This document shows, piece by piece, positions 1 to 64,000 of a stretch of 64,000 nucleotides of DNA. A model generated the notes under the pieces. That model was given only the letters and a program-made list of their open reading frames with translations, was not told the origin of the DNA and did no database searches. Source of the stretch: an uncultured Pelagibacteraceae bacterium (GTDB taxonomy: Bacteria; Pseudomonadota; Alphaproteobacteria; Pelagibacterales; Pelagibacteraceae); assembly GCA_902555275.1 (NCBI GenBank), contig CACDRY010000003.1:62001-126000 (forward strand), read 5' to 3'. Position 1 is the stretch's first letter, and each line of letters starts with the position of its first letter. A program made the position numbers and the translations under genes.

Positions 1-753
1 TTTATATATTTTAGAGACTTTTCTATTTTAGTAGAAGTGATTAACCAGCCTGGTTTTTTGGTTGATGTTACAATGGCATCAATTTTTCAAGTAATATTTA
101 CATTTGTCCTACTGTATCTTTTTAAGTTTTCAAACTTTGTTGTTGGTACTTCTTTAAGTAAAACTGAGGTTGTGCAAGTTGCAATATTTGAATATTTAAT
201 ACTTAATGAAAAGCTTAGCAAACTAGGGATAAGTGGAATTATAATTTCAACATTAGGAGTAATAATCTTAAATATTAAAGATTTAAAATTATTTTTACGA
301 AACATATTTTCAAAAACTACATTCATAGGGTTAATATCAGGCTTATTTTTGGCTTTAAGTATTGTTTATTTTAGATCTGCTGCTTTATCTTTGGAGAACT
401 TCAACTCAAACTTTGAAAAAGTAATATCAACTTTATTATTTGGACTTTTGATACCAACTATAATTTTAACTATTTATCTTTTATTATTTGAAAAAAAAGA
501 ATTTAAAAAACTTTATAACGATAAATACGATTGTATGTTAATTGGGATCGGTGGATTTTTTGCCTCTTTATCTTGGTTTTATGCTTTTACATTAATACAA
601 GCCTCATTCGTTAGAGCAGTTGGACAAATCGAATTATTATTCAGTTACTTTTCCTCAAGATATTTCTTCAAAGAAAAAGTAAGAGTTACAGAAATAATTG
701 GTATAATAATATTTGTTTTTGGGGTTACAATTTTACTATTTTCTAGAATCTGA
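1..753 (+). CDS. DMT/EamA-family membrane transporter, 5'-truncated
   Basis: The reading frame is open from the first base of the window, so the gene starts upstream and the first in-frame GTG (position 37) is probably internal. The visible part is almost entirely hydrophobic helices with short charged loops, and it ends in a helix carrying a GIIIFVFGVTILLF-type segment typical of the last helix of EamA/RhaT-like drug/metabolite transporters. About eight membrane segments remain of the usual ten. The substrate cannot be told. It converges on the hpsN-like gene, whose stop lies 5 bases away. Confidence 0.75.
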   Translation, partial: FIYFRDFSILVEVINQPGFLVDVTMASIFQVIFTFVLLYLFKFSNFVVGTSLSKTEVVQVAIFEYLILNEKLSKLGISGIIISTLGVIILNIKDLKLFLRNIFSKTTFIGLISGLFLALSIVYFRSAALSLENFNSNFEKVISTLLFGLLIPTIILTIYLLLFEKKEFKKLYNDKYDCMLIGIGGFFASLSWFYAFTLIQASFVRAVGQIELLFSYFSSRYFFKEKVRVTEIIGIIIFVFGVTILLFSRI

Positions 754-758
754 CTTAA

Positions 759-2045
759 TTAATTTTGAAATCCATATTTTCTAAGTCTAACATCCCCTGT
801 TCTTGCATGTGCCTCCATTCCTTCATATCTTGAAATTCTAGCACAAGCTGCACCCACTTCTTTAGTAGACTCTTTAGTCATTCTTTGAAAACTCAATGTT
901 TTAATGAATTTTCCTACAAATAAACCACCTGTATATTTTCCTGCACCTTTTGTTGGTAAAATATGATTGGTTCCTGAGCATTTATCTCCATATGCAACTG
1001 TAGTTTCCTCTCCAATAAATAATGATCCGTAGTTTTTTAATCGGTCATGAAACCATTGAAGGTTTTTAGTTTGAATTTCTAAATGTTCAGGTGCGTATTC
1101 ATCACTAATTTTTGCCAATTCTTCGTCTGTATCGCATAAAATAACTTCACCATAGTCTCTCCATGCAGCTCCTGAATTTTCTCTTGGTAAATCTGGTAAA
1201 TCTTCAATTAATTCTGGAACTCTTTGGATTACATAATCTGCTAATTTTTTACTTTTTGTAAATAACCAGGCTGGAGAATTATAACCATGCTCTGCTTGTC
1301 CGACTAAATCAAAAGCAACTAGCTCTGGGTCTGCTGTTTCATCTGCTATGACCGCAATCTCTGTTGGACCTGCAAATAGATCTATACCTACTTTGCCAAA
1401 TAAAATTCTTTTTGATTCTGCAACAAATTGGTTTCCAGGACCAACAAGCATATCTGCTGGAGCATTACCAAAAAGACCATAGGTCATTGCAGCAATAGCT
1501 TGAACTCCACCCAAATTCATTATTACATCAGCTCCGCATAAATCAGCAGTATAAACAATAGCAGGATGAACTCCAACACCAGGTTTTGGCGAACTACAAA
1601 CTATAATATTTTTAACACCAGCGACTTTAGCAGTAGTTACACTCATCACTGCAGATGCAATGTGAGCATATCTTCCTGCTGGCACGTAACATCCAGCCGT
1701 ATTAACAGGTATTAATTTTTGACCAGCAAACAAACCATCAGATAGCTCTACCTCAAAATCTTGACCATAATTTTTTAATTGTGCTTCAGCAAACTTTCTT
1801 ACTCTTTCATGTGAAAATTGAATATCATCTTTAGTTTTAGGATCTAAATTCTTTTTAATTTGCTCAATTTTTTCTCTTGTGACAATTACTTCACCTTCAT
1901 ACTTGTCAAATTTTTTTGATAATTCGATGCATCCTTCTTCTTTTGTTCTCTCAATGTCCTTTAAAATATTCTCTACAATTTCTCTAGTTTTTGTGTCATC
2001 TGTTGATGAAGTTTTTGGTGATTTTTTTAAATATGTTATAGCCAT
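759..2045 (-). CDS. hpsN: HpsN-like sulfopropanediol 3-dehydrogenase (histidinol dehydrogenase family)
   Basis: A 428-residue zinc- and NAD-dependent dehydrogenase of the HisD fold. HisD-type catalytic elements are present: QAEHGYNS (metal Q and H), EYAPEHLEIQ (the Glu-His pair), GDKCSGTNHILPT, and EGMEAHAR near the end. Around the substrate pocket it has AGKYTGGLFVGKFIKTL, which matches my recollection of HpsN (oxidation of R-dihydroxypropanesulfonate to R-sulfolactate) rather than true histidinol dehydrogenase. There are no other his genes nearby. It lies 42 bases downstream of the Pta-like gene, on the same strand, and suyAB, which would use sulfolactate, is in the same window. HisD itself remains the alternative. 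Confidence 0.8.
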   Translation of the reverse strand: MAITYLKKSPKTSSTDDTKTREIVENILKDIERTKEEGCIELSKKFDKYEGEVIVTREKIEQIKKNLDPKTKDDIQFSHERVRKFAEAQLKNYGQDFEVELSDGLFAGQKLIPVNTAGCYVPAGRYAHIASAVMSVTTAKVAGVKNIIVCSSPKPGVGVHPAIVYTADLCGADVIMNLGGVQAIAAMTYGLFGNAPADMLVGPGNQFVAESKRILFGKVGIDLFAGPTEIAVIADETADPELVAFDLVGQAEHGYNSPAWLFTKSKKLADYVIQRVPELIEDLPDLPRENSGAAWRDYGEVILCDTDEELAKISDEYAPEHLEIQTKNLQWFHDRLKNYGSLFIGEETTVAYGDKCSGTNHILPTKGAGKYTGGLFVGKFIKTLSFQRMTKESTKEVGAACARISRYEGMEAHARTGDVRLRKYGFQN

Positions 2046-2087
2046 TTGTAAATCCTAATTTAATTATTATTTTTTTTCAATATTCAT

Positions 2088-2999
2088 TTAGTCTAAAGCT
2101 ACCACAGCTGCTGCAATAGAAGCTAGTCTTGCTGTCGCATCATCCGATCTGCTTGTAATTACCACAGGAACCTTCCCTCCTATAACCACTCCTGCCGCAC
2201 ATGCACCCATAAAATAAATCATCATTTTAACTAGGGCATTTCCTGTTTCAACATTTGGAACTAGTAATACATCGGCTTCTCCAGCTACTATATTTTGAAT
2301 ACCTTTTATCTCTGCTGATTTTTTTGATACACTATTATCAAAGGCAAGAGGGCCGAATATATCTGCATTTAAATTTTCTTTCTCAGCTAATTTACAAATT
2401 TCTTTAGCATCAATTGAGCTTTGCATGCTATCTAAAACTTCCTCTGTTGCAGAAAGAATGGAGACTTTTGGTCTTGCTATTTTTATTCTATGACAAAAAT
2501 CAACTACATTTTTTAAAATATGCATTTTTGTTTTAACATTTGGATTAACATTTAAAGCTCCATCAGTTATTATTAATGGCTTATCTTCTTTATCTAACGT
2601 CATATGCCAAACATGACTCAATCTTTTTTTTCCGATTAAATTATACTTTCTTAATAAAACTTCTTTCATTAAAATATCTGTATGTATGTGACCTTTAACA
2701 ATTATTTTTACTTGTCCATCACCGGCAAGCTTTGCAGCAACTTTAGCTGTATTATTTTCAATTGGCTCATTTATTATTTCAAAATCAGAAATATCAAATT
2801 TTAATTCCTCAGCATTTTTTTTAATTTCTATTTCATCACCTATTAAAACGGGTATAATTAATTTTTCTTTCACGGAGTCCATTACAGACAGCATGGGAAG
2901 TCTTTTGCCAGCATTTACAATTGCCGCTTTAGCTCCTCTTTTTTGGTGAGCGATATCAAGTAAATTTATAGGACAAACTGTTGATTTATCTGAAAGCAT
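2088..2999 (-). CDS. pta: Phosphate acetyltransferase/butyryltransferase family enzyme (Pta-like)
   Basis: A 303-residue single-domain PTA_PTB protein, close to the length of short Pta or Ptb enzymes. The C-terminal signature PVVITSRSDDATARLASIAA is clear, as is the VPNVETGNALVKMMIYF segment. The expected reaction is acetyl phosphate plus CoA to acetyl-CoA plus phosphate. Xsc (45083-46867) makes acetyl phosphate from sulfoacetaldehyde, which gives this gene a direct job in taurine catabolism. It is the first gene of a leftward pair with hpsN and is divergent from a BASS symporter (63 bases between starts). The sequence alone does not separate acetyl from butyryl specificity. Confidence 0.8.
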   Translation of the reverse strand: MLSDKSTVCPINLLDIAHQKRGAKAAIVNAGKRLPMLSVMDSVKEKLIIPVLIGDEIEIKKNAEELKFDISDFEIINEPIENNTAKVAAKLAGDGQVKIIVKGHIHTDILMKEVLLRKYNLIGKKRLSHVWHMTLDKEDKPLIITDGALNVNPNVKTKMHILKNVVDFCHRIKIARPKVSILSATEEVLDSMQSSIDAKEICKLAEKENLNADIFGPLAFDNSVSKKSAEIKGIQNIVAGEADVLLVPNVETGNALVKMMIYFMGACAAGVVIGGKVPVVITSRSDDATARLASIAAAVVALD

Positions 3000-3062
3000 T
3001 GGATTTATATATACTAAATTAATAAAAAAACTAATATACTATTATTGATATAAGGATAAATA

Positions 3063-3911
3063 GTGGAAGTAGTTACTAAAATAGCTCCGATCGCTCTAGC
3101 TCTTATAATGTTAGGTCTTGGTCTAGGATTGAGAGGGCGTGATTTCTTAAGAGTAATCAATAATCCTAAAGATTTTATAATTGGCTTTATCTGTCAATTA
3201 ATACTTTTACCAATAGTTGCATTTATAATTATATTAATATTAGATTTGCCAATTGAAATTGCTGTAGGTGTTATGATTATTGCTGCGGCTCCTGGCGGAG
3301 TAACATCAAATGTAATGACAAAATTTGCCAATGGAGATGTAGCATTATCAATCTCTTTAACCGCTATAATAAGCCTGATTAGTATTATTTCTGTTCCTTT
3401 TATTATTTTTAAATCAGCAAATTTATTGGGAGTTACAGATATATCTTCTGATATCACCATGACTGGTATTGCTTTAAAAATGGCTCTAGTTGTTACAGTG
3501 CCTGTTATTTTAGGAATGATTGTAAGGAAATTTGCAGAAAATTTTGTTTCTTCAAATATTTCTATAATCGATAAAATCACAACTTTATTATTTGTAATTG
3601 TTTTTGCAACAATATGGATTGAAGAAAAAGAGAATATATTTAATTACTTAAAACAAGCGGGTTTTGCTGTTCTTGTGCTTAACATTATTATGATGGTGCT
3701 TGCATATTACATAGCCAAGTTATTAGCCAGTGGCATAAAGCAAAGAAAGTGTATTTCAATTGAGTGTGGACTTCAAAATGGCACATTAGCAATATTTGTA
3801 GCTACACAAATATTTAGTGACATCAGTTACATTATTCCAACAGCAGCATATGCTCTTATTATGTATTTAACTGGCTTTATAATGATCTTTATACTTAGAA
3901 GATCTACTTAA
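3063..3911 (+). CDS. Bile acid:sodium symporter (BASS) family transporter
   Basis: A 282-residue protein with about nine hydrophobic helices. It has the family's conserved AAPGGVTSNVMTKFANGDVA segment (sodium-site region) and ECGLQNGTLA in the second half. The start is GTG at 3063, preceded by AAGGAT at a reasonable distance. BASS proteins import organic anions with sodium, including bile acids, pyruvate, and other carboxylates or sulfonates. It is divergent from the pta-hpsN pair, so a link to sulfonate or organic acid uptake is possible but is only inferred. The last 8 bases overlap the convergent HTH gene. Confidence 0.85.
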   Translation: MEVVTKIAPIALALIMLGLGLGLRGRDFLRVINNPKDFIIGFICQLILLPIVAFIIILILDLPIEIAVGVMIIAAAPGGVTSNVMTKFANGDVALSISLTAIISLISIISVPFIIFKSANLLGVTDISSDITMTGIALKMALVVTVPVILGMIVRKFAENFVSSNISIIDKITTLLFVIVFATIWIEEKENIFNYLKQAGFAVLVLNIIMMVLAYYIAKLLASGIKQRKCISIECGLQNGTLAIFVATQIFSDISYIIPTAAYALIMYLTGFIMIFILRRST

Positions 3912-4854
3912 TATTTATTTGCCCGAATATCTTAAAGATTAAATGAGAAAGTGAGAGTACATTTTTTTCCTGCAGTTTAATAGTATCAATTAATGTTTTG
4001 TCTTGCATGTCAACATTAAACAGTTTTTTTTTATTAACACTTATATATTTATTTTTTAGTAAATAATTTAATTTTCTAACAACAGTTGGTCTTGGAATAT
4101 GAGTTATTTCTGAAATTGACATGGTATTCACGCCAGTTTCAGGAATTGTTACTCTATTCTTTTTCCACTTTGAAAAGTTCCATCCATTAGGCTCATAAGA
4201 TTTTGTGACAAGTGAATGCCACATTATAACCATTCCAACTGAAAATATTTCAAGATCTCCTACTTGTTTTTTCCATCTATTTGTAAAAATAAAAATAAAC
4301 TCTAAAAAAAAATACCAACAGTATGTGAAATTATTTTTAATTGCATTTGAGATTTCATCAAATTGCTTAGATTGATTAATCAATTTATTTTTTTCACATA
4401 CTTCAGCAATCTTTGAAAGTAATGAGCATAAATTTTGAAGAGTATTTTTAGGTTGAACCAGTCTAAAAGCCGACCTATCAATATAAATCTTTTTACTAAT
4501 TTTTTTTAGTACACCAAATTCTTCTAAGCGAAGAATCTTTCTACGAGTACTTTCTTTTGGAATGTTTAAATTTTTTGATATTTCAATAATATTTATTCTG
4601 TCTAGTTCTAATGATTTATCATATAAGAAAAAACTATCATAACTTTCAACAAGTTCATTCTGGATATAATAATCAAAATCTTTATTTATTAGATAAAGAA
4701 TTATTAAGTACTTATCTATGTCTTGAAATGTTTCATATGATGAATTAGTCCATTCTGATAATAATTTGTAGTAAAGGGGAGCTATTTCATCAAAATTTTC
4801 TACAATAACTTTATGAATTTTATTTTCATTTAATAGTGATGAGTTTATAATCAT
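3904..4854 (-). CDS. Transcriptional regulator-like protein with two helix-turn-helix regions
   Basis: A 316-residue protein I do not recognise as a named family. Two segments look like winged HTH motifs: residues about 88-130 (IIEISKNLNIPKESTRRKIL, then a charged wing) and about 245-285 (MSISEITHIPRPTVVRKLNY, then a wing). Between them is a helical region with a hydrophobic stretch near residues 175-195 (WYFFLEFIFIFTNRW). The duplicated HTH suggests one chain could contact two sites. Three copies of a CCCATTTnGGAC-like box lie 10-80 bases upstream of its start, suggesting autoregulation. No domain between the HTHs suggests a ligand. Confidence 0.6.
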   Translation of the reverse strand: MIINSSLLNENKIHKVIVENFDEIAPLYYKLLSEWTNSSYETFQDIDKYLIILYLINKDFDYYIQNELVESYDSFFLYDKSLELDRINIIEISKNLNIPKESTRRKILRLEEFGVLKKISKKIYIDRSAFRLVQPKNTLQNLCSLLSKIAEVCEKNKLINQSKQFDEISNAIKNNFTYCWYFFLEFIFIFTNRWKKQVGDLEIFSVGMVIMWHSLVTKSYEPNGWNFSKWKKNRVTIPETGVNTMSISEITHIPRPTVVRKLNYLLKNKYISVNKKKLFNVDMQDKTLIDTIKLQEKNVLSLSHLIFKIFGQINIK

Positions 4855-4863
4855 TTTTCACAA

Positions 4864-4934
4864 ACCCATTTTAGTCTTTTGACCCCATTTTGGACATCAA
4901 ATAAAATTTTAATAACCCATTTCGGACACTTGGG
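4864..4934. repeat. Three direct copies of a CCCATTTNGGAC-like box upstream of the HTH gene
   Basis: Near-identical 13-base units occur at 4864-4876 (ACCCATTTTAGTC), 4883-4895 (CCCCATTTTGGAC) and 4915-4927 (ACCCATTTCGGAC). The third also forms CCCA...TGGG dyad ends over 4916-4934. They fill the gap between the start of the leftward HTH gene (4854) and a small rightward gene (4975). This placement fits operators for the HTH protein, although a remnant of a mobile-element end is not excluded. Confidence 0.55.
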
Positions 4935-4974
4935 AAATAGCATCAAAATTTATATGTGTTTTAATAGTTTTTAT

Positions 4975-5187
4975 ATGAGTTTGAATAGCCTAAAAAGAGC
5001 ATCTAATATTGAAATTTCTTCTCAATTAACAGGTGACGTAAGTATTGATACCCCTCAAAAAGTAAATATTGATGCTCTTAAACTCAAAATGATTAAACAA
5101 GAAAAAAAAGAAAATTTTAAAAATAAAAGCATCGTCGTGTCACTATTTCTTGTATTAGGAGTAGTTGGATATTTTGTATCTATTTAA
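4975..5187 (+). CDS. Small tail-anchored hypothetical protein (70 aa)
   Basis: The frame is open from about 4879, but its first part lies over the CCCATTT repeats and codes for an unlikely Cys/Phe-rich stretch. The ATG at 4975 (MSLNSLKRASN) is therefore the preferred start. The protein has a polar, lysine-rich N-terminal part and a single C-terminal membrane helix (SIVVSLFLVLGVVGYFVSI), as in tail-anchored proteins. I recognise no family. It is divergent from the HTH regulator and may be its target. There is no clear ribosome binding site, so the start is uncertain. Confidence 0.45.
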   Translation: MSLNSLKRASNIEISSQLTGDVSIDTPQKVNIDALKLKMIKQEKKENFKNKSIVVSLFLVLGVVGYFVSI

Positions 5188-5278
5188 CATTAATAATTAA
5201 AGAAATAATCTAAAATTTTAGGTATTCTCAACAATTATCAGTTATTGTAATAAATAATAATTAGTAAATAATAAAAAT

Positions 5279-5614
5279 ATGAAACCATTTGCAGGATATT
5301 TAATTTTAGCTTTAGGGATTTCTACAGGTATAGCTGCAAACAGTTTTGCAAAGATTTCAGATGGTTTTACAAAGCTGACACCAACTATTGCTTGTTTGCT
5401 TTTAATGAGTATTACAATGTTTTCTTTGGCCAAAGCAATGTCAGTGATACCTGTTGCATTTAGTTACTCAACTTACAGCGGGTTAACAGTTGCAGGTGTA
5501 GTCTTGTTTGGTATGTTAAAATATAACCAAGTTCCTAATATTTATGGATTAATTGGTATTTTCTTAATTGTAACTGGTGTTATTATGGTAAATTATCTAG
5601 GACGAGCTGGCTAA
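5279..5614 (+). CDS. SMR-family small membrane protein lacking the proton-coupling glutamate
   Basis: A 111-residue, four-helix protein aligning along its length with EmrE/QacE-type SMR transporters (MKPFAGYLILALGI; FAKISDGFTKLTP; AFSYSTYSGL; final GLIGIFLIVTGVIMVNYL). The essential helix-1 glutamate (Glu14 of EmrE) is absent: the aligned stretch is LGISTGIAANS, and the whole protein contains no glutamate. EmrE Trp63 is replaced by Tyr. The fold is convincing, but proton-driven drug efflux is not. A different substrate, coupling ion or dimer partner seems more likely. It is a single gene, convergent with the Ldh2-type dehydrogenase (9 bases apart). Confidence 0.8.
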   Translation: MKPFAGYLILALGISTGIAANSFAKISDGFTKLTPTIACLLLMSITMFSLAKAMSVIPVAFSYSTYSGLTVAGVVLFGMLKYNQVPNIYGLIGIFLIVTGVIMVNYLGRAG

Positions 5615-5623
5615 CAATTTAAT

Positions 5624-6628
5624 CTATTTCAATAGAATACGAATATCCTCCATTATATTATTTGGAATTTTAATCTCAGATTTATAGTTTTTTTTAAATC
5701 TTCTTATCTTGTTTTCTCCTGGATATAATATTTCTTTAAGTCCTTTTAATTTAGGAAGTTTTTTAATTCTTTTTATGTTTTCTTTTATTCTTTTTTTATA
5801 ATTTTGTTGAAATAAGTTAGCTTTCATCACAATAAACAAATGACCAATATTTTGTGGTCCAGAAAAATCATCAAAAGGATCTTTCACTTTCCCACCGTGA
5901 TTACCTCCTGTGTAAACACCACTTAATATATCAACCATCCACGCAAGTCCTGATCCTCTAAATCCTGATATAGGAAGTTGAACACCCTCAAGTGCTTTTT
6001 TAGCATCTGTTGTTGGATTGCCAAATTTATCCAAAGCAACTCCTTCAGGAATTTTTGAATTTGATCTTGATGCAACTCTTATTTTTCCTCTATTAATCAT
6101 TGAGACCGATGTATCCAATATAAATGGAACTTTAGAACCAGTTGGCGATCCAAAGCAAATAGGATTTGTGCCAAACAATGACTTAATAGCACCATGTGGA
6201 GCAATTGCAGGTGGAGCGTTGGTAAAAACTAAAGCAATCATGTTTTTCTTTACAGCTTGTTCAGCGTAATATCCTGACATGCCGTAATGGCCACTATTTT
6301 TAACTGCAACTAATCCTATTCCAGTTTTCTTGGCATTTTTTATTGCTTTTTTTATTCCTATATCAGCTGTAACAAAACCAATGCTATCATCACCATTTAT
6401 GTGAGCCACAGATTGAGAAATATTTTTAATTTTTATTTTAGGTTTAGGATTAATTAAATTATGATTTATACGGTCACAGTACATTTTTAGTCTTGATAAC
6501 CCATGTGTAGGTGCCCCAACTAATTCAGCATTAATTATTGCATCTGCACATATTTTTGAATGACTTCTCGAGAGTTTGTATTTCCTGAATATTTCAATAA
6601 TGATTTTTTTTAATTTATTTTTTTCCAT
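5624..6628 (-). CDS. Ldh2-family malate/L-lactate/sulfolactate-type dehydrogenase
   Basis: A 334-residue NAD(P)-dependent 2-hydroxyacid dehydrogenase of the Ldh2/ComC/YlbC family. Markers are AELVGAPTHGLSRL near the N-terminus, VKNSGHYGMSGYYA (catalytic His), APHGAIKSLFGTNPICF and FRGSGLAWMVDILSGV. Family members reduce or oxidise malate, lactate, ureidoglycolate or (2R)-3-sulfolactate (ComC). The sulfonate genes nearby make a ComC-like role conceivable, but specificity cannot be read from the sequence. It is the last gene of a leftward operon after an epoxide hydrolase (19-base overlap) and an aldehyde dehydrogenase. That context points instead to processing of a hydroxylated organic compound. 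Confidence 0.8.
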   Translation of the reverse strand: MEKNKLKKIIIEIFRKYKLSRSHSKICADAIINAELVGAPTHGLSRLKMYCDRINHNLINPKPKIKIKNISQSVAHINGDDSIGFVTADIGIKKAIKNAKKTGIGLVAVKNSGHYGMSGYYAEQAVKKNMIALVFTNAPPAIAPHGAIKSLFGTNPICFGSPTGSKVPFILDTSVSMINRGKIRVASRSNSKIPEGVALDKFGNPTTDAKKALEGVQLPISGFRGSGLAWMVDILSGVYTGGNHGGKVKDPFDDFSGPQNIGHLFIVMKANLFQQNYKKRIKENIKRIKKLPKLKGLKEILYPGENKIRRFKKNYKSEIKIPNNIMEDIRILLK

Positions 6629-7779
6629 TTTATGTTTTTTAAATCTTTATTAAAAAATGAAAGTATATCACTCACTAAATAATCTGGTTCCTCCAAAGCT
6701 GCAAAATGACCACCGTTGGGGAACTTCTTCCATCTTCTTATATTAAAAATTCTATTCACGTATGATTTAGGAGGCCACTCAAGCATTTCTTTTGGAAAAA
6801 TTGCTATTGCTGTTGGTACATTTATTTTTTTAAAATTTTTTGGTAAAGATCTTCCACCTTCTTTTCTTCTACCAAAATATATCCAGCTAGCAGTGTTAAA
6901 ACTTTTTGTTATTATATAAATCATTATATTTGATAAAAGTTCGTCTTTTGAGAATGTCTTTTCTATCTTACCCATTTTAAGATCAGACCAACCATGAAAT
7001 TTTTCCAAAATCCATGCTGCTGTACCTACAGGACTATCTATCATTGCATAAGACAAGGTTTGAGGTTTTGTAGCTTGTTGAGTTCTATATCCCTCTTGCA
7101 TAATTTGATCAAAGTTAAATTTTTTTTCCCATTTTTTTTCTTTAATATTTTTTGTTCCTTTTGGATGTCTAAGCGGTAAGCAATTAATATGTATTCCTTT
7201 ACAATTCTTTGAGCTATCAAGACCAATCCATCCAGCAATAGTTGCTCCCCAATCACCACCTTGTACAAAATAATTTTTATAGCCTAAGTTTTTAACCATA
7301 AATTTATTTAATATTTTTCCAATTTTTCTTGGACCTAAAGCTTTTTTGATTTGAGATGAAAATCCAAATCCTGGTAAAGACGGAACAATTACATCAAATC
7401 CATCTTCAATTTTTCCTCCGTATTTTTCTGGGTGAGCTAGTCTTGGAATGATATCTAAAAATTCAGTTATGCTTCCTGGCCACCCATGTAAAAGTAACAA
7501 TGGTCTAGAATTAGGATTTTTACTTTTTTCAAAAATAAAATGTAAGTTTATATCTTCAACTTTTGTTCTATAATTTTTAAGTGAATTGATCTTGTTTTCA
7601 AATTTTTTCCAATCATACTTTGTAATCCAGTAATTAGATATACTTTTTAGATAATTTAAGTTGGTTCCATACTCCCAACCATTCATATTTTGAGCAGCAG
7701 TCCAAGGAAAGTTTCTTACTTTTTTATAGATTTCATTAAGTGTGCTTTTAGGCACACTTATTTTGTATTGTTTGATCAT
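6610..7779 (-). CDS. Epoxide hydrolase (EHN domain plus alpha/beta-hydrolase)
   Basis: About 389 residues with the N-terminal EHN region of microsomal-type epoxide hydrolases (KVRNFPWTAAQNMNGWEYG), then an alpha/beta-hydrolase core. Visible elements are the oxyanion-hole motif LLLHGWPGS, the nucleophile elbow VQGGDWGA (Asp) and the catalytic His in NGGHFAALEEPD. It would hydrolyse an epoxide to a diol. I prefer ATG at 7779 to the in-frame TTG at 7782, because the upstream aldehyde dehydrogenase stop is at 7783-7785. It is the middle gene of a three-gene leftward operon. The substrate is unknown. Confidence 0.85.
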   Translation of the reverse strand: MIKQYKISVPKSTLNEIYKKVRNFPWTAAQNMNGWEYGTNLNYLKSISNYWITKYDWKKFENKINSLKNYRTKVEDINLHFIFEKSKNPNSRPLLLLHGWPGSITEFLDIIPRLAHPEKYGGKIEDGFDVIVPSLPGFGFSSQIKKALGPRKIGKILNKFMVKNLGYKNYFVQGGDWGATIAGWIGLDSSKNCKGIHINCLPLRHPKGTKNIKEKKWEKKFNFDQIMQEGYRTQQATKPQTLSYAMIDSPVGTAAWILEKFHGWSDLKMGKIEKTFSKDELLSNIMIYIITKSFNTASWIYFGRRKEGGRSLPKNFKKINVPTAIAIFPKEMLEWPPKSYVNRIFNIRRWKKFPNGGHFAALEEPDYLVSDILSFFNKDLKNIKWKKIN

Positions 7780-7782
7780 CAA

Positions 7783-9270
7783 TTAACTATGACTTATCCA
7801 AATTGTTTTTGTTTGAAGAAACGAATTTAGAGCCTCAGTACCTTGATCTCTACTCAATGAACCTGATTGCTTATAGCCTCCAAATGGAGTTTTAATATCT
7901 CCCTCTGAAAAAGTATTTACTGATACAGTTCCACAGGGCAGACTTTTAGCTAAATGAAACGCTCTATTAATATCCTGTGTAAATACACTAGCATGCAATC
8001 CATATTTCGAATTACTGGCAATTTTCAAAGCTTCCTCGTCATTTTTAACTGTCAAAACACCAAGCACTGGTCCAAATATTTCCTCTTGAGCAATGGTCAT
8101 ATTTTCTTTTAATCCATCAAATAAGGTCGGCTTTGCATAAAAACCTTTTTGTTTTTTACTTGAAACTCCTCCAGATAAAAGTTTTGCTCCTTCATCTATA
8201 CCTCTTTGGATATATCCATCAACAGTTTGTAAATGCCCTTTTGAAATCATAGATCCCATATTCGATTTTAAATCTAACGGATCTCCTACTTTTAGTTTTT
8301 TAACTTTTTTTATAACTTTGTCTAAAAATTCGTCTTTTACTTTTTTATGTACTATCTGTCTCATATTTGCTGAACAGTTTTGTCCACCGTTCCAAAATGC
8401 AGAATTCATAGCATTATCAATGAGATCATCTGTAATTTTAGCATCTTCTAAAACTATAAATGGACTTTTTCCTCCCATCTCTAATGCTACAGGTTTTAAA
8501 TTACTTTCACTTGAGTATTTTAAGAAATAACCACCAACTTCAGTTGATCCTGTAAAAGAAACTGCATCAACATCTTTGTGTCTACCTAAAGCCTCTCCAA
8601 CATCACCATAACCTGGAAGCACATTTAAAACACCATCTGGTATTCCAGCTTCTTTTCCAATTTGAGCAACTCTAATTGCTGTAAGTGGTGTATCTTCTGC
8701 TGGCTTAATTATCACCGAGCAACCTGCTGCAAGAGCTGGTGCCATCTTCCATACAGCCATCATTAAAGGAAAGTTCCAAGGAACAATTCCAGCAACAACT
8801 CCTATTGGCTCTTTAACAATTAAACTTGTAATGGACGGTTCGGTTGGACCAACTTTCCCAAATACTTTATCAATTAATTCTCCATACCATTGAAAATGCA
8901 TTGGTGCATCATTTGCAACTTCATTAATGCAGTCTGCGATAAGTTTACCGGTATCTATACATTCTAAAACTGAATTTTCATCACCATGTTTTCTAAGTAA
9001 TTCAGCAAATTTTAACAAAACTTCCTTTCTATGTTCAGGTGAACTCTTAGACCAAACTCCACTATTGAAAGCTTTTCTTGAAACTTTAACTGCTAAATCA
9101 ACATCTTTGTGATTACATTTTGCAACAGCCCAAAGTTTTTTACCTGTTGCAGGATTGATAGTTTCGAACTTCTTTCCATCGATTGCGTTTACATATTTTC
9201 CATTAATGAATGCTCTTCCTTCAAATTTGAGTTTATTGGCTATTGATTTATATTTATTACCTGAGCTCAT
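7783..9270 (-). CDS. NAD(P)-dependent aldehyde dehydrogenase
   Basis: A full-length 495-residue ALDH. Visible features are the cofactor-binding motif FTGSTEVGG, the general-base segment ALEMGGKSPFIV (Glu), the nucleophile region NGGQNCSANMR (Cys) and the C-terminal PFGGYKQSG. It resembles betaine/gamma-glutamyl-aminobutyraldehyde and general aliphatic aldehyde dehydrogenases, and the substrate is not determined. It is the first gene of the operon with the epoxide hydrolase and Ldh2 enzyme, and is divergent from a TRAP operon (211-base gap). That gap holds no other gene. It contains the near-palindrome CTAAGGCACCTTTAG around 9327. Confidence 0.85.
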   Translation of the reverse strand: MSSGNKYKSIANKLKFEGRAFINGKYVNAIDGKKFETINPATGKKLWAVAKCNHKDVDLAVKVSRKAFNSGVWSKSSPEHRKEVLLKFAELLRKHGDENSVLECIDTGKLIADCINEVANDAPMHFQWYGELIDKVFGKVGPTEPSITSLIVKEPIGVVAGIVPWNFPLMMAVWKMAPALAAGCSVIIKPAEDTPLTAIRVAQIGKEAGIPDGVLNVLPGYGDVGEALGRHKDVDAVSFTGSTEVGGYFLKYSSESNLKPVALEMGGKSPFIVLEDAKITDDLIDNAMNSAFWNGGQNCSANMRQIVHKKVKDEFLDKVIKKVKKLKVGDPLDLKSNMGSMISKGHLQTVDGYIQRGIDEGAKLLSGGVSSKKQKGFYAKPTLFDGLKENMTIAQEEIFGPVLGVLTVKNDEEALKIASNSKYGLHASVFTQDINRAFHLAKSLPCGTVSVNTFSEGDIKTPFGGYKQSGSLSRDQGTEALNSFLQTKTIWISHS

Positions 9271-9481
9271 AAGTTTCTTTCTATAAATTAAATTTTATTT
9301 TATTTCTTAATTTTAAATCTAAGGCACCTTTAGACTAAAATAAATAGATTAACTAATAATAATTAATACAACTTTTGATTGTAAACTCATTTTGATAATA
9401 AAATTTTCTTTTTTGTTTTACTTCGCTCTCGATTTGAATTTAAATATCAATAATTTAATTAAATTATAGGAGATAAATTAT

Positions 9482-10522
9482 ATGTTTATTAAAAAAATTT
9501 GTAAGACATTACTCACAGGTTTTGCGATTGCATTTTTTGCCCAAGCTGCTTATGCAGAGATTACTCTAAAGCTTGGTACTACTGGTAGATTGGGTATGCC
9601 AATTGGCGACGCAATAGATCAGGCGTTAATACCAGCAATGGAGAAAGCATCTGGAGGTAAAATGAAAATTGAACCTCATTATCAAAGAAGCTTATGCGCA
9701 GAGCAAAAATGTGGTGAACAAGCCAACCAAGGACTGATTGCTTTGTGGACTAGCTCTACTGCAAACTATGGTAACTTTGGACCAGAGTTAGCAATTTTCG
9801 ATTTACCGTTTATTTTCAAATCACTTGAAGATGCTAAAAGAATATCAGATGAATGGTTAGCTGAAAGACAGTGTAAACTTGCTCTTGAAAATGCTGGTCA
9901 TATTTGCCTTTCTGTATATTCAAGTGGTGGATTTAGACAGCTTGGAAATGCAACTAAACCTGTTCATGAACCAGATGATATGAAAGGACTTAAATGGAGA
10001 ACTACTAAAAGTCCAGTTGAGTTCATGCTAGTTAAAAATTGGGGCGCAACACCAACACCTTATGACTGGAGTCAATTATATCAAGGTCTTCAATCAGGTG
10101 TAGTTGAAGGTCAGTATGTTGCAAGTCCATGGCAGCACGTTGCAAAACTTCATGAAGTTGCAAAATATTTCACTGAGATCGGAGGAATGTGGTCTGGAAA
10201 TATTTTAGCAATGGATGCTAAACAGTACAATGCATTGTCTGACCAACAAAGAAAATGGTTACACGAAGCAGCAGATGCGTATGGAGAAAAAGTAAACGAG
10301 TTGGATAACGCTTGGATTAAAAATGGTGAAGATGCAATTAAAGCATCTGCTAAAGAGTGGTATGTGCCAACAGAAGCGGAAATGACTAAGTGGAGAGCAG
10401 GTGCAATCGGTGCTTGGTTAGACGCTAAGGGTACTTTTGAACCAGAAGTAGCTAAAAGAGTACTTTTAGAACAAGGTATGGATGGATTTGTAGCTCAGTT
10501 AGAAGCAGCTGGAGCTCTATAA
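9482..10522 (+). CDS. dctP: TRAP transporter substrate-binding protein (DctP family)
   Basis: A 346-residue periplasmic solute receptor. A signal peptide (residues 1-25, ending AQAAYA) is followed by the DctP fold: EITLKLGTTGRL at the start, FDLPFIFKSLEDAKRI, and the GLKWRTTKSPVEFMLVKNWGA segment holding the carboxylate-binding Arg. The mature protein has four cysteines (72, 77, 131, 142), unusual for this family and suggestive of disulfides. A strong ribosome binding site (AGGAGA) precedes the ATG. It heads a P-M-Q operon and is separated from dctM by a 90-base gap with a hairpin. The ligand is unknown. Confidence 0.9.
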   Translation: MFIKKICKTLLTGFAIAFFAQAAYAEITLKLGTTGRLGMPIGDAIDQALIPAMEKASGGKMKIEPHYQRSLCAEQKCGEQANQGLIALWTSSTANYGNFGPELAIFDLPFIFKSLEDAKRISDEWLAERQCKLALENAGHICLSVYSSGGFRQLGNATKPVHEPDDMKGLKWRTTKSPVEFMLVKNWGATPTPYDWSQLYQGLQSGVVEGQYVASPWQHVAKLHEVAKYFTEIGGMWSGNILAMDAKQYNALSDQQRKWLHEAADAYGEKVNELDNAWIKNGEDAIKASAKEWYVPTEAEMTKWRAGAIGAWLDAKGTFEPEVAKRVLLEQGMDGFVAQLEAAGAL

Positions 10523-10543
10523 ATCTTCAAAGAAAACAATGTG

Positions 10544-10580
10544 AAGACCATTTAGTTCTGTTTTAGAATTAGATGGTCTT
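10544..10580 (+). other. Intercistronic hairpin between dctP and dctM
   Basis: A 16-base stem (10544-10559 with 10565-10580, two G-T wobbles) closes a 5-base loop just after the dctP stop. No T-run follows, so it is not a normal terminator. It more probably protects the 3' end of the dctP message and raises receptor level relative to the membrane subunits. Confidence 0.6.
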
Positions 10581-10612
10581 TACCTAAAAAAAATCATAAC
10601 TTATAAATATCT

Positions 10613-11896
10613 ATGGAAAGTATTATTTTACTCGTAGTACTCCTTTTTCTAATTTTATTAGGAGCTCCTATTGGTTTTATTTTAATACTGATACCATTTG
10701 TTTATATTCTTCTCACAGATGCAGTTCCTCTTGTTTTAATTCCTAGTCAAATGTTTACCGCTATAGATTCAGTTCCATTGACCGCAATTGCATTCTTTAT
10801 GTTGACGGGTGAATTAATGACAAGTGCAACTATTACTGACCGTTTAGTTGCTTTAAGTAGAGCGTTAATTGGGCGTATACGAGGGGGGTTGGCTCAAGTA
10901 AATGTACTTGTGAGTATGTTTTTTGCTGGCATGAATGGTTCTGTCGTAGCAGATACAGCTACAGTAGGAGCATTAGTTTTACCTGCAATGAAGAGAGCAG
11001 GTTATCCTGCTGCATTTTCAGCTGCGGTTACAGGTGTAAGTTCCACTATAGGAGGGATTATTCCACCTAGCATCATGATGATTGTGCTCGCAAACGCAAC
11101 CGAGATTTCAATTGCGTCTTTATTTGCAGCCGGGATTGTTCCAGGTATTTTGATTGGTGTTGTGATAATGGTAATCAATCATTACTTTGCAGTTAAATAT
11201 AACTTTGAGCGTAGCGATGAACCATTCTCAGTTCGTAGAGCTGGTAAAGAATTATATCGCTCTTCATTTGCTCTTTTAATACCTTTAGTATTGGTAGGTT
11301 CAGTCATGGGAGGTGTGGCATCAGTTGTTGAGGCTGGAGCTATCACTGCTTTGGTTGCTTTATTTACAGGTGTATTTGTTTATCGAACTATCAAATGGAA
11401 AGATTGTACCAGTGCTTTTCGTCGGGCATTCCGTAATTCAGCAATGGTTTTTATTATAATAGCTGCTTCAGGACCTTTTAGTTGGTTACTCACTTCACTT
11501 GGTGCAATTGGTGATCTCGAAACTTGGCTTTTAGGGTTAGCAGACTCTCCTATATTATTTATTTTGGCTTTGATATTATTCATCTTTCTTCTTGGAACGG
11601 TAATGGACTCAGCGGTTAACATTATAATTGTTGGTCCAGTATTAGTGAATGTTATGTCTCAAGCCGGTTTTCCAGAGGTGCAAGCAGCTATGGTTGTAAT
11701 AGTTGGGTTCTTAATAGGATCAGTAACGCCACCAGTTGGTGTTGCCTACTTTACATCTGCAACAATAGCACAAGTCCGTCTTGAAAAGGTTGCTATCGCT
11801 TTAATTCCTTATCTGATTGGATTGTTTTTACTTTTATTTTTTATTCTTATTGTACCAGAATTAACTATGTTTCTTCCAAACCTATTGAGTAATTAA
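10613..11896 (+). CDS. dctM: TRAP transporter large membrane subunit (DctM family)
   Basis: A 427-residue protein with about 12-13 hydrophobic helices and DctM hallmarks: ATITDRLVALSRALIGRIRGG, AGMNGSVVADTATVGALVLP, TIGGIIPPSIMMIVLA and VGFLIGSVTPPVGVAYF. It is the ion-coupled transport subunit working with the DctP at 9482 and the DctQ at 11901. The gene order P-M-Q is less common than P-Q-M. The stop is 4 bases before dctQ, so the two membrane subunits are probably translationally coupled. Confidence 0.92.
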   Translation: MESIILLVVLLFLILLGAPIGFILILIPFVYILLTDAVPLVLIPSQMFTAIDSVPLTAIAFFMLTGELMTSATITDRLVALSRALIGRIRGGLAQVNVLVSMFFAGMNGSVVADTATVGALVLPAMKRAGYPAAFSAAVTGVSSTIGGIIPPSIMMIVLANATEISIASLFAAGIVPGILIGVVIMVINHYFAVKYNFERSDEPFSVRRAGKELYRSSFALLIPLVLVGSVMGGVASVVEAGAITALVALFTGVFVYRTIKWKDCTSAFRRAFRNSAMVFIIIAASGPFSWLLTSLGAIGDLETWLLGLADSPILFILALILFIFLLGTVMDSAVNIIIVGPVLVNVMSQAGFPEVQAAMVVIVGFLIGSVTPPVGVAYFTSATIAQVRLEKVAIALIPYLIGLFLLLFFILIVPELTMFLPNLLSN

Positions 11897-11900
11897 TGAA

Positions 11901-12410
11901 ATGTTAAAATTTTTGAACAGCATAGATCGTTTTATCCATCGGATGTTGGAAGCTATGTGCTCACTCTTATTGGCAGCTATGGTTGCTTTCACTCTTTATA
12001 ATGTAACAATGCGATATGTTTTTAACAACCCTCCAGTTTGGGGGGATTTGCTAACTGTGTTAAGTAATATTTGGTTAATGTTTATAGCACTTTCTTTAAC
12101 AGCAAGAGACAATGAACATGTGGCTTTAAATTTAATTTATGAAAAATTACCAGAGAGAGTTTCTTTATACATCCGCCAGTTCTGGAAAATTATGATTATG
12201 ATAATTGGTGTAGTCTTAATTATTTATGGTATTGAACTTGTAGAGGGTATGCGAGGTAAGTACTGGGAAATGTGGTATTTTGAAATTAGTATGCAAGGTA
12301 TTGAGTTCAAACCAAATTATATGCCCAAAAAATATGCTGTTGCTATCCTACCATTAGCTGGATTTTTGACGACCATTGGTGCTGCTATTGGTTTTTTTAA
12401 AAAGGTCTAG
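11901..12410 (+). CDS. dctQ: TRAP transporter small membrane subunit (DctQ family)
   Basis: A 169-residue four-helix protein. The N-terminal MLEAMCSLLLAAMVAFTLYNVTMRYVFNNPPVWGDLL contains the DctQ NVxxRYVFN-type motif, and LTARDNEHVALNL is the conserved loop (compare the usual GxHV). It closes the P-M-Q operon and converges on tauC with 17 bases between stops. Confidence 0.9.
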   Translation: MLKFLNSIDRFIHRMLEAMCSLLLAAMVAFTLYNVTMRYVFNNPPVWGDLLTVLSNIWLMFIALSLTARDNEHVALNLIYEKLPERVSLYIRQFWKIMIMIIGVVLIIYGIELVEGMRGKYWEMWYFEISMQGIEFKPNYMPKKYAVAILPLAGFLTTIGAAIGFFKKV

Positions 12411-12427
12411 TTCAAACAGTTCTAATT

Positions 12428-14353
12428 TTAGCCTTTGCCTCTCCAAGGTATTGTTTTATCTATTATTTTTCTTAAAGTTACATCAAACAATAGACCAAGC
12501 ATACCCATTATAAATATTGTTATCCAAATTACTTCATATTGAAAATATTTTTTCGCAACATTTTCAACAAAACCAATACCTGTTGTTCCAGCTAAAAATT
12601 CTGCTGCAACTAAAGTTCCCCAACACATTCCAACAGCGACTCTTATTCCAGTAAGAATTTCAGGTAAAGAATTTGGAAATATAACATGTCTAAGTATTTG
12701 TCTTTTTGATGCCCCAAGTGAATGTGCAGCATGAATTTTAGAAAGTTGTGTTCCAGATGCTCCAGCTCTAGCTGATATAATCATAATTGATAATGAAACC
12801 ATAAATAATAAAAATACTTTACCTGTATTATCAATTCCAAGAACAGAAATGATTAAAGGTGCCCAAGCTAATGGTGGTACAGGTCTGTATAGTTCGATTA
12901 AAGGATCAAAGAAACCTTTGGCAAATCTATTTAGTCCCATGAATAAACCCAATGGCACCCCAATAATTATTCCAAACACTAATCCTAAAAATACTCTTAA
13001 GAAAGAGTCCCAGATATGACCATAAGGAACAGGTATCTTAAATAATTTAAAATCACCTGTTACAATTTTTAATACTTTTCCTTTAAAGTTTTCCTTAACA
13101 ATACCTTCACTTGTGTGAACAGGATATTCACCAGGTAAAATATCAGCAATCCAATCTGGTAAAATAAATCCAATAATCGAGCTTACATCTATCATTTCTA
13201 TCCAAAGAAGAGGGATATTTTTGTAACCTACGCTTGGTTTAGACATTAATATAAATTTATTAAATGTATCTGAAGGTTTGGGTAACCATCTTCCTGATCC
13301 TTGTTCAGAACAACTTGGTCCACTAGCTACAATTGTTCCAGCTGGAAATAAAAGAATATCAATTAATCTTAGACCAGCTTGCTCACTTTCTTGGAGATTA
13401 TCAAATTCAATAATTGCATTTTGCATTTCATTTAGAGCATTAGGTGGATAAATACTTGCAAACTCTATTCTTCTTGCAATTTTGACAATATTTTTTGCAT
13501 AGTCGGACGCAATTTCTTCAGAGTCATTTAGATTTTTTCTATATGCTTTGACCTCATCTTTTAATTGTTTTATTGAATTTTTGAATTGTGGGTTGTGATT
13601 TCTTAATTTGAAAAATTTATCATTTATGATTTTAAGTTCTTCAGCTGCTGCTTGGAATTTCAATCCTTTTGCAGTTTCAGCAACAAATGGGACCTCTATA
13701 GTATTTTCTATTGATCCTGTTCCAGATCTTACTGTAATTATACCCCATTCACCTTGTTCTGAAATTGCTTTAAGTCTATCATTTTTTTGATCATTAGTTT
13801 CAAATGGATAATCTTGCTTTTTAAAATTAGAACTTAAAAGTCTGATTTCTTTAGTCATCTCATCAATTTTTATTTTTGTATCCATTTCAATTAAATCTTC
13901 ATTTGTTAAAAGAGGTATTAATTGTTTAGTCTTGTTTATAAATCCAACTAAAATTGTTTTTTGTTGACTACTTAGATCTTTAGAATTCTGTATTTCAGAT
14001 GTAATTTTTTTTAGATTTTTGTTCTCGATTTTAATAATTGATGTACTTTTAAATTCTCTTTCTTCGATAGGAAATTGATATTTTAATCCTAATAATGATT
14101 CATTAATTTTTGCAACTTGACATAATTCATTTGCAGATTTTGGATAAAAACCTTTTGCAATATCCCATGAATAATAAAGCCAAACTAATAATATTGCAGC
14201 ACTACCAACAATAACCCAATGAGTTCCCCCTCTAGCTCTTTCTGGATTACCAAATACTGCATCAACTTTTTCAGTTTGAATAAGTCTTCTTCCGTAAAGT
14301 ATACATCCAATTATAGATACAAAAATTAGTATTGTTAATATTTGAGTTAACAT
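12428..14353 (-). CDS. tauC: Taurine-type ABC transporter permease with a very long N-terminal extension
   Basis: A 641-residue protein. Only about residues 445-641 form the standard binding-protein-dependent permease, including the EAA loop HSLGASKRQILRHVIFPNSL (about 544-563) and GFVENVAKKYFQYEV. TauC/SsuC proteins are normally about 250-280 residues. The extra 440 residues begin with two membrane helices (about 4-22 and 45-63), followed by a mainly helical, charged region (about 65-330) that is probably periplasmic. The ATG directly follows the tauB stop. Assignment to taurine rests on tauA/tauB and divergent tpa/ald, not on the permease itself. Confidence 0.85.
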   Translation of the reverse strand: MLTQILTILIFVSIIGCILYGRRLIQTEKVDAVFGNPERARGGTHWVIVGSAAILLVWLYYSWDIAKGFYPKSANELCQVAKINESLLGLKYQFPIEEREFKSTSIIKIENKNLKKITSEIQNSKDLSSQQKTILVGFINKTKQLIPLLTNEDLIEMDTKIKIDEMTKEIRLLSSNFKKQDYPFETNDQKNDRLKAISEQGEWGIITVRSGTGSIENTIEVPFVAETAKGLKFQAAAEELKIINDKFFKLRNHNPQFKNSIKQLKDEVKAYRKNLNDSEEIASDYAKNIVKIARRIEFASIYPPNALNEMQNAIIEFDNLQESEQAGLRLIDILLFPAGTIVASGPSCSEQGSGRWLPKPSDTFNKFILMSKPSVGYKNIPLLWIEMIDVSSIIGFILPDWIADILPGEYPVHTSEGIVKENFKGKVLKIVTGDFKLFKIPVPYGHIWDSFLRVFLGLVFGIIIGVPLGLFMGLNRFAKGFFDPLIELYRPVPPLAWAPLIISVLGIDNTGKVFLLFMVSLSIMIISARAGASGTQLSKIHAAHSLGASKRQILRHVIFPNSLPEILTGIRVAVGMCWGTLVAAEFLAGTTGIGFVENVAKKYFQYEVIWITIFIMGMLGLLFDVTLRKIIDKTIPWRGKG

Positions 14354-15151
14354 TTAATTTTCCTTCCCCATTATTTCTTCCTCCATGTTCCAAATCATGG
14401 ATAATATTTCTTCACGCTTAGATGAAAATTCTTTATTCTTTTTAATTTCTCTTAAATCTTCTTTTAAACCCATTTCTGCAAAAGGAAGATTGTACTCTTT
14501 ATGTATCCTGCCTGGTCTTGGCGCCATTACATATAGTCTTTCACCAAGTAGTAAGGCTTCCTCTACTGAGTGAGTAATTAAAATAATTGTTTTGCCTGTT
14601 TCTTTCCAAATCTTAAGAACTAAGGATTGCATTTTTTCTCTTGTTAAAGCATCAAGAGCACCTAATGGCTCGTCCATTAATATTAAATCTGGATCATTTA
14701 TCAGACATCTTGCAAGTGCAACTCTCTGCTGCATTCCTCCTGACAATTGGTATGTAGGAGTGTTACCAAAACCTTTTAATCCAACAATTTCTAACCATTC
14801 ATCAACTTTTTTGGCTGTTTTAATTGGATCTTCTTTTTTCATCCTAAGACCGAAATCAACATTTTCAGCAACCGTTAACCATTCAAATAAAGCCCCTTGT
14901 TGAAATACCATTCCTCTTTCTACACCAGGACCGTTAATTTCATTTCCACCAAGAACAATAGAGCCAGACGTCGGTCTTAAAAATCCTGCTGCTATATTTA
15001 AAAGTGTAGTTTTCCCACAACCTGAAGGTCCAAGGACTGTAAGTAGTTCACCTTTTTTAAGAGTGAAACTTACATCTTTTAATGCATGAACAGTTTCTCC
15101 CTTAGGTGTTTTAAAGATCATATTTAGATCTTGAGAAACTAAATCACTCAT
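14354..15151 (-). CDS. tauB: Taurine-type ABC transporter ATP-binding protein
   Basis: A 265-residue ATPase of the nitrate/sulfonate/taurine group. It has Walker A GPSGCGKTT, Q-loop VFQQGALFEWLTV, signature LSGGMQQRVALARCL, Walker B DLILMDEPLGALD and switch His in LITHSVEEAL. It powers import through the TauC-like permease. The stop TAA is immediately followed by the tauC ATG. A hairpin terminator lies upstream, between tauA and tauB, so tauB-tauC probably depend on read-through. Confidence 0.92.
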   Translation of the reverse strand: MSDLVSQDLNMIFKTPKGETVHALKDVSFTLKKGELLTVLGPSGCGKTTLLNIAAGFLRPTSGSIVLGGNEINGPGVERGMVFQQGALFEWLTVAENVDFGLRMKKEDPIKTAKKVDEWLEIVGLKGFGNTPTYQLSGGMQQRVALARCLINDPDLILMDEPLGALDALTREKMQSLVLKIWKETGKTIILITHSVEEALLLGERLYVMAPRPGRIHKEYNLPFAEMGLKEDLREIKKNKEFSSKREEILSMIWNMEEEIMGKEN

Positions 15152-15185
15152 AAAGTAACTTTATATAAAAATTTTATTAAAAAAA

Positions 15186-15213
15186 TAGGCGCTAATTTTG
15201 ATTAGCGCCTATT
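15186..15213 (-). terminator. Hairpin attenuator/terminator between tauA and tauB
   Basis: A perfect 12-base-pair stem (15186-15197 with 15202-15213, ATAGGCGCTAAT and its complement) has a 4-base loop. On the minus strand it is followed by a T-run (A-run at 15181-15186 on the plus strand). It comes after tauA in the direction of transcription and would partly stop RNA polymerase, giving excess binding protein over TauB/TauC. Confidence 0.85.
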
Positions 15214-15233
15214 AAATATTTTTACTCCTTAAA

Positions 15234-16175
15234 TTATAAAGGTAAGAAACTTGTATCTACATTTCCACCTGGAGTTCCCATTCCTTTTAAGAATGCATCA
15301 AGGTTTCCACTTTCCATAGATTGTTTAGTTTCTTCTGGAGTTAAGAATTTAAATCCACTTAAAGTTTCTTTCATATCTACAACTTTCATTTCAGAAGCTT
15401 TAGACATAGCATTCATATCACTCTTACCTGCTCTGTATCTGTCATTTGCTTCATGAGTTACTTCTATAAAAGTTCTTAACATTCCAGGATTTTCCTTCAT
15501 AAATTTATCAGTTACTGAAGTAATATCTATTCCTAGAATTCCAGCTGCTCTTGCTTCATCTACTGTTAGTAATCTTGAACCTACAGCCACTGCTGCTTTA
15601 ATAGAGTTACCACCAAATAAACATGCCATTACAACATCACCACTTACTAACGCAGCAGCACCTTCTTCAGGGTCCATTTGAATTATATCCATTTTACTTC
15701 TGTCAGCCCCAACAACTTTCATACTTTCATCAAATACATACTCAGCCATTGTCCCTAGTGGAACAGCAACTTTTTTACCTTCTAATTCAGTTGCATTAGC
15801 TTTAGTAATTCCAGAAGCGTTAGATGTAACACAAGTAGTTCCGCCCATTCCGTATTCCATAGCAATATCAACTAACTTGATAGGTGCATTAGATTTTACG
15901 GCATTAATAAAAGGCACTAGACCTTGTGAATAAGATATATCAATGTCTCCAGCTAGCATTGCATCTGTCATTGCTCCACCATTTGTGAAGTTTGTCCATT
16001 TTACAGGAACTCCAAGAGCTTTAGCAAAATTCTTTTTTTGCATGTCCTCTAGATTTGGACTAGGCCATTCTAGAAAGTATGCAACCCTAACTTCATTTGC
16101 AGCAGCATTTGCAGCTGAAATTGATAGATTAAGAGCAAATAAACTTCCTAAAATAAAACTAATTATTTTCTTCAT
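15234..16175 (-). CDS. tauA: Taurine-type ABC transporter substrate-binding protein
   Basis: A 313-residue periplasmic protein. The signal peptide is at residues about 1-24 (cleavage after ANAA), followed by an NMT1/TauA-like fold: VAYFLEWPSPNLEDMQ, LAGDIDISYSQGLVPFINAV, GMGGTTCVT and the hinge DPEEGAAALVSGDVVMACLFGG. It delivers the ligand to TauBC. Divergent tpa and ald make taurine the best-supported ligand, although other alkanesulfonates are possible. It is the first gene of the tauABC operon and is followed by a strong hairpin. Confidence 0.9.
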   Translation of the reverse strand: MKKIISFILGSLFALNLSISAANAAANEVRVAYFLEWPSPNLEDMQKKNFAKALGVPVKWTNFTNGGAMTDAMLAGDIDISYSQGLVPFINAVKSNAPIKLVDIAMEYGMGGTTCVTSNASGITKANATELEGKKVAVPLGTMAEYVFDESMKVVGADRSKMDIIQMDPEEGAAALVSGDVVMACLFGGNSIKAAVAVGSRLLTVDEARAAGILGIDITSVTDKFMKENPGMLRTFIEVTHEANDRYRAGKSDMNAMSKASEMKVVDMKETLSGFKFLTPEETKQSMESGNLDAFLKGMGTPGGNVDTSFLPL

Positions 16176-16403
16176 TTTATCTCCTTAATTAAATTTAATT
16201 AGTGTTATTTAAGTTCAATTTTGAATATAAGTAAATGAATTTTGTAGGCATCATAATCACAGGTAATTTGAGTGTCTAAAATAGGTTCAACTTTTGGTTG
16301 TATTTAATATTACGTAATGACATACTAAAAATGCATAGAAATTATTTTCTATTTTTTTATTTTAGTCTATGAGAGAGTAATAATTACAATTTAAAAATTT
16401 TTT
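16176..16403. promoter_or_regulatory. Divergent control region between tauA and tpa
   Basis: A 228-base non-coding gap must hold both promoters. It includes the perfect palindrome ATTACGTAAT at 16309-16318. TCTCCTTAATT just after the tauA start is its ribosome binding site (AGGAG on the minus strand). No regulator gene is adjacent, so what binds here is not known. Confidence 0.5.
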
Positions 16404-17747
16404 ATGAGTTCAGAAAAGCCACAAATACCTAATTCTTTGAATGAGCATTGGATGCCATTTTCATCCAATAGAGATTTTAAAGCAAACCCCAGATTAATCG
16501 TTGAGGCAAAAGGCGTTTATTTAAAAAATCATCAAGGTAAGACTCAAATCGATGCGAGCTCTGGATTATTTTGTAATCCGTTGGGTCATGGTAGAGAGGA
16601 AATAATTGAAGCAATTACAAAACAATTAAGAACAGTAGACTATGCTCAACCATTCCAACAAGGTTTTGGTGGATCATTTGAATTAGCAACAAGAATTTCA
16701 AAACATACACCAGGAAATTTAAATAGAATTTTTTATACTATTTGTGGGTCAACTGCAGTGGAAACAGCAATCAAAATTTCAGTAGCTTATCATAAAGCTA
16801 GAGGTGAAGGAGAAAGATTTAGATTTGTAGGAAGAGAAAGAGCTTACCACGGTATGAATATTGGAGCGACATCAGTGGGGGGTATGATTAATAATGTAAA
16901 AACTTTTGCAAGCGTTTTAATGCCAGGTGTTGTTCATATGAGACACACACATTTGCCAGAACATAAGTTTGTGTCAGGTCAACCTGAAACAGGAGCTGAA
17001 ATTGCAGAAGACCTAGAGAGAATTTGTACAAATTTTGGATCAGAAAATATTGCAGCATGTATTGTTGAACCAATTGCAGGATCTACAGGAACTCTAGTTC
17101 CACCAAAAGGATATTTACAAAGACTTAGAGAAATATGTGATAAACATGGCATACTTTTAATCTTTGATGAAGTTATTACTGGATGGGGAAGAACAGGTTC
17201 TCCATTTGCATCACAAGAATACGGAGTTACCCCAGATATTATAACTATGGCAAAAGCTACGACAAATGGAATAAGTCCTTTGGGTGCAGTTGCATGCAAA
17301 GAAGAAATCTATGATACGGTAATGGATGGATCACCGAAGGGCTCTATAGAATTATTTCATGGTTATACATACTCAGGAATACCTGTCTCTGTTGCAGCAG
17401 GATTAGCTGTTCAAGATATCTTTGAAAAAGAGGATATATTTAATAGAGCTAAAAATTTAGCACCATATTTCCAAGAGGGTTTGATGTCGTTAAAAGATAT
17501 AGACGTTGTAGACAATATAAGAGGTTATGGAATGATGGGTGGAATTGATATTAAAATGGATAAAAAACCAGGAGCTGCAGGATTTACATGTTTTAAACAT
17601 TGTTATGATGCTGGAGTGAATTTTAAAGCGACAGGAGATTGTTTAATTATTGCACCAATGTTTATTTGTGAGAAGAAACACATCGATGAAATAATAGATA
17701 AATTAAGAACAGGGATTACAAACTACTCGAAAAGCAAAAAAAACTAA
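16404..17747 (+). CDS. tpa: Taurine--pyruvate aminotransferase
   Basis: A 447-residue class-III PLP aminotransferase. The N-terminal NEHWMPFSSNRDFKANPRLI resembles Tpa proteins. Other markers are GSTAVETAIKIS, the cofactor Asp in LLIFDEVITGWGRTG and the Schiff-base Lys in MAKATTNGISPLGAV. It transfers the amino group of taurine to pyruvate, giving sulfoacetaldehyde and alanine. Next to it are ald (9 bases downstream, regenerating pyruvate) and divergent tauABC; xsc (45083) takes the sulfoacetaldehyde. Another omega-aminotransferase activity is the only serious alternative. Confidence 0.9.
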   Translation: MSSEKPQIPNSLNEHWMPFSSNRDFKANPRLIVEAKGVYLKNHQGKTQIDASSGLFCNPLGHGREEIIEAITKQLRTVDYAQPFQQGFGGSFELATRISKHTPGNLNRIFYTICGSTAVETAIKISVAYHKARGEGERFRFVGRERAYHGMNIGATSVGGMINNVKTFASVLMPGVVHMRHTHLPEHKFVSGQPETGAEIAEDLERICTNFGSENIAACIVEPIAGSTGTLVPPKGYLQRLREICDKHGILLIFDEVITGWGRTGSPFASQEYGVTPDIITMAKATTNGISPLGAVACKEEIYDTVMDGSPKGSIELFHGYTYSGIPVSVAAGLAVQDIFEKEDIFNRAKNLAPYFQEGLMSLKDIDVVDNIRGYGMMGGIDIKMDKKPGAAGFTCFKHCYDAGVNFKATGDCLIIAPMFICEKKHIDEIIDKLRTGITNYSKSKKN

Positions 17748-17756
17748 TTCACTTAT

Positions 17757-18872
17757 ATGAAAATAGGTGTTCCAAAAGAAATAAAGTCTCAAGAAAATAG
17801 AATTGGCCTTACTCCTGAAAGTGTTAAAATATTAACCTCAAACGGTAATGAGGTAATGGTAGAAAATAATGGTGGTTTTGAGGCTGGATTTTATAATGAA
17901 CAATATAAGTCAGCTGGTGCAAAAATTGTAGACAAAGCAGAAGATATTTTTAATGATTCTGAAATAATTGTAAAAGTAAAAGAACCTCAATCAAGTGAAG
18001 TAAAAATGATTAAAGAAAACCAAATTGTTTTTACATATTTACACTTAGCAGCTGCAAAAGAACTTACAAAAGGTTTGGTAGACTCAAAATCAGTTTGCAT
18101 TGCTTATGAAACTGTAACTGACAACAATGGTAGATTACCTTTGTTAGCTCCAATGAGTGCAGTTGCTGGGAGAATGTCAGTTCAAGCAGGCGCACATTGC
18201 CTTGAAAAAAACCAAAAAGGAAGAGGACTTCTTTTGGGAGGAGCGCCTGGTGTCGATCCAGGAAATGTAGTTATATTGGGTGGAGGAGTTGTAGGTGAAA
18301 ATGCAGCAATTATTGCTACAGGCATGAAAGCAAAAGTTCATATAGTAGACAAATCTGAAAAAAGACTAGATGAATTAGCTAAAAAATTTGGTGATCTTAT
18401 AATACCAAAACTAAGTGATGAAACTGATTTAGAAAAATTAATTTCAGAATGTGATTTGTTGGTTGGAGGCGTTTTGATTCCAGGTGCAGAAGCACCAAAA
18501 CTTGTCACAAAAAAAATGTTAAAAAATATGAAAAGAGGATCAGTAATTGTAGATGTAGCAATTGATCAAGGTGGATGTGTTGAAACAAGTAAACCGACCA
18601 CATTCGCTGACCCAACATACATTGTAGATGATATTGTTCATTATTGTGTAGCTAACATGCCAGGAGGTGTTCCAAGAACATCAACAATTGCTTTAAATAA
18701 AGCAACCCTCCCTTTCTTATCTAAATTAGCTACAGATGGATATTTAAAAGCTTTAGGAGATGATCCAAATTTTTTAGCAGGTTTGAATGTTCATAAAGGT
18801 CAAATTACATATAAGGCAGTTGCCGATGTCTTTGGATATGATTATTTAACCGCAAGAGATGCATTAAATTAA
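17757..18872 (+). CDS. ald: Alanine dehydrogenase
   Basis: A 371-residue full-length Ald. The N-terminal MKIGVPKEIKSQENRIGLTP is characteristic, followed by the lysine/histidine active-site region (VKVKEPQSSE, YLHLAA), the Rossmann motif VVILGGGVVGENAA and DVAIDQGGCVETSKPTT. It oxidises alanine to pyruvate, NADH and ammonium. This closes the Tpa cycle and frees taurine nitrogen. It is co-directional with tpa and its end overlaps the convergent esterase gene by 4 bases. Confidence 0.95.
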   Translation: MKIGVPKEIKSQENRIGLTPESVKILTSNGNEVMVENNGGFEAGFYNEQYKSAGAKIVDKAEDIFNDSEIIVKVKEPQSSEVKMIKENQIVFTYLHLAAAKELTKGLVDSKSVCIAYETVTDNNGRLPLLAPMSAVAGRMSVQAGAHCLEKNQKGRGLLLGGAPGVDPGNVVILGGGVVGENAAIIATGMKAKVHIVDKSEKRLDELAKKFGDLIIPKLSDETDLEKLISECDLLVGGVLIPGAEAPKLVTKKMLKNMKRGSVIVDVAIDQGGCVETSKPTTFADPTYIVDDIVHYCVANMPGGVPRTSTIALNKATLPFLSKLATDGYLKALGDDPNFLAGLNVHKGQITYKAVADVFGYDYLTARDALN

Positions 18873-19480
18873 TTAAGAATTTTTAGTAGTTTTTTTTCAA
18901 TATTACCACTTATAATTATTATTCCTTTTTCATTAGGGTGCATTCCATCGTCTAAATTTAAATCTGGATTTAAAGCAACTCCATCAAGCAAAAAAGGAAT
19001 TAAATTTAAGTCATATTTATCAGATAGTTTTTTATAAATTTTATCAAATTTATTTTTATAATCTTTTCCGTGACTATCTGGTGCTACCATTCCTGCTAAA
19101 ATTATTTGAATTTTTTTGTTTAATATCTTTTTTATAGTTTCCTCCAAATTTTTTTCAGTTTCATTTGGACTGATACCTCGCAACATATCATTTGCACCAA
19201 GACCAATTAAAATTAAATCGATATTCTTTTCGGCAATTGTCCATTCTATTCTGTTTAAACCACCTGCAGATGTATCACCTGATACACTTGCATTGATTAC
19301 CTTAACTTTTAAACCATTTTTATTTAAATTATTCTCAAGCACAGAAGATAGATGATATTTTTTATCTAAACCATATCCCGCCATTAGACTATCACCGAAT
19401 AAGACAACTTTGTAATCGGCTTTAGCTACAAATCCTGGTATTAATAAAATAATTATTTTAATTATTAATTTTTTAATCAT
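18869..19480 (-). CDS. tesA: TesA-like SGNH-hydrolase esterase/lysophospholipase
   Basis: A 203-residue secreted SGNH hydrolase. It has a signal peptide (about 1-21, ending FVAKA), block I VVLFGDSLMAGYG (nucleophile Ser), Gly in SGDTSAGG, block III GLGANDMLRG (Asn) and DGMHPNEKG (Asp and His). It is probably a periplasmic acyl-hydrolase. It is divergent from the YbbA/YbbP-like ABC genes in the classic tesA-ybbAP arrangement. Its ATG overlaps the ATG of the ABC gene by two bases, leaving no room for a ribosome binding site outside coding sequence. Confidence 0.85.
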   Translation of the reverse strand: MIKKLIIKIIILLIPGFVAKADYKVVLFGDSLMAGYGLDKKYHLSSVLENNLNKNGLKVKVINASVSGDTSAGGLNRIEWTIAEKNIDLILIGLGANDMLRGISPNETEKNLEETIKKILNKKIQIILAGMVAPDSHGKDYKNKFDKIYKKLSDKYDLNLIPFLLDGVALNPDLNLDDGMHPNEKGIIIISGNIEKKLLKILN

Positions 19481-20153
19481 GAATAAACTTTTAAAATTAT
19501 CTAATGTTAGTTTAAATTATACCATAGATAACAACTCTATAAATATTTTAAAAAATATTAGCTTTGAAGTAGACTATAAAGAGACTATTTCAATAGTTGG
19601 AGAAAGTGGTTCAGGTAAAACAAGTTTAATTATGTTAATCGGAGGTCTCGAAAAGAATTCAGCAGGAAATATTTTTTTTAAGGACTCAGAAATATCCAAT
19701 ATGACTGAGGATGAAATTTCTGAAATCAGAAGAAAAAATATTGGAATAGTATTTCAATCATTTTACTTGATACCAAATTACACAGCACTAGAAAATGTAA
19801 GTCTATCTCTAGAAATTAATAAACTTGATAATGCAACAAAAAAAGCAAAAGAAATTTTAGATAGATTTGGATTGAGCAATAGATTTAATAATCTTCCTAG
19901 TCAGCTATCAGGAGGTGAACAACAGAGAGTAGCTATTGCAAGATCTGTTGTAATGAAACCAGAGCTTATTTTAGCTGATGAGCCAACCGGCAATTTAGAT
20001 AGTGAAAATACAGAGAATATTTCTAGTTTACTTTTTAATTATATAAAAGATGAAAACGCTAGCTTAATAATGGTCACTCACGACAACAATTTAGCTAATT
20101 TAACTAAAAGAAAAATAATTATTAAAGATGGAGTGATTAGTGAAAATCAATGA
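19479..20153 (+). CDS. YbbA/LolD-type ABC transporter ATP-binding protein
   Basis: A 224-residue ATPase of the MacB/LolD/YbbA type. It has Walker A GESGSGKTS, Q-loop FQSFYLIPNYTALENV, signature LSGGEQQRVAIARS, Walker B LILADEPTGNLD and the switch His in VTHDNN. It pairs with the 841-residue permease whose start overlaps its last 14 bases. With the divergent tesA-like gene, this is the ybbA-ybbP-tesA neighbourhood known from many proteobacteria. The function of that system is not well defined. Confidence 0.9.
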   Translation: MNKLLKLSNVSLNYTIDNNSINILKNISFEVDYKETISIVGESGSGKTSLIMLIGGLEKNSAGNIFFKDSEISNMTEDEISEIRRKNIGIVFQSFYLIPNYTALENVSLSLEINKLDNATKKAKEILDRFGLSNRFNNLPSQLSGGEQQRVAIARSVVMKPELILADEPTGNLDSENTENISSLLFNYIKDENASLIMVTHDNNLANLTKRKIIIKDGVISENQ

Positions 20154-22665
20154 TTTAAGTCTTTATTCTAAATATGCATTTCGTGATTTACTTAGAAGTT
20201 ATTCGAAAATTTTAAGTATAATAATTACTTTATTAATTAGTCTATTTATACTTAGTGCTATCTTAACCATCGAAGACAGTTTAGAGAATGAACTTAACGA
20301 AAATTCTAAAGTTCTTTTAGGAGGAGATTTAGAAATTGATTATAATAACAGAGAAGGAGATAAGAATCTAATAAAACAGGTTGAAAATATTTCAACAGTA
20401 TCTCAAATAGTTGAATTCAGCACGATGATTTCAACTATTGAAAAAAAACAGAATAAGACATCATTTACTAGAATAAAAGCGATAGATCAAAATTACCCAT
20501 TGTATGGAGATGTAATTTTTGAACCAGTTGGGTCATTAAAAAAATTAAATGAAATCGACAATACTATTCTGGTAAATGAAAATATTTTTAAGAATTTGAA
20601 CCTTAAAATTAATGATATTGTAAAAGTTCAGAATATAAAATTTAAAGTTATTGGTGTTGTGAAAGTTCTTCCAGATATTGGTGGAGCATTCGTATTTGGT
20701 GATTTTGCATTAACAGGAAAAAAAACATTAGATAAACTAGAATTAAACACATTAGGAAGTTTCTTAAATTATGAATACAAAATTAAATTTGATGATTATA
20801 AAAATAAAGATAAAAAAATAAATGAAATTAAAAAAATTTTTAAAAATAATGATAAGGTAAAAATTCGATATCCAGAAAATTCTGCAGGAGGCATAAAAAG
20901 AATTATTGACAATTTTTCACAATTTTTGTCACTAGTTTCAATAAGTGCTATGTTAATCGCTGGTATAGGAATTGCTAATACTCTTCTTTCTTTTATCAAT
21001 CAAAAAAATTCATCAATCGCTGTTCAAAAAGCAATTGGAATTAATTCAGGAAATATTAAAACTATTTATTATTTGCAGCTGCTAATTAGTTTAATATTTA
21101 TTTCTTTAGTTGCTTATGGACTAAGTTTTTTCTTGGTCCCAGTTGTTGATAAATATATATCAGATGGACTTGGATTAAATATTCAGGCATCATTTTCTTT
21201 AACAAATTTATTTATTGTTTTTATGGTTGGATTGTTAGTTATAATAATATTTTCAATCCCAACTGTTAATTCAATTGACCAAATTAAAGCTTCTAGTTTA
21301 TTTAGAAATGTTTTTCAAAGTTTGCAGTTTAAATATTCAAAATTATCAATTAGCTTAAGTTTGTTACTACTTACCATTTTAATCAGCTTGTTTGCTTTTA
21401 GGTCTTCGATACCTACATATAGTTTGATATATTTTGCCTCATTCTTTGTATGTCTAGCCGTCTTTTTTTATGTTTCCCGTTTTATAATATTATTATTGAG
21501 GAACAATCTATTTAATCTTGGTATTTCATCAAAAATAGCAATTAAAAATATTACACAATCAAAAAGTATTACACCTATAACTGTGATGTCGCTTGGACTA
21601 GGTATGACATTGTTACTAACTCTTGCATTTGTAGGCTCTAACTTTAAAAGAGAAATAGCAAAATCAATTCCAGAAATTGCTCCAGACTATTTTTTTTTAG
21701 GGATCCAAAATAATCAAAAAAATTTGTTTAAAAAAATAATTATTGATACTGACAAAGAAGCAGTCACGGAAATTGTTCCTATGGTATCAGCAGGTCTTGT
21801 AAAAATTAATGGAATAGATCCAAATACATACATTTCAAATTCTAATGATAGTTATTGGGTAATTATGAATGATAGAAGAGTTTCATGGGTTAATACAATT
21901 CCTAAAGATAATCCTATTTTAGAAGGCAGTTGGTGGGATACCTCAAAACCAAATAAGTTACAAATATCACTGGATAGTAAAGTTGCAAAAGACTTTGGAG
22001 TAAATATAGGTGATAAATTTACACTTAGAATTTATGGAAGAGAAATTGAAGGAGAAGTAGTAAATTTTAGATTAGTTAACTATCAAGATTTAAGTATCAA
22101 TTTTGCAATGTTACTAAATCCACAATTCGCAGAAAATATTCCACACGAATATCTCTCTACAATAAAATTTAAAAATATTAAAAGCTTTAATGAAGTTAAT
22201 TTCTTAGATAAATTTCCAAGTGTATCTATAATAAAAATTTCAGATTATTTATCAAAAGTTACCGATGTTCTAAATAAAGTTTTTATAGCAGTCAGCATAA
22301 TATCAGCTGTAACAGTTATTATTGGCTTAGTTGTAATCTCAAGCGCGATAATTGTTCAAAGAAAAATTAAAATTTTTCAAAATCTGGTTTTTAAAATTTT
22401 AGGTTTTTCTAAGAAGGAAATTATAATGTCTTCAATTATTGAATTTATAATTTCTTTTTTGTCTATTATATTTTTTTCAACTATTTTTGCAGTATTAGCA
22501 TCAAAGTTTATCATAGAAAATATTTTTCAACTTAAATGGTTATTTGAAATAAATATATTTTTCTATGTTACTATTGGAGTTGGTGTAGCAACACTTGCCC
22601 TAATTATAATTACAAACTTTAGGTATTTAAGTCCAAAAGTATATCCACTTGTAAGAAATGAATAA
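20140..22665 (+). CDS. YbbP-like ABC transporter permease (FtsX-type, duplicated)
   Basis: An 841-residue protein with a GTG start inside the end of the ATPase gene. It has an N-terminal membrane helix (about 20-42), a periplasmic MacB-type domain, three helices near 265-375 (FLSLVSISAMLIAGIGIANTL), further helices near 400-455, then a second FtsX-type core at the C-terminal end (about 715-835, AVSIISAVTVIIGLVVIS). This double-FtsX layout is that of YbbP. It is probably a mechanotransmission or lipid/lipoprotein-related exporter acting with the upstream ATPase. Confidence 0.88.
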   Translation: MKINDLSLYSKYAFRDLLRSYSKILSIIITLLISLFILSAILTIEDSLENELNENSKVLLGGDLEIDYNNREGDKNLIKQVENISTVSQIVEFSTMISTIEKKQNKTSFTRIKAIDQNYPLYGDVIFEPVGSLKKLNEIDNTILVNENIFKNLNLKINDIVKVQNIKFKVIGVVKVLPDIGGAFVFGDFALTGKKTLDKLELNTLGSFLNYEYKIKFDDYKNKDKKINEIKKIFKNNDKVKIRYPENSAGGIKRIIDNFSQFLSLVSISAMLIAGIGIANTLLSFINQKNSSIAVQKAIGINSGNIKTIYYLQLLISLIFISLVAYGLSFFLVPVVDKYISDGLGLNIQASFSLTNLFIVFMVGLLVIIIFSIPTVNSIDQIKASSLFRNVFQSLQFKYSKLSISLSLLLLTILISLFAFRSSIPTYSLIYFASFFVCLAVFFYVSRFIILLLRNNLFNLGISSKIAIKNITQSKSITPITVMSLGLGMTLLLTLAFVGSNFKREIAKSIPEIAPDYFFLGIQNNQKNLFKKIIIDTDKEAVTEIVPMVSAGLVKINGIDPNTYISNSNDSYWVIMNDRRVSWVNTIPKDNPILEGSWWDTSKPNKLQISLDSKVAKDFGVNIGDKFTLRIYGREIEGEVVNFRLVNYQDLSINFAMLLNPQFAENIPHEYLSTIKFKNIKSFNEVNFLDKFPSVSIIKISDYLSKVTDVLNKVFIAVSIISAVTVIIGLVVISSAIIVQRKIKIFQNLVFKILGFSKKEIIMSSIIEFIISFLSIIFFSTIFAVLASKFIIENIFQLKWLFEINIFFYVTIGVGVATLALIIITNFRYLSPKVYPLVRNE

Positions 22666-22680
22666 GTTTAAATAATTTTA

Positions 22681-23076
22681 TTAACTTTTTATTGAAGTTT
22701 TTAAAGCTTCGTAAATTAAATCTTCCGTAGTTTCTCCTATACTTCTATAAACTTCTTTATCACCCTTAAAAATCAATAGAGTGGTTTGATATAGTACATT
22801 AAATGAGTCAGCTATATCTCTATTTGTTACATCAAATGAAAAATATTCAATGTTATCAAATTTAATATCAGACAATTCACCTTTTTTTTTCGCTGTTTGT
22901 AAAACTTTCATCTGATTTGCACATGATCCACAGTACTCTATCCAAGAACTAATAACTATTAACTTACCTTCAGACTGTGCTTTCTCAAATAGTGCTTTAT
23001 CAAATGTAGTCTTCTTTTCCATTGCATTTGCACTAAATGCAAACAAACAAATCATAAAGACAATTAAATTTTTCAT
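22681..23076 (-). CDS. Periplasmic thioredoxin-fold protein with a CGSC motif
   Basis: A 131-residue protein. The signal peptide is at residues 1-18 (LFAFSANA), followed by a compact thioredoxin domain with SSWIEYCGSCANQM (Cys49 and Cys52). It resembles the C-terminal domain of DsbD (thiol:disulfide interchange) in its CxxC and its LLIFKGDKEVYRSIGE strand. It is probably a periplasmic reductase or redox partner. It is a single gene, 15 bases past the end of the ABC permease (convergent). No partner DsbD membrane domain is nearby. Confidence 0.8.
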   Translation of the reverse strand: MKNLIVFMICLFAFSANAMEKKTTFDKALFEKAQSEGKLIVISSWIEYCGSCANQMKVLQTAKKKGELSDIKFDNIEYFSFDVTNRDIADSFNVLYQTTLLIFKGDKEVYRSIGETTEDLIYEALKTSIKS

Positions 23077-23350
23077 AATTTTTTTAATTTTACATGATTA
23101 AATCAATAGATGAACATTGATTATAGTGACACATGTAAGCTTAAATTTATCAAGTAAAGGAAAATTTGTTTTTTCTAGGCTTCTAGTTAGCGAAGCCTAG
23201 TATTATAATTAACTTATAATAAGAGAGAGATGTTTAACAATAATTAAGTGTATCCATTTGATACAGCGTTACTTATGAATATTAGCTATGTGTAATCTGT
23301 ATATATGTTCAAAAATGGCACTTTACTTATTTAAACTATGGCTTAAATTA
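23077..23350. other. Intergenic region with a perfect hairpin, upstream of the TPP riboswitch
   Basis: This is the first part of a 341-base gap between divergent genes. It contains a perfect 9-base-pair hairpin (23175-23183 with 23192-23200, CTAGGCTTC and its complement) with an 8-base loop and no T-run on either strand. No convincing open reading frame was found. The promoter for the riboswitch-thiV transcript should lie near 23300-23345. Confidence 0.5.
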
Positions 23351-23420
23351 CATTATGGGGTGCCATATAGGCTGAGATATACCCGTTGAACCTGTCCGGT
23401 AATTCAGAAAGGGAAGAATG
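23351..23420 (+). promoter_or_regulatory. TPP riboswitch (thi-box) controlling thiV
   Basis: Conserved thi-box elements appear in order: GGGGTGCC (23357-23364), GGCTGAGA, TACCCGTTGAACCTG, GGTAATTC and GAAAGGGAAG, ending at the start codon of the transporter gene. The P3 arm is very short. The GGGAAG of the aptamer also serves as the ribosome binding site. CATT at 23351-23354 can pair with AATG at 23417-23420 in P1, so ligand binding should mask the start codon directly, with no separate expression platform. Confidence 0.93.
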
Positions 23421-24848
23421 GATAACATAAATATATTAAATCAATTATCTGCAATATTATTAACCTTAAGCATAAGTATAATTTTTGTCATTATCGGACT
23501 TGTATATTCAAAAAAATATCAAGGACTTAACAATTATTTAGTCGCAAGTAGATCAGTAGGTACTTTTTCTTTAACAACTAGTTTAGTTGCATCTGCATTA
23601 GGAGCATGGATATTATTTGGTCCTGCATCAGCGGCAACATGGGGAGGAATAGGGGCTGTCATTGGATATTCTCTAGGAACAGCATTCCCTCTTTTAATCT
23701 TAACTTATTTGGGAAAAAAATTTAGAGATAATTATCCAAGAGGGAAATCTTTAATTGAAGTTGTAAGATCTAGATTTGGCTCACAATTATTTAAACTGAT
23801 TTTGTTTTTATCTATTTTTTATATGTCGATTTTTTTGATAGCAGAGGTTACTGCTGTTTCAATTTTAATAAATTATATTTCAGGAACAGACTTATGGATT
23901 ACAGCATCAATCGTAATCATAAGCTCACTCATATATACTTTGTACGGTGGGTTAAGAGCTTCAATTTTTACAGATAATATTCAATTTATTGTATTTGGTC
24001 TGTTGTTGTTGATATCATTTTCATATTTAATCTCTTTTAACTCAAATGAGTTTAGTTTCGAATTCATAAAACAGAACAAACCAAATTTACTAAGCCCAGG
24101 TTACTTGCCAAATTTCACTGCTGGCTTAACTTTTTTTATAGCTGTAGCAGCAACCAATCTTTTTCATCAAGGCAATTGGCAAAGAGTTTATGCCTCTAAA
24201 GATAATAAAGTTTTAAAGAATAGTTTAATTTTTTCATTTTTAATAATTATACCAATAGTATTTATGATGGGTTTTTCAGGATTAATTGCAACTTCTCAAA
24301 ACTTAAATGTTATTCCTGACCTTGCATTTTTTTCTTTATTGCTGAAAGATAATGCTATTTCTCTATCAGTTATAATAATCGTTTTGGCAATTTCTTTAAC
24401 AGTAAGCAGTATAGATACTTTAGTAAATGCTATTTCAAGCCTAATAATTGTCGATGGGAATAAAGTCTTAAAATTTAAAGGTGATTACTTAAAACTTTCA
24501 AAGCAAATAATAGTATTAATCTCTATAATTTCATTTTTTATAGCATCAAAAGGATTGAGTATTTTATATTTATTTTTATTGGCTGATTTATTTTGTTGTG
24601 CTGCAGTACTAAGTATATTTTTTGGTTTTTATTCTAAAACATTTAATGAAAAAAATGCATATGTATCAATTTTAGTTGGCTTGATCGGAGGACTTCTTTT
24701 ATTTCCCAGTCCTGACTTTTCAAAATCAATTCTGATTGGCATAATAATGCCAATAGATTTTTTACCAGTATTTGTCTCTCAATCCTTACTGTTTTGTTCT
24801 TTTGTAGTTGCAACATTCTTACCCATTTTAACTTGGAAACTTAAGTAA
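23418..24848 (+). CDS. thiV: SSS-family sodium/solute symporter, ThiV-type thiamine precursor transporter
   Basis: A 476-residue protein with about 13 membrane helices and sodium:solute symporter motifs (SLVASALGAWILFGPASAAT near the first helices; TLYGGLRASIFTDNIQF, the SSS signature region). Its ATG lies inside the TPP riboswitch. In SAR11, thiV is an SSS transporter behind a TPP riboswitch and is proposed to import the pyrimidine precursor HMP, because these cells lack thiC. The assignment combines that published context with the riboswitch seen here. Nothing in the protein alone defines the substrate. Confidence 0.88.
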   Translation: MDNINILNQLSAILLTLSISIIFVIIGLVYSKKYQGLNNYLVASRSVGTFSLTTSLVASALGAWILFGPASAATWGGIGAVIGYSLGTAFPLLILTYLGKKFRDNYPRGKSLIEVVRSRFGSQLFKLILFLSIFYMSIFLIAEVTAVSILINYISGTDLWITASIVIISSLIYTLYGGLRASIFTDNIQFIVFGLLLLISFSYLISFNSNEFSFEFIKQNKPNLLSPGYLPNFTAGLTFFIAVAATNLFHQGNWQRVYASKDNKVLKNSLIFSFLIIIPIVFMMGFSGLIATSQNLNVIPDLAFFSLLLKDNAISLSVIIIVLAISLTVSSIDTLVNAISSLIIVDGNKVLKFKGDYLKLSKQIIVLISIISFFIASKGLSILYLFLLADLFCCAAVLSIFFGFYSKTFNEKNAYVSILVGLIGGLLLFPSPDFSKSILIGIIMPIDFLPVFVSQSLLFCSFVVATFLPILTWKLK

Positions 24849-24892
24849 ACCATTATTTACATCTTGTTAATATAAATATATTATAATTTTTT

Positions 24893-25999
24893 ATGAGTTT
24901 TATTTTGCCATTTATAATATTAATTATTGTAGTTGTATTTATTCATGAATATGGACATTATTATTTTGCAAAAAAATATGGTGTTGGTGTAACAGATTTT
25001 TCAATTGGTTTCGGTAAAGAATTATTTGGTTGGAATGATAAATCTGGCACAAGATGGAAGATTTGTTGGATACCCTTAGGAGGTTATGTAAAATTTTTTG
25101 GAGATAGAAATGTTTTTTCTCAAGCTGATCAAGAGGAACTATTAAAAAAATATAACAAAGAGGACCAAGAAAAGCTGTTTGTAACGAAACCACTTTACCA
25201 AAGATCTTTAATCGTTGCAGGTGGTCCAATAGCAAATTTTGTTTTAGCAATATTCATTTTTTTATTCATATACATGTTTGCTGGTAAAGATTTTACTCCA
25301 GCAGTTATTGACGAGGTTCAAAAAGATAGTCCAGCAGAAGTAGCTGGGATGCAAAAAAATGACATAATTATTGAAATTGATAACAATAAAGTTGAAAGCA
25401 TTCTTGATGTTTCAAAACTCATTCTAATGTCAACTTCTGATATAGTTGATTTTAAAATTTCTAGATATGATCAAGAAGTATTATTGAAGGTTAAACCAAA
25501 AGTTGTTGCTGGTGTGGATAATTTAGGAAATAAAATCAACAAAAGAATAGTAGGTATAAAACTTAGTCCCTACAATAATGAAATAAATCATAAAAAGTTA
25601 GGACCAGCAAATGCATTAATAGAATCTGTTAAAGAGGTATATTTTGTAACTACATCATCTCTAAAATATATGGGTTCAATGATTACTGGCTCTGGAGATA
25701 GCTCACAGTTAGGTGGGCCAATCAGAATAGCAAAAATTTCAGGACAAGTAGCAGAATTTGGAATACTGCCATTTATTAGTATGATGGCCTATATATCTAT
25801 AAGTTTAGGCTTAATTAATCTGTTTCCAATCCCTCTTTTAGATGGGGGCCATTTAATGTTTTATGCATTTGAAAAAGTTCTTGGAAAACCACTAAGCCAA
25901 AAAACACAAGAAGGTTTTTTTCGAATCGGAATGTTTTTATTATTAACTTTAATGTTTTTTGCAACATTCAATGACCTTAAAGATTTAGGCCTATTTTAA
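24893..25999 (+). CDS. rseP: Site-2 metalloprotease RseP
   Basis: A 368-residue intramembrane zinc protease. HEYGH (residues 18-22, HExxH) is in the first helix. SIGFGKELFGW and GGYVKFFGD follow, then a single PDZ domain (about 120-210, VQKDSPAEVAGMQKNDIIIEI), and the third zinc ligand in FPIPLLDGGHLMFY. It cleaves membrane-bound anti-sigma factors or signal-peptide remnants. E. coli RseP has two PDZ domains; one domain is common in alphaproteobacteria. It stands without the usual bamA or dxr neighbours. Confidence 0.92.
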   Translation: MSFILPFIILIIVVVFIHEYGHYYFAKKYGVGVTDFSIGFGKELFGWNDKSGTRWKICWIPLGGYVKFFGDRNVFSQADQEELLKKYNKEDQEKLFVTKPLYQRSLIVAGGPIANFVLAIFIFLFIYMFAGKDFTPAVIDEVQKDSPAEVAGMQKNDIIIEIDNNKVESILDVSKLILMSTSDIVDFKISRYDQEVLLKVKPKVVAGVDNLGNKINKRIVGIKLSPYNNEINHKKLGPANALIESVKEVYFVTTSSLKYMGSMITGSGDSSQLGGPIRIAKISGQVAEFGILPFISMMAYISISLGLINLFPIPLLDGGHLMFYAFEKVLGKPLSQKTQEGFFRIGMFLLLTLMFFATFNDLKDLGLF

Positions 26000-26150
26000 G
26001 GGGATTTTTTACTATTAAAAAAGGTATATAAATCAATACTTATTTATAACTATATGTAGTGGTTAATTATTTTTAAAACACAAAAAAAAAGCTTGAATTA
26101 TCAATGATTTTGTTAAGTATAGAAATATAACCTTTAAAACCGGAGCTCAA

Positions 26151-26426
26151 ATGAACAAAAAACAACTTATAGCAAAATTAGCAGGGTCATTAAATCAAAG
26201 TAAAGCTGACGCTGAGCGTACATTTGATACGATTACCAACACTATTTTGGACGCTTTAAAAGGCGACGATAATGTTAAAATTGCTGGTTTTGGTACATAT
26301 AAAGTGGCTAAAAGAAAAGCCCGAATTGGTCGAAATCCAAGAACTGGAGAACAAATCCAAATCGCTGCTTCTCAAAAGGTGAAGTTTTTACCTGCAAAAG
26401 CACTTAAAGAAGTTTTCAATAAATAA
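26151..26426 (+). CDS. hup: HU-family DNA-binding protein
   Basis: A 91-residue histone-like protein. MNKKQLIAKLAGSLNQSKAD begins the helical dimerisation part. GFGTYKVAKRKARIGRNPRT is the beta-arm with the family signature GRNPxTG, and VKFLPAKALKEVFN closes it. It bends and compacts DNA as a homodimer. It is a single gene closed by a strong terminator. The short upstream region (26000-26150) holds no other gene. Confidence 0.95.
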   Translation: MNKKQLIAKLAGSLNQSKADAERTFDTITNTILDALKGDDNVKIAGFGTYKVAKRKARIGRNPRTGEQIQIAASQKVKFLPAKALKEVFNK

Positions 26427-26433
26427 ACTTTTT

Positions 26434-26483
26434 AAAACAGCCTTTATTAAAAATTAATATTTAATAGAGGCTGTTTTTTTTTT
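26434..26483 (+). terminator. Rho-independent terminator after the HU gene
   Basis: A long stem of 17 base pairs (26434-26450 with 26461-26477, core AAAACAGCCT/AGGCTGTTTT, one G-T wobble) is closed by a 10-base loop and followed directly by a T-run to 26483. Confidence 0.9.
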
Positions 26484-26518
26484 GCAATAGTACCGTGTAC
26501 TACATGCAAATACTGCAT
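26481..26518. promoter_or_regulatory. Inverted repeats upstream of amtB, candidate nitrogen-control operator
   Basis: Two dyads overlap. TTTGCA-A-TAGTAC (26481-26493) mirrors GTACTA-CA-TGCAAA (26497-26510) around CGT, and ATGCA-AATAC-TGCAT spans 26504-26518. The TGCA half-sites recall NtrC-type sites, but the spacing differs from the enteric consensus. They lie about 80-115 bases before the amtB start. Confidence 0.5.
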
Positions 26519-26594
26519 ATCTCTTTTAAATAACAATCAATAGTTTTTAGTTTCATAAAATTTATAACTTCACTCTTAATTAAACGGAGGTGAA

Positions 26595-27896
26595 ATGGTT
26601 AAATTTTTAAAAAAACTGGCTGGTCCATTAGTAAGTTTATTTTTCTTACTTAATATGACTAGTGCAGGTTATGCTGAAACAACAGTTTCAGCTGAAGTTG
26701 GTTTCATATTCAATACATTTCTTTTCTTGGTTTGTGGTTTCTTAGTAATGTTTATGGCTGCAGGTTTTGCCATGCTCGAATCAGGGATGGTAACGTCAAA
26801 AAGTGTATCAGTTATATGTGCCAAAAATATCGGATTATTTTCAATAGCTGGAATTATGTTCTGGATGGTTGGATATAATTTAGCATACGGAATTCCAGAG
26901 GGTGGATACATTGGAAGCTTTACTCCATGGTCTGATGCAAGTTCAGTAGATACTGGATATGCAGATGGATCTGATTGGTATTTCCAAATGGTTTTCTGTG
27001 CAACGACAGTTTCAATTGTATCTGGAACATTAGCTGAAAGAATTAAATTATGGCCGTTCTTTTTATTTGCGGCTATTCTATCAGGAATTATCTATCCAAT
27101 CGTGATGGGTTGGCAGTGGGGAGGTGGCTGGTTAGCAGCTGCTGGTTTCTCCGACTTTGCTGGTTCAACACTTGTTCACTCAACTGGAGGCGCAGCAGCT
27201 TTAGCTGGAGCAATTCTTTTAGGAGCTAGGACAGGTAGATTTGACAAATCAGGAGCAGCTAAACCTATGAAGCCATTTGCGGCGTCATCAGTGCCATTAG
27301 TTACAGTTGGTGTATTTATTTTATGGCTAGGTTGGTTCGGATTTAATGGTGGATCACAATTAGCAATGGGAACATTTGATGATGCAGTAGCTGTATCAAA
27401 TATTTTCATTAATACAAACTTAGCAGCCTGTGGTGGTGTATTAGCAGCTGGTGCAGTAACAAGATTAATGTCGGGTAAAACTGATGTCATTCAAATGCTT
27501 AATGGAGCAATTGGTGGTCTTGTTGCAATTACAGCTGAACCATTAATGCCTTCACCACTTGCAGCAATTCTTATAGGTGCGATCGGTGGAATAATAGTTG
27601 TCTTCGGAACTAAATTATTATTCTCACTAAAAATCGATGATGTAGTAGGAGCAGTACCTGCTCACTTGTTCGCTGGAATTTGGGGAACTTTAGCAGTTCC
27701 ACTAACTAACGGTGATGCATCATTCGGAGCGCAGCTTCTAGGAGTAATTTCAATTAACGCATTTGTGTTTGTAGTATCTCTAATAGTATGGGGAATTATG
27801 AAGGGTACAATGGGTATTAGATTGAGCAAAGAAGCAGAAAGACTTGGAACAGATGTTACAGAGTCTGGAGTAATCGCATACGCAATAAGAGACTAA
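26595..27896 (+). CDS. amtB: Ammonium transporter AmtB
   Basis: A 433-residue Amt protein with a cleavable signal peptide (about 1-27, SAGYA) and eleven helices. Family markers are AGFAMLESGMV, the periplasmic-gate aromatic region, DFAGSTLVHSTGGAAALAGA (Amt signature with conserved Asp and His), and HLFAGIWGTLAVP (second pore His). It conducts ammonium across the inner membrane. A strong GGAGG ribosome binding site precedes the ATG. There is no adjacent glnK, in line with the reduced PII system reported for SAR11. A terminator follows. Confidence 0.95.
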   Translation: MVKFLKKLAGPLVSLFFLLNMTSAGYAETTVSAEVGFIFNTFLFLVCGFLVMFMAAGFAMLESGMVTSKSVSVICAKNIGLFSIAGIMFWMVGYNLAYGIPEGGYIGSFTPWSDASSVDTGYADGSDWYFQMVFCATTVSIVSGTLAERIKLWPFFLFAAILSGIIYPIVMGWQWGGGWLAAAGFSDFAGSTLVHSTGGAAALAGAILLGARTGRFDKSGAAKPMKPFAASSVPLVTVGVFILWLGWFGFNGGSQLAMGTFDDAVAVSNIFINTNLAACGGVLAAGAVTRLMSGKTDVIQMLNGAIGGLVAITAEPLMPSPLAAILIGAIGGIIVVFGTKLLFSLKIDDVVGAVPAHLFAGIWGTLAVPLTNGDASFGAQLLGVISINAFVFVVSLIVWGIMKGTMGIRLSKEAERLGTDVTESGVIAYAIRD

Positions 27897-27926
27897 AGAA
27901 TAACTATCTCTCTCTCTATAGTTGAC

Positions 27927-27956
27927 AAAAGGCCCCTTAACCGGGGCCTTTTTTTT
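27927..27956 (+). terminator. Rho-independent terminator after amtB
   Basis: A ten-base-pair stem (27927-27936 with 27943-27952, AAAAGGCCCC/GGGGCCTTTT) has a 6-base loop and runs into a T-tract. With A on one side and T on the other it can also serve the convergent peroxiredoxin gene that ends at 27955. Confidence 0.92.
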
Positions 27957-28419
27957 AGTAATTTTTAATAAAATCTAACACTTCTGCAGCATGGCCAGCT
28001 GCCTTAACGTTTCTCCATTCCTTAATGATTTTATTTTTCTCAATAATAAAAGTACTTCTTACTGTTCCCATAAATTCTCTACCCATAAATTTCTTTTTTG
28101 CCCAAGCTTTATAAGCCTTTAAAGAAGTTTTATCTTCGTCTGCTAATAGTTCGAATTTTAAATTAAGTTTTTTACTCCATTTTTCATGACTTTCTAAACT
28201 ATCTTTAGAAATTCCAAATATAGTACACCCAAGTTTCTGAAATTTACTCAAAAGTTTATTAAAATCATTTGTTTCAATTGTACATCCACTTGTATTATCT
28301 TTTGGGTAGAAATAGATGATAATAAATTTTGATTTTAGTTTGCTTAATTCAATATTTTTTCCAGATGTTGACATCAGTTTAAAATCTGGCGCTTTTTTAT
28401 TCAATAAAGTCATTTTCAT
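27955..28419 (-). CDS. bcp: Peroxiredoxin of the Bcp/PrxQ type
   Basis: A 154-residue thiol peroxidase with YFYPKDNTSGCTIETNDF holding the peroxidatic Cys and GTVRSTFIIEKNKII with the conserved Arg. The resolving Cys found five residues later in E. coli Bcp is absent. Another Cys (KLGCTIFG) follows about 30 residues on, so the enzyme is 1-Cys or uses a different resolving residue. The start is ATG 28419 or 28413. It overlaps the end of the upstream gene by about 20 bases and is probably translationally coupled to it. Confidence 0.9.
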   Translation of the reverse strand: MKMTLLNKKAPDFKLMSTSGKNIELSKLKSKFIIIYFYPKDNTSGCTIETNDFNKLLSKFQKLGCTIFGISKDSLESHEKWSKKLNLKFELLADEDKTSLKAYKAWAKKKFMGREFMGTVRSTFIIEKNKIIKEWRNVKAAGHAAEVLDFIKNY

Positions 28420-29431
28420 TCCATAATTTATTTAAGTTTTCGTTAGGAGATACACCATAAATTGAATTTATGTTAGTAAAATGTATAGCTAAAGATGGTA
28501 TTGGGCTAAAACAAAACTCTTTTTTGTAAATTTCGTGTAACGGTTTCTCAAAAGGTAAATGTTCTACTGTAGACATAGTTTTTAAAAGATTAAAGTGCTT
28601 TTGGATCATTTTATTACTTGTTAAAAAAGTGCATAAAGTTTGATCAACACGCCTCCAGTGAGAATTATTTCCTATAAGAACATTTGTTTTAATTGGATTA
28701 GTATATAAATAAGGGTAGTCGGTTGGGCAAATAAATAATTCATCATTTAGTAAACTTGAAAATTTTTCATAAGTATAAATCATTTCTTCAATAGAATTTA
28801 ATTTATGCAAATAATCATCTTCCACGAAGTATATAAGATCATTCGAGTCAAATGCAATATCTAAAGATTGACCTATATTTGACATATTGGATTTTTGATT
28901 TTCAGAAACATTTTTATTATCTTCATTAATATTCTTAATATTTAATTTGTATTTATTAAAATTTAATTCTTTAATTTCATAATCAAAAAATTGGTTATCT
29001 AGAATTTTTTTATAACTCTTAATTACTTCTATACTTGAATTATGGTCTATTATAGTGAATTTTAAACTAATTTTATTAAATAAATTTTTTGAATAATTTA
29101 AAGATTTTACAATCGAGTTTAAAGTTCTAATTGAATATTCATATTTTTCCTGGCTAAAAATGCGGTCTTTTGACTGGCTAAGCATTTTTACACTAGCACA
29201 GCTTCTTAAAATTATATGTAGTGAATTTACTTTTCTATTAATTTTATATTCTCCCAATGGTAAAGTAATTGATCTTTCACCAACTTTAGATAAATTTTCA
29301 TGACCATCTTTATCAAGAGACGCTAATGTATAATTACTTTGATCAACTATTTCAAAACCAAAAATTCTGTTAACTTTTATTAACAATTTTTTTAAAAATG
29401 AATTTTTTTTCTTTATTTTTAATTGTTTCAC
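28397..29431 (-). CDS. Glycosyltransferase-like hypothetical protein
   Basis: A 344-residue soluble protein I cannot assign firmly. Features resembling GT-A glycosyltransferases are LHIILRSCASV, FTIIDHNSSIEVIKSYKKIL, an acidic EDDYLH motif (DxD-like) after SNDLIYFV, and SHWRRVDQTLCTFLTS further on. There is no signal peptide or membrane helix. It is divergent from the rhodanese gene with only 16 bases between start codons, and its end overlaps the peroxiredoxin gene. A role in cell-surface glycan synthesis is a guess from the EDD motif. Confidence 0.5.
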   Translation of the reverse strand: MKQLKIKKKNSFLKKLLIKVNRIFGFEIVDQSNYTLASLDKDGHENLSKVGERSITLPLGEYKINRKVNSLHIILRSCASVKMLSQSKDRIFSQEKYEYSIRTLNSIVKSLNYSKNLFNKISLKFTIIDHNSSIEVIKSYKKILDNQFFDYEIKELNFNKYKLNIKNINEDNKNVSENQKSNMSNIGQSLDIAFDSNDLIYFVEDDYLHKLNSIEEMIYTYEKFSSLLNDELFICPTDYPYLYTNPIKTNVLIGNNSHWRRVDQTLCTFLTSNKMIQKHFNLLKTMSTVEHLPFEKPLHEIYKKEFCFSPIPSLAIHFTNINSIYGVSPNENLNKLWNENDFIE

Positions 29432-29447
29432 AATAAGATATATTTAT

Positions 29448-29834
29448 ATGAATATTAAATCAGCATCAACTTTAGTATCAGAGGCTTTAAAGGAAATTAA
29501 AACAATATCACCTGAGGAAGCATTAGAAAAATTGAATAACGGTAACTGTAATCTTATCGATATCAGGGATGTAAGAGAGTTAGAAAGATTAGGCAGAATA
29601 GAAAATTCATCTCATATACCTAGAGGTATGTTAGAATTTTGGATGGATCCTGATAGTCAGTATTTTAAAGATGGAAAACTAGATATGAATAAAGAAATGG
29701 TTCTGTTTTGTGCTGGTGGACTTAGATCTGCATTAGCAACAAAAACTTTACAAAGTATGGGTTTTAAAAATATTTGCCATATAGATGGTGGTTTTGGTTC
29801 AATGATAAATTCAGGTTTTAAAGTGGTAAAATAA
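29448..29834 (+). CDS. Single-domain rhodanese-like sulfurtransferase
   Basis: A 128-residue cytoplasmic rhodanese. NLIDIRDVRELERLGRIENSS is the CH2A-like region, and FCAGGLRSALA is the active-site loop with its Cys. ICHIDGGF closes the domain. It would carry sulfane sulfur as a persulfide. It is a single gene. There is no evident partner, although sulfur metabolism genes are frequent in this window. Confidence 0.88.
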   Translation: MNIKSASTLVSEALKEIKTISPEEALEKLNNGNCNLIDIRDVRELERLGRIENSSHIPRGMLEFWMDPDSQYFKDGKLDMNKEMVLFCAGGLRSALATKTLQSMGFKNICHIDGGFGSMINSGFKVVK

Positions 29835-29842
29835 TTTATTTC

Positions 29843-30316
29843 TTAATCTAACAAACTAATTCTTTTAGCGTAGAACATTCTTATTATCCAATAAACTATT
29901 AAACCTAAAGGACCAATAAAATAAGTTATTATAATTGGAACGAACACTATATATTTAGACATAAATAATTTTTGACTATCTTTCATTATCCAAGCTCCAC
30001 AAAATAAGTTGATTGCTAAAAAGTGCGTCCAAAACATAATCAAAAAAGCTTCAGCTTCAAAAAGATTTCTCAAGTCATATAGACCAAGGTACAACGTAAA
30101 ATTATAATCAAAATCATATCCAGAAATATAAAAATAATAACCTAGATAAACATAGACAGATGTTAAAATAAAAAAAGGAAATATAGAAGTAACCAATAAT
30201 CCACAAATCTTTGACTGTGGAAAAATAATCAAAATTAACCAGAAGGGTATTACACCTATATTTAACCACAAATAAATCATCTCTATGGTAAAAAAAGCTG
30301 CTATTTGTTCAATCAT
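29843..30316 (-). CDS. ABA4-like (DUF4281) membrane protein
   Basis: A 157-residue protein with four membrane helices. It matches the ABA4/DUF4281 pattern: NIGVIPFWLILIIFPQSK at the start, GLYDLRNLFEAEAFLIMFWTHF in the middle (family xHxLxxDLFxGxWI pattern; here FWTHFLAINLFCGAWI) and GPLGLIVYWIIR at the end. The plant member is needed for neoxanthin formation. The bacterial function is not known. It is divergent from recX (29 bases). Confidence 0.75.
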   Translation of the reverse strand: MIEQIAAFFTIEMIYLWLNIGVIPFWLILIIFPQSKICGLLVTSIFPFFILTSVYVYLGYYFYISGYDFDYNFTLYLGLYDLRNLFEAEAFLIMFWTHFLAINLFCGAWIMKDSQKLFMSKYIVFVPIIITYFIGPLGLIVYWIIRMFYAKRISLLD

Positions 30317-30345
30317 ATTATTTTTATATTATATTAAATAAAACC

Positions 30346-30909
30346 ATGATTCCCATAAAAAATAAAAAAAAGACTTTAGAAGTAACTGTGGACGAGATGA
30401 CGAATTTTGCACTTAATTATGTAGAAAAATTTGCACCTTCTAAACAACAGTTGAGAACTTATCTACTAAAAAAATATTTAACATCTAGAACGCCCAATAT
30501 AAAAAAAAATGATGTTTCTAATCTTATAGATATTGTTCTTGAAGATTTAGAGAAATCAAAGTTTATAAACGATAAATTTTATTCGGAGTCAAAAGCAAAA
30601 AGTTTAATTCAGAGAGGTTCCTCAATAAATAAAATTAGAAATTACTTAATCAATAAAGGTGTAGGTGAAAAATATATTAAAAATACAATCGAACAAATAA
30701 AAGATAAAAATGAAGATCAGGATTTCTTTTCAGCTATAAAAATTTGCAAAAAAAAAAGAATTGGACCAGCAAGACAAGAGGATAATCGACCTTTGTTTTA
30801 TAAAAAGGATATAGGAATATTAGCACGTTCAGGCTTTGATTTTGAAGTATCAAAAAGAGTTATGGATCTTGAAAAGGATGAATACTTGAAAATAATTAAT
30901 CTTCTTTAG
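30346..30909 (+). CDS. recX: RecX-family regulator of RecA
   Basis: A 187-residue protein of three-helix repeats. FALNYVEKFAPSKQQLRTYLLKKY begins the first, VLEDLEKSKFINDKFYSESKAKSLIQRG is the most conserved RecX block, and FLARSGFD-type GILARSGFDFEVSKRVM closes it. RecX binds RecA filaments and limits their growth. recA is not adjacent here. Its end overlaps a convergent small membrane-protein gene by 14 bases. Confidence 0.85.
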   Translation: MIPIKNKKKTLEVTVDEMTNFALNYVEKFAPSKQQLRTYLLKKYLTSRTPNIKKNDVSNLIDIVLEDLEKSKFINDKFYSESKAKSLIQRGSSINKIRNYLINKGVGEKYIKNTIEQIKDKNEDQDFFSAIKICKKKRIGPARQEDNRPLFYKKDIGILARSGFDFEVSKRVMDLEKDEYLKIINLL

Positions 30910-31042
30910 TTTTTTTATTTTTTTTTTCTAAATAGAATTGAATTTTATTTCTAACAAAGTTTTTAACCATCACAAATACAATTAAACCAAATATTGATAC
31001 AGATAAAATTATAATTAAAATTATTCTTAATTGTTCACTCAT
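30896..31042 (-). CDS. Small single-helix membrane protein (48 aa), coupled to cysQ
   Basis: A short frame starting MSEQLRIILIIILSV: one N-terminal membrane helix (about residues 6-26), then a basic tail (KNKKTKED at the end). Its ATG overlaps the cysQ stop as TAATG, the junction used repeatedly in this genome for real coupled genes. I know no family. The coupled start and the helix-plus-basic-tail layout support coding, but conservation is untested. Confidence 0.6.
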   Translation of the reverse strand: MSEQLRIILIIILSVSIFGLIVFVMVKNFVRNKIQFYLEKKNKKTKED

Positions 31043-31815
31043 TACAAATTTTTTTTTCTCTTTAAAATTATACTTGGATTTTTAAAATCTTTTTTGCCAT
31101 ATATAATTTCATTACCATTAAAATCTGTTACTATTCCACCTGCGTTTTCAAGTATTGCATGCCCTGCAGCTATATCCCATTCGCAAGCCCGTGGCTCCGC
31201 TACGTATCCATCAAACTCACCAGTTGCTATTACACAAAATTTAAGAGAACTTTTCATTCGAACGTATTCTGTTACTCCTAACTCTTTATGAATTTTTTCA
31301 ATTTCAGGTTTTAGTTTGTTTGAATATGAAACTACTTTTATTGAACCTTGAGGAGTAATTTTTTTACAGTCTAACTTTATAGTTTTATTTGAAGTAAATT
31401 CATATGATTGATCTTTTCCAAAACTATAAAACATCCTTTTTTTTGCAGGCACATTGATTAAACCGGCAATAGCCTTTCCATTTAATATTAATCCAGCATT
31501 AATAGTGAATTCCTCACCATCATTTATATAGTCGTATGTTCCATCAATTGGATCAACTAGCCAGAAGTTTTTTAAATTATTTTTAGATTTATTATGTGAA
31601 GTTTCCTCAGAAACAATTGGTATATCTGGCGTCAACTCTAACAATTTTTTTGTGATAATTTTATTTACCTCAAGATCACCATTGCTTACAGGGGTATTGT
31701 CAGATTTAATCTTTTTATTTAAACCTATCTCTCTTAGTTTAATAGACAATTCACCAGCGATTAGAAAAGTGTCAATTAAATCTTCGACAACGCTCCTTAT
31801 TTTACTTTTATCCAT
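31042..31815 (-). CDS. cysQ: 3'(2'),5'-bisphosphate nucleotidase CysQ (inositol monophosphatase family)
   Basis: About 257 residues from the ATG at 31815; an in-frame ATG at 31839 exists, but 31815 fits the overlap with the upstream DUF3553 gene. Metal-binding motifs are IVSEE, FWLVDPIDGTYDYI and CEWDIAAGHAILENAGG. CysQ removes 3'-phosphoadenosine 5'-phosphate left by sulfate assimilation or sulfotransfer. An inositol-phosphatase role is the alternative. It is the middle gene of a leftward three-gene operon with short partners on each side. Confidence 0.85.
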   Translation of the reverse strand: MDKSKIRSVVEDLIDTFLIAGELSIKLREIGLNKKIKSDNTPVSNGDLEVNKIITKKLLELTPDIPIVSEETSHNKSKNNLKNFWLVDPIDGTYDYINDGEEFTINAGLILNGKAIAGLINVPAKKRMFYSFGKDQSYEFTSNKTIKLDCKKITPQGSIKVVSYSNKLKPEIEKIHKELGVTEYVRMKSSLKFCVIATGEFDGYVAEPRACEWDIAAGHAILENAGGIVTDFNGNEIIYGKKDFKNPSIILKRKKNL

Positions 31816-31984
31816 TATTATCAATTCTCTCGAGTTCAATATTATTCGTATTTATTACTTTTTTTCCAACATTTTGGAAATTAACAGTTACTTTATTATT
31901 GATAATTGACTGAACTTGGCCAATACCCCAACTTTTATTTGCTGGATTAATAACTTTGTCACCTGGTTCAAAATCTAAAATCAT
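31808..31984 (-). CDS. DUF3553-family small protein (58 aa)
   Basis: A frame reading [16 protein letters not shown], then [18 protein letters not shown] and GKKVIN, ends at 31808. The PGD...NP....WGxGQVQS...VTVNFxxxGKKVIN pattern is that of DUF3553, a small KOW/SH3-like domain known in alphaproteobacteria. Its last 8 bases overlap the cysQ start. Function is unknown; the beta-rich KOW-like pattern suggests nucleic-acid or protein binding. Confidence 0.85.
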
Positions 31985-32025
31985 TTAATTTAACTTATAA
32001 TGGAAATAAGTATAAATACCATCAA

Positions 32026-33144
32026 ATGAATTTAGAAACCAACTCATTAGGATTTAATAAAAAACCGTCTGAAACTACTGTGGTGGTAGCCATGTCTGGA
32101 GGGGTAGACTCTTCAACAGTTGCTGGGATGATGAAGCAAGAAGGTTATAATGTAATTGGAATTACTTTAAAACTTTACAATGATGGCAAAGAAGTTGCTG
32201 CTTCAAAACAATGCTGCTCTGGTCAAGATATTATGGATGCAAAAAGAGTTGCACATAAATTAGATATTGAACATAAGATTTTATATTACCAAGATAAGTT
32301 TAAACAAGGTGTTATCGATAACTTCGTTGAAAGTTATTTAAAGGGGGAAACACCAATACCATGTGTACAATGTAATCAGACAGTTAAATTCAAAGATTTG
32401 TTTGAATTTTCAAAAGATTTAAATGCTGATGCGCTAATCACAGGTCACTATGTAAAAAGTTTAACTAAAGATAACTCAACGAATATGTATAGAGCTATTG
32501 ATGAAAATCGAGATCAAAGTTATTTTTTATTTAATACCACAAGAGAGCAATTAAATTATATTAGATTTCCGCTAGGCGGACTTCTTAAAGACAAAACAAG
32601 AGAAATTGCAAAAAATTTGAATTTGAATGTTGCTGATAAACCAGATAGTCAAGATATATGCTTTGTACCCAATGGAGATTATTCTTCAGTGATAAAAAAA
32701 TTTAAACCAGAATCGTACAAAAAAGGAAATATAAAAAATTTGGATGGTAAAGTTGTGGGAGTGCATGATGGAATAGTTAATTTTACTATTGGACAAAGAA
32801 AAGGAATTAAAGTTTCAAATGAAGAGCCATTTTACGTAATTAGAATTGATGCTGAAAAAAATGAAATCCACATAGGTCCTAAAGAAGAATTAGCAAGAAT
32901 TGATATTAATTTAAAAAACTCAAATATACTTACCAATAAAGAGGAATTTAATGAAAATATATTGGTTAAAGTCAGGTCTACTGGCAAGCTTTTAGATGCA
33001 AAAGTAAACATAGAAGATAACAATAATGTTAAAGTAAGTCTCCTAAAACCAGAATACGGAATATCTCCAGGGCAAGCTTGTGTATTTTACAAGAAAGACC
33101 AATTTGGTCATAAGGTTTTAGGTGGTGGTTGGATTAAAGATTAA
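32026..33144 (+). CDS. mnmA: tRNA-specific 2-thiouridylase MnmA
   Basis: A 372-residue enzyme. The PP-loop [15 protein letters not shown] (about 22-36) binds ATP. The catalytic cysteines are in [12 protein letters not shown] and [13 protein letters not shown], and GQACVFY lies in the C-terminal barrel. It places sulfur at U34 of Lys, Glu and Gln tRNAs. It is a single gene, divergent from the DUF3553-cysQ operon with 41 bases between starts. Confidence 0.95.
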
Positions 33145-33149
33145 AAATT

Positions 33150-33233
33150 TTATTTCTTTTTATTTTTTTTTCTTGCTCGTCTTTTTTTAGAGCCCATTTT
33201 TCTACGGCCCCTGTGTTTTTTTGGGTATCCCAT
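33150..33233 (-). CDS. Very small, highly basic protein (27 aa), ribosomal-protein-like
   Basis: A frame starting MGYPKKHRGRRKMGSKKR and ending in a Lys-rich tail (27 residues, 19 of them Lys, Arg or His). AAGGAG sits 5 bases before the ATG, one of the strongest ribosome binding sites in the window. The R-R-K-M...K-K-R-R core resembles short mS38/bS22-type ribosomal proteins, but that is only a resemblance. It lies between convergently placed mnmA and divergent metC-like genes. Confidence 0.65.
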   Translation of the reverse strand: MGYPKKHRGRRKMGSKKRRARKKNKKK

Positions 33234-33308
33234 AATCTCCTTAGTTTTACTATTTTATTGACTTATTTGGTGGATATAGCATTGTCCAAACAACATAGCA
33301 ATTTTTTT

Positions 33309-34484
33309 ATGAGCAATTCTTTTAAAACATTTTTAAAACATACTGCTAAAGATTTCCATAATCACTCAGTAAATCCACCAGTTGTAAGAGCATCTACAAT
33401 AATTTTTAAATCCATGAACGATATTAGAAAAACTCAGAATAAATATAAAAAAGATCCACGTGGAGGATATTTTGATTACGGAAGACAGGGCACTTCAACT
33501 ACGCACATTTTACAAAAAATACTTACAAAATTAGAAAAGTCTTATCATGTCTTTTTAACTCCTACAGGATTTGGATCTATTTTTTTAGCTATTTTTAGCG
33601 TTGTAAGACCAGGCGATGAAATTATAGTTGCTGATCCAGTTTACAATCCCACTAGAATTCTTACACAAAATTTTTTAAAAGAATTTAATATTAAAACTAC
33701 ATTTTATAATCCTCACGATTTAAATTCACTAAATAAAATAATCAATAAAAAAACTAAATTAATTTTTGTTGAAAATCCAGGAAGTAACTCATTTGAATTT
33801 CAGGATTTATCAAAAATAATATCAATAGCAAAAAAAAGAAAAGTTTTGACAGCAATTGACAATACTTGGGCAACTCCATATTTTTTTAAACCAATGAAAC
33901 TTGGTTTTGATATGTCAATTGTATCTGCCACTAAGTATTATTCAGGACATTCAGATGTAATGGGAGGGAGTTTAGCAGTTAATAAAAAAGTTTTTAAACT
34001 TGTAGAGAAAACTCAAAAAATAATTGGTTTGAGATTAGGTCCTGATGATGCATATTTAATAACAAGAGGTCTTAGGACCTTAGATGTAAGATTAGATAAA
34101 CATCAAGAAAATGCTAAAAAAGTCGCAGCCTTTTTATCAAAAAATAAAAAAGTAAAACTTTTATATCCATATTTGAAAGGGTCACTTAATTACAAATTAT
34201 GGAAAAAATATTACTCGGGTGCCTCTGGATTAATGGGTCTTAAAATTAAAACAAAAAATAAAAAATCTGTAATAAAGTTTGTTAATTCATTAAAATTGTT
34301 TGGTTATGGCTATAGCTGGGGAGGCTTTGAAAGTTTAGCATTACATCAAACTAAGGTAGAAAGAGGTAACAGGATTCACTCAGATATTAAAGATGATGAA
34401 ACAATTGTAAGGCTGCACGTTGGTCTCGAAGATCCAAAAGATTTAATTGAAGATTTGCGAAAATCGCTTAAATTCATTAAATGA
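33309..34484 (+). CDS. metC: Cystathionine beta-lyase-type PLP enzyme
   Basis: A 391-residue Cys/Met-metabolism PLP enzyme. The frame is open from 33213, but that part covers a small reverse gene and is unlike the family; ATG 33309 (MSNSFKTFLKHTAKDF) gives the usual length and the family's first conserved block VNPPVVRASTI. The PLP Lys is in SATKYYSGHSDVMGG, and FDYGRQGTSTTHILQ is the cofactor-phosphate region. It cleaves cystathionine to homocysteine. Related C-S lyase activities are possible. An MFS gene overlaps its stop (ATGA). Confidence 0.88.
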   Translation: MSNSFKTFLKHTAKDFHNHSVNPPVVRASTIIFKSMNDIRKTQNKYKKDPRGGYFDYGRQGTSTTHILQKILTKLEKSYHVFLTPTGFGSIFLAIFSVVRPGDEIIVADPVYNPTRILTQNFLKEFNIKTTFYNPHDLNSLNKIINKKTKLIFVENPGSNSFEFQDLSKIISIAKKRKVLTAIDNTWATPYFFKPMKLGFDMSIVSATKYYSGHSDVMGGSLAVNKKVFKLVEKTQKIIGLRLGPDDAYLITRGLRTLDVRLDKHQENAKKVAAFLSKNKKVKLLYPYLKGSLNYKLWKKYYSGASGLMGLKIKTKNKKSVIKFVNSLKLFGYGYSWGGFESLALHQTKVERGNRIHSDIKDDETIVRLHVGLEDPKDLIEDLRKSLKFIK

Positions 34485-35704
34485 GTTCTGAAAAATTTTT
34501 TACTACAAAAAAAGCATTAATTACTTTAGTAGCAGCATCGTCTGTTGTAATTGTTTCACTTGGAATAAGACAGACTTTTGGATTATTTTTTTTTGATTTT
34601 AACACAGACCTTGATATTTCTATTTCACATTTTGGATTTGTAGTTGGATTGCAACTTTTGATGTGGGGAGTTTTTAGCCCTGTGTTTGGATATATAACTG
34701 ATAAGTATGGAGGTGCAGCAGCAATCTTTATTGGTTTTTTATTTTATTTAGCAGGGTTGTTACTTTTCTATTCTGGATTAAATACTGGATATTTTTTTAC
34801 ATTAACAATTGGTTTATTTATTGGAATAGGTCTGGGCGGGACAGCGATAAGTATTCCTGTATCAGTTGTTGCAAAGCATTTTCCTGCCTCAAATAGAACA
34901 ATTGCTACAGGAATTGTAACATGCGCAGGTTCATTTGGATTTTTTGTATCACCTTTGCTGGTCAGATATTCTTTAATTGAAATAGGTTGGGAAATTACTA
35001 TTCTATATTTCTGTTTTTTATTAGGTATTGGCTTAATTGTTTCATTATTTGTAAGTACTCCTAAAATTCCAGCAGGAAGTAACAATCAAGATAATAAACA
35101 AACAGCTTCAGAGGCCTTAAGAGAGGCTTTCACTAATAAAAGTTTTATATTTTTAACACTTGGATTTTTTGTCTGTGGTTGGCATATAGCATTAGTAGCT
35201 ACTCATATTCCAAAATATATGATGGATAAAGGGATGCCAGATTGGACAGCAGCAATGATATTAGCATTAGTTGGAGTATTTAATATGATAGGAACACTTG
35301 GTAGTGGTTATTTGGCTACTAGGTATAGTAAAAAGAAAGTTTTAAGCGCGATATACTTGTTAAGAGGAGTTTCTTTAATTTATTTTTTATTCCTACCACC
35401 AAGTATATTTAATTCTGTTGTATTCGGTGTAACGTTTGGACTTTTATGGCTTTCTACTGTTCCACCAACTAACGGTTTAGTAGGGCACATTTTTGGAACA
35501 AAACACTTAGGTCTTTTATACGGTATTGTATTTGTTAGTCATCAGATTGGGTCTTTTCTTGGAGCTTATCTTGGTGGAGTTTTTTATGAGATGTATGGAA
35601 ATTTCGATTATGCATGGTACGCTTCTATCGCATTATCAATTTTTGCAGGTGTGATACATTTACCTATTATAGAGAAAACAATTGAAAGAGCTCAAACAGC
35701 ATAA
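34481..35704 (+). CDS. MFS transporter (OFA/monocarboxylate-like)
   Basis: A 407-residue protein with 12 membrane helices in two bundles separated by a charged loop (about 195-215). The helix 2-3 loop has GYITDKYGGAAAIFIG (MFS motif A variant), and LGIRQTFGLFFFDF in helix 1 resembles oxalate:formate antiporter/monocarboxylate-type members. The substrate is unknown. It is coupled to the metC-like gene (ATGA) and overlaps the pabB start by 23 bases, so these genes form one transcript. Confidence 0.85.
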   Translation: MSSEKFFTTKKALITLVAASSVVIVSLGIRQTFGLFFFDFNTDLDISISHFGFVVGLQLLMWGVFSPVFGYITDKYGGAAAIFIGFLFYLAGLLLFYSGLNTGYFFTLTIGLFIGIGLGGTAISIPVSVVAKHFPASNRTIATGIVTCAGSFGFFVSPLLVRYSLIEIGWEITILYFCFLLGIGLIVSLFVSTPKIPAGSNNQDNKQTASEALREAFTNKSFIFLTLGFFVCGWHIALVATHIPKYMMDKGMPDWTAAMILALVGVFNMIGTLGSGYLATRYSKKKVLSAIYLLRGVSLIYFLFLPPSIFNSVVFGVTFGLLWLSTVPPTNGLVGHIFGTKHLGLLYGIVFVSHQIGSFLGAYLGGVFYEMYGNFDYAWYASIALSIFAGVIHLPIIEKTIERAQTA

Positions 35705-36896
35705 ACTTAAATTTAATAAATATTTAGAAAAGCTTTATCAGTCTAATAAGCCCCTTATTATCTATAAAGTTGACAGTGGGTATAATATTTATACGGATTT
35801 TTCAAAGAAAATAACACTTAATAAAAATAATATTTCAAAATTTTTAGATAGCTTTTCTTCAAAAAAATATAGAAAAGAAACTGACTTGTATGTGGGATTT
35901 TTTGGTTATGAGATTTTATGTAGTCTTTTAAATTTATCTTTAAAAAATCAAAAAAAAATGAACTTCTACAAAGGTATTTTTTATAAGCCTGAAACTTTAA
36001 TAAAAATAAGAAACAAAATTATAATTCATTCAAATTTAAAAAAGGCAAAATTTAATAATGTTTTTCAAAAAACTAAAATTCTCACCCCCTTCAAACTAAA
36101 TATAGACTTTAATAAATATCAAAAAATATTTGATACATTTTCCAGAAAAATTATAGAAGGAGAAACTTATCAAATAAAAATATGCACAAAATATAAGAAT
36201 AAATCGACTATTAATTCAGTAAATTTCTTTTGGAAACTTATGAAGATAAACTCCTCGCCCGAGTCATTTATGATAAGAGATAAAGATTATTCAATAGTTA
36301 GCTGCTCACCTGAAACTTTAATTCACAGGGTAGGTAATCTTATTATCACCAAACCTATTGCGGGAACCTTAAAAAAAAATAAATATACAACAAAATCTAA
36401 AGCTCTCAAATTCTTTAGAAATAACATCAAAGAAACTAAAGAACATAATATGATTGTTGACCTTGAAAGAAACGACTTATCTAGAATATGCAAACCAGGT
36501 ACAGTAAAAATCAAAAAACAAAAATATGTGGAAGAATATAAGCACCTATACCACTACGTAACTAGCATTATTGGAAAATTAAATAAAAAAACATCTGTTA
36601 AAGAAATAATTAAGTCAATGATGCCAGGTGGATCTGTCATTGGTTGTCCTAAAATAAGAACATTGGAATTACTTAATTCGCAAGAAAAAGAGGATAGAAA
36701 TATTTTTACTGGAAGTTTTGGGTATATAAAATTTAACCAGGATATGCGGTTTAATATAATTATTAGATCAATTTTAAACTTTAAAAGTAAATCAGAAATA
36801 TCTGCAGCTTCTGGAGTTGTGTTAGACAGCAATTCAAAAAAAGAATTCAATGAAAACTTTATCAAAGCAAAATCACTTTTGGAATTATTTAAATGA
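35682..36896 (+). CDS. pabB: Aminodeoxychorismate/anthranilate synthase component I
   Basis: A 404-residue chorismate-binding enzyme from a TTG start within the MFS gene. Motifs are GETYQIKICTKY, SCSPETLIHR, DLERNDLSRICKPG, HLYHYVTSIIGKL and MPGGSVIGCPKIRTLELL. The product-determining motif reads KPIAGT, as in anthranilate synthase (TrpE), rather than the PIKGT of classic PabB with its catalytic Lys. Coupling to pabA and an aminodeoxychorismate-lyase-type gene argues for p-aminobenzoate synthesis. Both readings stay open. Confidence 0.8.
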   Translation: MKELKQHKLKFNKYLEKLYQSNKPLIIYKVDSGYNIYTDFSKKITLNKNNISKFLDSFSSKKYRKETDLYVGFFGYEILCSLLNLSLKNQKKMNFYKGIFYKPETLIKIRNKIIIHSNLKKAKFNNVFQKTKILTPFKLNIDFNKYQKIFDTFSRKIIEGETYQIKICTKYKNKSTINSVNFFWKLMKINSSPESFMIRDKDYSIVSCSPETLIHRVGNLIITKPIAGTLKKNKYTTKSKALKFFRNNIKETKEHNMIVDLERNDLSRICKPGTVKIKKQKYVEEYKHLYHYVTSIIGKLNKKTSVKEIIKSMMPGGSVIGCPKIRTLELLNSQEKEDRNIFTGSFGYIKFNQDMRFNIIIRSILNFKSKSEISAASGVVLDSNSKKEFNENFIKAKSLLELFK

Positions 36897-37450
36897 TTTA
36901 TATTATTGATCATCAAGATTCATTTACATGGAATGTGGTTCATCAATTTTCTGAATTTGATGAAGTTTATTGCTCAAATTACTTTGATATAAATAAAAAA
37001 ATTTTAGATAAATGTAATACGATTGTATTTTCTCCTGGACCAGGATCACCCAAAGATTACCCAATATCTATAAAGATTTATAATAAATTCAAAGGACTAA
37101 AAAAAATTATTGGTATCTGTCTTGGTTATCAATTGATCTTACACAGTGAAAATGGAAAAATTATTCAGCAAAAAAATATTTACCATGGTTTTCAATCGAC
37201 TGTTAAAGTTACAAGCAATAATTCTATTTTTAAAAAAAATTCAATTTTTAAAGTTGGCAGGTACCATTCACTCAAGTTAAAAGAACCTTTTATGAAAGAG
37301 AAATTTAATATAACAATGAGATGTACTAAATCTCATATAGCAATGGGTTTCGAAAATACTCAAGATGATGTATATGGATTTCAGTTTCACCCAGAATCTT
37401 TTTTGACAAATAATGGTAAAATACTTATTAAAAAAATCTTATCAGCGTAA
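36893..37450 (+). CDS. pabA: Glutamine amidotransferase component II
   Basis: A 185-residue class-I glutaminase. It has VFSPGPGSPKDYP, the nucleophile Cys in IGICLGYQLIL (family GVCLGHQ), and the His-Glu pair in GFQFHPESFLT. It delivers ammonia to the component I upstream, whose stop it overlaps (ATGA). Its last 38 bases overlap the next gene. TrpG and PabA are often interchangeable, so the partner decides the pathway. Confidence 0.9.
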   Translation: MIYIIDHQDSFTWNVVHQFSEFDEVYCSNYFDINKKILDKCNTIVFSPGPGSPKDYPISIKIYNKFKGLKKIIGICLGYQLILHSENGKIIQQKNIYHGFQSTVKVTSNNSIFKKNSIFKVGRYHSLKLKEPFMKEKFNITMRCTKSHIAMGFENTQDDVYGFQFHPESFLTNNGKILIKKILSA

Positions 37451-38183
37451 AAACTTTAAAGAAATTGAGTTTGATGATCTATGGAACAAGGAAGGAGTTT
37501 TTACAACAATGTGGATCTATAATAAGCCACCTAAAATTCTTTTTTTTAAAACACACATTGATAATTTAATAAAATCTTTAAAGGCTTATAAGATATATGA
37601 TAAAGGAATAAAAAGTAAAATATTAAAATTAATAAATGAAAATATAGATAAAACTAAATCTTATAATCATTTACTCAGAGTTGCTTTAAATAAAAATACT
37701 ATTTCAATATCTCTAAGAGACAGAGTCAAACTTAACAATAAATTTGGCATTAAATTAGTAAACTATGAAAGAGTGAAACCTGAATATAAAAACTTAAAAT
37801 ACAAAAAAATACTAGGATATTTATCTAAAATGAATACTTCTAAAGAAGACATTGCTTTATGCGTAAAAGATAAAATATTTGAAACTGGAACTTCAAATTT
37901 ATTATTTGTAAAAAATAACAAAATTTATTCACCTAAAAACAAATATTATATGGGAACTAATTTTAAATTTTATGAAAAAAAATTTAACATAATTAAAAAA
38001 GATATTTATCTTAAAGAATTAAATCAATTTGATGAAATTTTATTAGTTGGTTCTGGCAAAGGTGTTGTTTCTACAAGCTATATTTTAGATAGAAATTGGA
38101 GGAGAAAAAAAACAAAGGTATTTAATTTGATGAACAAAACTTTTAAAAAAGAATTTAAAAAAGAAAAATATATTTTTAATTAA
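37413..38183 (+). CDS. pabC: Aminodeoxychorismate lyase-like class-IV PLP enzyme
   Basis: A 256-residue branched-chain-aminotransferase/PabC-fold protein. GVFTTMWIYNKPPK followed by KTHIDNLIKSL is the N-terminal family pattern. The central YLSKMNTS segment holds a candidate PLP Lys, and FETGTSNLLFVKNNKIYSP is the best-conserved block. It would release pyruvate from aminodeoxychorismate to give p-aminobenzoate. The sequence is divergent and Lys-rich, and the exact start within the pabA overlap is uncertain. Confidence 0.75.
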   Translation: MVKYLLKKSYQRKNFKEIEFDDLWNKEGVFTTMWIYNKPPKILFFKTHIDNLIKSLKAYKIYDKGIKSKILKLINENIDKTKSYNHLLRVALNKNTISISLRDRVKLNNKFGIKLVNYERVKPEYKNLKYKKILGYLSKMNTSKEDIALCVKDKIFETGTSNLLFVKNNKIYSPKNKYYMGTNFKFYEKKFNIIKKDIYLKELNQFDEILLVGSGKGVVSTSYILDRNWRRKKTKVFNLMNKTFKKEFKKEKYIFN

Positions 38184-38186
38184 ATA

Positions 38187-38588
38187 ATGAGAGATCCAAA
38201 TAACCCGTGTTTATTTTGTAAAATATCTAAAAAAGAATTTGAGTTAGAAAATGAATTAGCTTATGCAAGTTATGATAGTTACCCAGTTTCCAAATATCAT
38301 GCTTTAATAATCCCAAAAAGACATGTTGAAAATTATTTTGAACTTCGTAATGAAGAAGTATTAGCATGTGACGCTCTATTAAAAGAACTAAAAAAGAAAC
38401 TTGAGGATAAAGACAATACCATTGATGGTTTTAATGTAGGATCAAATTCTGGCAAATCCGCAGGACAATCAATTAATCATTGTCACATCCATCTGATTCC
38501 AAGAAGATTAGGAGATGTTGATAACCCTCAAGGTGGTGTAAGAAGTGTAATAGCTTCTAAACAGCACTATGTAAGAAAAAACAAATAA
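38187..38588 (+). CDS. HIT-family nucleotide hydrolase
   Basis: A 133-residue histidine-triad protein. The active-site triad is INHCHIHLIPRR (HxHxH). NPCLFCKISKKEFE is an N-terminal Cys pair typical of bacterial Hit proteins, and ALIIPKRHVENYFEL is the other conserved block. It probably splits Ap4A or nucleotide-amine conjugates. It begins 3 bases after pabC and is probably the last gene of that operon. Confidence 0.9.
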   Translation: MRDPNNPCLFCKISKKEFELENELAYASYDSYPVSKYHALIIPKRHVENYFELRNEEVLACDALLKELKKKLEDKDNTIDGFNVGSNSGKSAGQSINHCHIHLIPRRLGDVDNPQGGVRSVIASKQHYVRKNK

Positions 38589-38682
38589 TATTAAGTCATA
38601 AGTCCTGTTGAAATGTCATTATATCGCGGTTGATCTCTCTAAATAAGTATACTAAAAATCTTAGGCGGAAGGATAAATCATA

Positions 38683-39483
38683 ATGATTTCAACAAACCCA
38701 TTTTTAATCTTAGCAGATAGTGTGCCACCAATATTAATGCAATCTTTTGTAATTTTGATGGGTTTATTAATTTTAGTTGGAACTGTTATGGATATAATTC
38801 ACAAAAAAAACGTAAAATATTTTTTTGAAAACGCAAAAAAGGCAAAATTGTCTGCTTCAAAAACTTTATCTACAGGGGAAAGAATTTCAGTAATATCTAA
38901 AACAATTGTAAGTGACATTGCAACTACATCAGAACTAGGAGCTGGGAAAAGACGGCTAGCACATGTGATGGGAATGTATGGAACTATACTTTTTTGGATA
39001 GGTTCAGTTGTTATGATATTTTTTTACACATCTCCTGGATCAGTAACACCATCTGCATGGCCAATCATTTGGCATTTAGGTGCAGCATTAACTGTGCTCG
39101 GTGGATCTTGGTTTTGGTTTTTTTTAAGAGTTGATGTTTATTCTGAAGCACAACCTTGGTACAGAGTTATAAAAGCTGATTTATTTGTTTTAGCATTGAT
39201 TGCTTCTTCCTTATTTGGATTAATCTGGTCTTTTCTACAATCATTAAATCTGCAAGGAAGATGGGATGATGTTGTATTCTTAGCTTTATTTATTGTTGCT
39301 AACTTAGTTTTATTTGGCGGTGTATATTGGTCAAAATTTGCACATATGTTTTATAAACCAGGTGCAGCTCTTCAAAAAAATTTAGCTGAGGCAGATGGCT
39401 CAAGAGATAATTTACCACCTGAGTCAGATGCACCTGAGCAATTTGGTCTTGGTATTAAAAGAGAGGAGCCAAAACATTATTAA
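38683..39483 (+). CDS. aprM: AprM-type membrane protein for adenylylsulfate reductase
   Basis: A 266-residue protein with five or six membrane helices and two soluble loops (MGMYGTILFWIGSVVMIFF; WHLGAALTVLGGSWFWFFLR). Conserved histidines in the helices could bind heme. It sits directly upstream of aprB-aprA. In sulfur-oxidising bacteria without QmoABC, including SAR11, AprM is proposed to link AprBA to the quinone pool. GGAAGG precedes the ATG. Assignment depends mainly on context. Confidence 0.85.
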   Translation: MISTNPFLILADSVPPILMQSFVILMGLLILVGTVMDIIHKKNVKYFFENAKKAKLSASKTLSTGERISVISKTIVSDIATTSELGAGKRRLAHVMGMYGTILFWIGSVVMIFFYTSPGSVTPSAWPIIWHLGAALTVLGGSWFWFFLRVDVYSEAQPWYRVIKADLFVLALIASSLFGLIWSFLQSLNLQGRWDDVVFLALFIVANLVLFGGVYWSKFAHMFYKPGAALQKNLAEADGSRDNLPPESDAPEQFGLGIKREEPKHY

Positions 39484-39517
39484 TATGATAAAGAATATAA
39501 AGGAGAAAATATAAATT

Positions 39518-39988
39518 ATGTCAACTTTTGTATATATGACCAGATGTGATGGATGTGGTCACTGTGTAGATATTTGTCCGTCAGATATAATGCATATCGA
39601 TGAAACAATAAGAAGAGCAAAAAATATTGAACCAAATTTTTGCTGGGAATGCTACTCATGTGTAAAAGCGTGTCCTAATCATGCCATCGATGTAAGAGGT
39701 TACGCAGATTTTGCTCCAATGGGTCATAGTGTAAGAGTTAGAAGAGAAGAAGAGAAAGGAACTATTTCTTGGAGGATAAAATTTAGAAATGGAACTGAAA
39801 AGAATTTTGTATCACCTATAACAACAAAGCCATGGGGTAAATATATTCCAAATTTAGCTGAAGGTGACAAACCAAATCAAGGAGAAATCAATTCTCAAAT
39901 TCTCTATTCAGAGCCAGAAGGACTTAATACAAACCAAGAATTACCTAAAGTTGATAAGAGCGCCTTTAAAAAAGGGGTTTATTATTAA
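39518..39988 (+). CDS. aprB: Adenylylsulfate reductase beta subunit
   Basis: A 156-residue ferredoxin-like subunit with eight cysteines in two [4Fe-4S] motifs: Cys10, 13, 16, 20 (CDGCGHCVDICP) and Cys42, 45, 48, 52 (CWECYSCVKACP). VRGYADFAPMGHSVRVRR and a C-terminal tail that wraps around AprA follow. Its stop overlaps the aprA ATG (TAATG). In this organism type the complex is expected to work oxidatively, making APS from sulfite and AMP. Confidence 0.95.
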   Translation: MSTFVYMTRCDGCGHCVDICPSDIMHIDETIRRAKNIEPNFCWECYSCVKACPNHAIDVRGYADFAPMGHSVRVRREEEKGTISWRIKFRNGTEKNFVSPITTKPWGKYIPNLAEGDKPNQGEINSQILYSEPEGLNTNQELPKVDKSAFKKGVYY

Positions 39989-41844
39989 TGGCTAGAAAAA
40001 CTATTGTAGAAAATTGTGATGTACTTGTAGTCGGTGGAGGTATGGCCGGTACCGGTGCAACATTTGAAGCTAGACACTGGGGAAGAGATTTAAAAATAGT
40101 CTGTGTTGAAAAAGCCAATATAGATAGAAGTGGTGCAGTCGCGCAAGGGCTTTATGCAATCAATTGTTACATGGGAATGCAGTGGGGTGAGAATCAACCC
40201 GAAGATCATGTAAGATATGCAAGAAATGATTTAATGGGATTAGTAAGGGAAGATCTTGGATACGATATGGCGCGACACGTAGACTCAACTGTTCATATGT
40301 TTGATGAATGGGGTCTTCCAATGATGAAGAATAAAGAAACAGGTCGTTACCAAAGAGAGGGTAAATGGCAAATAATGATACATGGTGAAAGCTATAAACC
40401 AATCGTAGCTGAGGCAGCAAAGAAATCAGCAGATAAAATTTATAACAGAATTATGATTACTCATCTTTTAATGGATGAAAACAAAGAAAATAGAGTTGGG
40501 GGAGCTGTTGGATTTAATATGAGAACTGGTGACTACCATGTATTTAAAGCAAAGACAGTTATTGTAGCCGCTGGCGGAGCTTCACATATTTTTAAACCAA
40601 GAGCAGTTGGTGAAGGAATGGGTAGAACTTGGTATGCCCCTTGGAGCAACGGTTCAGCATATGCATTACCTATTGCTGCTGGTGCTAAAATGACTCAAAT
40701 GGAAAATAGAATTGTCCTTTGTAGATTTAAAGATGGTTATGGTCCAGTTGGTGCATATTTCTTACATCTTAAAACATACACCCAAAACGCGAATGGTGAG
40801 AATTATGAGAAGAAATGGTATGAAAAAACCAAAGAATTAGTTGGAGAGTATATTGATCATCATCCAACTCCAACATGTTTACGTAATCACGCTTTCATTC
40901 AAGAAACTATGGCAGGTGGAGGACCTATTCATATGGTTACCAAAGAAGCCTTCCAGGATCCACACTTAGAAACAGTGGGTTGGGAAAATTTCCTAGGTAT
41001 GACTGTAGGACAGGCGGTAGTTTGGGCATCTCAAAATATTGATCCAAAATATACTAATCCAGAATTAACAACCTCTGAGCCATACGTTATGGGTTCACAC
41101 GCAACTTGTTCTGGTGCATGGGTTAGTGGACCAGAAGACTTATCACCACCTGAATATTTCTGGGGTTATAACAGAATGACAACAATAGAAGGCTTATTTG
41201 GAGCTGGTGATACCGTAGGAGGTAGTGCTCACAAATTTTCATCTGGATCATTTACTGAAGGGAGACTTGCAGCAAAAGCAGCTGTTAAATACATAGAAGA
41301 ACAAAAAGCAGCTGACATTAACGTTAGTGATAAGCAATGTGAGGATTTTAAAGAAGTGATTTATAAACCCCTTGAAAATTACACAGTTGGAAGAAACGAA
41401 ATAACTGGAGGAACAGTGTCTCCAAGTTATATTTCTCCTATTCAAGGTTTACAGAGACTACAAAAAATTATGGACGAATATGTTGGTGGGATAAGTTATA
41501 ATTATATGACTAACGAAAATACTCTCAAGAAAGGTCTTGAGTTGTTAGCATGGCTTGAAGAAGATTTAGAAAATGTAGGTGCTGAAGACTACCATCAACT
41601 TATGAGAGCTTGGGAGCTCAAACATAGAACATTAACCTCACAATGTGTAACTGAGCATACTTTATTTAGGCAGGAAACACGTTGGCCTGGATACTATTAC
41701 AGAGGTGATTATATGAAACTCGATGATGAAAATTGGCATTGTTTAACATTATCTAGAAGAGATCCAAAAACAGGCAAATTTACAATGGAAAAGGCTCCTG
41801 TTTATCATATCGTAGACGAAAAAGAGAAAAAAGAAGCTTCCTAA
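39988..41844 (+). CDS. aprA: Adenylylsulfate reductase alpha subunit (FAD)
   Basis: A 618-residue flavoprotein of the fumarate-reductase type. It has the N-terminal dinucleotide fold CDVLVVGGGMAGTGATFEA, then GAVAQGLYAINCYMG, FKPRAVGEGMGRTWYAPW, SHATCSGAWVSGPED and GAGDTVGGSAHKFSSGSF, all AprA landmarks. Length is normal. With AprB and AprM it oxidises sulfite from Xsc and SuyAB to adenylylsulfate, passing electrons to quinone. No ATP sulfurylase gene is in the window. Confidence 0.96.
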   Translation: MARKTIVENCDVLVVGGGMAGTGATFEARHWGRDLKIVCVEKANIDRSGAVAQGLYAINCYMGMQWGENQPEDHVRYARNDLMGLVREDLGYDMARHVDSTVHMFDEWGLPMMKNKETGRYQREGKWQIMIHGESYKPIVAEAAKKSADKIYNRIMITHLLMDENKENRVGGAVGFNMRTGDYHVFKAKTVIVAAGGASHIFKPRAVGEGMGRTWYAPWSNGSAYALPIAAGAKMTQMENRIVLCRFKDGYGPVGAYFLHLKTYTQNANGENYEKKWYEKTKELVGEYIDHHPTPTCLRNHAFIQETMAGGGPIHMVTKEAFQDPHLETVGWENFLGMTVGQAVVWASQNIDPKYTNPELTTSEPYVMGSHATCSGAWVSGPEDLSPPEYFWGYNRMTTIEGLFGAGDTVGGSAHKFSSGSFTEGRLAAKAAVKYIEEQKAADINVSDKQCEDFKEVIYKPLENYTVGRNEITGGTVSPSYISPIQGLQRLQKIMDEYVGGISYNYMTNENTLKKGLELLAWLEEDLENVGAEDYHQLMRAWELKHRTLTSQCVTEHTLFRQETRWPGYYYRGDYMKLDDENWHCLTLSRRDPKTGKFTMEKAPVYHIVDEKEKKEAS

Positions 41845-41860
41845 TTTTTAAGATAGGTAA

Positions 41861-42211
41861 ATGAGTCTTTTAGAGAAATCCGACGAGGAAATAATCAAAA
41901 TTGCAGATCCTATTTGGGCAAACTTAGTTAAATCATCAAATATTAAGGATTATGGTGGTTTTACTAGAGATCTTTCATCTCAAATGATGTATGGGGCTAA
42001 TGAAGTTGAGCTTGGAAAACAATGGGCAAGTAATAAATTAATCTCAAGTTTAGCAGAGGGATGTAAGGCAATTGGGTGTTTAAGACGAGGACTTTATATA
42101 ACTGTGTTGTATAGACAGACAAGTACTGAGATACCAGGTGACTTTTTGGGAAGGTTAGTGCTTGGAGAAGAAGGTGACGAAGTAAAAGTTTTTGGAGCAA
42201 CTATTTTTTAA
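41861..42211 (+). CDS. Conserved-looking hypothetical protein following aprA (116 aa)
   Basis: A soluble protein with no signal peptide and one recognisable trait: CKAIGCLRRGLYI with two cysteines four apart. The start, LLEKSDEEIIKIADPIWANLVKSSN, is a helical segment, and the C-terminal part is beta-rich. I know no family. It begins 16 bases after aprA in the same direction, so it is probably in the aprMBA transcript. A role as chaperone, assembly factor or electron carrier for AprBA is inference from position only. Confidence 0.7.
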   Translation: MSLLEKSDEEIIKIADPIWANLVKSSNIKDYGGFTRDLSSQMMYGANEVELGKQWASNKLISSLAEGCKAIGCLRRGLYITVLYRQTSTEIPGDFLGRLVLGEEGDEVKVFGATIF

Positions 42212-42237
42212 AAAATTATTTGCATTTTATATAACTT

Positions 42238-42399
42238 ATGGTTATTTGGAGAATGCGAGTTAATTTAAAAGAAAATTTCAAAAATATTCCCTCATTCTTC
42301 CAAAATCAAATAAGTAAAATAATTAAATCTTTTTTATATCTATTTATCTTTTTTGCGTGGGGCGTAATACTTCTTAGCACAGCACAAAATTTTATCTAA
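42238..42399 (+). CDS. Possible small membrane protein (53 aa)
   Basis: A short frame between the 116-residue gene and tauE: a basic N-terminal part and one hydrophobic helix (FLYLFIFFAWGVILLSTAQ). A second in-frame ATG at 42253 has GGAG close before it. The composition is that of a membrane peptide, but AT-rich sequence yields such frames by chance, so coding is unproven. Confidence 0.4.
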   Translation: MVIWRMRVNLKENFKNIPSFFQNQISKIIKSFLYLFIFFAWGVILLSTAQNFI

Positions 42400-42423
42400 A
42401 ACTACTCATATTTATTGACTTTG

Positions 42424-42439
42424 TATTCCTAGAGGAATA
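42424..42439. promoter_or_regulatory. Palindrome at the tauE promoter
   Basis: TATTCC-TAGA-GGAATA is a perfect 6-base dyad about 10-25 bases before the tauE ATG, close after a TTGACT box (42416-42421). A bound protein would block transcription or translation of the exporter gene. Confidence 0.45.
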
Positions 42440-42449
42440 ATTACTTTAA

Positions 42450-43535
42450 ATGGAGTATTTTCTTCCAATCGCACAAGTCGAAATAAATTTACTTTTCATT
42501 TTTGGTCTTAGTTTAGTCGTAGGAATTTTATCTGGTTTGTTTGGAGTTGGTGGTGGATTTTTAATGACACCTTTTTTAATTTTTTTAGGCGTACCTCCTA
42601 TTTATGCAGTTCCTAATGAGGCTAGTAATATTTTAGGAACCTCTGTCTCTGGATCTACAACCCATTATCTTAAAGGAACACTTGACTATAAAATGGGTTT
42701 CATGATTGTGATTGGAGGAACTGTCGGAACAATACTTGGAATTATAACTTTTTCATATTTCAAAGATATTGGTAAAATTAATGTAGTCATTTCTTTAGCT
42801 TATATGTACATCCTTGCAATTTTAGGAACCTTTATGCTTATTCAAGGTGTTTCAGAAATTGATAAAGCAAGAAAAAAAATTACTGAGAGAAAAAAATTAC
42901 ATAAACATTATTGGATACATGGACTGCCTTTAAGAATGCGTTTCAAAAAGTCTCAACTTTATGAAAGTGCGTTTACTCCAATAATAATTGGTTTAATAGT
43001 TGGTTTCATTGCTGCAATAATGGGAATAGGTGGTGCTTTTATTTTGGTTCCAGCAATGATCTATATTATTGGAATGCCAACAAGGTTAATTCCAGGAACT
43101 TCTCTTTTTGTAACTATATTTATAAGTGCGATTGTAACAATTTTACATGCTTTAAATTATGGAACTATAGATTTAATTTTAGTTACAGTATTAATTTTAG
43201 GTTCGATAATCGGTGTACAGTTTGGACAAAAAATTGGAGAAAAAATTGATAGTTCTGAATTTAAAACTATTTTAGCAATATTATTATTATTAGTTGGTAT
43301 AGCAATTGCTTATGATACTTTTATCAAAGATGAAAAAACAACAAGTGCTATTGTTAATGCTACAGATAATTTAGGACCATTAAGTGAATTTATATTAAAT
43401 TTTTCAAGAGATTTACCAGTATTTTACGGCCTTACCTCAGTTTTGCTTGCTGTAGTACTTGGAGTTGGAGCTGCAATGATTAGAAGAGTTTATTCTAATT
43501 GGGATGATAAAAGATTAGCAAAATTAAAAAAATAA
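42450..43535 (+). CDS. tauE: TauE/SafE-family (sulfite exporter-like) membrane protein
   Basis: A 361-residue protein with about nine helices and the duplicated TauE/SafE motif: LFGVGGGFLMTPFLIFLG in the first half and IMGIGGAFILVPAMIYIIG in the second. A charged loop (about 140-170) divides the halves. Members export sulfite, sulfoacetate or related C1/C2 anions. It lies downstream of aprMBA and its stop abuts the suyB stop without a gap, so export of excess sulfite from sulfonate cleavage is the obvious proposal. Confidence 0.88.
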   Translation: MEYFLPIAQVEINLLFIFGLSLVVGILSGLFGVGGGFLMTPFLIFLGVPPIYAVPNEASNILGTSVSGSTTHYLKGTLDYKMGFMIVIGGTVGTILGIITFSYFKDIGKINVVISLAYMYILAILGTFMLIQGVSEIDKARKKITERKKLHKHYWIHGLPLRMRFKKSQLYESAFTPIIIGLIVGFIAAIMGIGGAFILVPAMIYIIGMPTRLIPGTSLFVTIFISAIVTILHALNYGTIDLILVTVLILGSIIGVQFGQKIGEKIDSSEFKTILAILLLLVGIAIAYDTFIKDEKTTSAIVNATDNLGPLSEFILNFSRDLPVFYGLTSVLLAVVLGVGAAMIRRVYSNWDDKRLAKLKK

Positions 43536-44702
43536 TTAGGCGCTTCTATATAATTTAGTCATAACAAACTCTTTATGACCAAGAGCTTCAGCACAAGTTA
43601 ATCTTCCATTAGCAACCTTTAAAGTTGATTTGATTAACTCATCTCCTGCTTGGCTCAAATTCATTTCTCTAGATAAAATTTTAGAAACGTCCACATCAAT
43701 ATGTTCACTCATAGTTTTTGCTGTAAGAGGATTTGCTGTCAATTTAATCACAGGTTCTATAGGGTTTCCTATAATATTCCCTTGTCCAGTTGGGAATAAG
43801 TGGATATTAAAACCACCTGCTGCTTGTAAAGTAACACATTCTGCAGCAGCTGAAGAAGTATCCATGAAGTACAATCCCGCACCTTTTGTTGGTTCTTCGG
43901 CTGGCTCTAAAACATCAATAAATTGACATCCTCCAATTTTCTGAAAATTACCAAATGCTTTTTCTTCAATAGTAGTTAATCCACCGGCAATATTTCCTGC
44001 AGTTGGTTGACTTTCAGACAAATCATCTGTTGCTTCTTTAAGAATGAAATCATTGTAATCATTCCATGTCTTTTTAAACTTTGCTTGAGCTTCAGGTGTC
44101 TTACCTCTTTTTTCACAAACTGTTTCAGCACCTGTAAGTTCTGAAGTTTCACCAAAACATAAGTGAACACCTAAAGGTTCCAATTTATCCATTAGATTTC
44201 CAACTGTTGGGTTTGATGCTAATCCTGATGTTGTATCAGACTCACCACATTTAACGGAAATCCATAAATCACTCATGGGACATTCCTCTCTTTGTTTTTC
44301 TGATGCCCACATTGAAAACTCTTGTGCTTTTTTTGAAACTTTTGCAATAGTATCTATATCTCCAACGCCTTCTATACTAAATCCTTCAACTGGTTTGCCT
44401 GTCGTTGAAATTGCATCAACAATCCTTTTTGTCCATTTAGGTTCAATACCTACAACTATAACAGCTGCAACATTAGGATTTTTTCCTGTACCAATCATTG
44501 TTCTAAAATGAAGTTCTAAATCTGCACCAAACTGGAGTCGCCCATAAGAGTGAGGTAAAGCTATTGTGCCTTTAATGTTATTTGCTACTGCTTCTGCACA
44601 TGCATTTGAAATATCGTCTACAGGAAGAATAATAACGTGATTACGTGTTCCAGCACGACCATTTTCTCTTTTATATCCTAAAAAGCTTTTTGGAATTTCC
44701 AT
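43536..44702 (-). CDS. suyB: (2R)-3-sulfolactate sulfo-lyase large subunit
   Basis: A 388-residue UxaA/altronate-dehydratase-family protein: [21 protein letters not shown] at the start, [35 protein letters not shown] (iron-site region) and a C-terminal [19 protein letters not shown]. It sits 3 bases after a separate SAF-domain small subunit, the suyA-suyB arrangement. The pair splits sulfolactate into pyruvate and sulfite. UxaA-type hexonate dehydratases are the alternative, but the sulfonate context favours SuyB. Confidence 0.88.
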
Positions 44703-44705
44703 TTA

Positions 44706-44993
44706 TTACCACTTTTTTGTTTTTACGTTATGAACATGAACATGTTCACCTTTTTTAATTTTTTTAACTACTTTCCCGATATCATGTCCATATTTTAAAA
44801 TAGTGTCACCCTCATTTAGATCTGCCATTGCAATCTTATGACCCAATGGTATTTCGTCTTTTGATTGTATTGAAACAGACTTATCGTTTTCCATTATCCA
44901 ACAATTACAATCTTGTTCTGGGGTTATTTTTTCTATAACAACTACGCCAACGTTGTCTTTTTCATCATGTATTATTATATCAGTATTAGACAT
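44706..44993 (-). CDS. suyA: (2R)-3-sulfolactate sulfo-lyase small subunit (SAF domain)
   Basis: A 95-residue SAF-domain protein: IPLGHKIAMADLNEGDTILKYG followed by KKGEHVHVHNVKTKKW, the typical SuyA/UxaA N-terminal domain ending. It precedes suyB in a leftward operon and is divergent from xsc, with an 89-base shared control region. Together with SuyB it releases sulfite for the Apr system. Confidence 0.88.
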   Translation of the reverse strand: MSNTDIIIHDEKDNVGVVVIEKITPEQDCNCWIMENDKSVSIQSKDEIPLGHKIAMADLNEGDTILKYGHDIGKVVKKIKKGEHVHVHNVKTKKW

Positions 44994-45082
44994 TGTGACG
45001 ATTTCTTCATTTGAAATTCGCTAAATCTTATATATTAATCGAGCACTTTGACAATTAAAAAAAGAATTAGAAAGGCTGAACT
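44994..45082. promoter_or_regulatory. Shared divergent promoter region of suyAB and xsc
   Basis: Leftward, TTGTCA (complement of 45049-45054) and TATAAG are separated by 16 bases. Rightward, TTGAAA (45011-45016) and TATTAA (45033-45038) are separated by 16 bases. The two promoters overlap, so one regulator could control both sulfonate branches. AAAGG about 8 bases before the xsc ATG is its ribosome binding site. Boxes were matched by eye. Confidence 0.5.
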
Positions 45083-46867
45083 ATGACTAAAATGACAACA
45101 GAAGAAGCATTTATAAAAGTTCTTCAAATGCATGGAATTGAACACTCGTTTGGAATAATAGGATCAGCTTTTATGGCAATATCTGATTTGTTTCCTAAGG
45201 CAGGAATTACTTTTTGGGATGTTGCTCATGAGACTAATGGTGGTTTAATCGCAGACGGATACACAAGAGCAACTGGAAAAATGTCAATGGTTATTGCTCA
45301 AAATGGGCCAGGAATAACTGGATTGGTTACACCAATTAAAACAGCTTACTGGAACCATACACCTTTATTATTAGTTACTCCTCAAGCGGCAAATAAAACT
45401 ATGGGTCAAGGTGGTTTTCAAGAAGTAGAACAGATGAATTTATTTAAAGATATGGTTTGCTATCAAGAAGAGGTGAGAGATCCCTCAAGAATGGCCGAGG
45501 TATTAAATAGAGTAATAGAAAAAGCATTTAGAGGATCAGCACCAGCACAAATAAATGTACCAAGAGATTTCTGGACACAAGTAATAGACATTGATTTACC
45601 GCCCATTGTCAGATTTGAAAGACAAGGTGGAGGGAAAGAAGCCATCGAGAAAGCTGCTAAACTTTTATCTGATGCAAAATTCCCAGTTATATTGTCTGGA
45701 GCGGGTGTAGTAATTGGTAATGCAATTGAAGAATGTAAAAAGTTAGCTGAGAAGTTAGATGCTCCAGTATGCAATGGATATCAACATAATGATAGTTTTC
45801 CAGGAAGTCATCCTTTAGCAGTCGGACCATTAGGATATAATGGATCTAAAGCTGGAATGGAATTAATTTCAAAAGCAGATGTAGTTTTGGCATTAGGAAC
45901 AAGATTAAATCCATTTTCAACTTTACCAGGATATGGAATTGATTATTGGCCAAAAGACGCAACTATAATTCAAGTCGACATGAATCCAGATAGAATTGGA
46001 CTCACAAAAAAAGTAACAGTTGGTATTTGTGGTGATGCTAAAATGGTTTCTCAACAGATTTTAGAAAAACTCTCACCAACAGCTGGAGATATTGGCAGAG
46101 ATGAGAGAAAAAACTTAATTCATCAAACAAAATCTGCATGGTTACAAACTCTTACCAGTTTAGACCATGAGGATGATGATCCAGGAACAGTTTGGAATAA
46201 AGAAGCTAGAGAAAGAGACTCAGATAGAATGTCTCCAAGACAAGCTTGGAGAGCAATACAAGCTGGAATGCCTGAAGATGTAATTATATCTAGTGATATT
46301 GGAAATAATTGTGCAATAGGTAATGCATACCCAACTTTTGAAAAACCAAGAAAATATCTAGCACCAGGTTTATTTGGTCCATGTGGTTATGGTTTTCCAT
46401 CAATACTTGGAGCAAAAATAGGATGTCCAGATACACCTGTAATTGGTTTTGCAGGTGACGGAGCATTTGGAATAAGTATGAACGAGATGAGTTCTTGTGC
46501 AAGAGAGGAATGGCCTGCAATAACTATGGTTATATTTAGAAACTATCAATGGGGAGCAGAGAAGAGAAATTCAATTCTATGGTTTGATGATAATTTTATT
46601 GGTACAGAACTAGATCCAGAATTAAGTTATGCAAAGGTTGCTAATGCTTGTGGTTTAAAGGGTGTTGCCGTCAAAACCATGGAAGAAACAACTAAAGCAA
46701 TTAAACAATCCTGTGAAGATCAAAAAAAAGGAATTACAACATTCATAGAAGTAATTTTAAATCAAGAATTAGGCGAACCATTTAGAAGAGATGCTATGAA
46801 GAAACCAGTAGAGGTAGCAGGAATTGAAAAAAGTGATATGAAGCCTCAAAAATCATTGGTTGGTTAA
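45083..46867 (+). CDS. xsc: Sulfoacetaldehyde acetyltransferase
   Basis: A 594-residue ThDP enzyme. The N-terminal part has MHGIEHSFGIIGSAFMAISD and WDVAHETNGGLIADGY (catalytic Glu region). The C-terminal ThDP motif is GFAGDGAFGISMNEMSSC, and the QWGAEKRNSILWFDDNF block is characteristic of Xsc. It converts sulfoacetaldehyde and phosphate to acetyl phosphate and sulfite. It links tpa (16404) with the Pta-like enzyme (2088), and delivers sulfite to AprBA. It is divergent from suyAB. Confidence 0.95.
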   Translation: MTKMTTEEAFIKVLQMHGIEHSFGIIGSAFMAISDLFPKAGITFWDVAHETNGGLIADGYTRATGKMSMVIAQNGPGITGLVTPIKTAYWNHTPLLLVTPQAANKTMGQGGFQEVEQMNLFKDMVCYQEEVRDPSRMAEVLNRVIEKAFRGSAPAQINVPRDFWTQVIDIDLPPIVRFERQGGGKEAIEKAAKLLSDAKFPVILSGAGVVIGNAIEECKKLAEKLDAPVCNGYQHNDSFPGSHPLAVGPLGYNGSKAGMELISKADVVLALGTRLNPFSTLPGYGIDYWPKDATIIQVDMNPDRIGLTKKVTVGICGDAKMVSQQILEKLSPTAGDIGRDERKNLIHQTKSAWLQTLTSLDHEDDDPGTVWNKEARERDSDRMSPRQAWRAIQAGMPEDVIISSDIGNNCAIGNAYPTFEKPRKYLAPGLFGPCGYGFPSILGAKIGCPDTPVIGFAGDGAFGISMNEMSSCAREEWPAITMVIFRNYQWGAEKRNSILWFDDNFIGTELDPELSYAKVANACGLKGVAVKTMEETTKAIKQSCEDQKKGITTFIEVILNQELGEPFRRDAMKKPVEVAGIEKSDMKPQKSLVG

Positions 46868-46904
46868 ATAAATATATGTATGATTTTTATTCTTACTGTA
46901 GTTT

Positions 46905-47906
46905 ATGGATGTTAAATTAGAAAAGTGGTTCAGACCTAAAATTGACAAAGAAGTCTTAAAAGAACTAACAAAAAAATCAGATATCAAAGGATTAATACAT
47001 GTAAGTATTTATTTTAGCTTACTGAGCATTGTTGGTTATTTAGCATATTTAACTTGGAGTACCTGGTGGTCAGTTTTATGGTTTTACATTTATGGAAATA
47101 TCTTTTGTTTTTGTAATCCAATTTGGCATGAAACAGGTCACAAAACCGCGTTCAGGACTAAATTTCTAAATGAAATATTTTACTATATTTCATGTTTCAT
47201 GGCATACTTTGAGCCTACAAGATGGAGATTTACCCACTTTGTTCATCATGGAAACACTTATTCAACAAAAGACCCTTATGATCATGAAATAGAATATGAC
47301 AATAATTTAAAAGATACTCCTAAAAAACTAATAATGAATTTAATTCCTTTTGGTGAATTATTATTTTTTAAAAAAAGTATTGCTTTTGAAGTTATAAAAC
47401 ATGCTTTTGGCATACAAACTAAAGTTATGATTGATAGTATTCCACAAAATGCAAGATCAAGAGCTATCTTGATCTCAAGAATTTATGTTGGTATTTGGTT
47501 ATCTATAATTATCTGGTCCTTATTAATATCTTCATGGCTACCTGCGTTATATCTTTTATTGCCTCATTATTATGGGAAAGGATTACATAAATTTGTTGCA
47601 TTTACCCAACACGCAGGTTTAGCTAGAGACGTAAAAGATCACAGATTGTCAGCAAGAGATATGAAATTGAACCCAATACTAAGCTTTCTTTATTGGAAAA
47701 TGGAGTATCATTGTGTACATCATATGTTTCCAACTGTTCCTGCTTATAATTTAGAAAAATTGCATCATCATTTAAAAGATCAGTTACCCGAAATTAAAGA
47801 TGGATTATTTGAAACCTATAAAGAAATAATTCCAGCTCTTAAAAAACAAAGAAAAGAACCAAACTATCATTTAGATATTTCCTTACCAGAGCAACAAGCT
47901 TCTTGA
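46905..47906 (+). CDS. Fatty-acid-desaturase-superfamily di-iron membrane enzyme
   Basis: A 333-residue membrane protein with the three histidine clusters of the superfamily: HETGH (75-79), HFVHH (111-115) and HCVHH (about 268-272). It has two pairs of membrane helices. Such enzymes desaturate, hydroxylate or ketolate hydrophobic or small amine substrates with O2. It is downstream of xsc in the same direction (37 bases) and coupled to a small membrane protein. A link to sulfonate metabolism is possible but only positional. Confidence 0.82.
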   Translation: MDVKLEKWFRPKIDKEVLKELTKKSDIKGLIHVSIYFSLLSIVGYLAYLTWSTWWSVLWFYIYGNIFCFCNPIWHETGHKTAFRTKFLNEIFYYISCFMAYFEPTRWRFTHFVHHGNTYSTKDPYDHEIEYDNNLKDTPKKLIMNLIPFGELLFFKKSIAFEVIKHAFGIQTKVMIDSIPQNARSRAILISRIYVGIWLSIIIWSLLISSWLPALYLLLPHYYGKGLHKFVAFTQHAGLARDVKDHRLSARDMKLNPILSFLYWKMEYHCVHHMFPTVPAYNLEKLHHHLKDQLPEIKDGLFETYKEIIPALKKQRKEPNYHLDISLPEQQAS

Positions 47907-48106
47907 TGTATAAAAATTATAAATTGTTGTTATTTTTGGGAGCAGCAATAATTTTTCTTTATTTTAGTGTTGGAAAATATGAGGAATTTAGTCTTCAAAA
48001 ATCTATATCAGCTTGTGTTATAGCCAAAGGTAAAATACTAAAAGAAATAGCACCACAAGAAGCAAGAATTATTTGTGAAAAAGAAATTAGAGAGCAATTA
48101 GAATAA
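47906..48106 (+). CDS. Small membrane-anchored hypothetical protein (66 aa)
   Basis: The ATG at 47906 overlaps the desaturase stop (TGATG); an in-frame TTG one codon earlier is less likely. An N-terminal helix (LLLFLGAAIIFLYFSVG) is followed by a soluble tail with two cysteines (SACVIAKGK, ARIICEKEI). It is not recognised. Coupling suggests it partners the desaturase-like enzyme, for example as an anchor or electron-donor docking factor. Confidence 0.65.
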   Translation: MYKNYKLLLFLGAAIIFLYFSVGKYEEFSLQKSISACVIAKGKILKEIAPQEARIICEKEIREQLE

Positions 48107-49372
48107 TCAAAGAAGACTTGGTAGCCAAGTTGAAAGAATTGGAAATAATATCATTAATATTCCATAAATAATTCCAACAATTGTAAACAATGGCACCTCT
48201 TTAAATGCGTTAGCTGGATTTTCTTTTATAACACCAGCAGCAGTATATATTCCCACACAAACTGGTGGGGTAATCATTCCTATTCCAGCAAAAGCAACAA
48301 ACACAACATATAAATGAAGTAGACTTTGATCAAAAGATAATGTTAAAGCTGCAAAAATTGGAACTGTTAAATAAAATACTGGAACTATTTCTATAAATGT
48401 TCCTAAAATTAAACATATTGTTCCTAACATTATCCAAAATAAATTTACACTTACTCCCATATCTGTAAAATAAGTTATAATTTTTTGAGGGGCTTGAGTA
48501 TAAGTAAGCACAACACTTAAAAAAGTTGCAGTCGCAATAATTGAAAATATCACTGCAGTAATTATTGCTGTATCTTTTAAACAACTTAGCAAATATGAAA
48601 ATGTCAATTCTCTGTATATTAAAAATCCTATCGCAACAGCATAAACCCCAGCTATAGCAGCAGACTCAGATGGCGTTAAAAAACCTGCATAAATACCACC
48701 TAAAATTATAATTGGGGTTATTAAAGCTGGAAGTGCCGCAACAAATGAACTTAATCTTTCTTTAAGGGTTGCCTTTCTGTCGGCTCTTATATGTCTACAT
48801 TTAAATAAAACTAATAGTACCATTAAAATTAAAAGTATTACTCCTGGTATGACACCAGCTGCAAATGTTTTAGAGACAGGGACATAGGTAAGTGCACTAA
48901 ATAAAATAGCAGCGTTTGATGGAGGAATTAAAGCTTCAAGTAAAGCAGCTGATGCAGCTAAAACAACTACAAACGGAGTAGGGTAGCCCTGCTCAATCAT
49001 TTTTGGCATCATGATTGTTCCTACTGCTGTAATTGCAGCTAATATAGATCCACAGAATGCTGCAAAGAATCCCATCGCAATAACCATTGCAACACCCAAA
49101 CCTCCTGGCCAATGTCCAACTAAAGTTGTTGCAAATTTTACAAGTCTAAGTGCTGCTCCACCTTTAAGCATCGCCATTCCACTAAAAATAAACAATGGTA
49201 CAGCTATAAGTACATGTTTTGTTAAAGCACCAAAAGATACTTGAATCAAAACAGACCAAGGAAGATTTAGTCCTCCAATAGCAGCTATAGAACTACCTAA
49301 ACCGAATACTAAAAAAATTGGAACAGAAATTATTAAAGCTACTAAAGATAATATAGATGCTAAAGCAAACAT
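48107..49372 (-). CDS. dctM: TRAP transporter large membrane subunit (DctM family), second system
   Basis: A 421-residue DctM protein: LVKFATTLVGHWPGGLGVAMV, GSILAAITAVGTIMMPKM, ALLEALIPPSNAAILFSALT and AGIGMITPPVCVGIYTAAG. It is the last gene of a leftward P-Q-M operon (dctP 49892, dctQ 49373), with its ATG directly after the dctQ stop. Its position next to xsc and suyAB makes a sulfonate ligand plausible. HpsKLM and IseKLM are known TRAP systems for sulfonates, but specificity lies in the receptor and cannot be read here. Confidence 0.92.
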   Translation of the reverse strand: MFALASILSLVALIISVPIFLVFGLGSSIAAIGGLNLPWSVLIQVSFGALTKHVLIAVPLFIFSGMAMLKGGAALRLVKFATTLVGHWPGGLGVAMVIAMGFFAAFCGSILAAITAVGTIMMPKMIEQGYPTPFVVVLAASAALLEALIPPSNAAILFSALTYVPVSKTFAAGVIPGVILLILMVLLVLFKCRHIRADRKATLKERLSSFVAALPALITPIIILGGIYAGFLTPSESAAIAGVYAVAIGFLIYRELTFSYLLSCLKDTAIITAVIFSIIATATFLSVVLTYTQAPQKIITYFTDMGVSVNLFWIMLGTICLILGTFIEIVPVFYLTVPIFAALTLSFDQSLLHLYVVFVAFAGIGMITPPVCVGIYTAAGVIKENPANAFKEVPLFTIVGIIYGILMILFPILSTWLPSLL

Positions 49373-49864
49373 TTAATTTCTTATTAAATTTATAATGTTA
49401 TTGAGTAATAACTCTAATGAGGTAAGAGCTAAAATTAAAAAACCAACAGGGAATGCTAAAAACATCCACCATATAGGAATACTAATTTCAATTTCCATGA
49501 CTTGACCTAAATTGAAATACATTATTGTTGCATCAAGTCCTGCCTTAAAGAAAACACATGCTGATAAAAGGGCAACTATATTTACAATTAAAAACAAAAT
49601 TTCTTTATTTTTTTTTGAAAGCATAGGAGTTAAAAAATCAACTTTAATATGTTGTCCCTTTTTTAAGAGTGGTCCTAATAATGGAAATACTAACCAACTA
49701 ACTAAAACAGGTGGTAGTTCTATAAACCAAGCAAATCCAGTTCCAGTTATAAATCTTGTAGCTGCACTCAAAAATAAGGCAGCAACCATAATAAAAATAA
49801 TGAACATTGCGAGAGCTAACGAAGCCGAAGCTAAAAAATTATTAACTGCTCGCAACGCTTTCAT
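49373..49864 (-). CDS. dctQ: TRAP transporter small membrane subunit (DctQ family), second system
   Basis: A 163-residue four-helix protein with the DctQ pattern: ALFLSAATRFITGTGFAWFIELP and LKKGQHIKVDFLTPML, the conserved G-x-H-I-x-x-D loop. It joins directly to dctM and follows dctP by 27 bases. Confidence 0.9.
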   Translation of the reverse strand: MKALRAVNNFLASASLALAMFIIFIMVAALFLSAATRFITGTGFAWFIELPPVLVSWLVFPLLGPLLKKGQHIKVDFLTPMLSKKNKEILFLIVNIVALLSACVFFKAGLDATIMYFNLGQVMEIEISIPIWWMFLAFPVGFLILALTSLELLLNNIINLIRN

Positions 49865-49891
49865 TTTATTAGATTAAGCAAATAACTTATT

Positions 49892-50908
49892 CTAATTACT
49901 TTTTGCGTACTCTTGCGCTGCTTTTAATGCATCAGAGTCTATCATTTTAGCCATTGCCGGCATAACCTTATCCTTCATAAGCTTATCAAATTTTGCTTTC
50001 TCGGCTCCTGAAAGAGTAGTTACGACACCACCTCTGTCTTGAAATTCCTTAAGAACATTTTCACCATGATCCATAATTCTATCTGTTGAAAGTGTTCCAA
50101 CTTCTTTACCAACGTCCATAATTATTTTTTGTAAGTCTGCTGGCAAACTATTAAACCAAGTAGAGTTAGCCATAATATATGCGTCAGCATAATATTGGTA
50201 TGGCTTTTGAGCATATTTTAAAAATTCCCACCAGCTATAAGCTTTAATACTTCCTGGAGGGCTATTTATTGTATCAATCATTCCAGATTGTAAAGCGTTG
50301 TATACTTCACCTGTTTTTAAAGATACACGATTTGCTCCTAGAGCATCCCACATAGGCTCTTCACTTTTAAGTAATCTTCTCGCTTTTAAACCTTTCATAG
50401 CATCAATACCAGTTAACTCTCTAGCACTTGAAATTGACATCACCGGTCCAACTGGATTGTACATTACTAAAGTTGAATTAGTTTTTTTTGTTAATTCTCC
50501 CCAAATTTCTTTTCCTTTCGATGAATTTTGGAAAAAACCTCTTTGTTGTTCCCAAGAATTAAATAGACCTGGAAAAGATGCTACATTAAAGTTTTTATTT
50601 ATTGGTGGAAAACTTACTACGCCAACAATTCCTCCTAACTCAACTGCACCTGAAGTTACAGCTCCCATGACTTCTCTAATCCCAAAAAGTTGCTTTGAAG
50701 GATAAACTTCAATTTTTAATTTTCCATTTGCTCTTTTATTAACCTCATCAGCAAAAATTTGAGCGTGTTTTGCACTATGGTGCTTAGGACTCCAATGAAC
50801 TGAAAGTCTACCCACTATTTCTGCAAATGCTGCTGTTGAAGATACTAAAAATGAAATTACTAAAACAAAACTCATAAAAGTTTTGCTAATCGATTTAAAT
50901 TTAATCAT
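49892..50908 (-). CDS. dctP: TRAP transporter substrate-binding protein (DctP family), second system
   Basis: A 338-residue receptor. The signal peptide is at about 1-29 (STAAFA). The ligand-Arg region reads GLKARRLLKSEEPMWDALGANRV, and AQIFADEVNKRANGKLKIEVYPS is the usual first block. The ligand-site sequence differs clearly from the other two receptors in the window, so the substrates differ. AGAGAGG precedes the ATG, and TTGTCA with TATTAA (16-base spacer) forms a candidate promoter about 40 bases upstream. Confidence 0.9.
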   Translation of the reverse strand: MIKFKSISKTFMSFVLVISFLVSSTAAFAEIVGRLSVHWSPKHHSAKHAQIFADEVNKRANGKLKIEVYPSKQLFGIREVMGAVTSGAVELGGIVGVVSFPPINKNFNVASFPGLFNSWEQQRGFFQNSSKGKEIWGELTKKTNSTLVMYNPVGPVMSISSARELTGIDAMKGLKARRLLKSEEPMWDALGANRVSLKTGEVYNALQSGMIDTINSPPGSIKAYSWWEFLKYAQKPYQYYADAYIMANSTWFNSLPADLQKIIMDVGKEVGTLSTDRIMDHGENVLKEFQDRGGVVTTLSGAEKAKFDKLMKDKVMPAMAKMIDSDALKAAQEYAKSN

Positions 50909-51036
50909 TTTTTTCCTCTCTCTATATTTTTAATAATAGCAGTTTATTATTTGACAAAGATAAGACAATCTAAAATTATTCTATTATCAATTGAATAAGT
51001 AATATTATTGGATTAAGTTAGAGTTAAAAAAATTCT

Positions 51037-51219
51037 ATGAATCCAACAGATATATTATTAAGCATTGCAATAGTGGGAATATACACTCTCATTTACGTAT
51101 ATTTAAAATCAAAACATAATGATAACAAAATAATTATCAAATTGTTTATTGTAGGCTTTGTGTATGCAACAATAATTACTGGTATACTTTATTACTTAAT
51201 AAAGTTTATAGCCTCATAA
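51037..51219 (+). CDS. Small two-helix membrane protein (60 aa)
   Basis: A 60-residue hypothetical with two membrane helices (ILLSIAIVGIYTLIYVYL and LFIVGFVYATIITGILYYL) joined by a basic loop. No family is recognised. It is 6 bases before the glutathione S-transferase gene and probably shares its transcript. TTGACA at 50952-50957 may be part of its promoter. Confidence 0.6.
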   Translation: MNPTDILLSIAIVGIYTLIYVYLKSKHNDNKIIIKLFIVGFVYATIITGILYYLIKFIAS

Positions 51220-51225
51220 ATTTAA

Positions 51226-51912
51226 GTGACATATAAATTAGAATTAATATATTTTAAAATGAGAGCTTTAGCGGAAGCTCCTCGTTTACTATTTCATTAC
51301 ACAAATATTAAATATGAGGATCTAATGTCGTGGGATTACTATGATAAAGAGTGGTCAGAGGTTAAACCTAATATTCCTTTTAAACAATTACCCATGTTAA
51401 TTATAGATAAGAAATATGAAATTTGTCAAAGTATGGCAATAATGACATTTATTGAAAATTTAGCAGGTATCAACATTACTGATCCAATATTAAACGCTAA
51501 AGCAAATGCTATTATGCAGAGCGCACAGGAACTTTTTATGCCACTTAACCCAACAGTAAATTTTGCAACAGGAGAGAAATTTATTAAGAAAAAAAATGAC
51601 ATGATGCCATTTTTATTATCAAGATTTGAAGATCTTGAAAAAGTCTTAAAGGGTAATGACAAAAAATTTTTTATCTTTGATGAACCAAGAGCATGTGATT
51701 TTGTTACGTTTCATCATTTAGATTTATCTAAAATGCTTGATCCATCAATTATAAAAAAATTTCCTAGATTAGAAAAATTTTTAGAAGACATGATATCTAT
51801 AGAAAGTATAAAATCTTATTTAGACAATCGTCCTAAATTAATCGATGTAAGTATCGAACCAAAATTAGTTATTGATGGAATTCCACACCCAACAGGAGTT
51901 AAAAAAACTTAA
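51226..51912 (+). CDS. Glutathione S-transferase-like protein
   Basis: A 228-residue GST. The N-terminal thioredoxin-fold domain has LIYFKMRALAEAPRLLFHYT (active-site Tyr early in the chain) and FKQLPMLIIDKKYEICQSMAI, the cis-Pro and Ser-binding block for glutathione. A helical C-terminal domain follows. It resembles sigma/mu-type GSTs. The start is GTG at 51226. The substrate is unknown. Confidence 0.82.
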   Translation: MTYKLELIYFKMRALAEAPRLLFHYTNIKYEDLMSWDYYDKEWSEVKPNIPFKQLPMLIIDKKYEICQSMAIMTFIENLAGINITDPILNAKANAIMQSAQELFMPLNPTVNFATGEKFIKKKNDMMPFLLSRFEDLEKVLKGNDKKFFIFDEPRACDFVTFHHLDLSKMLDPSIIKKFPRLEKFLEDMISIESIKSYLDNRPKLIDVSIEPKLVIDGIPHPTGVKKT

Positions 51913-51969
51913 TTTTTTAATAGTTGATTGCGTTATATAAAATTTCTATTATAACTTTCATGAATTTAT

Positions 51970-52046
51970 GGCGGGGTAGCTCAGTTGGTTAGAGCGCGGG
52001 ACTCATAAGCCCGAGGTCAGTGGTTCGATCCCACTTCCCGCTACCA
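51970..52046 (+). tRNA. tRNA with CAT anticodon, probably elongator tRNA-Met
   Basis: A 77-base cloverleaf with acceptor GGCGGGG/TCCCGCT, D-stem GCTC/GAGC, anticodon loop CTCATAA, T-loop TTCGATC and encoded CCA. G1-T72 and G7-T66 are wobbles. The base of the anticodon loop has A31 opposite G39, a mismatch. The acceptor and general form resemble alphaproteobacterial tRNA-Met. A tRNA-Ile2 (CAT read as lysidine-modified) is the alternative; initiator tRNA is unlikely. Confidence 0.92.
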
Positions 52047-52048
52047 AA

Positions 52049-52576
52049 CTAATGACCAGGAAATTCCATTAAATTTTCAACTTTATATCCTTTTTTTTTG
52101 AGATTATCACAACCACCTAGGTCAAAAAGATTTATAACAAATATAAATGCTGCAACATGTCCTTTAGAAATTTCTATAAGTTTGGCTGCAGCATCTGCAG
52201 TTCCACCTGTTGCAATCAAATCATCTATTATTAGAACTGAGTCATTTTCTGAAATTGAGTCTTTATGAACTTCTATTGTTGCTGTTCCATACTCTAGTGC
52301 AAAATCAACTGAATATACATCAGCAGGAAGTTTGTTTTTTTTTCTTAGCATAATAAAAGGTTTTTTTAAGATGTAAGAAACAGCAGATGCAAATACAAAA
52401 CCACGTGATTCAATTGCAGCTATTTTATCTAGCTTAAATTTTTTGGATCTCTCAACGATTTGATTAATTGTTTCCTCAAAAGCAGTTTCATTCTTTATTA
52501 AAGTAGTTATATCTCTAAATAAAATACCCTTTTTAGGATAATCTTTAATTGAGCGAATATAATCTTTTAAATCCAT
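52049..52576 (-). CDS. apt: Adenine phosphoribosyltransferase
   Basis: A 175-residue enzyme. DYPKKGILFRDITTLI is the N-terminal Apt pattern, ESRGFVFASAVSYIL the adenine region, and VLIIDDLIATGGTADAA the PRPP-binding loop. It makes AMP from adenine. It is divergent from mtnP (37 bases between starts), which releases adenine from methylthioadenosine, so the two genes act in sequence. Its stop lies 3 bases from the tRNA end. Confidence 0.95.
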   Translation of the reverse strand: MDLKDYIRSIKDYPKKGILFRDITTLIKNETAFEETINQIVERSKKFKLDKIAAIESRGFVFASAVSYILKKPFIMLRKKNKLPADVYSVDFALEYGTATIEVHKDSISENDSVLIIDDLIATGGTADAAAKLIEISKGHVAAFIFVINLFDLGGCDNLKKKGYKVENLMEFPGH

Positions 52577-52613
52577 AATAGTTATTTATAAATACAATAT
52601 AATTACTTTTTAT

Positions 52614-53486
52614 ATGTCAAATAATAAATTAGCAATAATAGGTGGAAGTGGTCTATACGACGTAGAGGAGTTTAAAGATAGAGAATTAATAGATTTAAAC
52701 ACTCCTTGGGGAAAACCATCAGATCAGATTTTAAAAACAATTTATAAAAATAAGGAAGTTTATTTTTTACCAAGACATGGTAAGGGACACTTTATTTCAC
52801 CATCAAACATAAATTTTAGAGCAAATATTGACTCATTAAAACAATTGGGTGTAACAGATATTGTCTCTGTATCTGCTGTTGGTTCTTTGAAAGAAAACTT
52901 GCCACCCGGTAAATTTGTTATTATTGACCAATTTATAGACAGAACATTCGCTAGAAATAAAACTTTCTTTGACGATGAAATAGTTGCTCATGTATCAATG
53001 GCACACCCGACCTCTAAGAGTTTAATGAATGCATGTGAGGATGCAATTAAAAAAGAAGGAATAGATTATCAAAGGGGAGGAACTTATGTAGTAATGGAAG
53101 GTCCACAATTTTCAACTTTAGCTGAGTCGAATCTTTACAGATCATGGAAAGCCGATGTGATAGGAATGACAAATATGCCTGAAGCTAAATTAGCAAGAGA
53201 AGCAGAAATTAGATATGCATCTGTTTCAATGGTGACTGATTATGATTGTTGGCATCCAGATCATGAAAATGTTGATGTCCAAAAAGTAATAAAAGTATTA
53301 TTAAATAATGCTTCTAAAGCAAAAAGTATGATTAAAAATCTTATTGATAATTTTGAATCTCATATTGATCCTGACGATCCAACAAATAATTGTTTAGATG
53401 TTGCTATAATTACTGCTCCAGAAAAAAGATCACAAAAGACGAAAAACAAACTAAAAACAGTAGCTGGAAGAGTTTTAAACAAGTGA
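52614..53486 (+). CDS. mtnP: S-methyl-5'-thioadenosine phosphorylase
   Basis: A 290-residue class-I nucleoside phosphorylase. LAIIGGSGLYDVEEF is the phosphate-site loop, PRHGKGHFISPSNINFRANI follows, and the base-site block is VMEGPQFSTLAESNLYRSW with IGMTNMPEAKLAREAEI. It splits methylthioadenosine to adenine and methylthioribose 1-phosphate. It is the first gene of an operon with a PhyH dioxygenase, mtnA and a PMH-like hydrolase; apt is divergent. Confidence 0.93.
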   Translation: MSNNKLAIIGGSGLYDVEEFKDRELIDLNTPWGKPSDQILKTIYKNKEVYFLPRHGKGHFISPSNINFRANIDSLKQLGVTDIVSVSAVGSLKENLPPGKFVIIDQFIDRTFARNKTFFDDEIVAHVSMAHPTSKSLMNACEDAIKKEGIDYQRGGTYVVMEGPQFSTLAESNLYRSWKADVIGMTNMPEAKLAREAEIRYASVSMVTDYDCWHPDHENVDVQKVIKVLLNNASKAKSMIKNLIDNFESHIDPDDPTNNCLDVAIITAPEKRSQKTKNKLKTVAGRVLNK

Positions 53487-54274
53487 CTGTAAAATTAACT
53501 GATAAGCAAATTTTAGATTATAAAAAAGACGGGGTAATTTTAATCAAAAAAGCTTTTTTGCCTTGGATTGAAAAACTTAGTAAGGGATTTCAAAAAGTAT
53601 TAAATAAACCAAGTTCACATGGAAGAGAAAATGTTTCAAAACAACATGGAGGAAGATTTTTTGAGGACTATTGTAATTGGCAAAGAATAGATGAATTTAA
53701 AGATTTTATTTTTAATTCACCAGCCGCAGAAATTGTTGCTCAATCAACTCAATCTAATAAAATTCAGGTATTCCATGAGCACATTTTCTTAAAGGAACCT
53801 GGCACAAAAAAAGAAACTCCATGGCATCAAGATCTTCCATATTATTGCGTAGACGGAAATGATACAGGAAGTTTCTGGATACCATTAGATAGTGTATCAA
53901 AAGATAACTCTCTAAAAGTTTTAAAAGGATCCCACAAGTTACAAATGTTAGTAAGACCTACTAAATGGTCAAATGACACCTTTTGGTATAAAAATAACAA
54001 GAGTTTTATGGACATTCCAAATATAGATAAAAATAATATTTTTAGTACAGAGATGGATATGGGAGATGCAATATTATTTAATTTTAAAGCTTTACATTCA
54101 TCTTCAGGAAATAGTGACAAAAAAAGTCGTAAAGCTTTTTCTGCAAGATTTATTGGAGACGATGTAAGATACATTGATAGAAAAGGAGAAACTTCCCCAC
54201 CTTTTGCTGGAATAGATTTAAAACCAGGAGATAAAATGAGAAAAGACTGGTTTCCTGTGGTTTGGAGTAATTAA
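53483..54274 (+). CDS. Phytanoyl-CoA dioxygenase (PhyH)-family Fe(II)/2-oxoglutarate oxygenase
   Basis: 263 residues from a GTG start that overlaps the mtnP stop (GTGA); the longer open frame upstream lies inside mtnP and is not family-like. The iron ligands are in TPWHQDLPYY (HxD) and ALHSSSGNSDKKSRKAFSARF (distal His and 2-oxoglutarate Arg). It stands between mtnP and mtnA, two consecutive enzymes of methylthioadenosine salvage. The substrate is unknown. It might act on a methylthio-sugar, or on a phosphonate as PhnY does. Confidence 0.85.
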   Translation: MTVKLTDKQILDYKKDGVILIKKAFLPWIEKLSKGFQKVLNKPSSHGRENVSKQHGGRFFEDYCNWQRIDEFKDFIFNSPAAEIVAQSTQSNKIQVFHEHIFLKEPGTKKETPWHQDLPYYCVDGNDTGSFWIPLDSVSKDNSLKVLKGSHKLQMLVRPTKWSNDTFWYKNNKSFMDIPNIDKNNIFSTEMDMGDAILFNFKALHSSSGNSDKKSRKAFSARFIGDDVRYIDRKGETSPPFAGIDLKPGDKMRKDWFPVVWSN

Positions 54275-55348
54275 ATGAGAATAAATGGAAAAAAATATAG
54301 AACAATTTGGTATGAAAATAATGTAGTAAAAATAATTGATCAAACCAAACTTCCACATCAGTTTGTTGTTAAAGATTTAAAGACAATAAAAGATGCAGTA
54401 AAAGCTATAAAAACTATGGAGGTAAGAGGAGCACCTCTTATAGGTGGAACTGCTGCTTACGGTATAGTATTGGCAATACAAGAAAATAAAAATTTAGATT
54501 TCATTAAAAAAAGTTCAGAAGAATTAGTTAATTCAAGACCTACAGCCATAAATTTACAATGGGCAGTTCATAGAATGAATAATAAATTATCATTTGTTAA
54601 CTCTGATGAATTATTAGATGTGGCATTAGAAGAAGCAAAATCAATATGTGATGAGGATGTAAAATTTTGTGAGAATATAGGATTTAATGGACTTAAAATT
54701 ATCGAAGAAATTTATAATAAAAACAATAAAACTGTTAATATCTTAACTCACTGTAATGCAGGTTGGTTAGCAACTATAGATTGGGGGACAGCTACCTCAC
54801 CAATTTATCATGCACATAAAAAAGGAATTCCCATCCATGTTTGGGTTGACGAAACAAGACCAAGAAATCAAGGTGCAAACTTAACTTCATATGAATTAAA
54901 TGAAGAAAATATTCCTAATACTATAATTGCAGATAATACAGGTGGAATATTAATGCAACGAGGAGAGGTTGATATGTGTATTGTTGGAACGGATAGAACT
55001 TTATCAACTGGAGATGTGTGTAATAAAATAGGAACTTATTTAAAAGCATTGGCTGCTTATGACAATAATGTTCCTTTCTATGTAGCCTTACCAAGTTCTA
55101 CAATAGATTGGGATATCAAAAATTACAAAGATATTCCTATTGAGGAAAGAAATTCTGAAGAACTATCTTATATTGAAGGAAAAGATGAAAAAAATAATAT
55201 TAAAAGAGTTTTGATTTATCCTAAAACTAGTAAAGCAATGAACCTTGCATTTGATATAACACCTGCAAAATATGTAACAGGTTTAATTACTGAAAAAGGT
55301 GTATGTGAAGCATCTACTAATGGTTTAAAGCAAATGTTTAATAGATAA
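54275..55348 (+). CDS. mtnA: Methylthioribose-1-phosphate isomerase
   Basis: A 357-residue member of the eIF2B/MtnA family. VRGAPLIGGTAAYGIVLA is the substrate loop, THCNAGWLAT holds the catalytic Cys, and GTDRTLSTGDVCNKIGTY the catalytic Asp region. It forms methylthioribulose 1-phosphate. The ATG follows the dioxygenase stop without a gap. Later enzymes of the classic salvage route (mtnB, C, D) are not in the window. Confidence 0.94.
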   Translation: MRINGKKYRTIWYENNVVKIIDQTKLPHQFVVKDLKTIKDAVKAIKTMEVRGAPLIGGTAAYGIVLAIQENKNLDFIKKSSEELVNSRPTAINLQWAVHRMNNKLSFVNSDELLDVALEEAKSICDEDVKFCENIGFNGLKIIEEIYNKNNKTVNILTHCNAGWLATIDWGTATSPIYHAHKKGIPIHVWVDETRPRNQGANLTSYELNEENIPNTIIADNTGGILMQRGEVDMCIVGTDRTLSTGDVCNKIGTYLKALAAYDNNVPFYVALPSSTIDWDIKNYKDIPIEERNSEELSYIEGKDEKNNIKRVLIYPKTSKAMNLAFDITPAKYVTGLITEKGVCEASTNGLKQMFNR

Positions 55349-56931
55349 TGAATAAAGTAAAAAATATATTATTTATAATGGCAGACCAATTAAGATTTGA
55401 TTATCTTTCTTGTTATGGTCACCCGCACTTAAAAACTCCTAATTTAGATGGTTTAGCAAAAAAAGGAGTATTATTTGAGTCAGCTTACGTTCAGGCACCT
55501 GTTTGTGGTCCCTCAAGGGCATCATATTATACTGGAAGAACAGTGTTTAGCCATGGATCAACATGGAACCAAATACCTTTGCCAATTGGGGAATTAACAA
55601 TTGGAGATTATTTAAGACAATCTGGGATAAGAACTGGTGTTGTTGGTAAAACTCATATGAGACCAGATTTAGATGGAATGAGCCGTCTCGGAATTTCAAA
55701 AGATACAGAAATAGGTTTAACAATAAGCGAGCCTGGTTTTGAACCCTATGAAAGAGATGATGGGCTTCACCCAAATAACCATATTAAAAATTCAAACAAA
55801 AAATTATCCTACAATGAGTGGTTAAATCAACTTGGATATGATGGTCAAAACCCTTGGGATAGTTGGGCAAATTCATCAGAAGATGAAAATGGAAATATTT
55901 TAAGTGGATGGAGATTAAGAAATTCTAATAAACCTGCGAGAGTTAAACAGGAGCACTCAGAAACTGCTTTCATGACTAATCGATCTATGGAGTTTATTCA
56001 AGAAAGTGGAGAAAAGCCTTGGTTTCTGCATTTATCATTTATAAAACCTCATTGGCCATATATTGCACCTGCACCTTACCATAACATGTATTCAGCAAAC
56101 CAATTTTACCCAGTTCATAGAAGTAATGCTGAAAAAGAAATAGATCATCCAGTGTACAAAGCTTTCATGGAAAATAATATTTCAAAGACTTTTTCAAGAG
56201 AAGAAGTTAGAAACACTGTTCTTTCAGGATATATGGGGTTAATAAAACAAATTGATGATAATCTTGGTAGGTTATTTAAATTTTTAGAAGAAAAAAATTA
56301 CATGAAAAATACAATGATAGTCTTTACATCAGACCATGGTGATTATCAGGGTGATCATTGGCTAGGAGAAAAAGAACTATTTCATGAACAAATTGTTAAA
56401 GTTCCGATGATAATTTATGATCCAAGTAATTTATCAGATAATAATAGAGGAATTAGAGAAAAAAGGTTTGTAGAGGCCATAGATTTACTACCAACCTTTT
56501 TGGACTCTGTAGATAGCGATGTAAGTAAACATCGCCTTGAAGGACAATCTTTGTTACCAATTATAAGAGGAAATGAAGTCTCTAATTGGAAAGAGAGTGT
56601 ATTTAGTGAAATCGATTACTCATTTAACGAAGCAAGAAAGATTCTTAATGTTGGAGCATCAGATGCAAGAGCTTATATGATTAGAAATAATAGATGGAAG
56701 TATATTTATTATAAAGATTTTCCACCTCAATTATTTGATTTAAAAAATGATCCAGATGAATTCAATGATCTAGGGCTATCATCAGAACACAAAAAAATTG
56801 TTGATGAAATGAAGGATATATTGCTTAAAAGAATTACAAATAGAAAAAATAGGGTTGCAGCAACAGATGAATTTGTTTTAAAAGAGAGAGATTATACAAA
56901 AGATGATGGAATTATGATAGGAGTTTGGTAA
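55348..56931 (+). CDS. Phosphonate monoester hydrolase/sulfatase-family enzyme
   Basis: A 527-residue alkaline-phosphatase-superfamily enzyme. PVCGPSRASYYTGR carries the C-x-P-S-R motif whose Cys becomes formylglycine. IMADQLRFDYLSCYG holds a metal Asp, and FTSDHGDYQGDHW the other metal ligands. FLHLSFIKPHWPYIAPAPYHNMY and PPQLFDLKNDPDEFNDLG match my recollection of phosphonate monoester hydrolases (PMH/PehA) better than choline sulfatases. It would cleave phosphonate or phosphate diesters, possibly sulfate esters. Coupled to mtnA by TAATG. Confidence 0.82.
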   Translation: MNKVKNILFIMADQLRFDYLSCYGHPHLKTPNLDGLAKKGVLFESAYVQAPVCGPSRASYYTGRTVFSHGSTWNQIPLPIGELTIGDYLRQSGIRTGVVGKTHMRPDLDGMSRLGISKDTEIGLTISEPGFEPYERDDGLHPNNHIKNSNKKLSYNEWLNQLGYDGQNPWDSWANSSEDENGNILSGWRLRNSNKPARVKQEHSETAFMTNRSMEFIQESGEKPWFLHLSFIKPHWPYIAPAPYHNMYSANQFYPVHRSNAEKEIDHPVYKAFMENNISKTFSREEVRNTVLSGYMGLIKQIDDNLGRLFKFLEEKNYMKNTMIVFTSDHGDYQGDHWLGEKELFHEQIVKVPMIIYDPSNLSDNNRGIREKRFVEAIDLLPTFLDSVDSDVSKHRLEGQSLLPIIRGNEVSNWKESVFSEIDYSFNEARKILNVGASDARAYMIRNNRWKYIYYKDFPPQLFDLKNDPDEFNDLGLSSEHKKIVDEMKDILLKRITNRKNRVAATDEFVLKERDYTKDDGIMIGVW

Positions 56932-57269
56932 TGAACCCTTTAATATTGTCTTTAATTTGCTTAGTTTCAGTGGGAATTTCTGCAAATTTAATAAAATTAA
57001 TTCGTGGAAATAGAATTTTACTAATTATTTCTTTATTACCTTGTATTTATATATTTATTTTTGGTTTGTATGCAACTTTAGGCCCAATGGATTTATATAA
57101 AGATGGTACAGACAATTTTTATGCTCAAAATCCAGGTAAAGAATTACCAATAGTGTTTGTATTATTAAAATTCTATCAATATATTTTAATGATTGTAGGT
57201 GCAGTTTTTGGTTTTATTTATTTTAATTATATAAAAAAAATAAAAGATACTAGTGAGCCATTAGACTAG
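56931..57269 (+). CDS. Small three-helix membrane protein (112 aa)
   Basis: The ATG at 56931 overlaps the hydrolase stop (TAATG); a TTG two codons earlier is possible. Three hydrophobic helices (LILSLICLVSVGISANLI; ILLIISLLPCIYIFIFGLYAT; ILMIVGAVFGFIYFNYI) flank a polar loop. The family is not recognised. It ends the mtnP operon, and its last 20 bases overlap the convergent dctM gene. Confidence 0.6.
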   Translation: MNPLILSLICLVSVGISANLIKLIRGNRILLIISLLPCIYIFIFGLYATLGPMDLYKDGTDNFYAQNPGKELPIVFVLLKFYQYILMIVGAVFGFIYFNYIKKIKDTSEPLD

Positions 57270-58560
57270 GCAAATATAAACAAATTGCAGGAAAAGCAAT
57301 AATTAAAGCGAGCCTAATTACGTCAGTCATCAAAAATGGAAGAGTCCCAAACCATATAGTTTGTAAAGGTGTTTTTTGCATTACACCTTTAATAACGAAT
57401 AAATTCATTCCAACAGGAGGTGAAATTAATCCAAACTCAACAACTATCACAGCAAATATACCAAACCAAACAGGGTCAATTCCAGCATCAATAATCACTG
57501 GATAAAATACTGGAATAGTTAAAAATAACATTGCTAAAGAGTCCATTACAGTACCAAGAACTAAATAAATTGCACAAATTACTAAAATTATTCCTAATGG
57601 AGTAAGCTCAAGATAATTTATAAAATCAACAACAGCAAAAGGTAACTGCGTGACAGTTATAAGATAATTAAATATACTTGCACCAATAACAATTAAATAT
57701 AATGAACCAACGGTTTTTATAGTTGTCCATAAAGCATCTTTCAATAAACTTAATTTTAATTGACCTCTAAAAAAAATAAAAATTAAAACTAATATTACAC
57801 CTACTGCAGCACTTTCTGTTGCTGTAAAAAAACCTAAATAAAGTCCACCCATCATGATTGCAAATATTAAAAAAATTGGAAAAACTTTTGATAATGCAGA
57901 AATTCGTTCCTTCAAGGGCATCTTTGTTCCATAACCACCCTGTGAGGGATAAATTAAAAGATAAATCCTAATAGCAATCATATACAGTACCACTGCTATT
58001 ATCCCAGGTATCAGTGCAGCAAAAAATAATTCTTGAACAGACTGTTCAGTTAAATAAGCATATATTACTAATATAACACTTGGAGGAATTATAATTCCAA
58101 GCGTTCCACCAGATGCAATAGATCCGCTTATTAGGGCATCACTGTAACCATGTCTTCTCATTTCAGGGCCTGCCATTTGAGACATTGTTGCAGCTGTAGC
58201 AATTGAAGATCCACAAATCATTCCAAATCCAGCGCATGCTCCAACAGTAGACATTGCTAAACCACCTTTGTAATGACCCACTATTGCATAAGCTGCATCA
58301 TATAAATTTCTTGATAAATTTGAACTGTTGGCAAGATTTCCCATTAGAACAAACAAAGGCAAAACTGATAATGTATATTTTGAGACAGCATCAAAAGGAG
58401 CAGTTCCCAAAACAAATATTGCAGGGTCAAATCCTGAAATCACTGCAAAGCCGATAAAACCAACAACCAACATTGCAATTCCTATTGGTACATTTAATAC
58501 CATCAAAATTAATACAGCGGCAAAAGACAATCCACCATTAATTACAGCTTCTAATCCCAT
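57250..58560 (-). CDS. dctM: TRAP transporter large membrane subunit (DctM family), third system
   Basis: A 436-residue DctM protein: YDAAYAIVGHYKGGLAMSTVGACAGFGMICGSSIATAATM region, GTLGIIIPPSVILVIYAYLT and FGLISPPVGMNLFVIKG. Its ATG overlaps the dctQ stop (TAATG). The matching receptor is probably the rightward dctP at 60021, separated by the FAH gene. The third set is therefore split over two divergent transcripts. Confidence 0.92.
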   Translation of the reverse strand: MGLEAVINGGLSFAAVLILMVLNVPIGIAMLVVGFIGFAVISGFDPAIFVLGTAPFDAVSKYTLSVLPLFVLMGNLANSSNLSRNLYDAAYAIVGHYKGGLAMSTVGACAGFGMICGSSIATAATMSQMAGPEMRRHGYSDALISGSIASGGTLGIIIPPSVILVIYAYLTEQSVQELFFAALIPGIIAVVLYMIAIRIYLLIYPSQGGYGTKMPLKERISALSKVFPIFLIFAIMMGGLYLGFFTATESAAVGVILVLIFIFFRGQLKLSLLKDALWTTIKTVGSLYLIVIGASIFNYLITVTQLPFAVVDFINYLELTPLGIILVICAIYLVLGTVMDSLAMLFLTIPVFYPVIIDAGIDPVWFGIFAVIVVEFGLISPPVGMNLFVIKGVMQKTPLQTIWFGTLPFLMTDVIRLALIIAFPAICLYLPSLMAH

Positions 58561-59051
58561 TATAAATTCTCAGCTTTTGAATTACTTTTAAAAATAGTTT
58601 TAATAAACCATATGATGATAGCAAAAACACTTAACCACATACCAATAGAGCATATGAAATAAAAAGGATAAAAATAAAGTTCTAGATCAATCGTTACTCT
58701 TTGATTATTCATAAATTTGTATGATGTCAAAGTAGTAGAGTATGCCATTAAGGACATAGTCGATATCATTAAAACAAATTTTAAAATTACCAAATAAGTT
58801 TTTAATATACCCAAATTTAAATTATTTATAAAATCTGCTGAAACATTAGCATTTAAATAAAACGCTCTTGGCATTGCAAGGAAAGCCACTAATGCCATTC
58901 CTATTTCAACTAACTCAATTGTACCTGTAACTGGAGAATTTAAAAATCGTCTTCCAAATACATCACAAAAAGTTAATACAGCCAATAAAAACAAAACAAT
59001 ACCTGAAGCTATCGCCGAATAATCAAAAACTTTACTGACTTTAGAAATCAT
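58560..59051 (-). CDS. dctQ: TRAP transporter small membrane subunit (DctQ family), third system
   Basis: A 163-residue four-helix protein with FCDVFGRRFLNSPVTGTIELVE (family DVxxRRF pattern) and NANVSADFINNL as the conserved loop. It is the first gene of the leftward Q-M transcript, divergent from the FAH gene with 67 bases between starts. Confidence 0.9.
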   Translation of the reverse strand: MISKVSKVFDYSAIASGIVLFLLAVLTFCDVFGRRFLNSPVTGTIELVEIGMALVAFLAMPRAFYLNANVSADFINNLNLGILKTYLVILKFVLMISTMSLMAYSTTLTSYKFMNNQRVTIDLELYFYPFYFICSIGMWLSVFAIIIWFIKTIFKSNSKAENL

Positions 59052-59118
59052 AAAAATGTTGCTTCAAATTATTTAAACATTAACATATAAGTAGTTTCAA
59101 AAATACAAAGTATTAATC

Positions 59119-59970
59119 ATGAAGTTTATTTCTTTTAAACATAATAAACAAAATAAGTTTGGTATTATAAATAATAATAAAATTACAGATCTAACTGGAA
59201 AAGTATCTAATTCAAATACACTTAAAGATTTAATTCAAAACCAGGGAATTGAAGATGCGAAATCTTATGCAACAAATAATCCAGGTAATATAAATGATTC
59301 AGACATTGAATATTTGCCATTAATTCCAAATCCTGGAAAAATTATTTGTGTAGGTCTAAATTATAGTGAACATGTTAAAGAAACTAACAGAACAGTTGAA
59401 GAGAACCCAGTAATTTTTCATCGATTTCCAGAAAGTCAAACTGCACACTTACAACCAATTCAAAGACCTGTTGTTTCACAAAGTTTAGATTTTGAGGGTG
59501 AGATGGCAGTAATTATGGGTGAAGGTGGCAAACACATTAAACCTGAGGATGCTTTAAAGCATATAATTGGTTATTCATGTTATAATGAAAGTACTGTAAG
59601 AGAATGGCAGAGACATACAAGACAATTTGGGATGGGTAAAAACTTTGAAAAAACAGGGAGTTTTGGTCCACACATGGTTTTAGCTGAAGACATTAATAAT
59701 TATAAAAATTTAACAATTGAAACTAGATTAAATGGAGTAGTCATGCAAAACGCAAAATTAAGTCAACTTATTTTCGATATTCCAATCTTAATCTCGTATG
59801 TTTCTAAAGCTATGGCTTGGAGAGCAGGTGATGTACTAGTCACTGGTACGCCTGGAGGTGTAGGGTTTAAAAGAAACCCTCCAGTATTTATGAAGCCTGG
59901 AGATAATGTTGAAATAGAAATCACAGAAATTGGCACTTTATCTAATACAATTAAGGATGAAATAATCTAA
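59119..59970 (+). CDS. Fumarylacetoacetate hydrolase (FAH)-family protein
   Basis: A 283-residue enzyme with the FAH core: ICVGLNYSEHVKETNR, SLDFEGEMAVIMGEGGKHI (metal Glu residues), GYSCYNESTVREWQ and GDVLVTGTPGGVGFKRNPP. Members hydrolyse C-C bonds in ring-cleavage products, or decarboxylate or hydrate them (fumarylpyruvate, HpaG-type, 2-hydroxydienoates). With the downstream extradiol dioxygenase and monooxygenase, a step after aromatic ring cleavage is likely. It lies between the TRAP dctQ and dctP. Confidence 0.88.
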   Translation: MKFISFKHNKQNKFGIINNNKITDLTGKVSNSNTLKDLIQNQGIEDAKSYATNNPGNINDSDIEYLPLIPNPGKIICVGLNYSEHVKETNRTVEENPVIFHRFPESQTAHLQPIQRPVVSQSLDFEGEMAVIMGEGGKHIKPEDALKHIIGYSCYNESTVREWQRHTRQFGMGKNFEKTGSFGPHMVLAEDINNYKNLTIETRLNGVVMQNAKLSQLIFDIPILISYVSKAMAWRAGDVLVTGTPGGVGFKRNPPVFMKPGDNVEIEITEIGTLSNTIKDEII

Positions 59971-60020
59971 TTTTCAAGTTAAACTTTCTAATAATTATTT
60001 AATAATAAGAGGGGATTAAT

Positions 60021-61034
60021 ATGAAAAAAAAAATAATTGGTTTTGTTATAGGAATTTTTTCCTTAAGCATTATTAGCACGGCATCAGCTACAGAATTAAA
60101 GTTAGCAACTTTTGAACCACCAAAAGCATTTATAGCAAGTAAGATTTTAGCTGCTTGGGCAGATAAAGTTAACAAATGTTCAAATGGTGCTTTAAACGTT
60201 AAAATGTATGCAGGAGGAGTATTAGGAAGTCCTCCAAAGCAATACGATATAGTAACTTCAGGAGTTGCTGATATATCTTGGACAGTTCTTGGATATATTG
60301 GTGGACAATTTCCTTTAAGTTCAGTTGTAGAACTTCCATTCCTGACCAAAACATCAAAAGCTGGATCTAGAGCTTTAAATACTCTTTTTGAAGAAGGTTA
60401 CCTAGATAAAGAAATGGCAGGAATTAAACTGATAGGACTTCATTCGAACCCTGGATACCAAATCCATATGAAGGATACTAAAGTAGTTAAACCTGCAGAC
60501 TTTAAAGGTAAAAAAATGAGAGTTCCAAGCAAAATAGCTGGAACTATTCTTAAAACTTTAGGAGCAACTGGGGTAAAAGTACCAGCACCAGGAACTTCAG
60601 AAGCATTAAATAAAGGTGTTATAGATGGTACACCTTTCCCATACACAGCAATTGGTTCATTTAGATTATTTGATGTTACTAAATATCATACAGAAGTTAA
60701 CATCACTAATGCGACATTTGGATTAATAATGAATGAAGGGAAATATAACGGTCTATCTTCAGCTGCAAAAGGATGTGTGGATAAACATTCTGGTCAATGG
60801 TTTGGCGATTGGGCGTCTAATTTAATCGATACCCAGAATGCTAAGATGAGAGTTCAAGTAGAAAATACTCCAGGACACGAGATAACTGTTGCATCAGACT
60901 CAGTGTTAGCTGAATATAAAAAAATATTGGCACCAATCGAATCTGACTGGTTAGCAGAAATGAAAGGCAAAGGCCTTGATGGAGATGCTGTATTAAAAAG
61001 AGCAAGAGAAGTAATTTCTAAAATAGACGGTTAA
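60021..61034 (+). CDS. dctP: TRAP transporter substrate-binding protein (DctP family), third system
   Basis: A 337-residue receptor. The signal peptide is at about 1-23 (ISTASA). ILAAWADKVNKCSNGALNVKMYAGG follows, and GKKMRVPSKIAGTILKTLGATGVKVP is the ligand-Arg region. Mature-chain cysteines occur at KCSNG and GCVDKHS, possibly a disulfide. GAGGGG precedes the ATG. It follows the FAH gene by 50 bases and is closed by a hairpin. Its company suggests an aromatic or ring-derived acid as ligand. Confidence 0.9.
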   Translation: MKKKIIGFVIGIFSLSIISTASATELKLATFEPPKAFIASKILAAWADKVNKCSNGALNVKMYAGGVLGSPPKQYDIVTSGVADISWTVLGYIGGQFPLSSVVELPFLTKTSKAGSRALNTLFEEGYLDKEMAGIKLIGLHSNPGYQIHMKDTKVVKPADFKGKKMRVPSKIAGTILKTLGATGVKVPAPGTSEALNKGVIDGTPFPYTAIGSFRLFDVTKYHTEVNITNATFGLIMNEGKYNGLSSAAKGCVDKHSGQWFGDWASNLIDTQNAKMRVQVENTPGHEITVASDSVLAEYKKILAPIESDWLAEMKGKGLDGDAVLKRAREVISKIDG

Positions 61035-61045
61035 TAGTTAAATTC

Positions 61046-61075
61046 GAGCCCGCTAATTTCATAGCGGGCTCTTTC
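61046..61075 (+). terminator. Hairpin terminator after the third dctP
   Basis: A perfect 10-base-pair GC-rich stem (61046-61055 with 61062-61071, GAGCCCGCTA and its complement), 6-base loop, and only a short T-tract (TTTC). It would give partial termination before the ring-cleavage genes. Confidence 0.75.
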
Positions 61076-61096
61076 AAAATTAAGTATAATAATAAA

Positions 61097-62065
61097 ATGG
61101 CAGTAAAAGCTTTAAGTTATATTGGAGTTAATTCAGACAAATTTGAGGATTGGTCAATTTATTCTCAAAAATATCTTGGTATGCAACAAATAGATCGAGG
61201 AAAAGAAATTCTATCTTTTAGAATGGATGACCAAAAACAAAGGTTAACAATAACTGGTGATAAAGGAGATGGATTAGGATTTTTAGGATGGGAGGTTGAT
61301 ACAAAGGAAGATCTTCAAAATTTTGCAAATAAATTAGAAAAAAATAAAATAGAAGTAAATCATGGAAAGACTTCTTTTGCCGACAAACGTTTTGTTGAAG
61401 ATTTAATATATTTTAACGATCCACAAGGAAATCGTATTGAACTCGTGTATAAGCCAATGTTGGATACAGATCCTTTTAAACCAGGCAGGCCAATTTCAGG
61501 ATTTAAGACTGGGGCACTAGGGATGGGACATGCAGTTGTGCATGTTAAAAATATTGATGATTTAATTCCATTTTACAGAGATGTAATGGGTTTCAAGATA
61601 AGTGATTATAGTCATACTCCAATATCTTTATGTTTTTTTCATGTTAATGGCAGACATCATAGTTTAGCTTTATTCGGCTCAGGTGGAACTGGTTTTCATC
61701 ATTTTATGGTTGAATACAACAACTTAGATGATGTAGGTCAAGGGTATGATTTGTTGCAATACAAGGATAACGCAATTGCTTATACAATGGGACGACATAC
61801 GAATGATTATATGACTTCATTTTATTCAATTACACCTTCAGGATTTTTTATTGAAAATGGATGGGGAGGGAGGATTATCAATCCGGATACGTGGCAGCCA
61901 ATTGAAACATTTGAGGGGCCTAGTTTTTGGGGGCATGAGAGACTTTATTTACCTGATGATGAGAGAATGAAATTTAGAAATAAAAGACTCGAAACTGCTT
62001 CTCAAGGAAAACAAGCTCCATTGTTAATTGATTGTCCTTGGTTATATTCAAAATTAAAAAAATAA
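61097..62065 (+). CDS. Two-domain extradiol ring-cleavage dioxygenase (VOC superfamily)
   Basis: A 322-residue protein of two VOC domains, as in BphC/MhpB-type I extradiol enzymes. The iron ligands are visible in the second domain: His in MGHAVVHVKN, His in GFHHFMVEYN and Glu in FFIENGWGG. Tyr and His residues of the active site are in YTMGRHTNDYMTSFYS. It should cleave a catechol-type ring next to the hydroxyls using O2. The FAD monooxygenase follows after 18 bases. Confidence 0.88.
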   Translation: MAVKALSYIGVNSDKFEDWSIYSQKYLGMQQIDRGKEILSFRMDDQKQRLTITGDKGDGLGFLGWEVDTKEDLQNFANKLEKNKIEVNHGKTSFADKRFVEDLIYFNDPQGNRIELVYKPMLDTDPFKPGRPISGFKTGALGMGHAVVHVKNIDDLIPFYRDVMGFKISDYSHTPISLCFFHVNGRHHSLALFGSGGTGFHHFMVEYNNLDDVGQGYDLLQYKDNAIAYTMGRHTNDYMTSFYSITPSGFFIENGWGGRIINPDTWQPIETFEGPSFWGHERLYLPDDERMKFRNKRLETASQGKQAPLLIDCPWLYSKLKK

Positions 62066-62083
62066 TAATTTTTAAAAATATCA

Positions 62084-63544
62084 ATGAAAAAATTTGATGT
62101 CACAATAGTAGGATTAGGACCTGCGGGAGGAACTTTAGCAAACCTTCTGGCAATGCATGACTTTTCAATATTAATTCTTGATAGAGAAAAAAGTTTTTAT
62201 CCACTACCTAGAGCGGTTCATTTTGATGACGAAATAATGAGAGTATTTCAAACAATAGGAATTACAAAAGAATTTTTGAAACACACTATAATTAATAAAG
62301 GCACTAAATTCGTTAATTCTAAGGATAAAGTGATATTAGATTGGCCAAGACCAAAAAAAATTACAGAAAATGGATGGTATCCAAGTTATAGATTCCATCA
62401 ACCAGACCTAGAAAAAAAACTTAGAAAAAAATTAAAAAATTATAAAAAAGTCTCAATAGAACAAAATTCTGAAGTAATAAAAATTAAAAATTCAAAAAAT
62501 CATGTCGATATAACTTATTTAAATTTAAATAATCACAAAGAGTATCTCGTGAGGTCAAAATATGTAATTGGTTGTGATGGCGCCAACTCTATAACTAGAA
62601 AACAAATGAAAACAAAAATGGATAATTTAGGTTTTACTCAAAAATGGGCAGTAGTTGATTTAATTTTAAAAAAGAAAAAAAATAATTTACCTGATAGAAC
62701 AATTCAATATTCAAATCCAAAACAACCAGCAACATATTGTAGAAATGTTGGCAGACGTAGAAGATGGGAATTTGCAATTAAGGAAAAACATAGTGATAAA
62801 AAAGTTTTATCAGAAAATTATATTTGGAATTTTCTAAAACCTTGGCTGAATAAAAGTGAGGCAATTATTGAGAGAAAAACAATTTATACATTTGAATCTG
62901 CTATTGCGAGAAAATGGCGAAAAGGTAGAGTTTTTATAGCAGGTGATGCCGCTCATTTAATGCCACCATTTATGGGGCAAGGAATGTGTGCTGGGATTAG
63001 AGATGCTTCAAATTTGGCATGGAAAATTGCCAACTGTATAAGAAATAAATTTGATGAAACACTTTTAAACACATATCAATCAGAAAGATCTCTTAATGTT
63101 AAAGAATATATTGAAACCACTATGAGGATGGGAGAATTTGTAAATGCTGTTGAGTCTATTCAAATAACAGACAATATAAAATTTGATAAAAAAGGTATTA
63201 AAAGTATGCAGTCAATTAAACCTAAACTAGGAAAAGGCCTAGGTAACCTAAAGGATAGAAATAGAGGAAAAATTTTTCCTCAATTCAAGCTTAAAAATAA
63301 TAAAACCCTAGATGAATATTTTTCAAAAAAAGGAATGATAATTTTATCTTCAGATATAAAGCCTAAAAACTCAAAAAATTACATCATATTGAAAGCAAAT
63401 AATTTAAGCGATGTATTAAAATATTTAAGAAATATTAATTCAAAAGCTATTTTAGTAAGACCTGATAGATTTATTTTAGCTTCAGCAAGATCAAATAAAG
63501 ATGTTAGTTTTCTTTTTAAAAAATATTCAGCATTTTTAAGCTAA
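62084..63544 (+). CDS. FAD-dependent aromatic monooxygenase (MhpA/phenol hydroxylase type)
   Basis: A 486-residue flavoprotein hydroxylase. The FAD fold is VTIVGLGPAGGTLANLL, followed by CDGANSITRKQM (the DG motif) and GDAAHLMPPFMGQGMCAGIRD (second FAD motif). The C-terminal part resembles the thioredoxin-like tail of MhpA-type enzymes. It adds a hydroxyl to an aromatic ring, making the catechol for the extradiol dioxygenase upstream. Its last 9 bases overlap the convergent BKACE gene. Confidence 0.88.
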   Translation: MKKFDVTIVGLGPAGGTLANLLAMHDFSILILDREKSFYPLPRAVHFDDEIMRVFQTIGITKEFLKHTIINKGTKFVNSKDKVILDWPRPKKITENGWYPSYRFHQPDLEKKLRKKLKNYKKVSIEQNSEVIKIKNSKNHVDITYLNLNNHKEYLVRSKYVIGCDGANSITRKQMKTKMDNLGFTQKWAVVDLILKKKKNNLPDRTIQYSNPKQPATYCRNVGRRRRWEFAIKEKHSDKKVLSENYIWNFLKPWLNKSEAIIERKTIYTFESAIARKWRKGRVFIAGDAAHLMPPFMGQGMCAGIRDASNLAWKIANCIRNKFDETLLNTYQSERSLNVKEYIETTMRMGEFVNAVESIQITDNIKFDKKGIKSMQSIKPKLGKGLGNLKDRNRGKIFPQFKLKNNKTLDEYFSKKGMIILSSDIKPKNSKNYIILKANNLSDVLKYLRNINSKAILVRPDRFILASARSNKDVSFLFKKYSAFLS

Positions 63545-64000
63545 ATTAAAGATTTCATTTACTGCTTTTATCTTTGAATGGTTATTTGGTGCAATCTCAC
63601 CATTAGGCATATACAAAGAATTTTCAAATCCAACTCTTATTTTGCCTCCTAAGTTTATTGCTTTTTCTAGACAGGATATTTCTTCTCTCGCAAAAGCACA
63701 TATTGCCCAGTCTAAATTAATATTATTCTCTCTCATTTTTTCTAGAAATATTGGAATGTTTTCTGGGTTACTAATTTTACCTGAGTAATGTCCAATTACA
63801 AAGAGACACCAAGCTCCCTCAACATTAATTTTAGCTTTGTTCAATAAATTAACTAATAAATCTATGTCATTTGGATTATATAAAAGATGTTGTATTTTAG
63901 TCCCAGCTTCTGTCAAATATTTATATAACTTTACATCGTCATCGGTTGGATTTCTTGAGGGTATCATTTCAGCTATACCAATTGATGTTCCAGGCGGTGT
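63536..64000 (-). CDS. BKACE (DUF849) beta-keto acid cleavage enzyme, 5' part cut by the window end
   Basis: The frame stays open to the window edge (TPPGTSIGIAEM precedes the first internal Met), so the N-terminal half is missing. Visible C-terminal features fit BKACE enzymes: VEGAWCLFVIGHYSGK, NINLDWAICAFAREEISCLEKAINLGGKIRVGFENSLYMPNGEIAPNN. These enzymes split beta-keto acids with acetyl-CoA. It converges on the aromatic monooxygenase. A role in the same pathway is plausible but unproven. Confidence 0.75.
   Translation of the reverse strand, partial: TPPGTSIGIAEMIPSRNPTDDDVKLYKYLTEAGTKIQHLLYNPNDIDLLVNLLNKAKINVEGAWCLFVIGHYSGKISNPENIPIFLEKMRENNINLDWAICAFAREEISCLEKAINLGGKIRVGFENSLYMPNGEIAPNNHSKIKAVNEIFNLA

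Follow-up and report, generated by a model that had tools for sequence, protein, structure and literature searches.

The described proteins that come closest to the peptide reported here are very small, basic ribosomal proteins. One of them, bTHX (PF17070, TIGR04560), binds RNA; the Thermus protein counts 27 residues including its methionine and ends in KKK. Another, bS22/mS38 (PF08213, NF047430), is known as bS22 in Mycobacterium, Cutibacterium, Flavobacterium and Borrelia, is partly helical, sits as a bent helix in the 16S h2/h27/h44/h45 pocket, and in the bS22 entries of the PDB measures 28-33 amino acids with about 60% lysine plus arginine. The Borrelia protein is described as tiny, with 61% lysine plus arginine, and as having been overlooked by annotation; it was the one ribosomal protein that mass spectrometry failed to pick up there, and the same report expects more such proteins (PMC10618245). 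An archaeal and eukaryotic protein, eL41/eS32 (PF05162), which has 25 residues and is an Arg/Lys helix, is described there as an analogue of bS22 (PMC10618245). Small host translation proteins such as bS21 and bL12 also occur as accessory genes of phages; virus-borne ribosomal proteins are described as enriched for loosely bound ones (bS21, bL12, bL9, bL31 and bL33), and bS21 has been found in a pelagiphage (PMC6375957).

We report here a minus-strand gene for the basic peptide MGYPKKHRGRRKMGSKKRRARKKNKKK in a stretch of 64,000 nucleotides from an uncultured Pelagibacteraceae bacterium (hereafter the window, meaning the whole stretch analysed). Its locus has the following features.

32026..33144, plus strand: mnmA (tRNA 2-thiouridylase), the convergent neighbour, linked to the peptide gene across the family
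33097..33109, minus strand: weak terminator-like hairpin from a consensus scan only, about 40 bases past the peptide stop, within the 3' end of mnmA
33150..33233, minus strand: gene of 27 codons plus stop for the basic peptide, from the ORF reading and family conservation
33237..33242, minus strand: AAGGAG, a Shine-Dalgarno-like site, 3 bases (ATT) ahead of the peptide ATG
33312..34484, plus strand: gene for a Cys/Met metabolism PLP enzyme (metC-like), the divergent neighbour, its start placed by homologue length

The reading frame opens with an ATG at 33233-33231 and closes with TAA. An unlisted basic peptide of 27 residues at exactly these positions was what the initial annotation had claimed, to which the strand has to be added; the AAGGAG that it saw 5 bases upstream is present, but the spacing to the ATG is 3 bases. 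It was right that so perfect a site is rare in the window: among 62 ORFs that do not overlap and have 110 aa or more, 2 show AAGGAG no more than 18 nt from their first ATG. Lysine and arginine make up 59% of the peptide, as compared to 32% in the runner-up small ORF of the window and at most 37% in first-order Markov sequences (n=15).

The decisive evidence for a real gene is conservation, read as pS against pN. Homologues (E <= 1) are present in 164 of the 197 genomes of the SAR11 family f1, spread over 13 of its 14 genera, and in 71 of the 77 that are at least 90% complete; the window's own genome has a single match. Each carrier has one copy, save one genome (8% contamination) with two, and the match in G160 is cut by a contig end. 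The 79 loci collected gave 78 full-length peptides (23 distinct), all started by ATG, and a comparison of 72 distinct nucleotide sequences gives a pS of 0.61 and a pN of 0.06, a ratio of 0.10. The peptide had initially been proposed as a missed gene, a proposal to be given up if the frame were not conserved in close relatives; the frame is conserved, and the proposal holds both in this family and in the second order described below. Length is exactly 27 amino acids in all 188 bacterial core-bearing loci collected, some genomes occurring twice among them via two collections. Identity to the window peptide within f1 is 81-100%, as against 57-80% for the adjacent MnmA among other loci compared. 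Because the frame is conserved and pN lies far below pS, we conclude that this is a conserved single-copy gene under strong selection and not a chance ORF.

Our literature search for the letters of the peptide motif found nothing, and a search for SAR11 ribosome structures found none on topic by title and abstract. Surveys of SAR11 intergenic regions place unannotated coding regions and sORFs in their supplementary tables (PMC2704228, PMC6429828), and the ORF may already stand, without a function, in one of those supplements.

Beyond this family the distribution is discontinuous. An order-wide search found the peptide in 85 of 147 genomes (a set sharing many genomes with the 197), and the matches listed are all from f1. 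The search of the Alphaproteobacteria that had been suggested returned homologues in f1, f25, f32 and f142: at E <= 0.1, 25 of the 385 genomes of the class matched, and 13 of these are convincing, matching residues 1-27 in full at E < 1e-9, namely five from f1, four from f25, three from f32 and one from f142. The other 12 (E >= 0.003) were judged to be chance matches, with 8 of their 13 places inspected. Families f32 and f142 belong to one order, which we take to be HIMB59, and group together in a 16S tree that has too few taxa and an AT-rich bias. In this second order 98 of the 120 genomes carry the peptide, with one copy each; those with a completeness of 90% or more number 20, and all of them have it. 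Most other Alphaproteobacteria sampled in the class search lack it, and a phylum sample of 299 genomes gave one match, the window's own genome.

Searching 29 genomes without the gene (18 from f1 and 11 from its sister family f2) with a profile found no peptide. When ten of the gene-less f1 genomes were checked for MnmA, nine had no match (E <= 1e-30) and in one it was cut by a contig end; the absences checked in f1 therefore track absence of the whole mnmA locus, which points to missing assembly or joint loss. The nine assemblies (G051, G069, G143, G256, G258, G274, G052, G058 and G002) have estimated completeness of 86-99%; a recurrent assembly gap or a joint loss could be involved. In f2, MnmA is present in 3 of the 4 genomes searched (49-51% identical) and the peptide was not found; since MnmA is kept there, f2 has no recognisable copy. 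Single copy and near-universality within the clade thus describe f1 and the second order, f2 being the exception. Missing from f2 and from most other Alphaproteobacteria sampled, the peptide is dispensable in general. As it is common to SAR11 and the second order and absent from sister f2, it also bears on their relationship, the membership of HIMB59 in SAR11 being disputed (PMC10308909).

Gene neighbourhoods vary. Most f1 loci link the peptide to mnmA, with upstream genes differing in some genera; in f32 it stands beside msrB and in f142 after a LysR-type gene (names by eye). Among the 30 selected loci laid out, no recognisable ribosomal protein gene lies beside it, and the absence of a fixed operon partner fits a stand-alone housekeeping gene. 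In f25 (L085, L087 and L088) a same-strand RpoH-like gene (name by eye) precedes the peptide gene by about 65 nt. Immediately downstream of the peptide gene, 16 of the 30 loci have a gene for an apparently membrane-bound protein of about 235 aa (L010:1591-2295 and equivalents), which is absent from the window.

The same core is carried by viruses. Scanning IMG/VR with the bacterial profile found 24 viral contigs that share the core MxYPKK[H/R]RGRRKxGSxxRR and have longer, variable, basic tails, and a profile including the phage members again found 24. A pattern freeing residue 7 gave 25 contigs, and one freeing residues 3-4 and the K/R at residue 5 gave 24; the sole contig gained by relaxing the pattern was L234, in which residue 7 is arginine (H7R). 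That relaxed patterns add one contig argues that the motif is close to fixed and not a search artefact. The phage peptides are 28-40 aa long over the 25 viral contigs, which span several unrelated phage types. Two of the 19-residue cores occur in identical form in phages and in bacteria, and phage codons 1-19 are under selection (pS 0.87, pN 0.11; 13 distinct sequences).

The phage contexts differ from type to type. In L212 and L217 the peptide gene sits in the capsid module, adjoining a GroES gene; the pelagiphages HTVC023P and HTVC027P have capsid proteins 66-68% identical to that of the L212 type. None of the six GenBank relatives of the L212 type examined carries the peptide, and we therefore regard it as a phage accessory gene. 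In L191, L216, L224, L225 and L226 the order is endonuclease I-like gene, peptide, HNH-like gene, followed by an integrase-like gene in 4 of the 5, L191 being too short to show one (L225 was checked against Pfam for these names; the genes of the other four were named by eye). A DNA polymerase-like gene lies near the peptide in L215 (read by eye), and L214 and L223 are alike in gene content. In L234, a viral contig of 91.6 kb, the peptide gene is immediately followed by a GapR-type gene (L234:926-1272; PF10073, E 8.5e-23). Five peptides compared with PHROGs gave no match, nor did tblastn against GenBank phages, where the low-complexity filter may hide the peptide.

Sixteen positions are invariant in the 19 bacterial members (M1, Y3, P4, K5, K6, H7, R8, G9, R10, R11, K12, G14, S15, R18, R19 and K25), and all of them except K25 hold when phage members are included (alignment A3, outside of which L234 stands). 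The invariant non-basic residues Y3, P4, G9, G14 and S15 point to specific contacts, beyond charge. An AlphaFold2 monomer model of a 35-aa phage homologue predicts coil over residues 1-14 and helix over residues 15-34 (mean pLDDT 83).

Because of its size, charge, fixed sequence, near-universality and carriage by phages taken together, the likeliest reading of the peptide is as a new rRNA-binding ribosomal microprotein, probably exchangeable and working like bS22, a proposal to which we give about an even chance. The invariant arm (residues 1-14, YPKKHRGRRKxG; the coil of the model) would thread into a structured rRNA pocket, and the helix from Ser15 would lie against a helix of the rRNA, much as in bS22, bTHX or eL41. 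The reason for phage carriage would be that a small surface protein can be swapped on the ribosomes of the host, a behaviour documented for the bS21 of phages, and the longer phage tails could add virus-specific contacts. Its carriage in unrelated phage genomes would parallel that of the virus-borne ribosomal proteins, with the difference that for the peptide a ribosomal role is one that we infer. Against a ribosomal role stand the lack of detectable homology to any ribosomal protein, the capacity of small basic peptides to bind DNA equally, the absence from f2 and a position that adjoins no ribosomal gene in any of the 30 loci. A wider version of the proposal, which we put forward tentatively and at rather less than even chances, is that the peptide represents an unrecognised ribosomal family of SAR11 and HIMB59, unrelated to bS22, of which phage lineages independently took up tailed forms that replace the host copy during infection, its sharing between SAR11 and HIMB59 being due either to phage-mediated transfer or to a shared derived trait.

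Whatever its role, this is a gene of 27 amino acids, overlooked by annotation, that is near letter-perfect in the most abundant bacteria of the ocean and in several viruses of theirs; its fixed length and near-invariant sequence make it directly testable. If ribosomal, it would add a component to SAR11 ribosomes and be a new example of phages carrying parts of the host translation machinery.

Alternatively, these bacteria with compact genomes might use the peptide on DNA or in the nucleoid, as a protamine-like micropeptide or alongside a nucleoid-associated protein, and their phages might have taken it up to manage DNA. The lysine and arginine content would suit this, as would the GapR-type DNA-binding neighbour in L234 and, in another phage type, the position between endonuclease I and an HNH nuclease; the near-invariant Y, P, G, G and S with their spacing nevertheless exceed what charge neutralisation needs, and the phage contexts vary to the point of including the L212 capsid module with GroES, and we consider the idea unlikely. 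Lower still do we rate a non-ribosomal RNA-binding peptide, for instance an arginine-rich antiterminator, an RNA chaperone or an RNP subunit (of RNase P, SRP or tmRNA). Helices bearing an arginine-rich motif are a classical way to bind RNA, and such peptides are common in phages; the phage-homologue model would place such a motif on a helix here. No Rfam family was found at the peptide locus, however, and near-universal presence in single copy in the hosts suggests a housekeeping function and not a regulator of the phage type.

The initial annotation saw in the R-R-K-M...K-K-R-R core a resemblance to mS38/bS22, and a divergent bS22/mS38 proper, with the same ancestry and the same pocket at 16S h44/h45/h27, would be consistent with the length, the lysine and arginine content, the R-R-K-M core and the precedent of Borrelia bS22, likewise described as unannotated (PMC10618245). 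Pfam gave no match for any of the 19 bacterial members, the profiles PF08213, PF17070 and PF05162 all missing them; NCBIfam gave none for the window peptide, and the PDB none by single sequence or by profile. This silence means little, since Fjo and Bbu bS22, both proven by structure, go unmatched in Pfam and NCBIfam too, although THX and eL41 are found by their Pfam profiles. Similarity was also tested by column permutation keeping composition, which gave z-scores of -1.4 to +1.2 overall: -1.4 to +0.74 against Fjo, Bbu and Msm bS22 and human mS38, -1.2 to +1.1 against THX, and -1.2 to +0.9 against eL41. Positive controls reached 6.3 (mS38 against Msm bS22) and 11 (Fjo against Bbu), but Fjo against Msm bS22 fails as well (z 0.9), a mark of the limited power of the test. 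With scores no better than composition and no Pfam match, the suggested resemblance gains no support: homology to mS38/bS22 is unsupported at the sequence level, where the likeness reads as an analogy in size and charge. Moreover, PF08213 passes its cut-off in none of 190 class genomes, nothing in the PDB sequences of bS22 clearly corresponds to the invariant G9 and G14, and the peptide differs from bS22/mS38 in its invariant YP and G14-S15 and in a core carried by phages. We regard common ancestry with bS22 as improbable, more so than either of the two alternatives above.

That the ORF is a leader peptide or a chance frame without protein function, as its shortness and its absence from the annotation might suggest, has next to no probability: it is convergent with mnmA and so leads no gene in the window, its amino acids are under strong purifying selection, its lysine and arginine content lies far above the Markov controls, and the frame persists where the neighbourhood changes and where phages carry it.

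The Shine-Dalgarno site of the window gene is weak or absent in many homologues and is a non-conserved feature. Such motifs are rare in the window, 4 of the same 62 ORFs (110 aa or more) having the shorter AGGAG at most 18 nt from the first ATG. Loss of the anti-Shine-Dalgarno was rejected as an explanation, CCTCC being intact in all 12 of the 16S genes read at the 3' end, of which 8 come from carriers of the peptide and 4 from non-carriers. The 16S gene ends in GGATTACCTCC in 4 of the 5 f1 genes read (L250, L253, L256 and L258), and in GGATCACCTCC in seven non-f1 genes and the one other f1 gene (L257).
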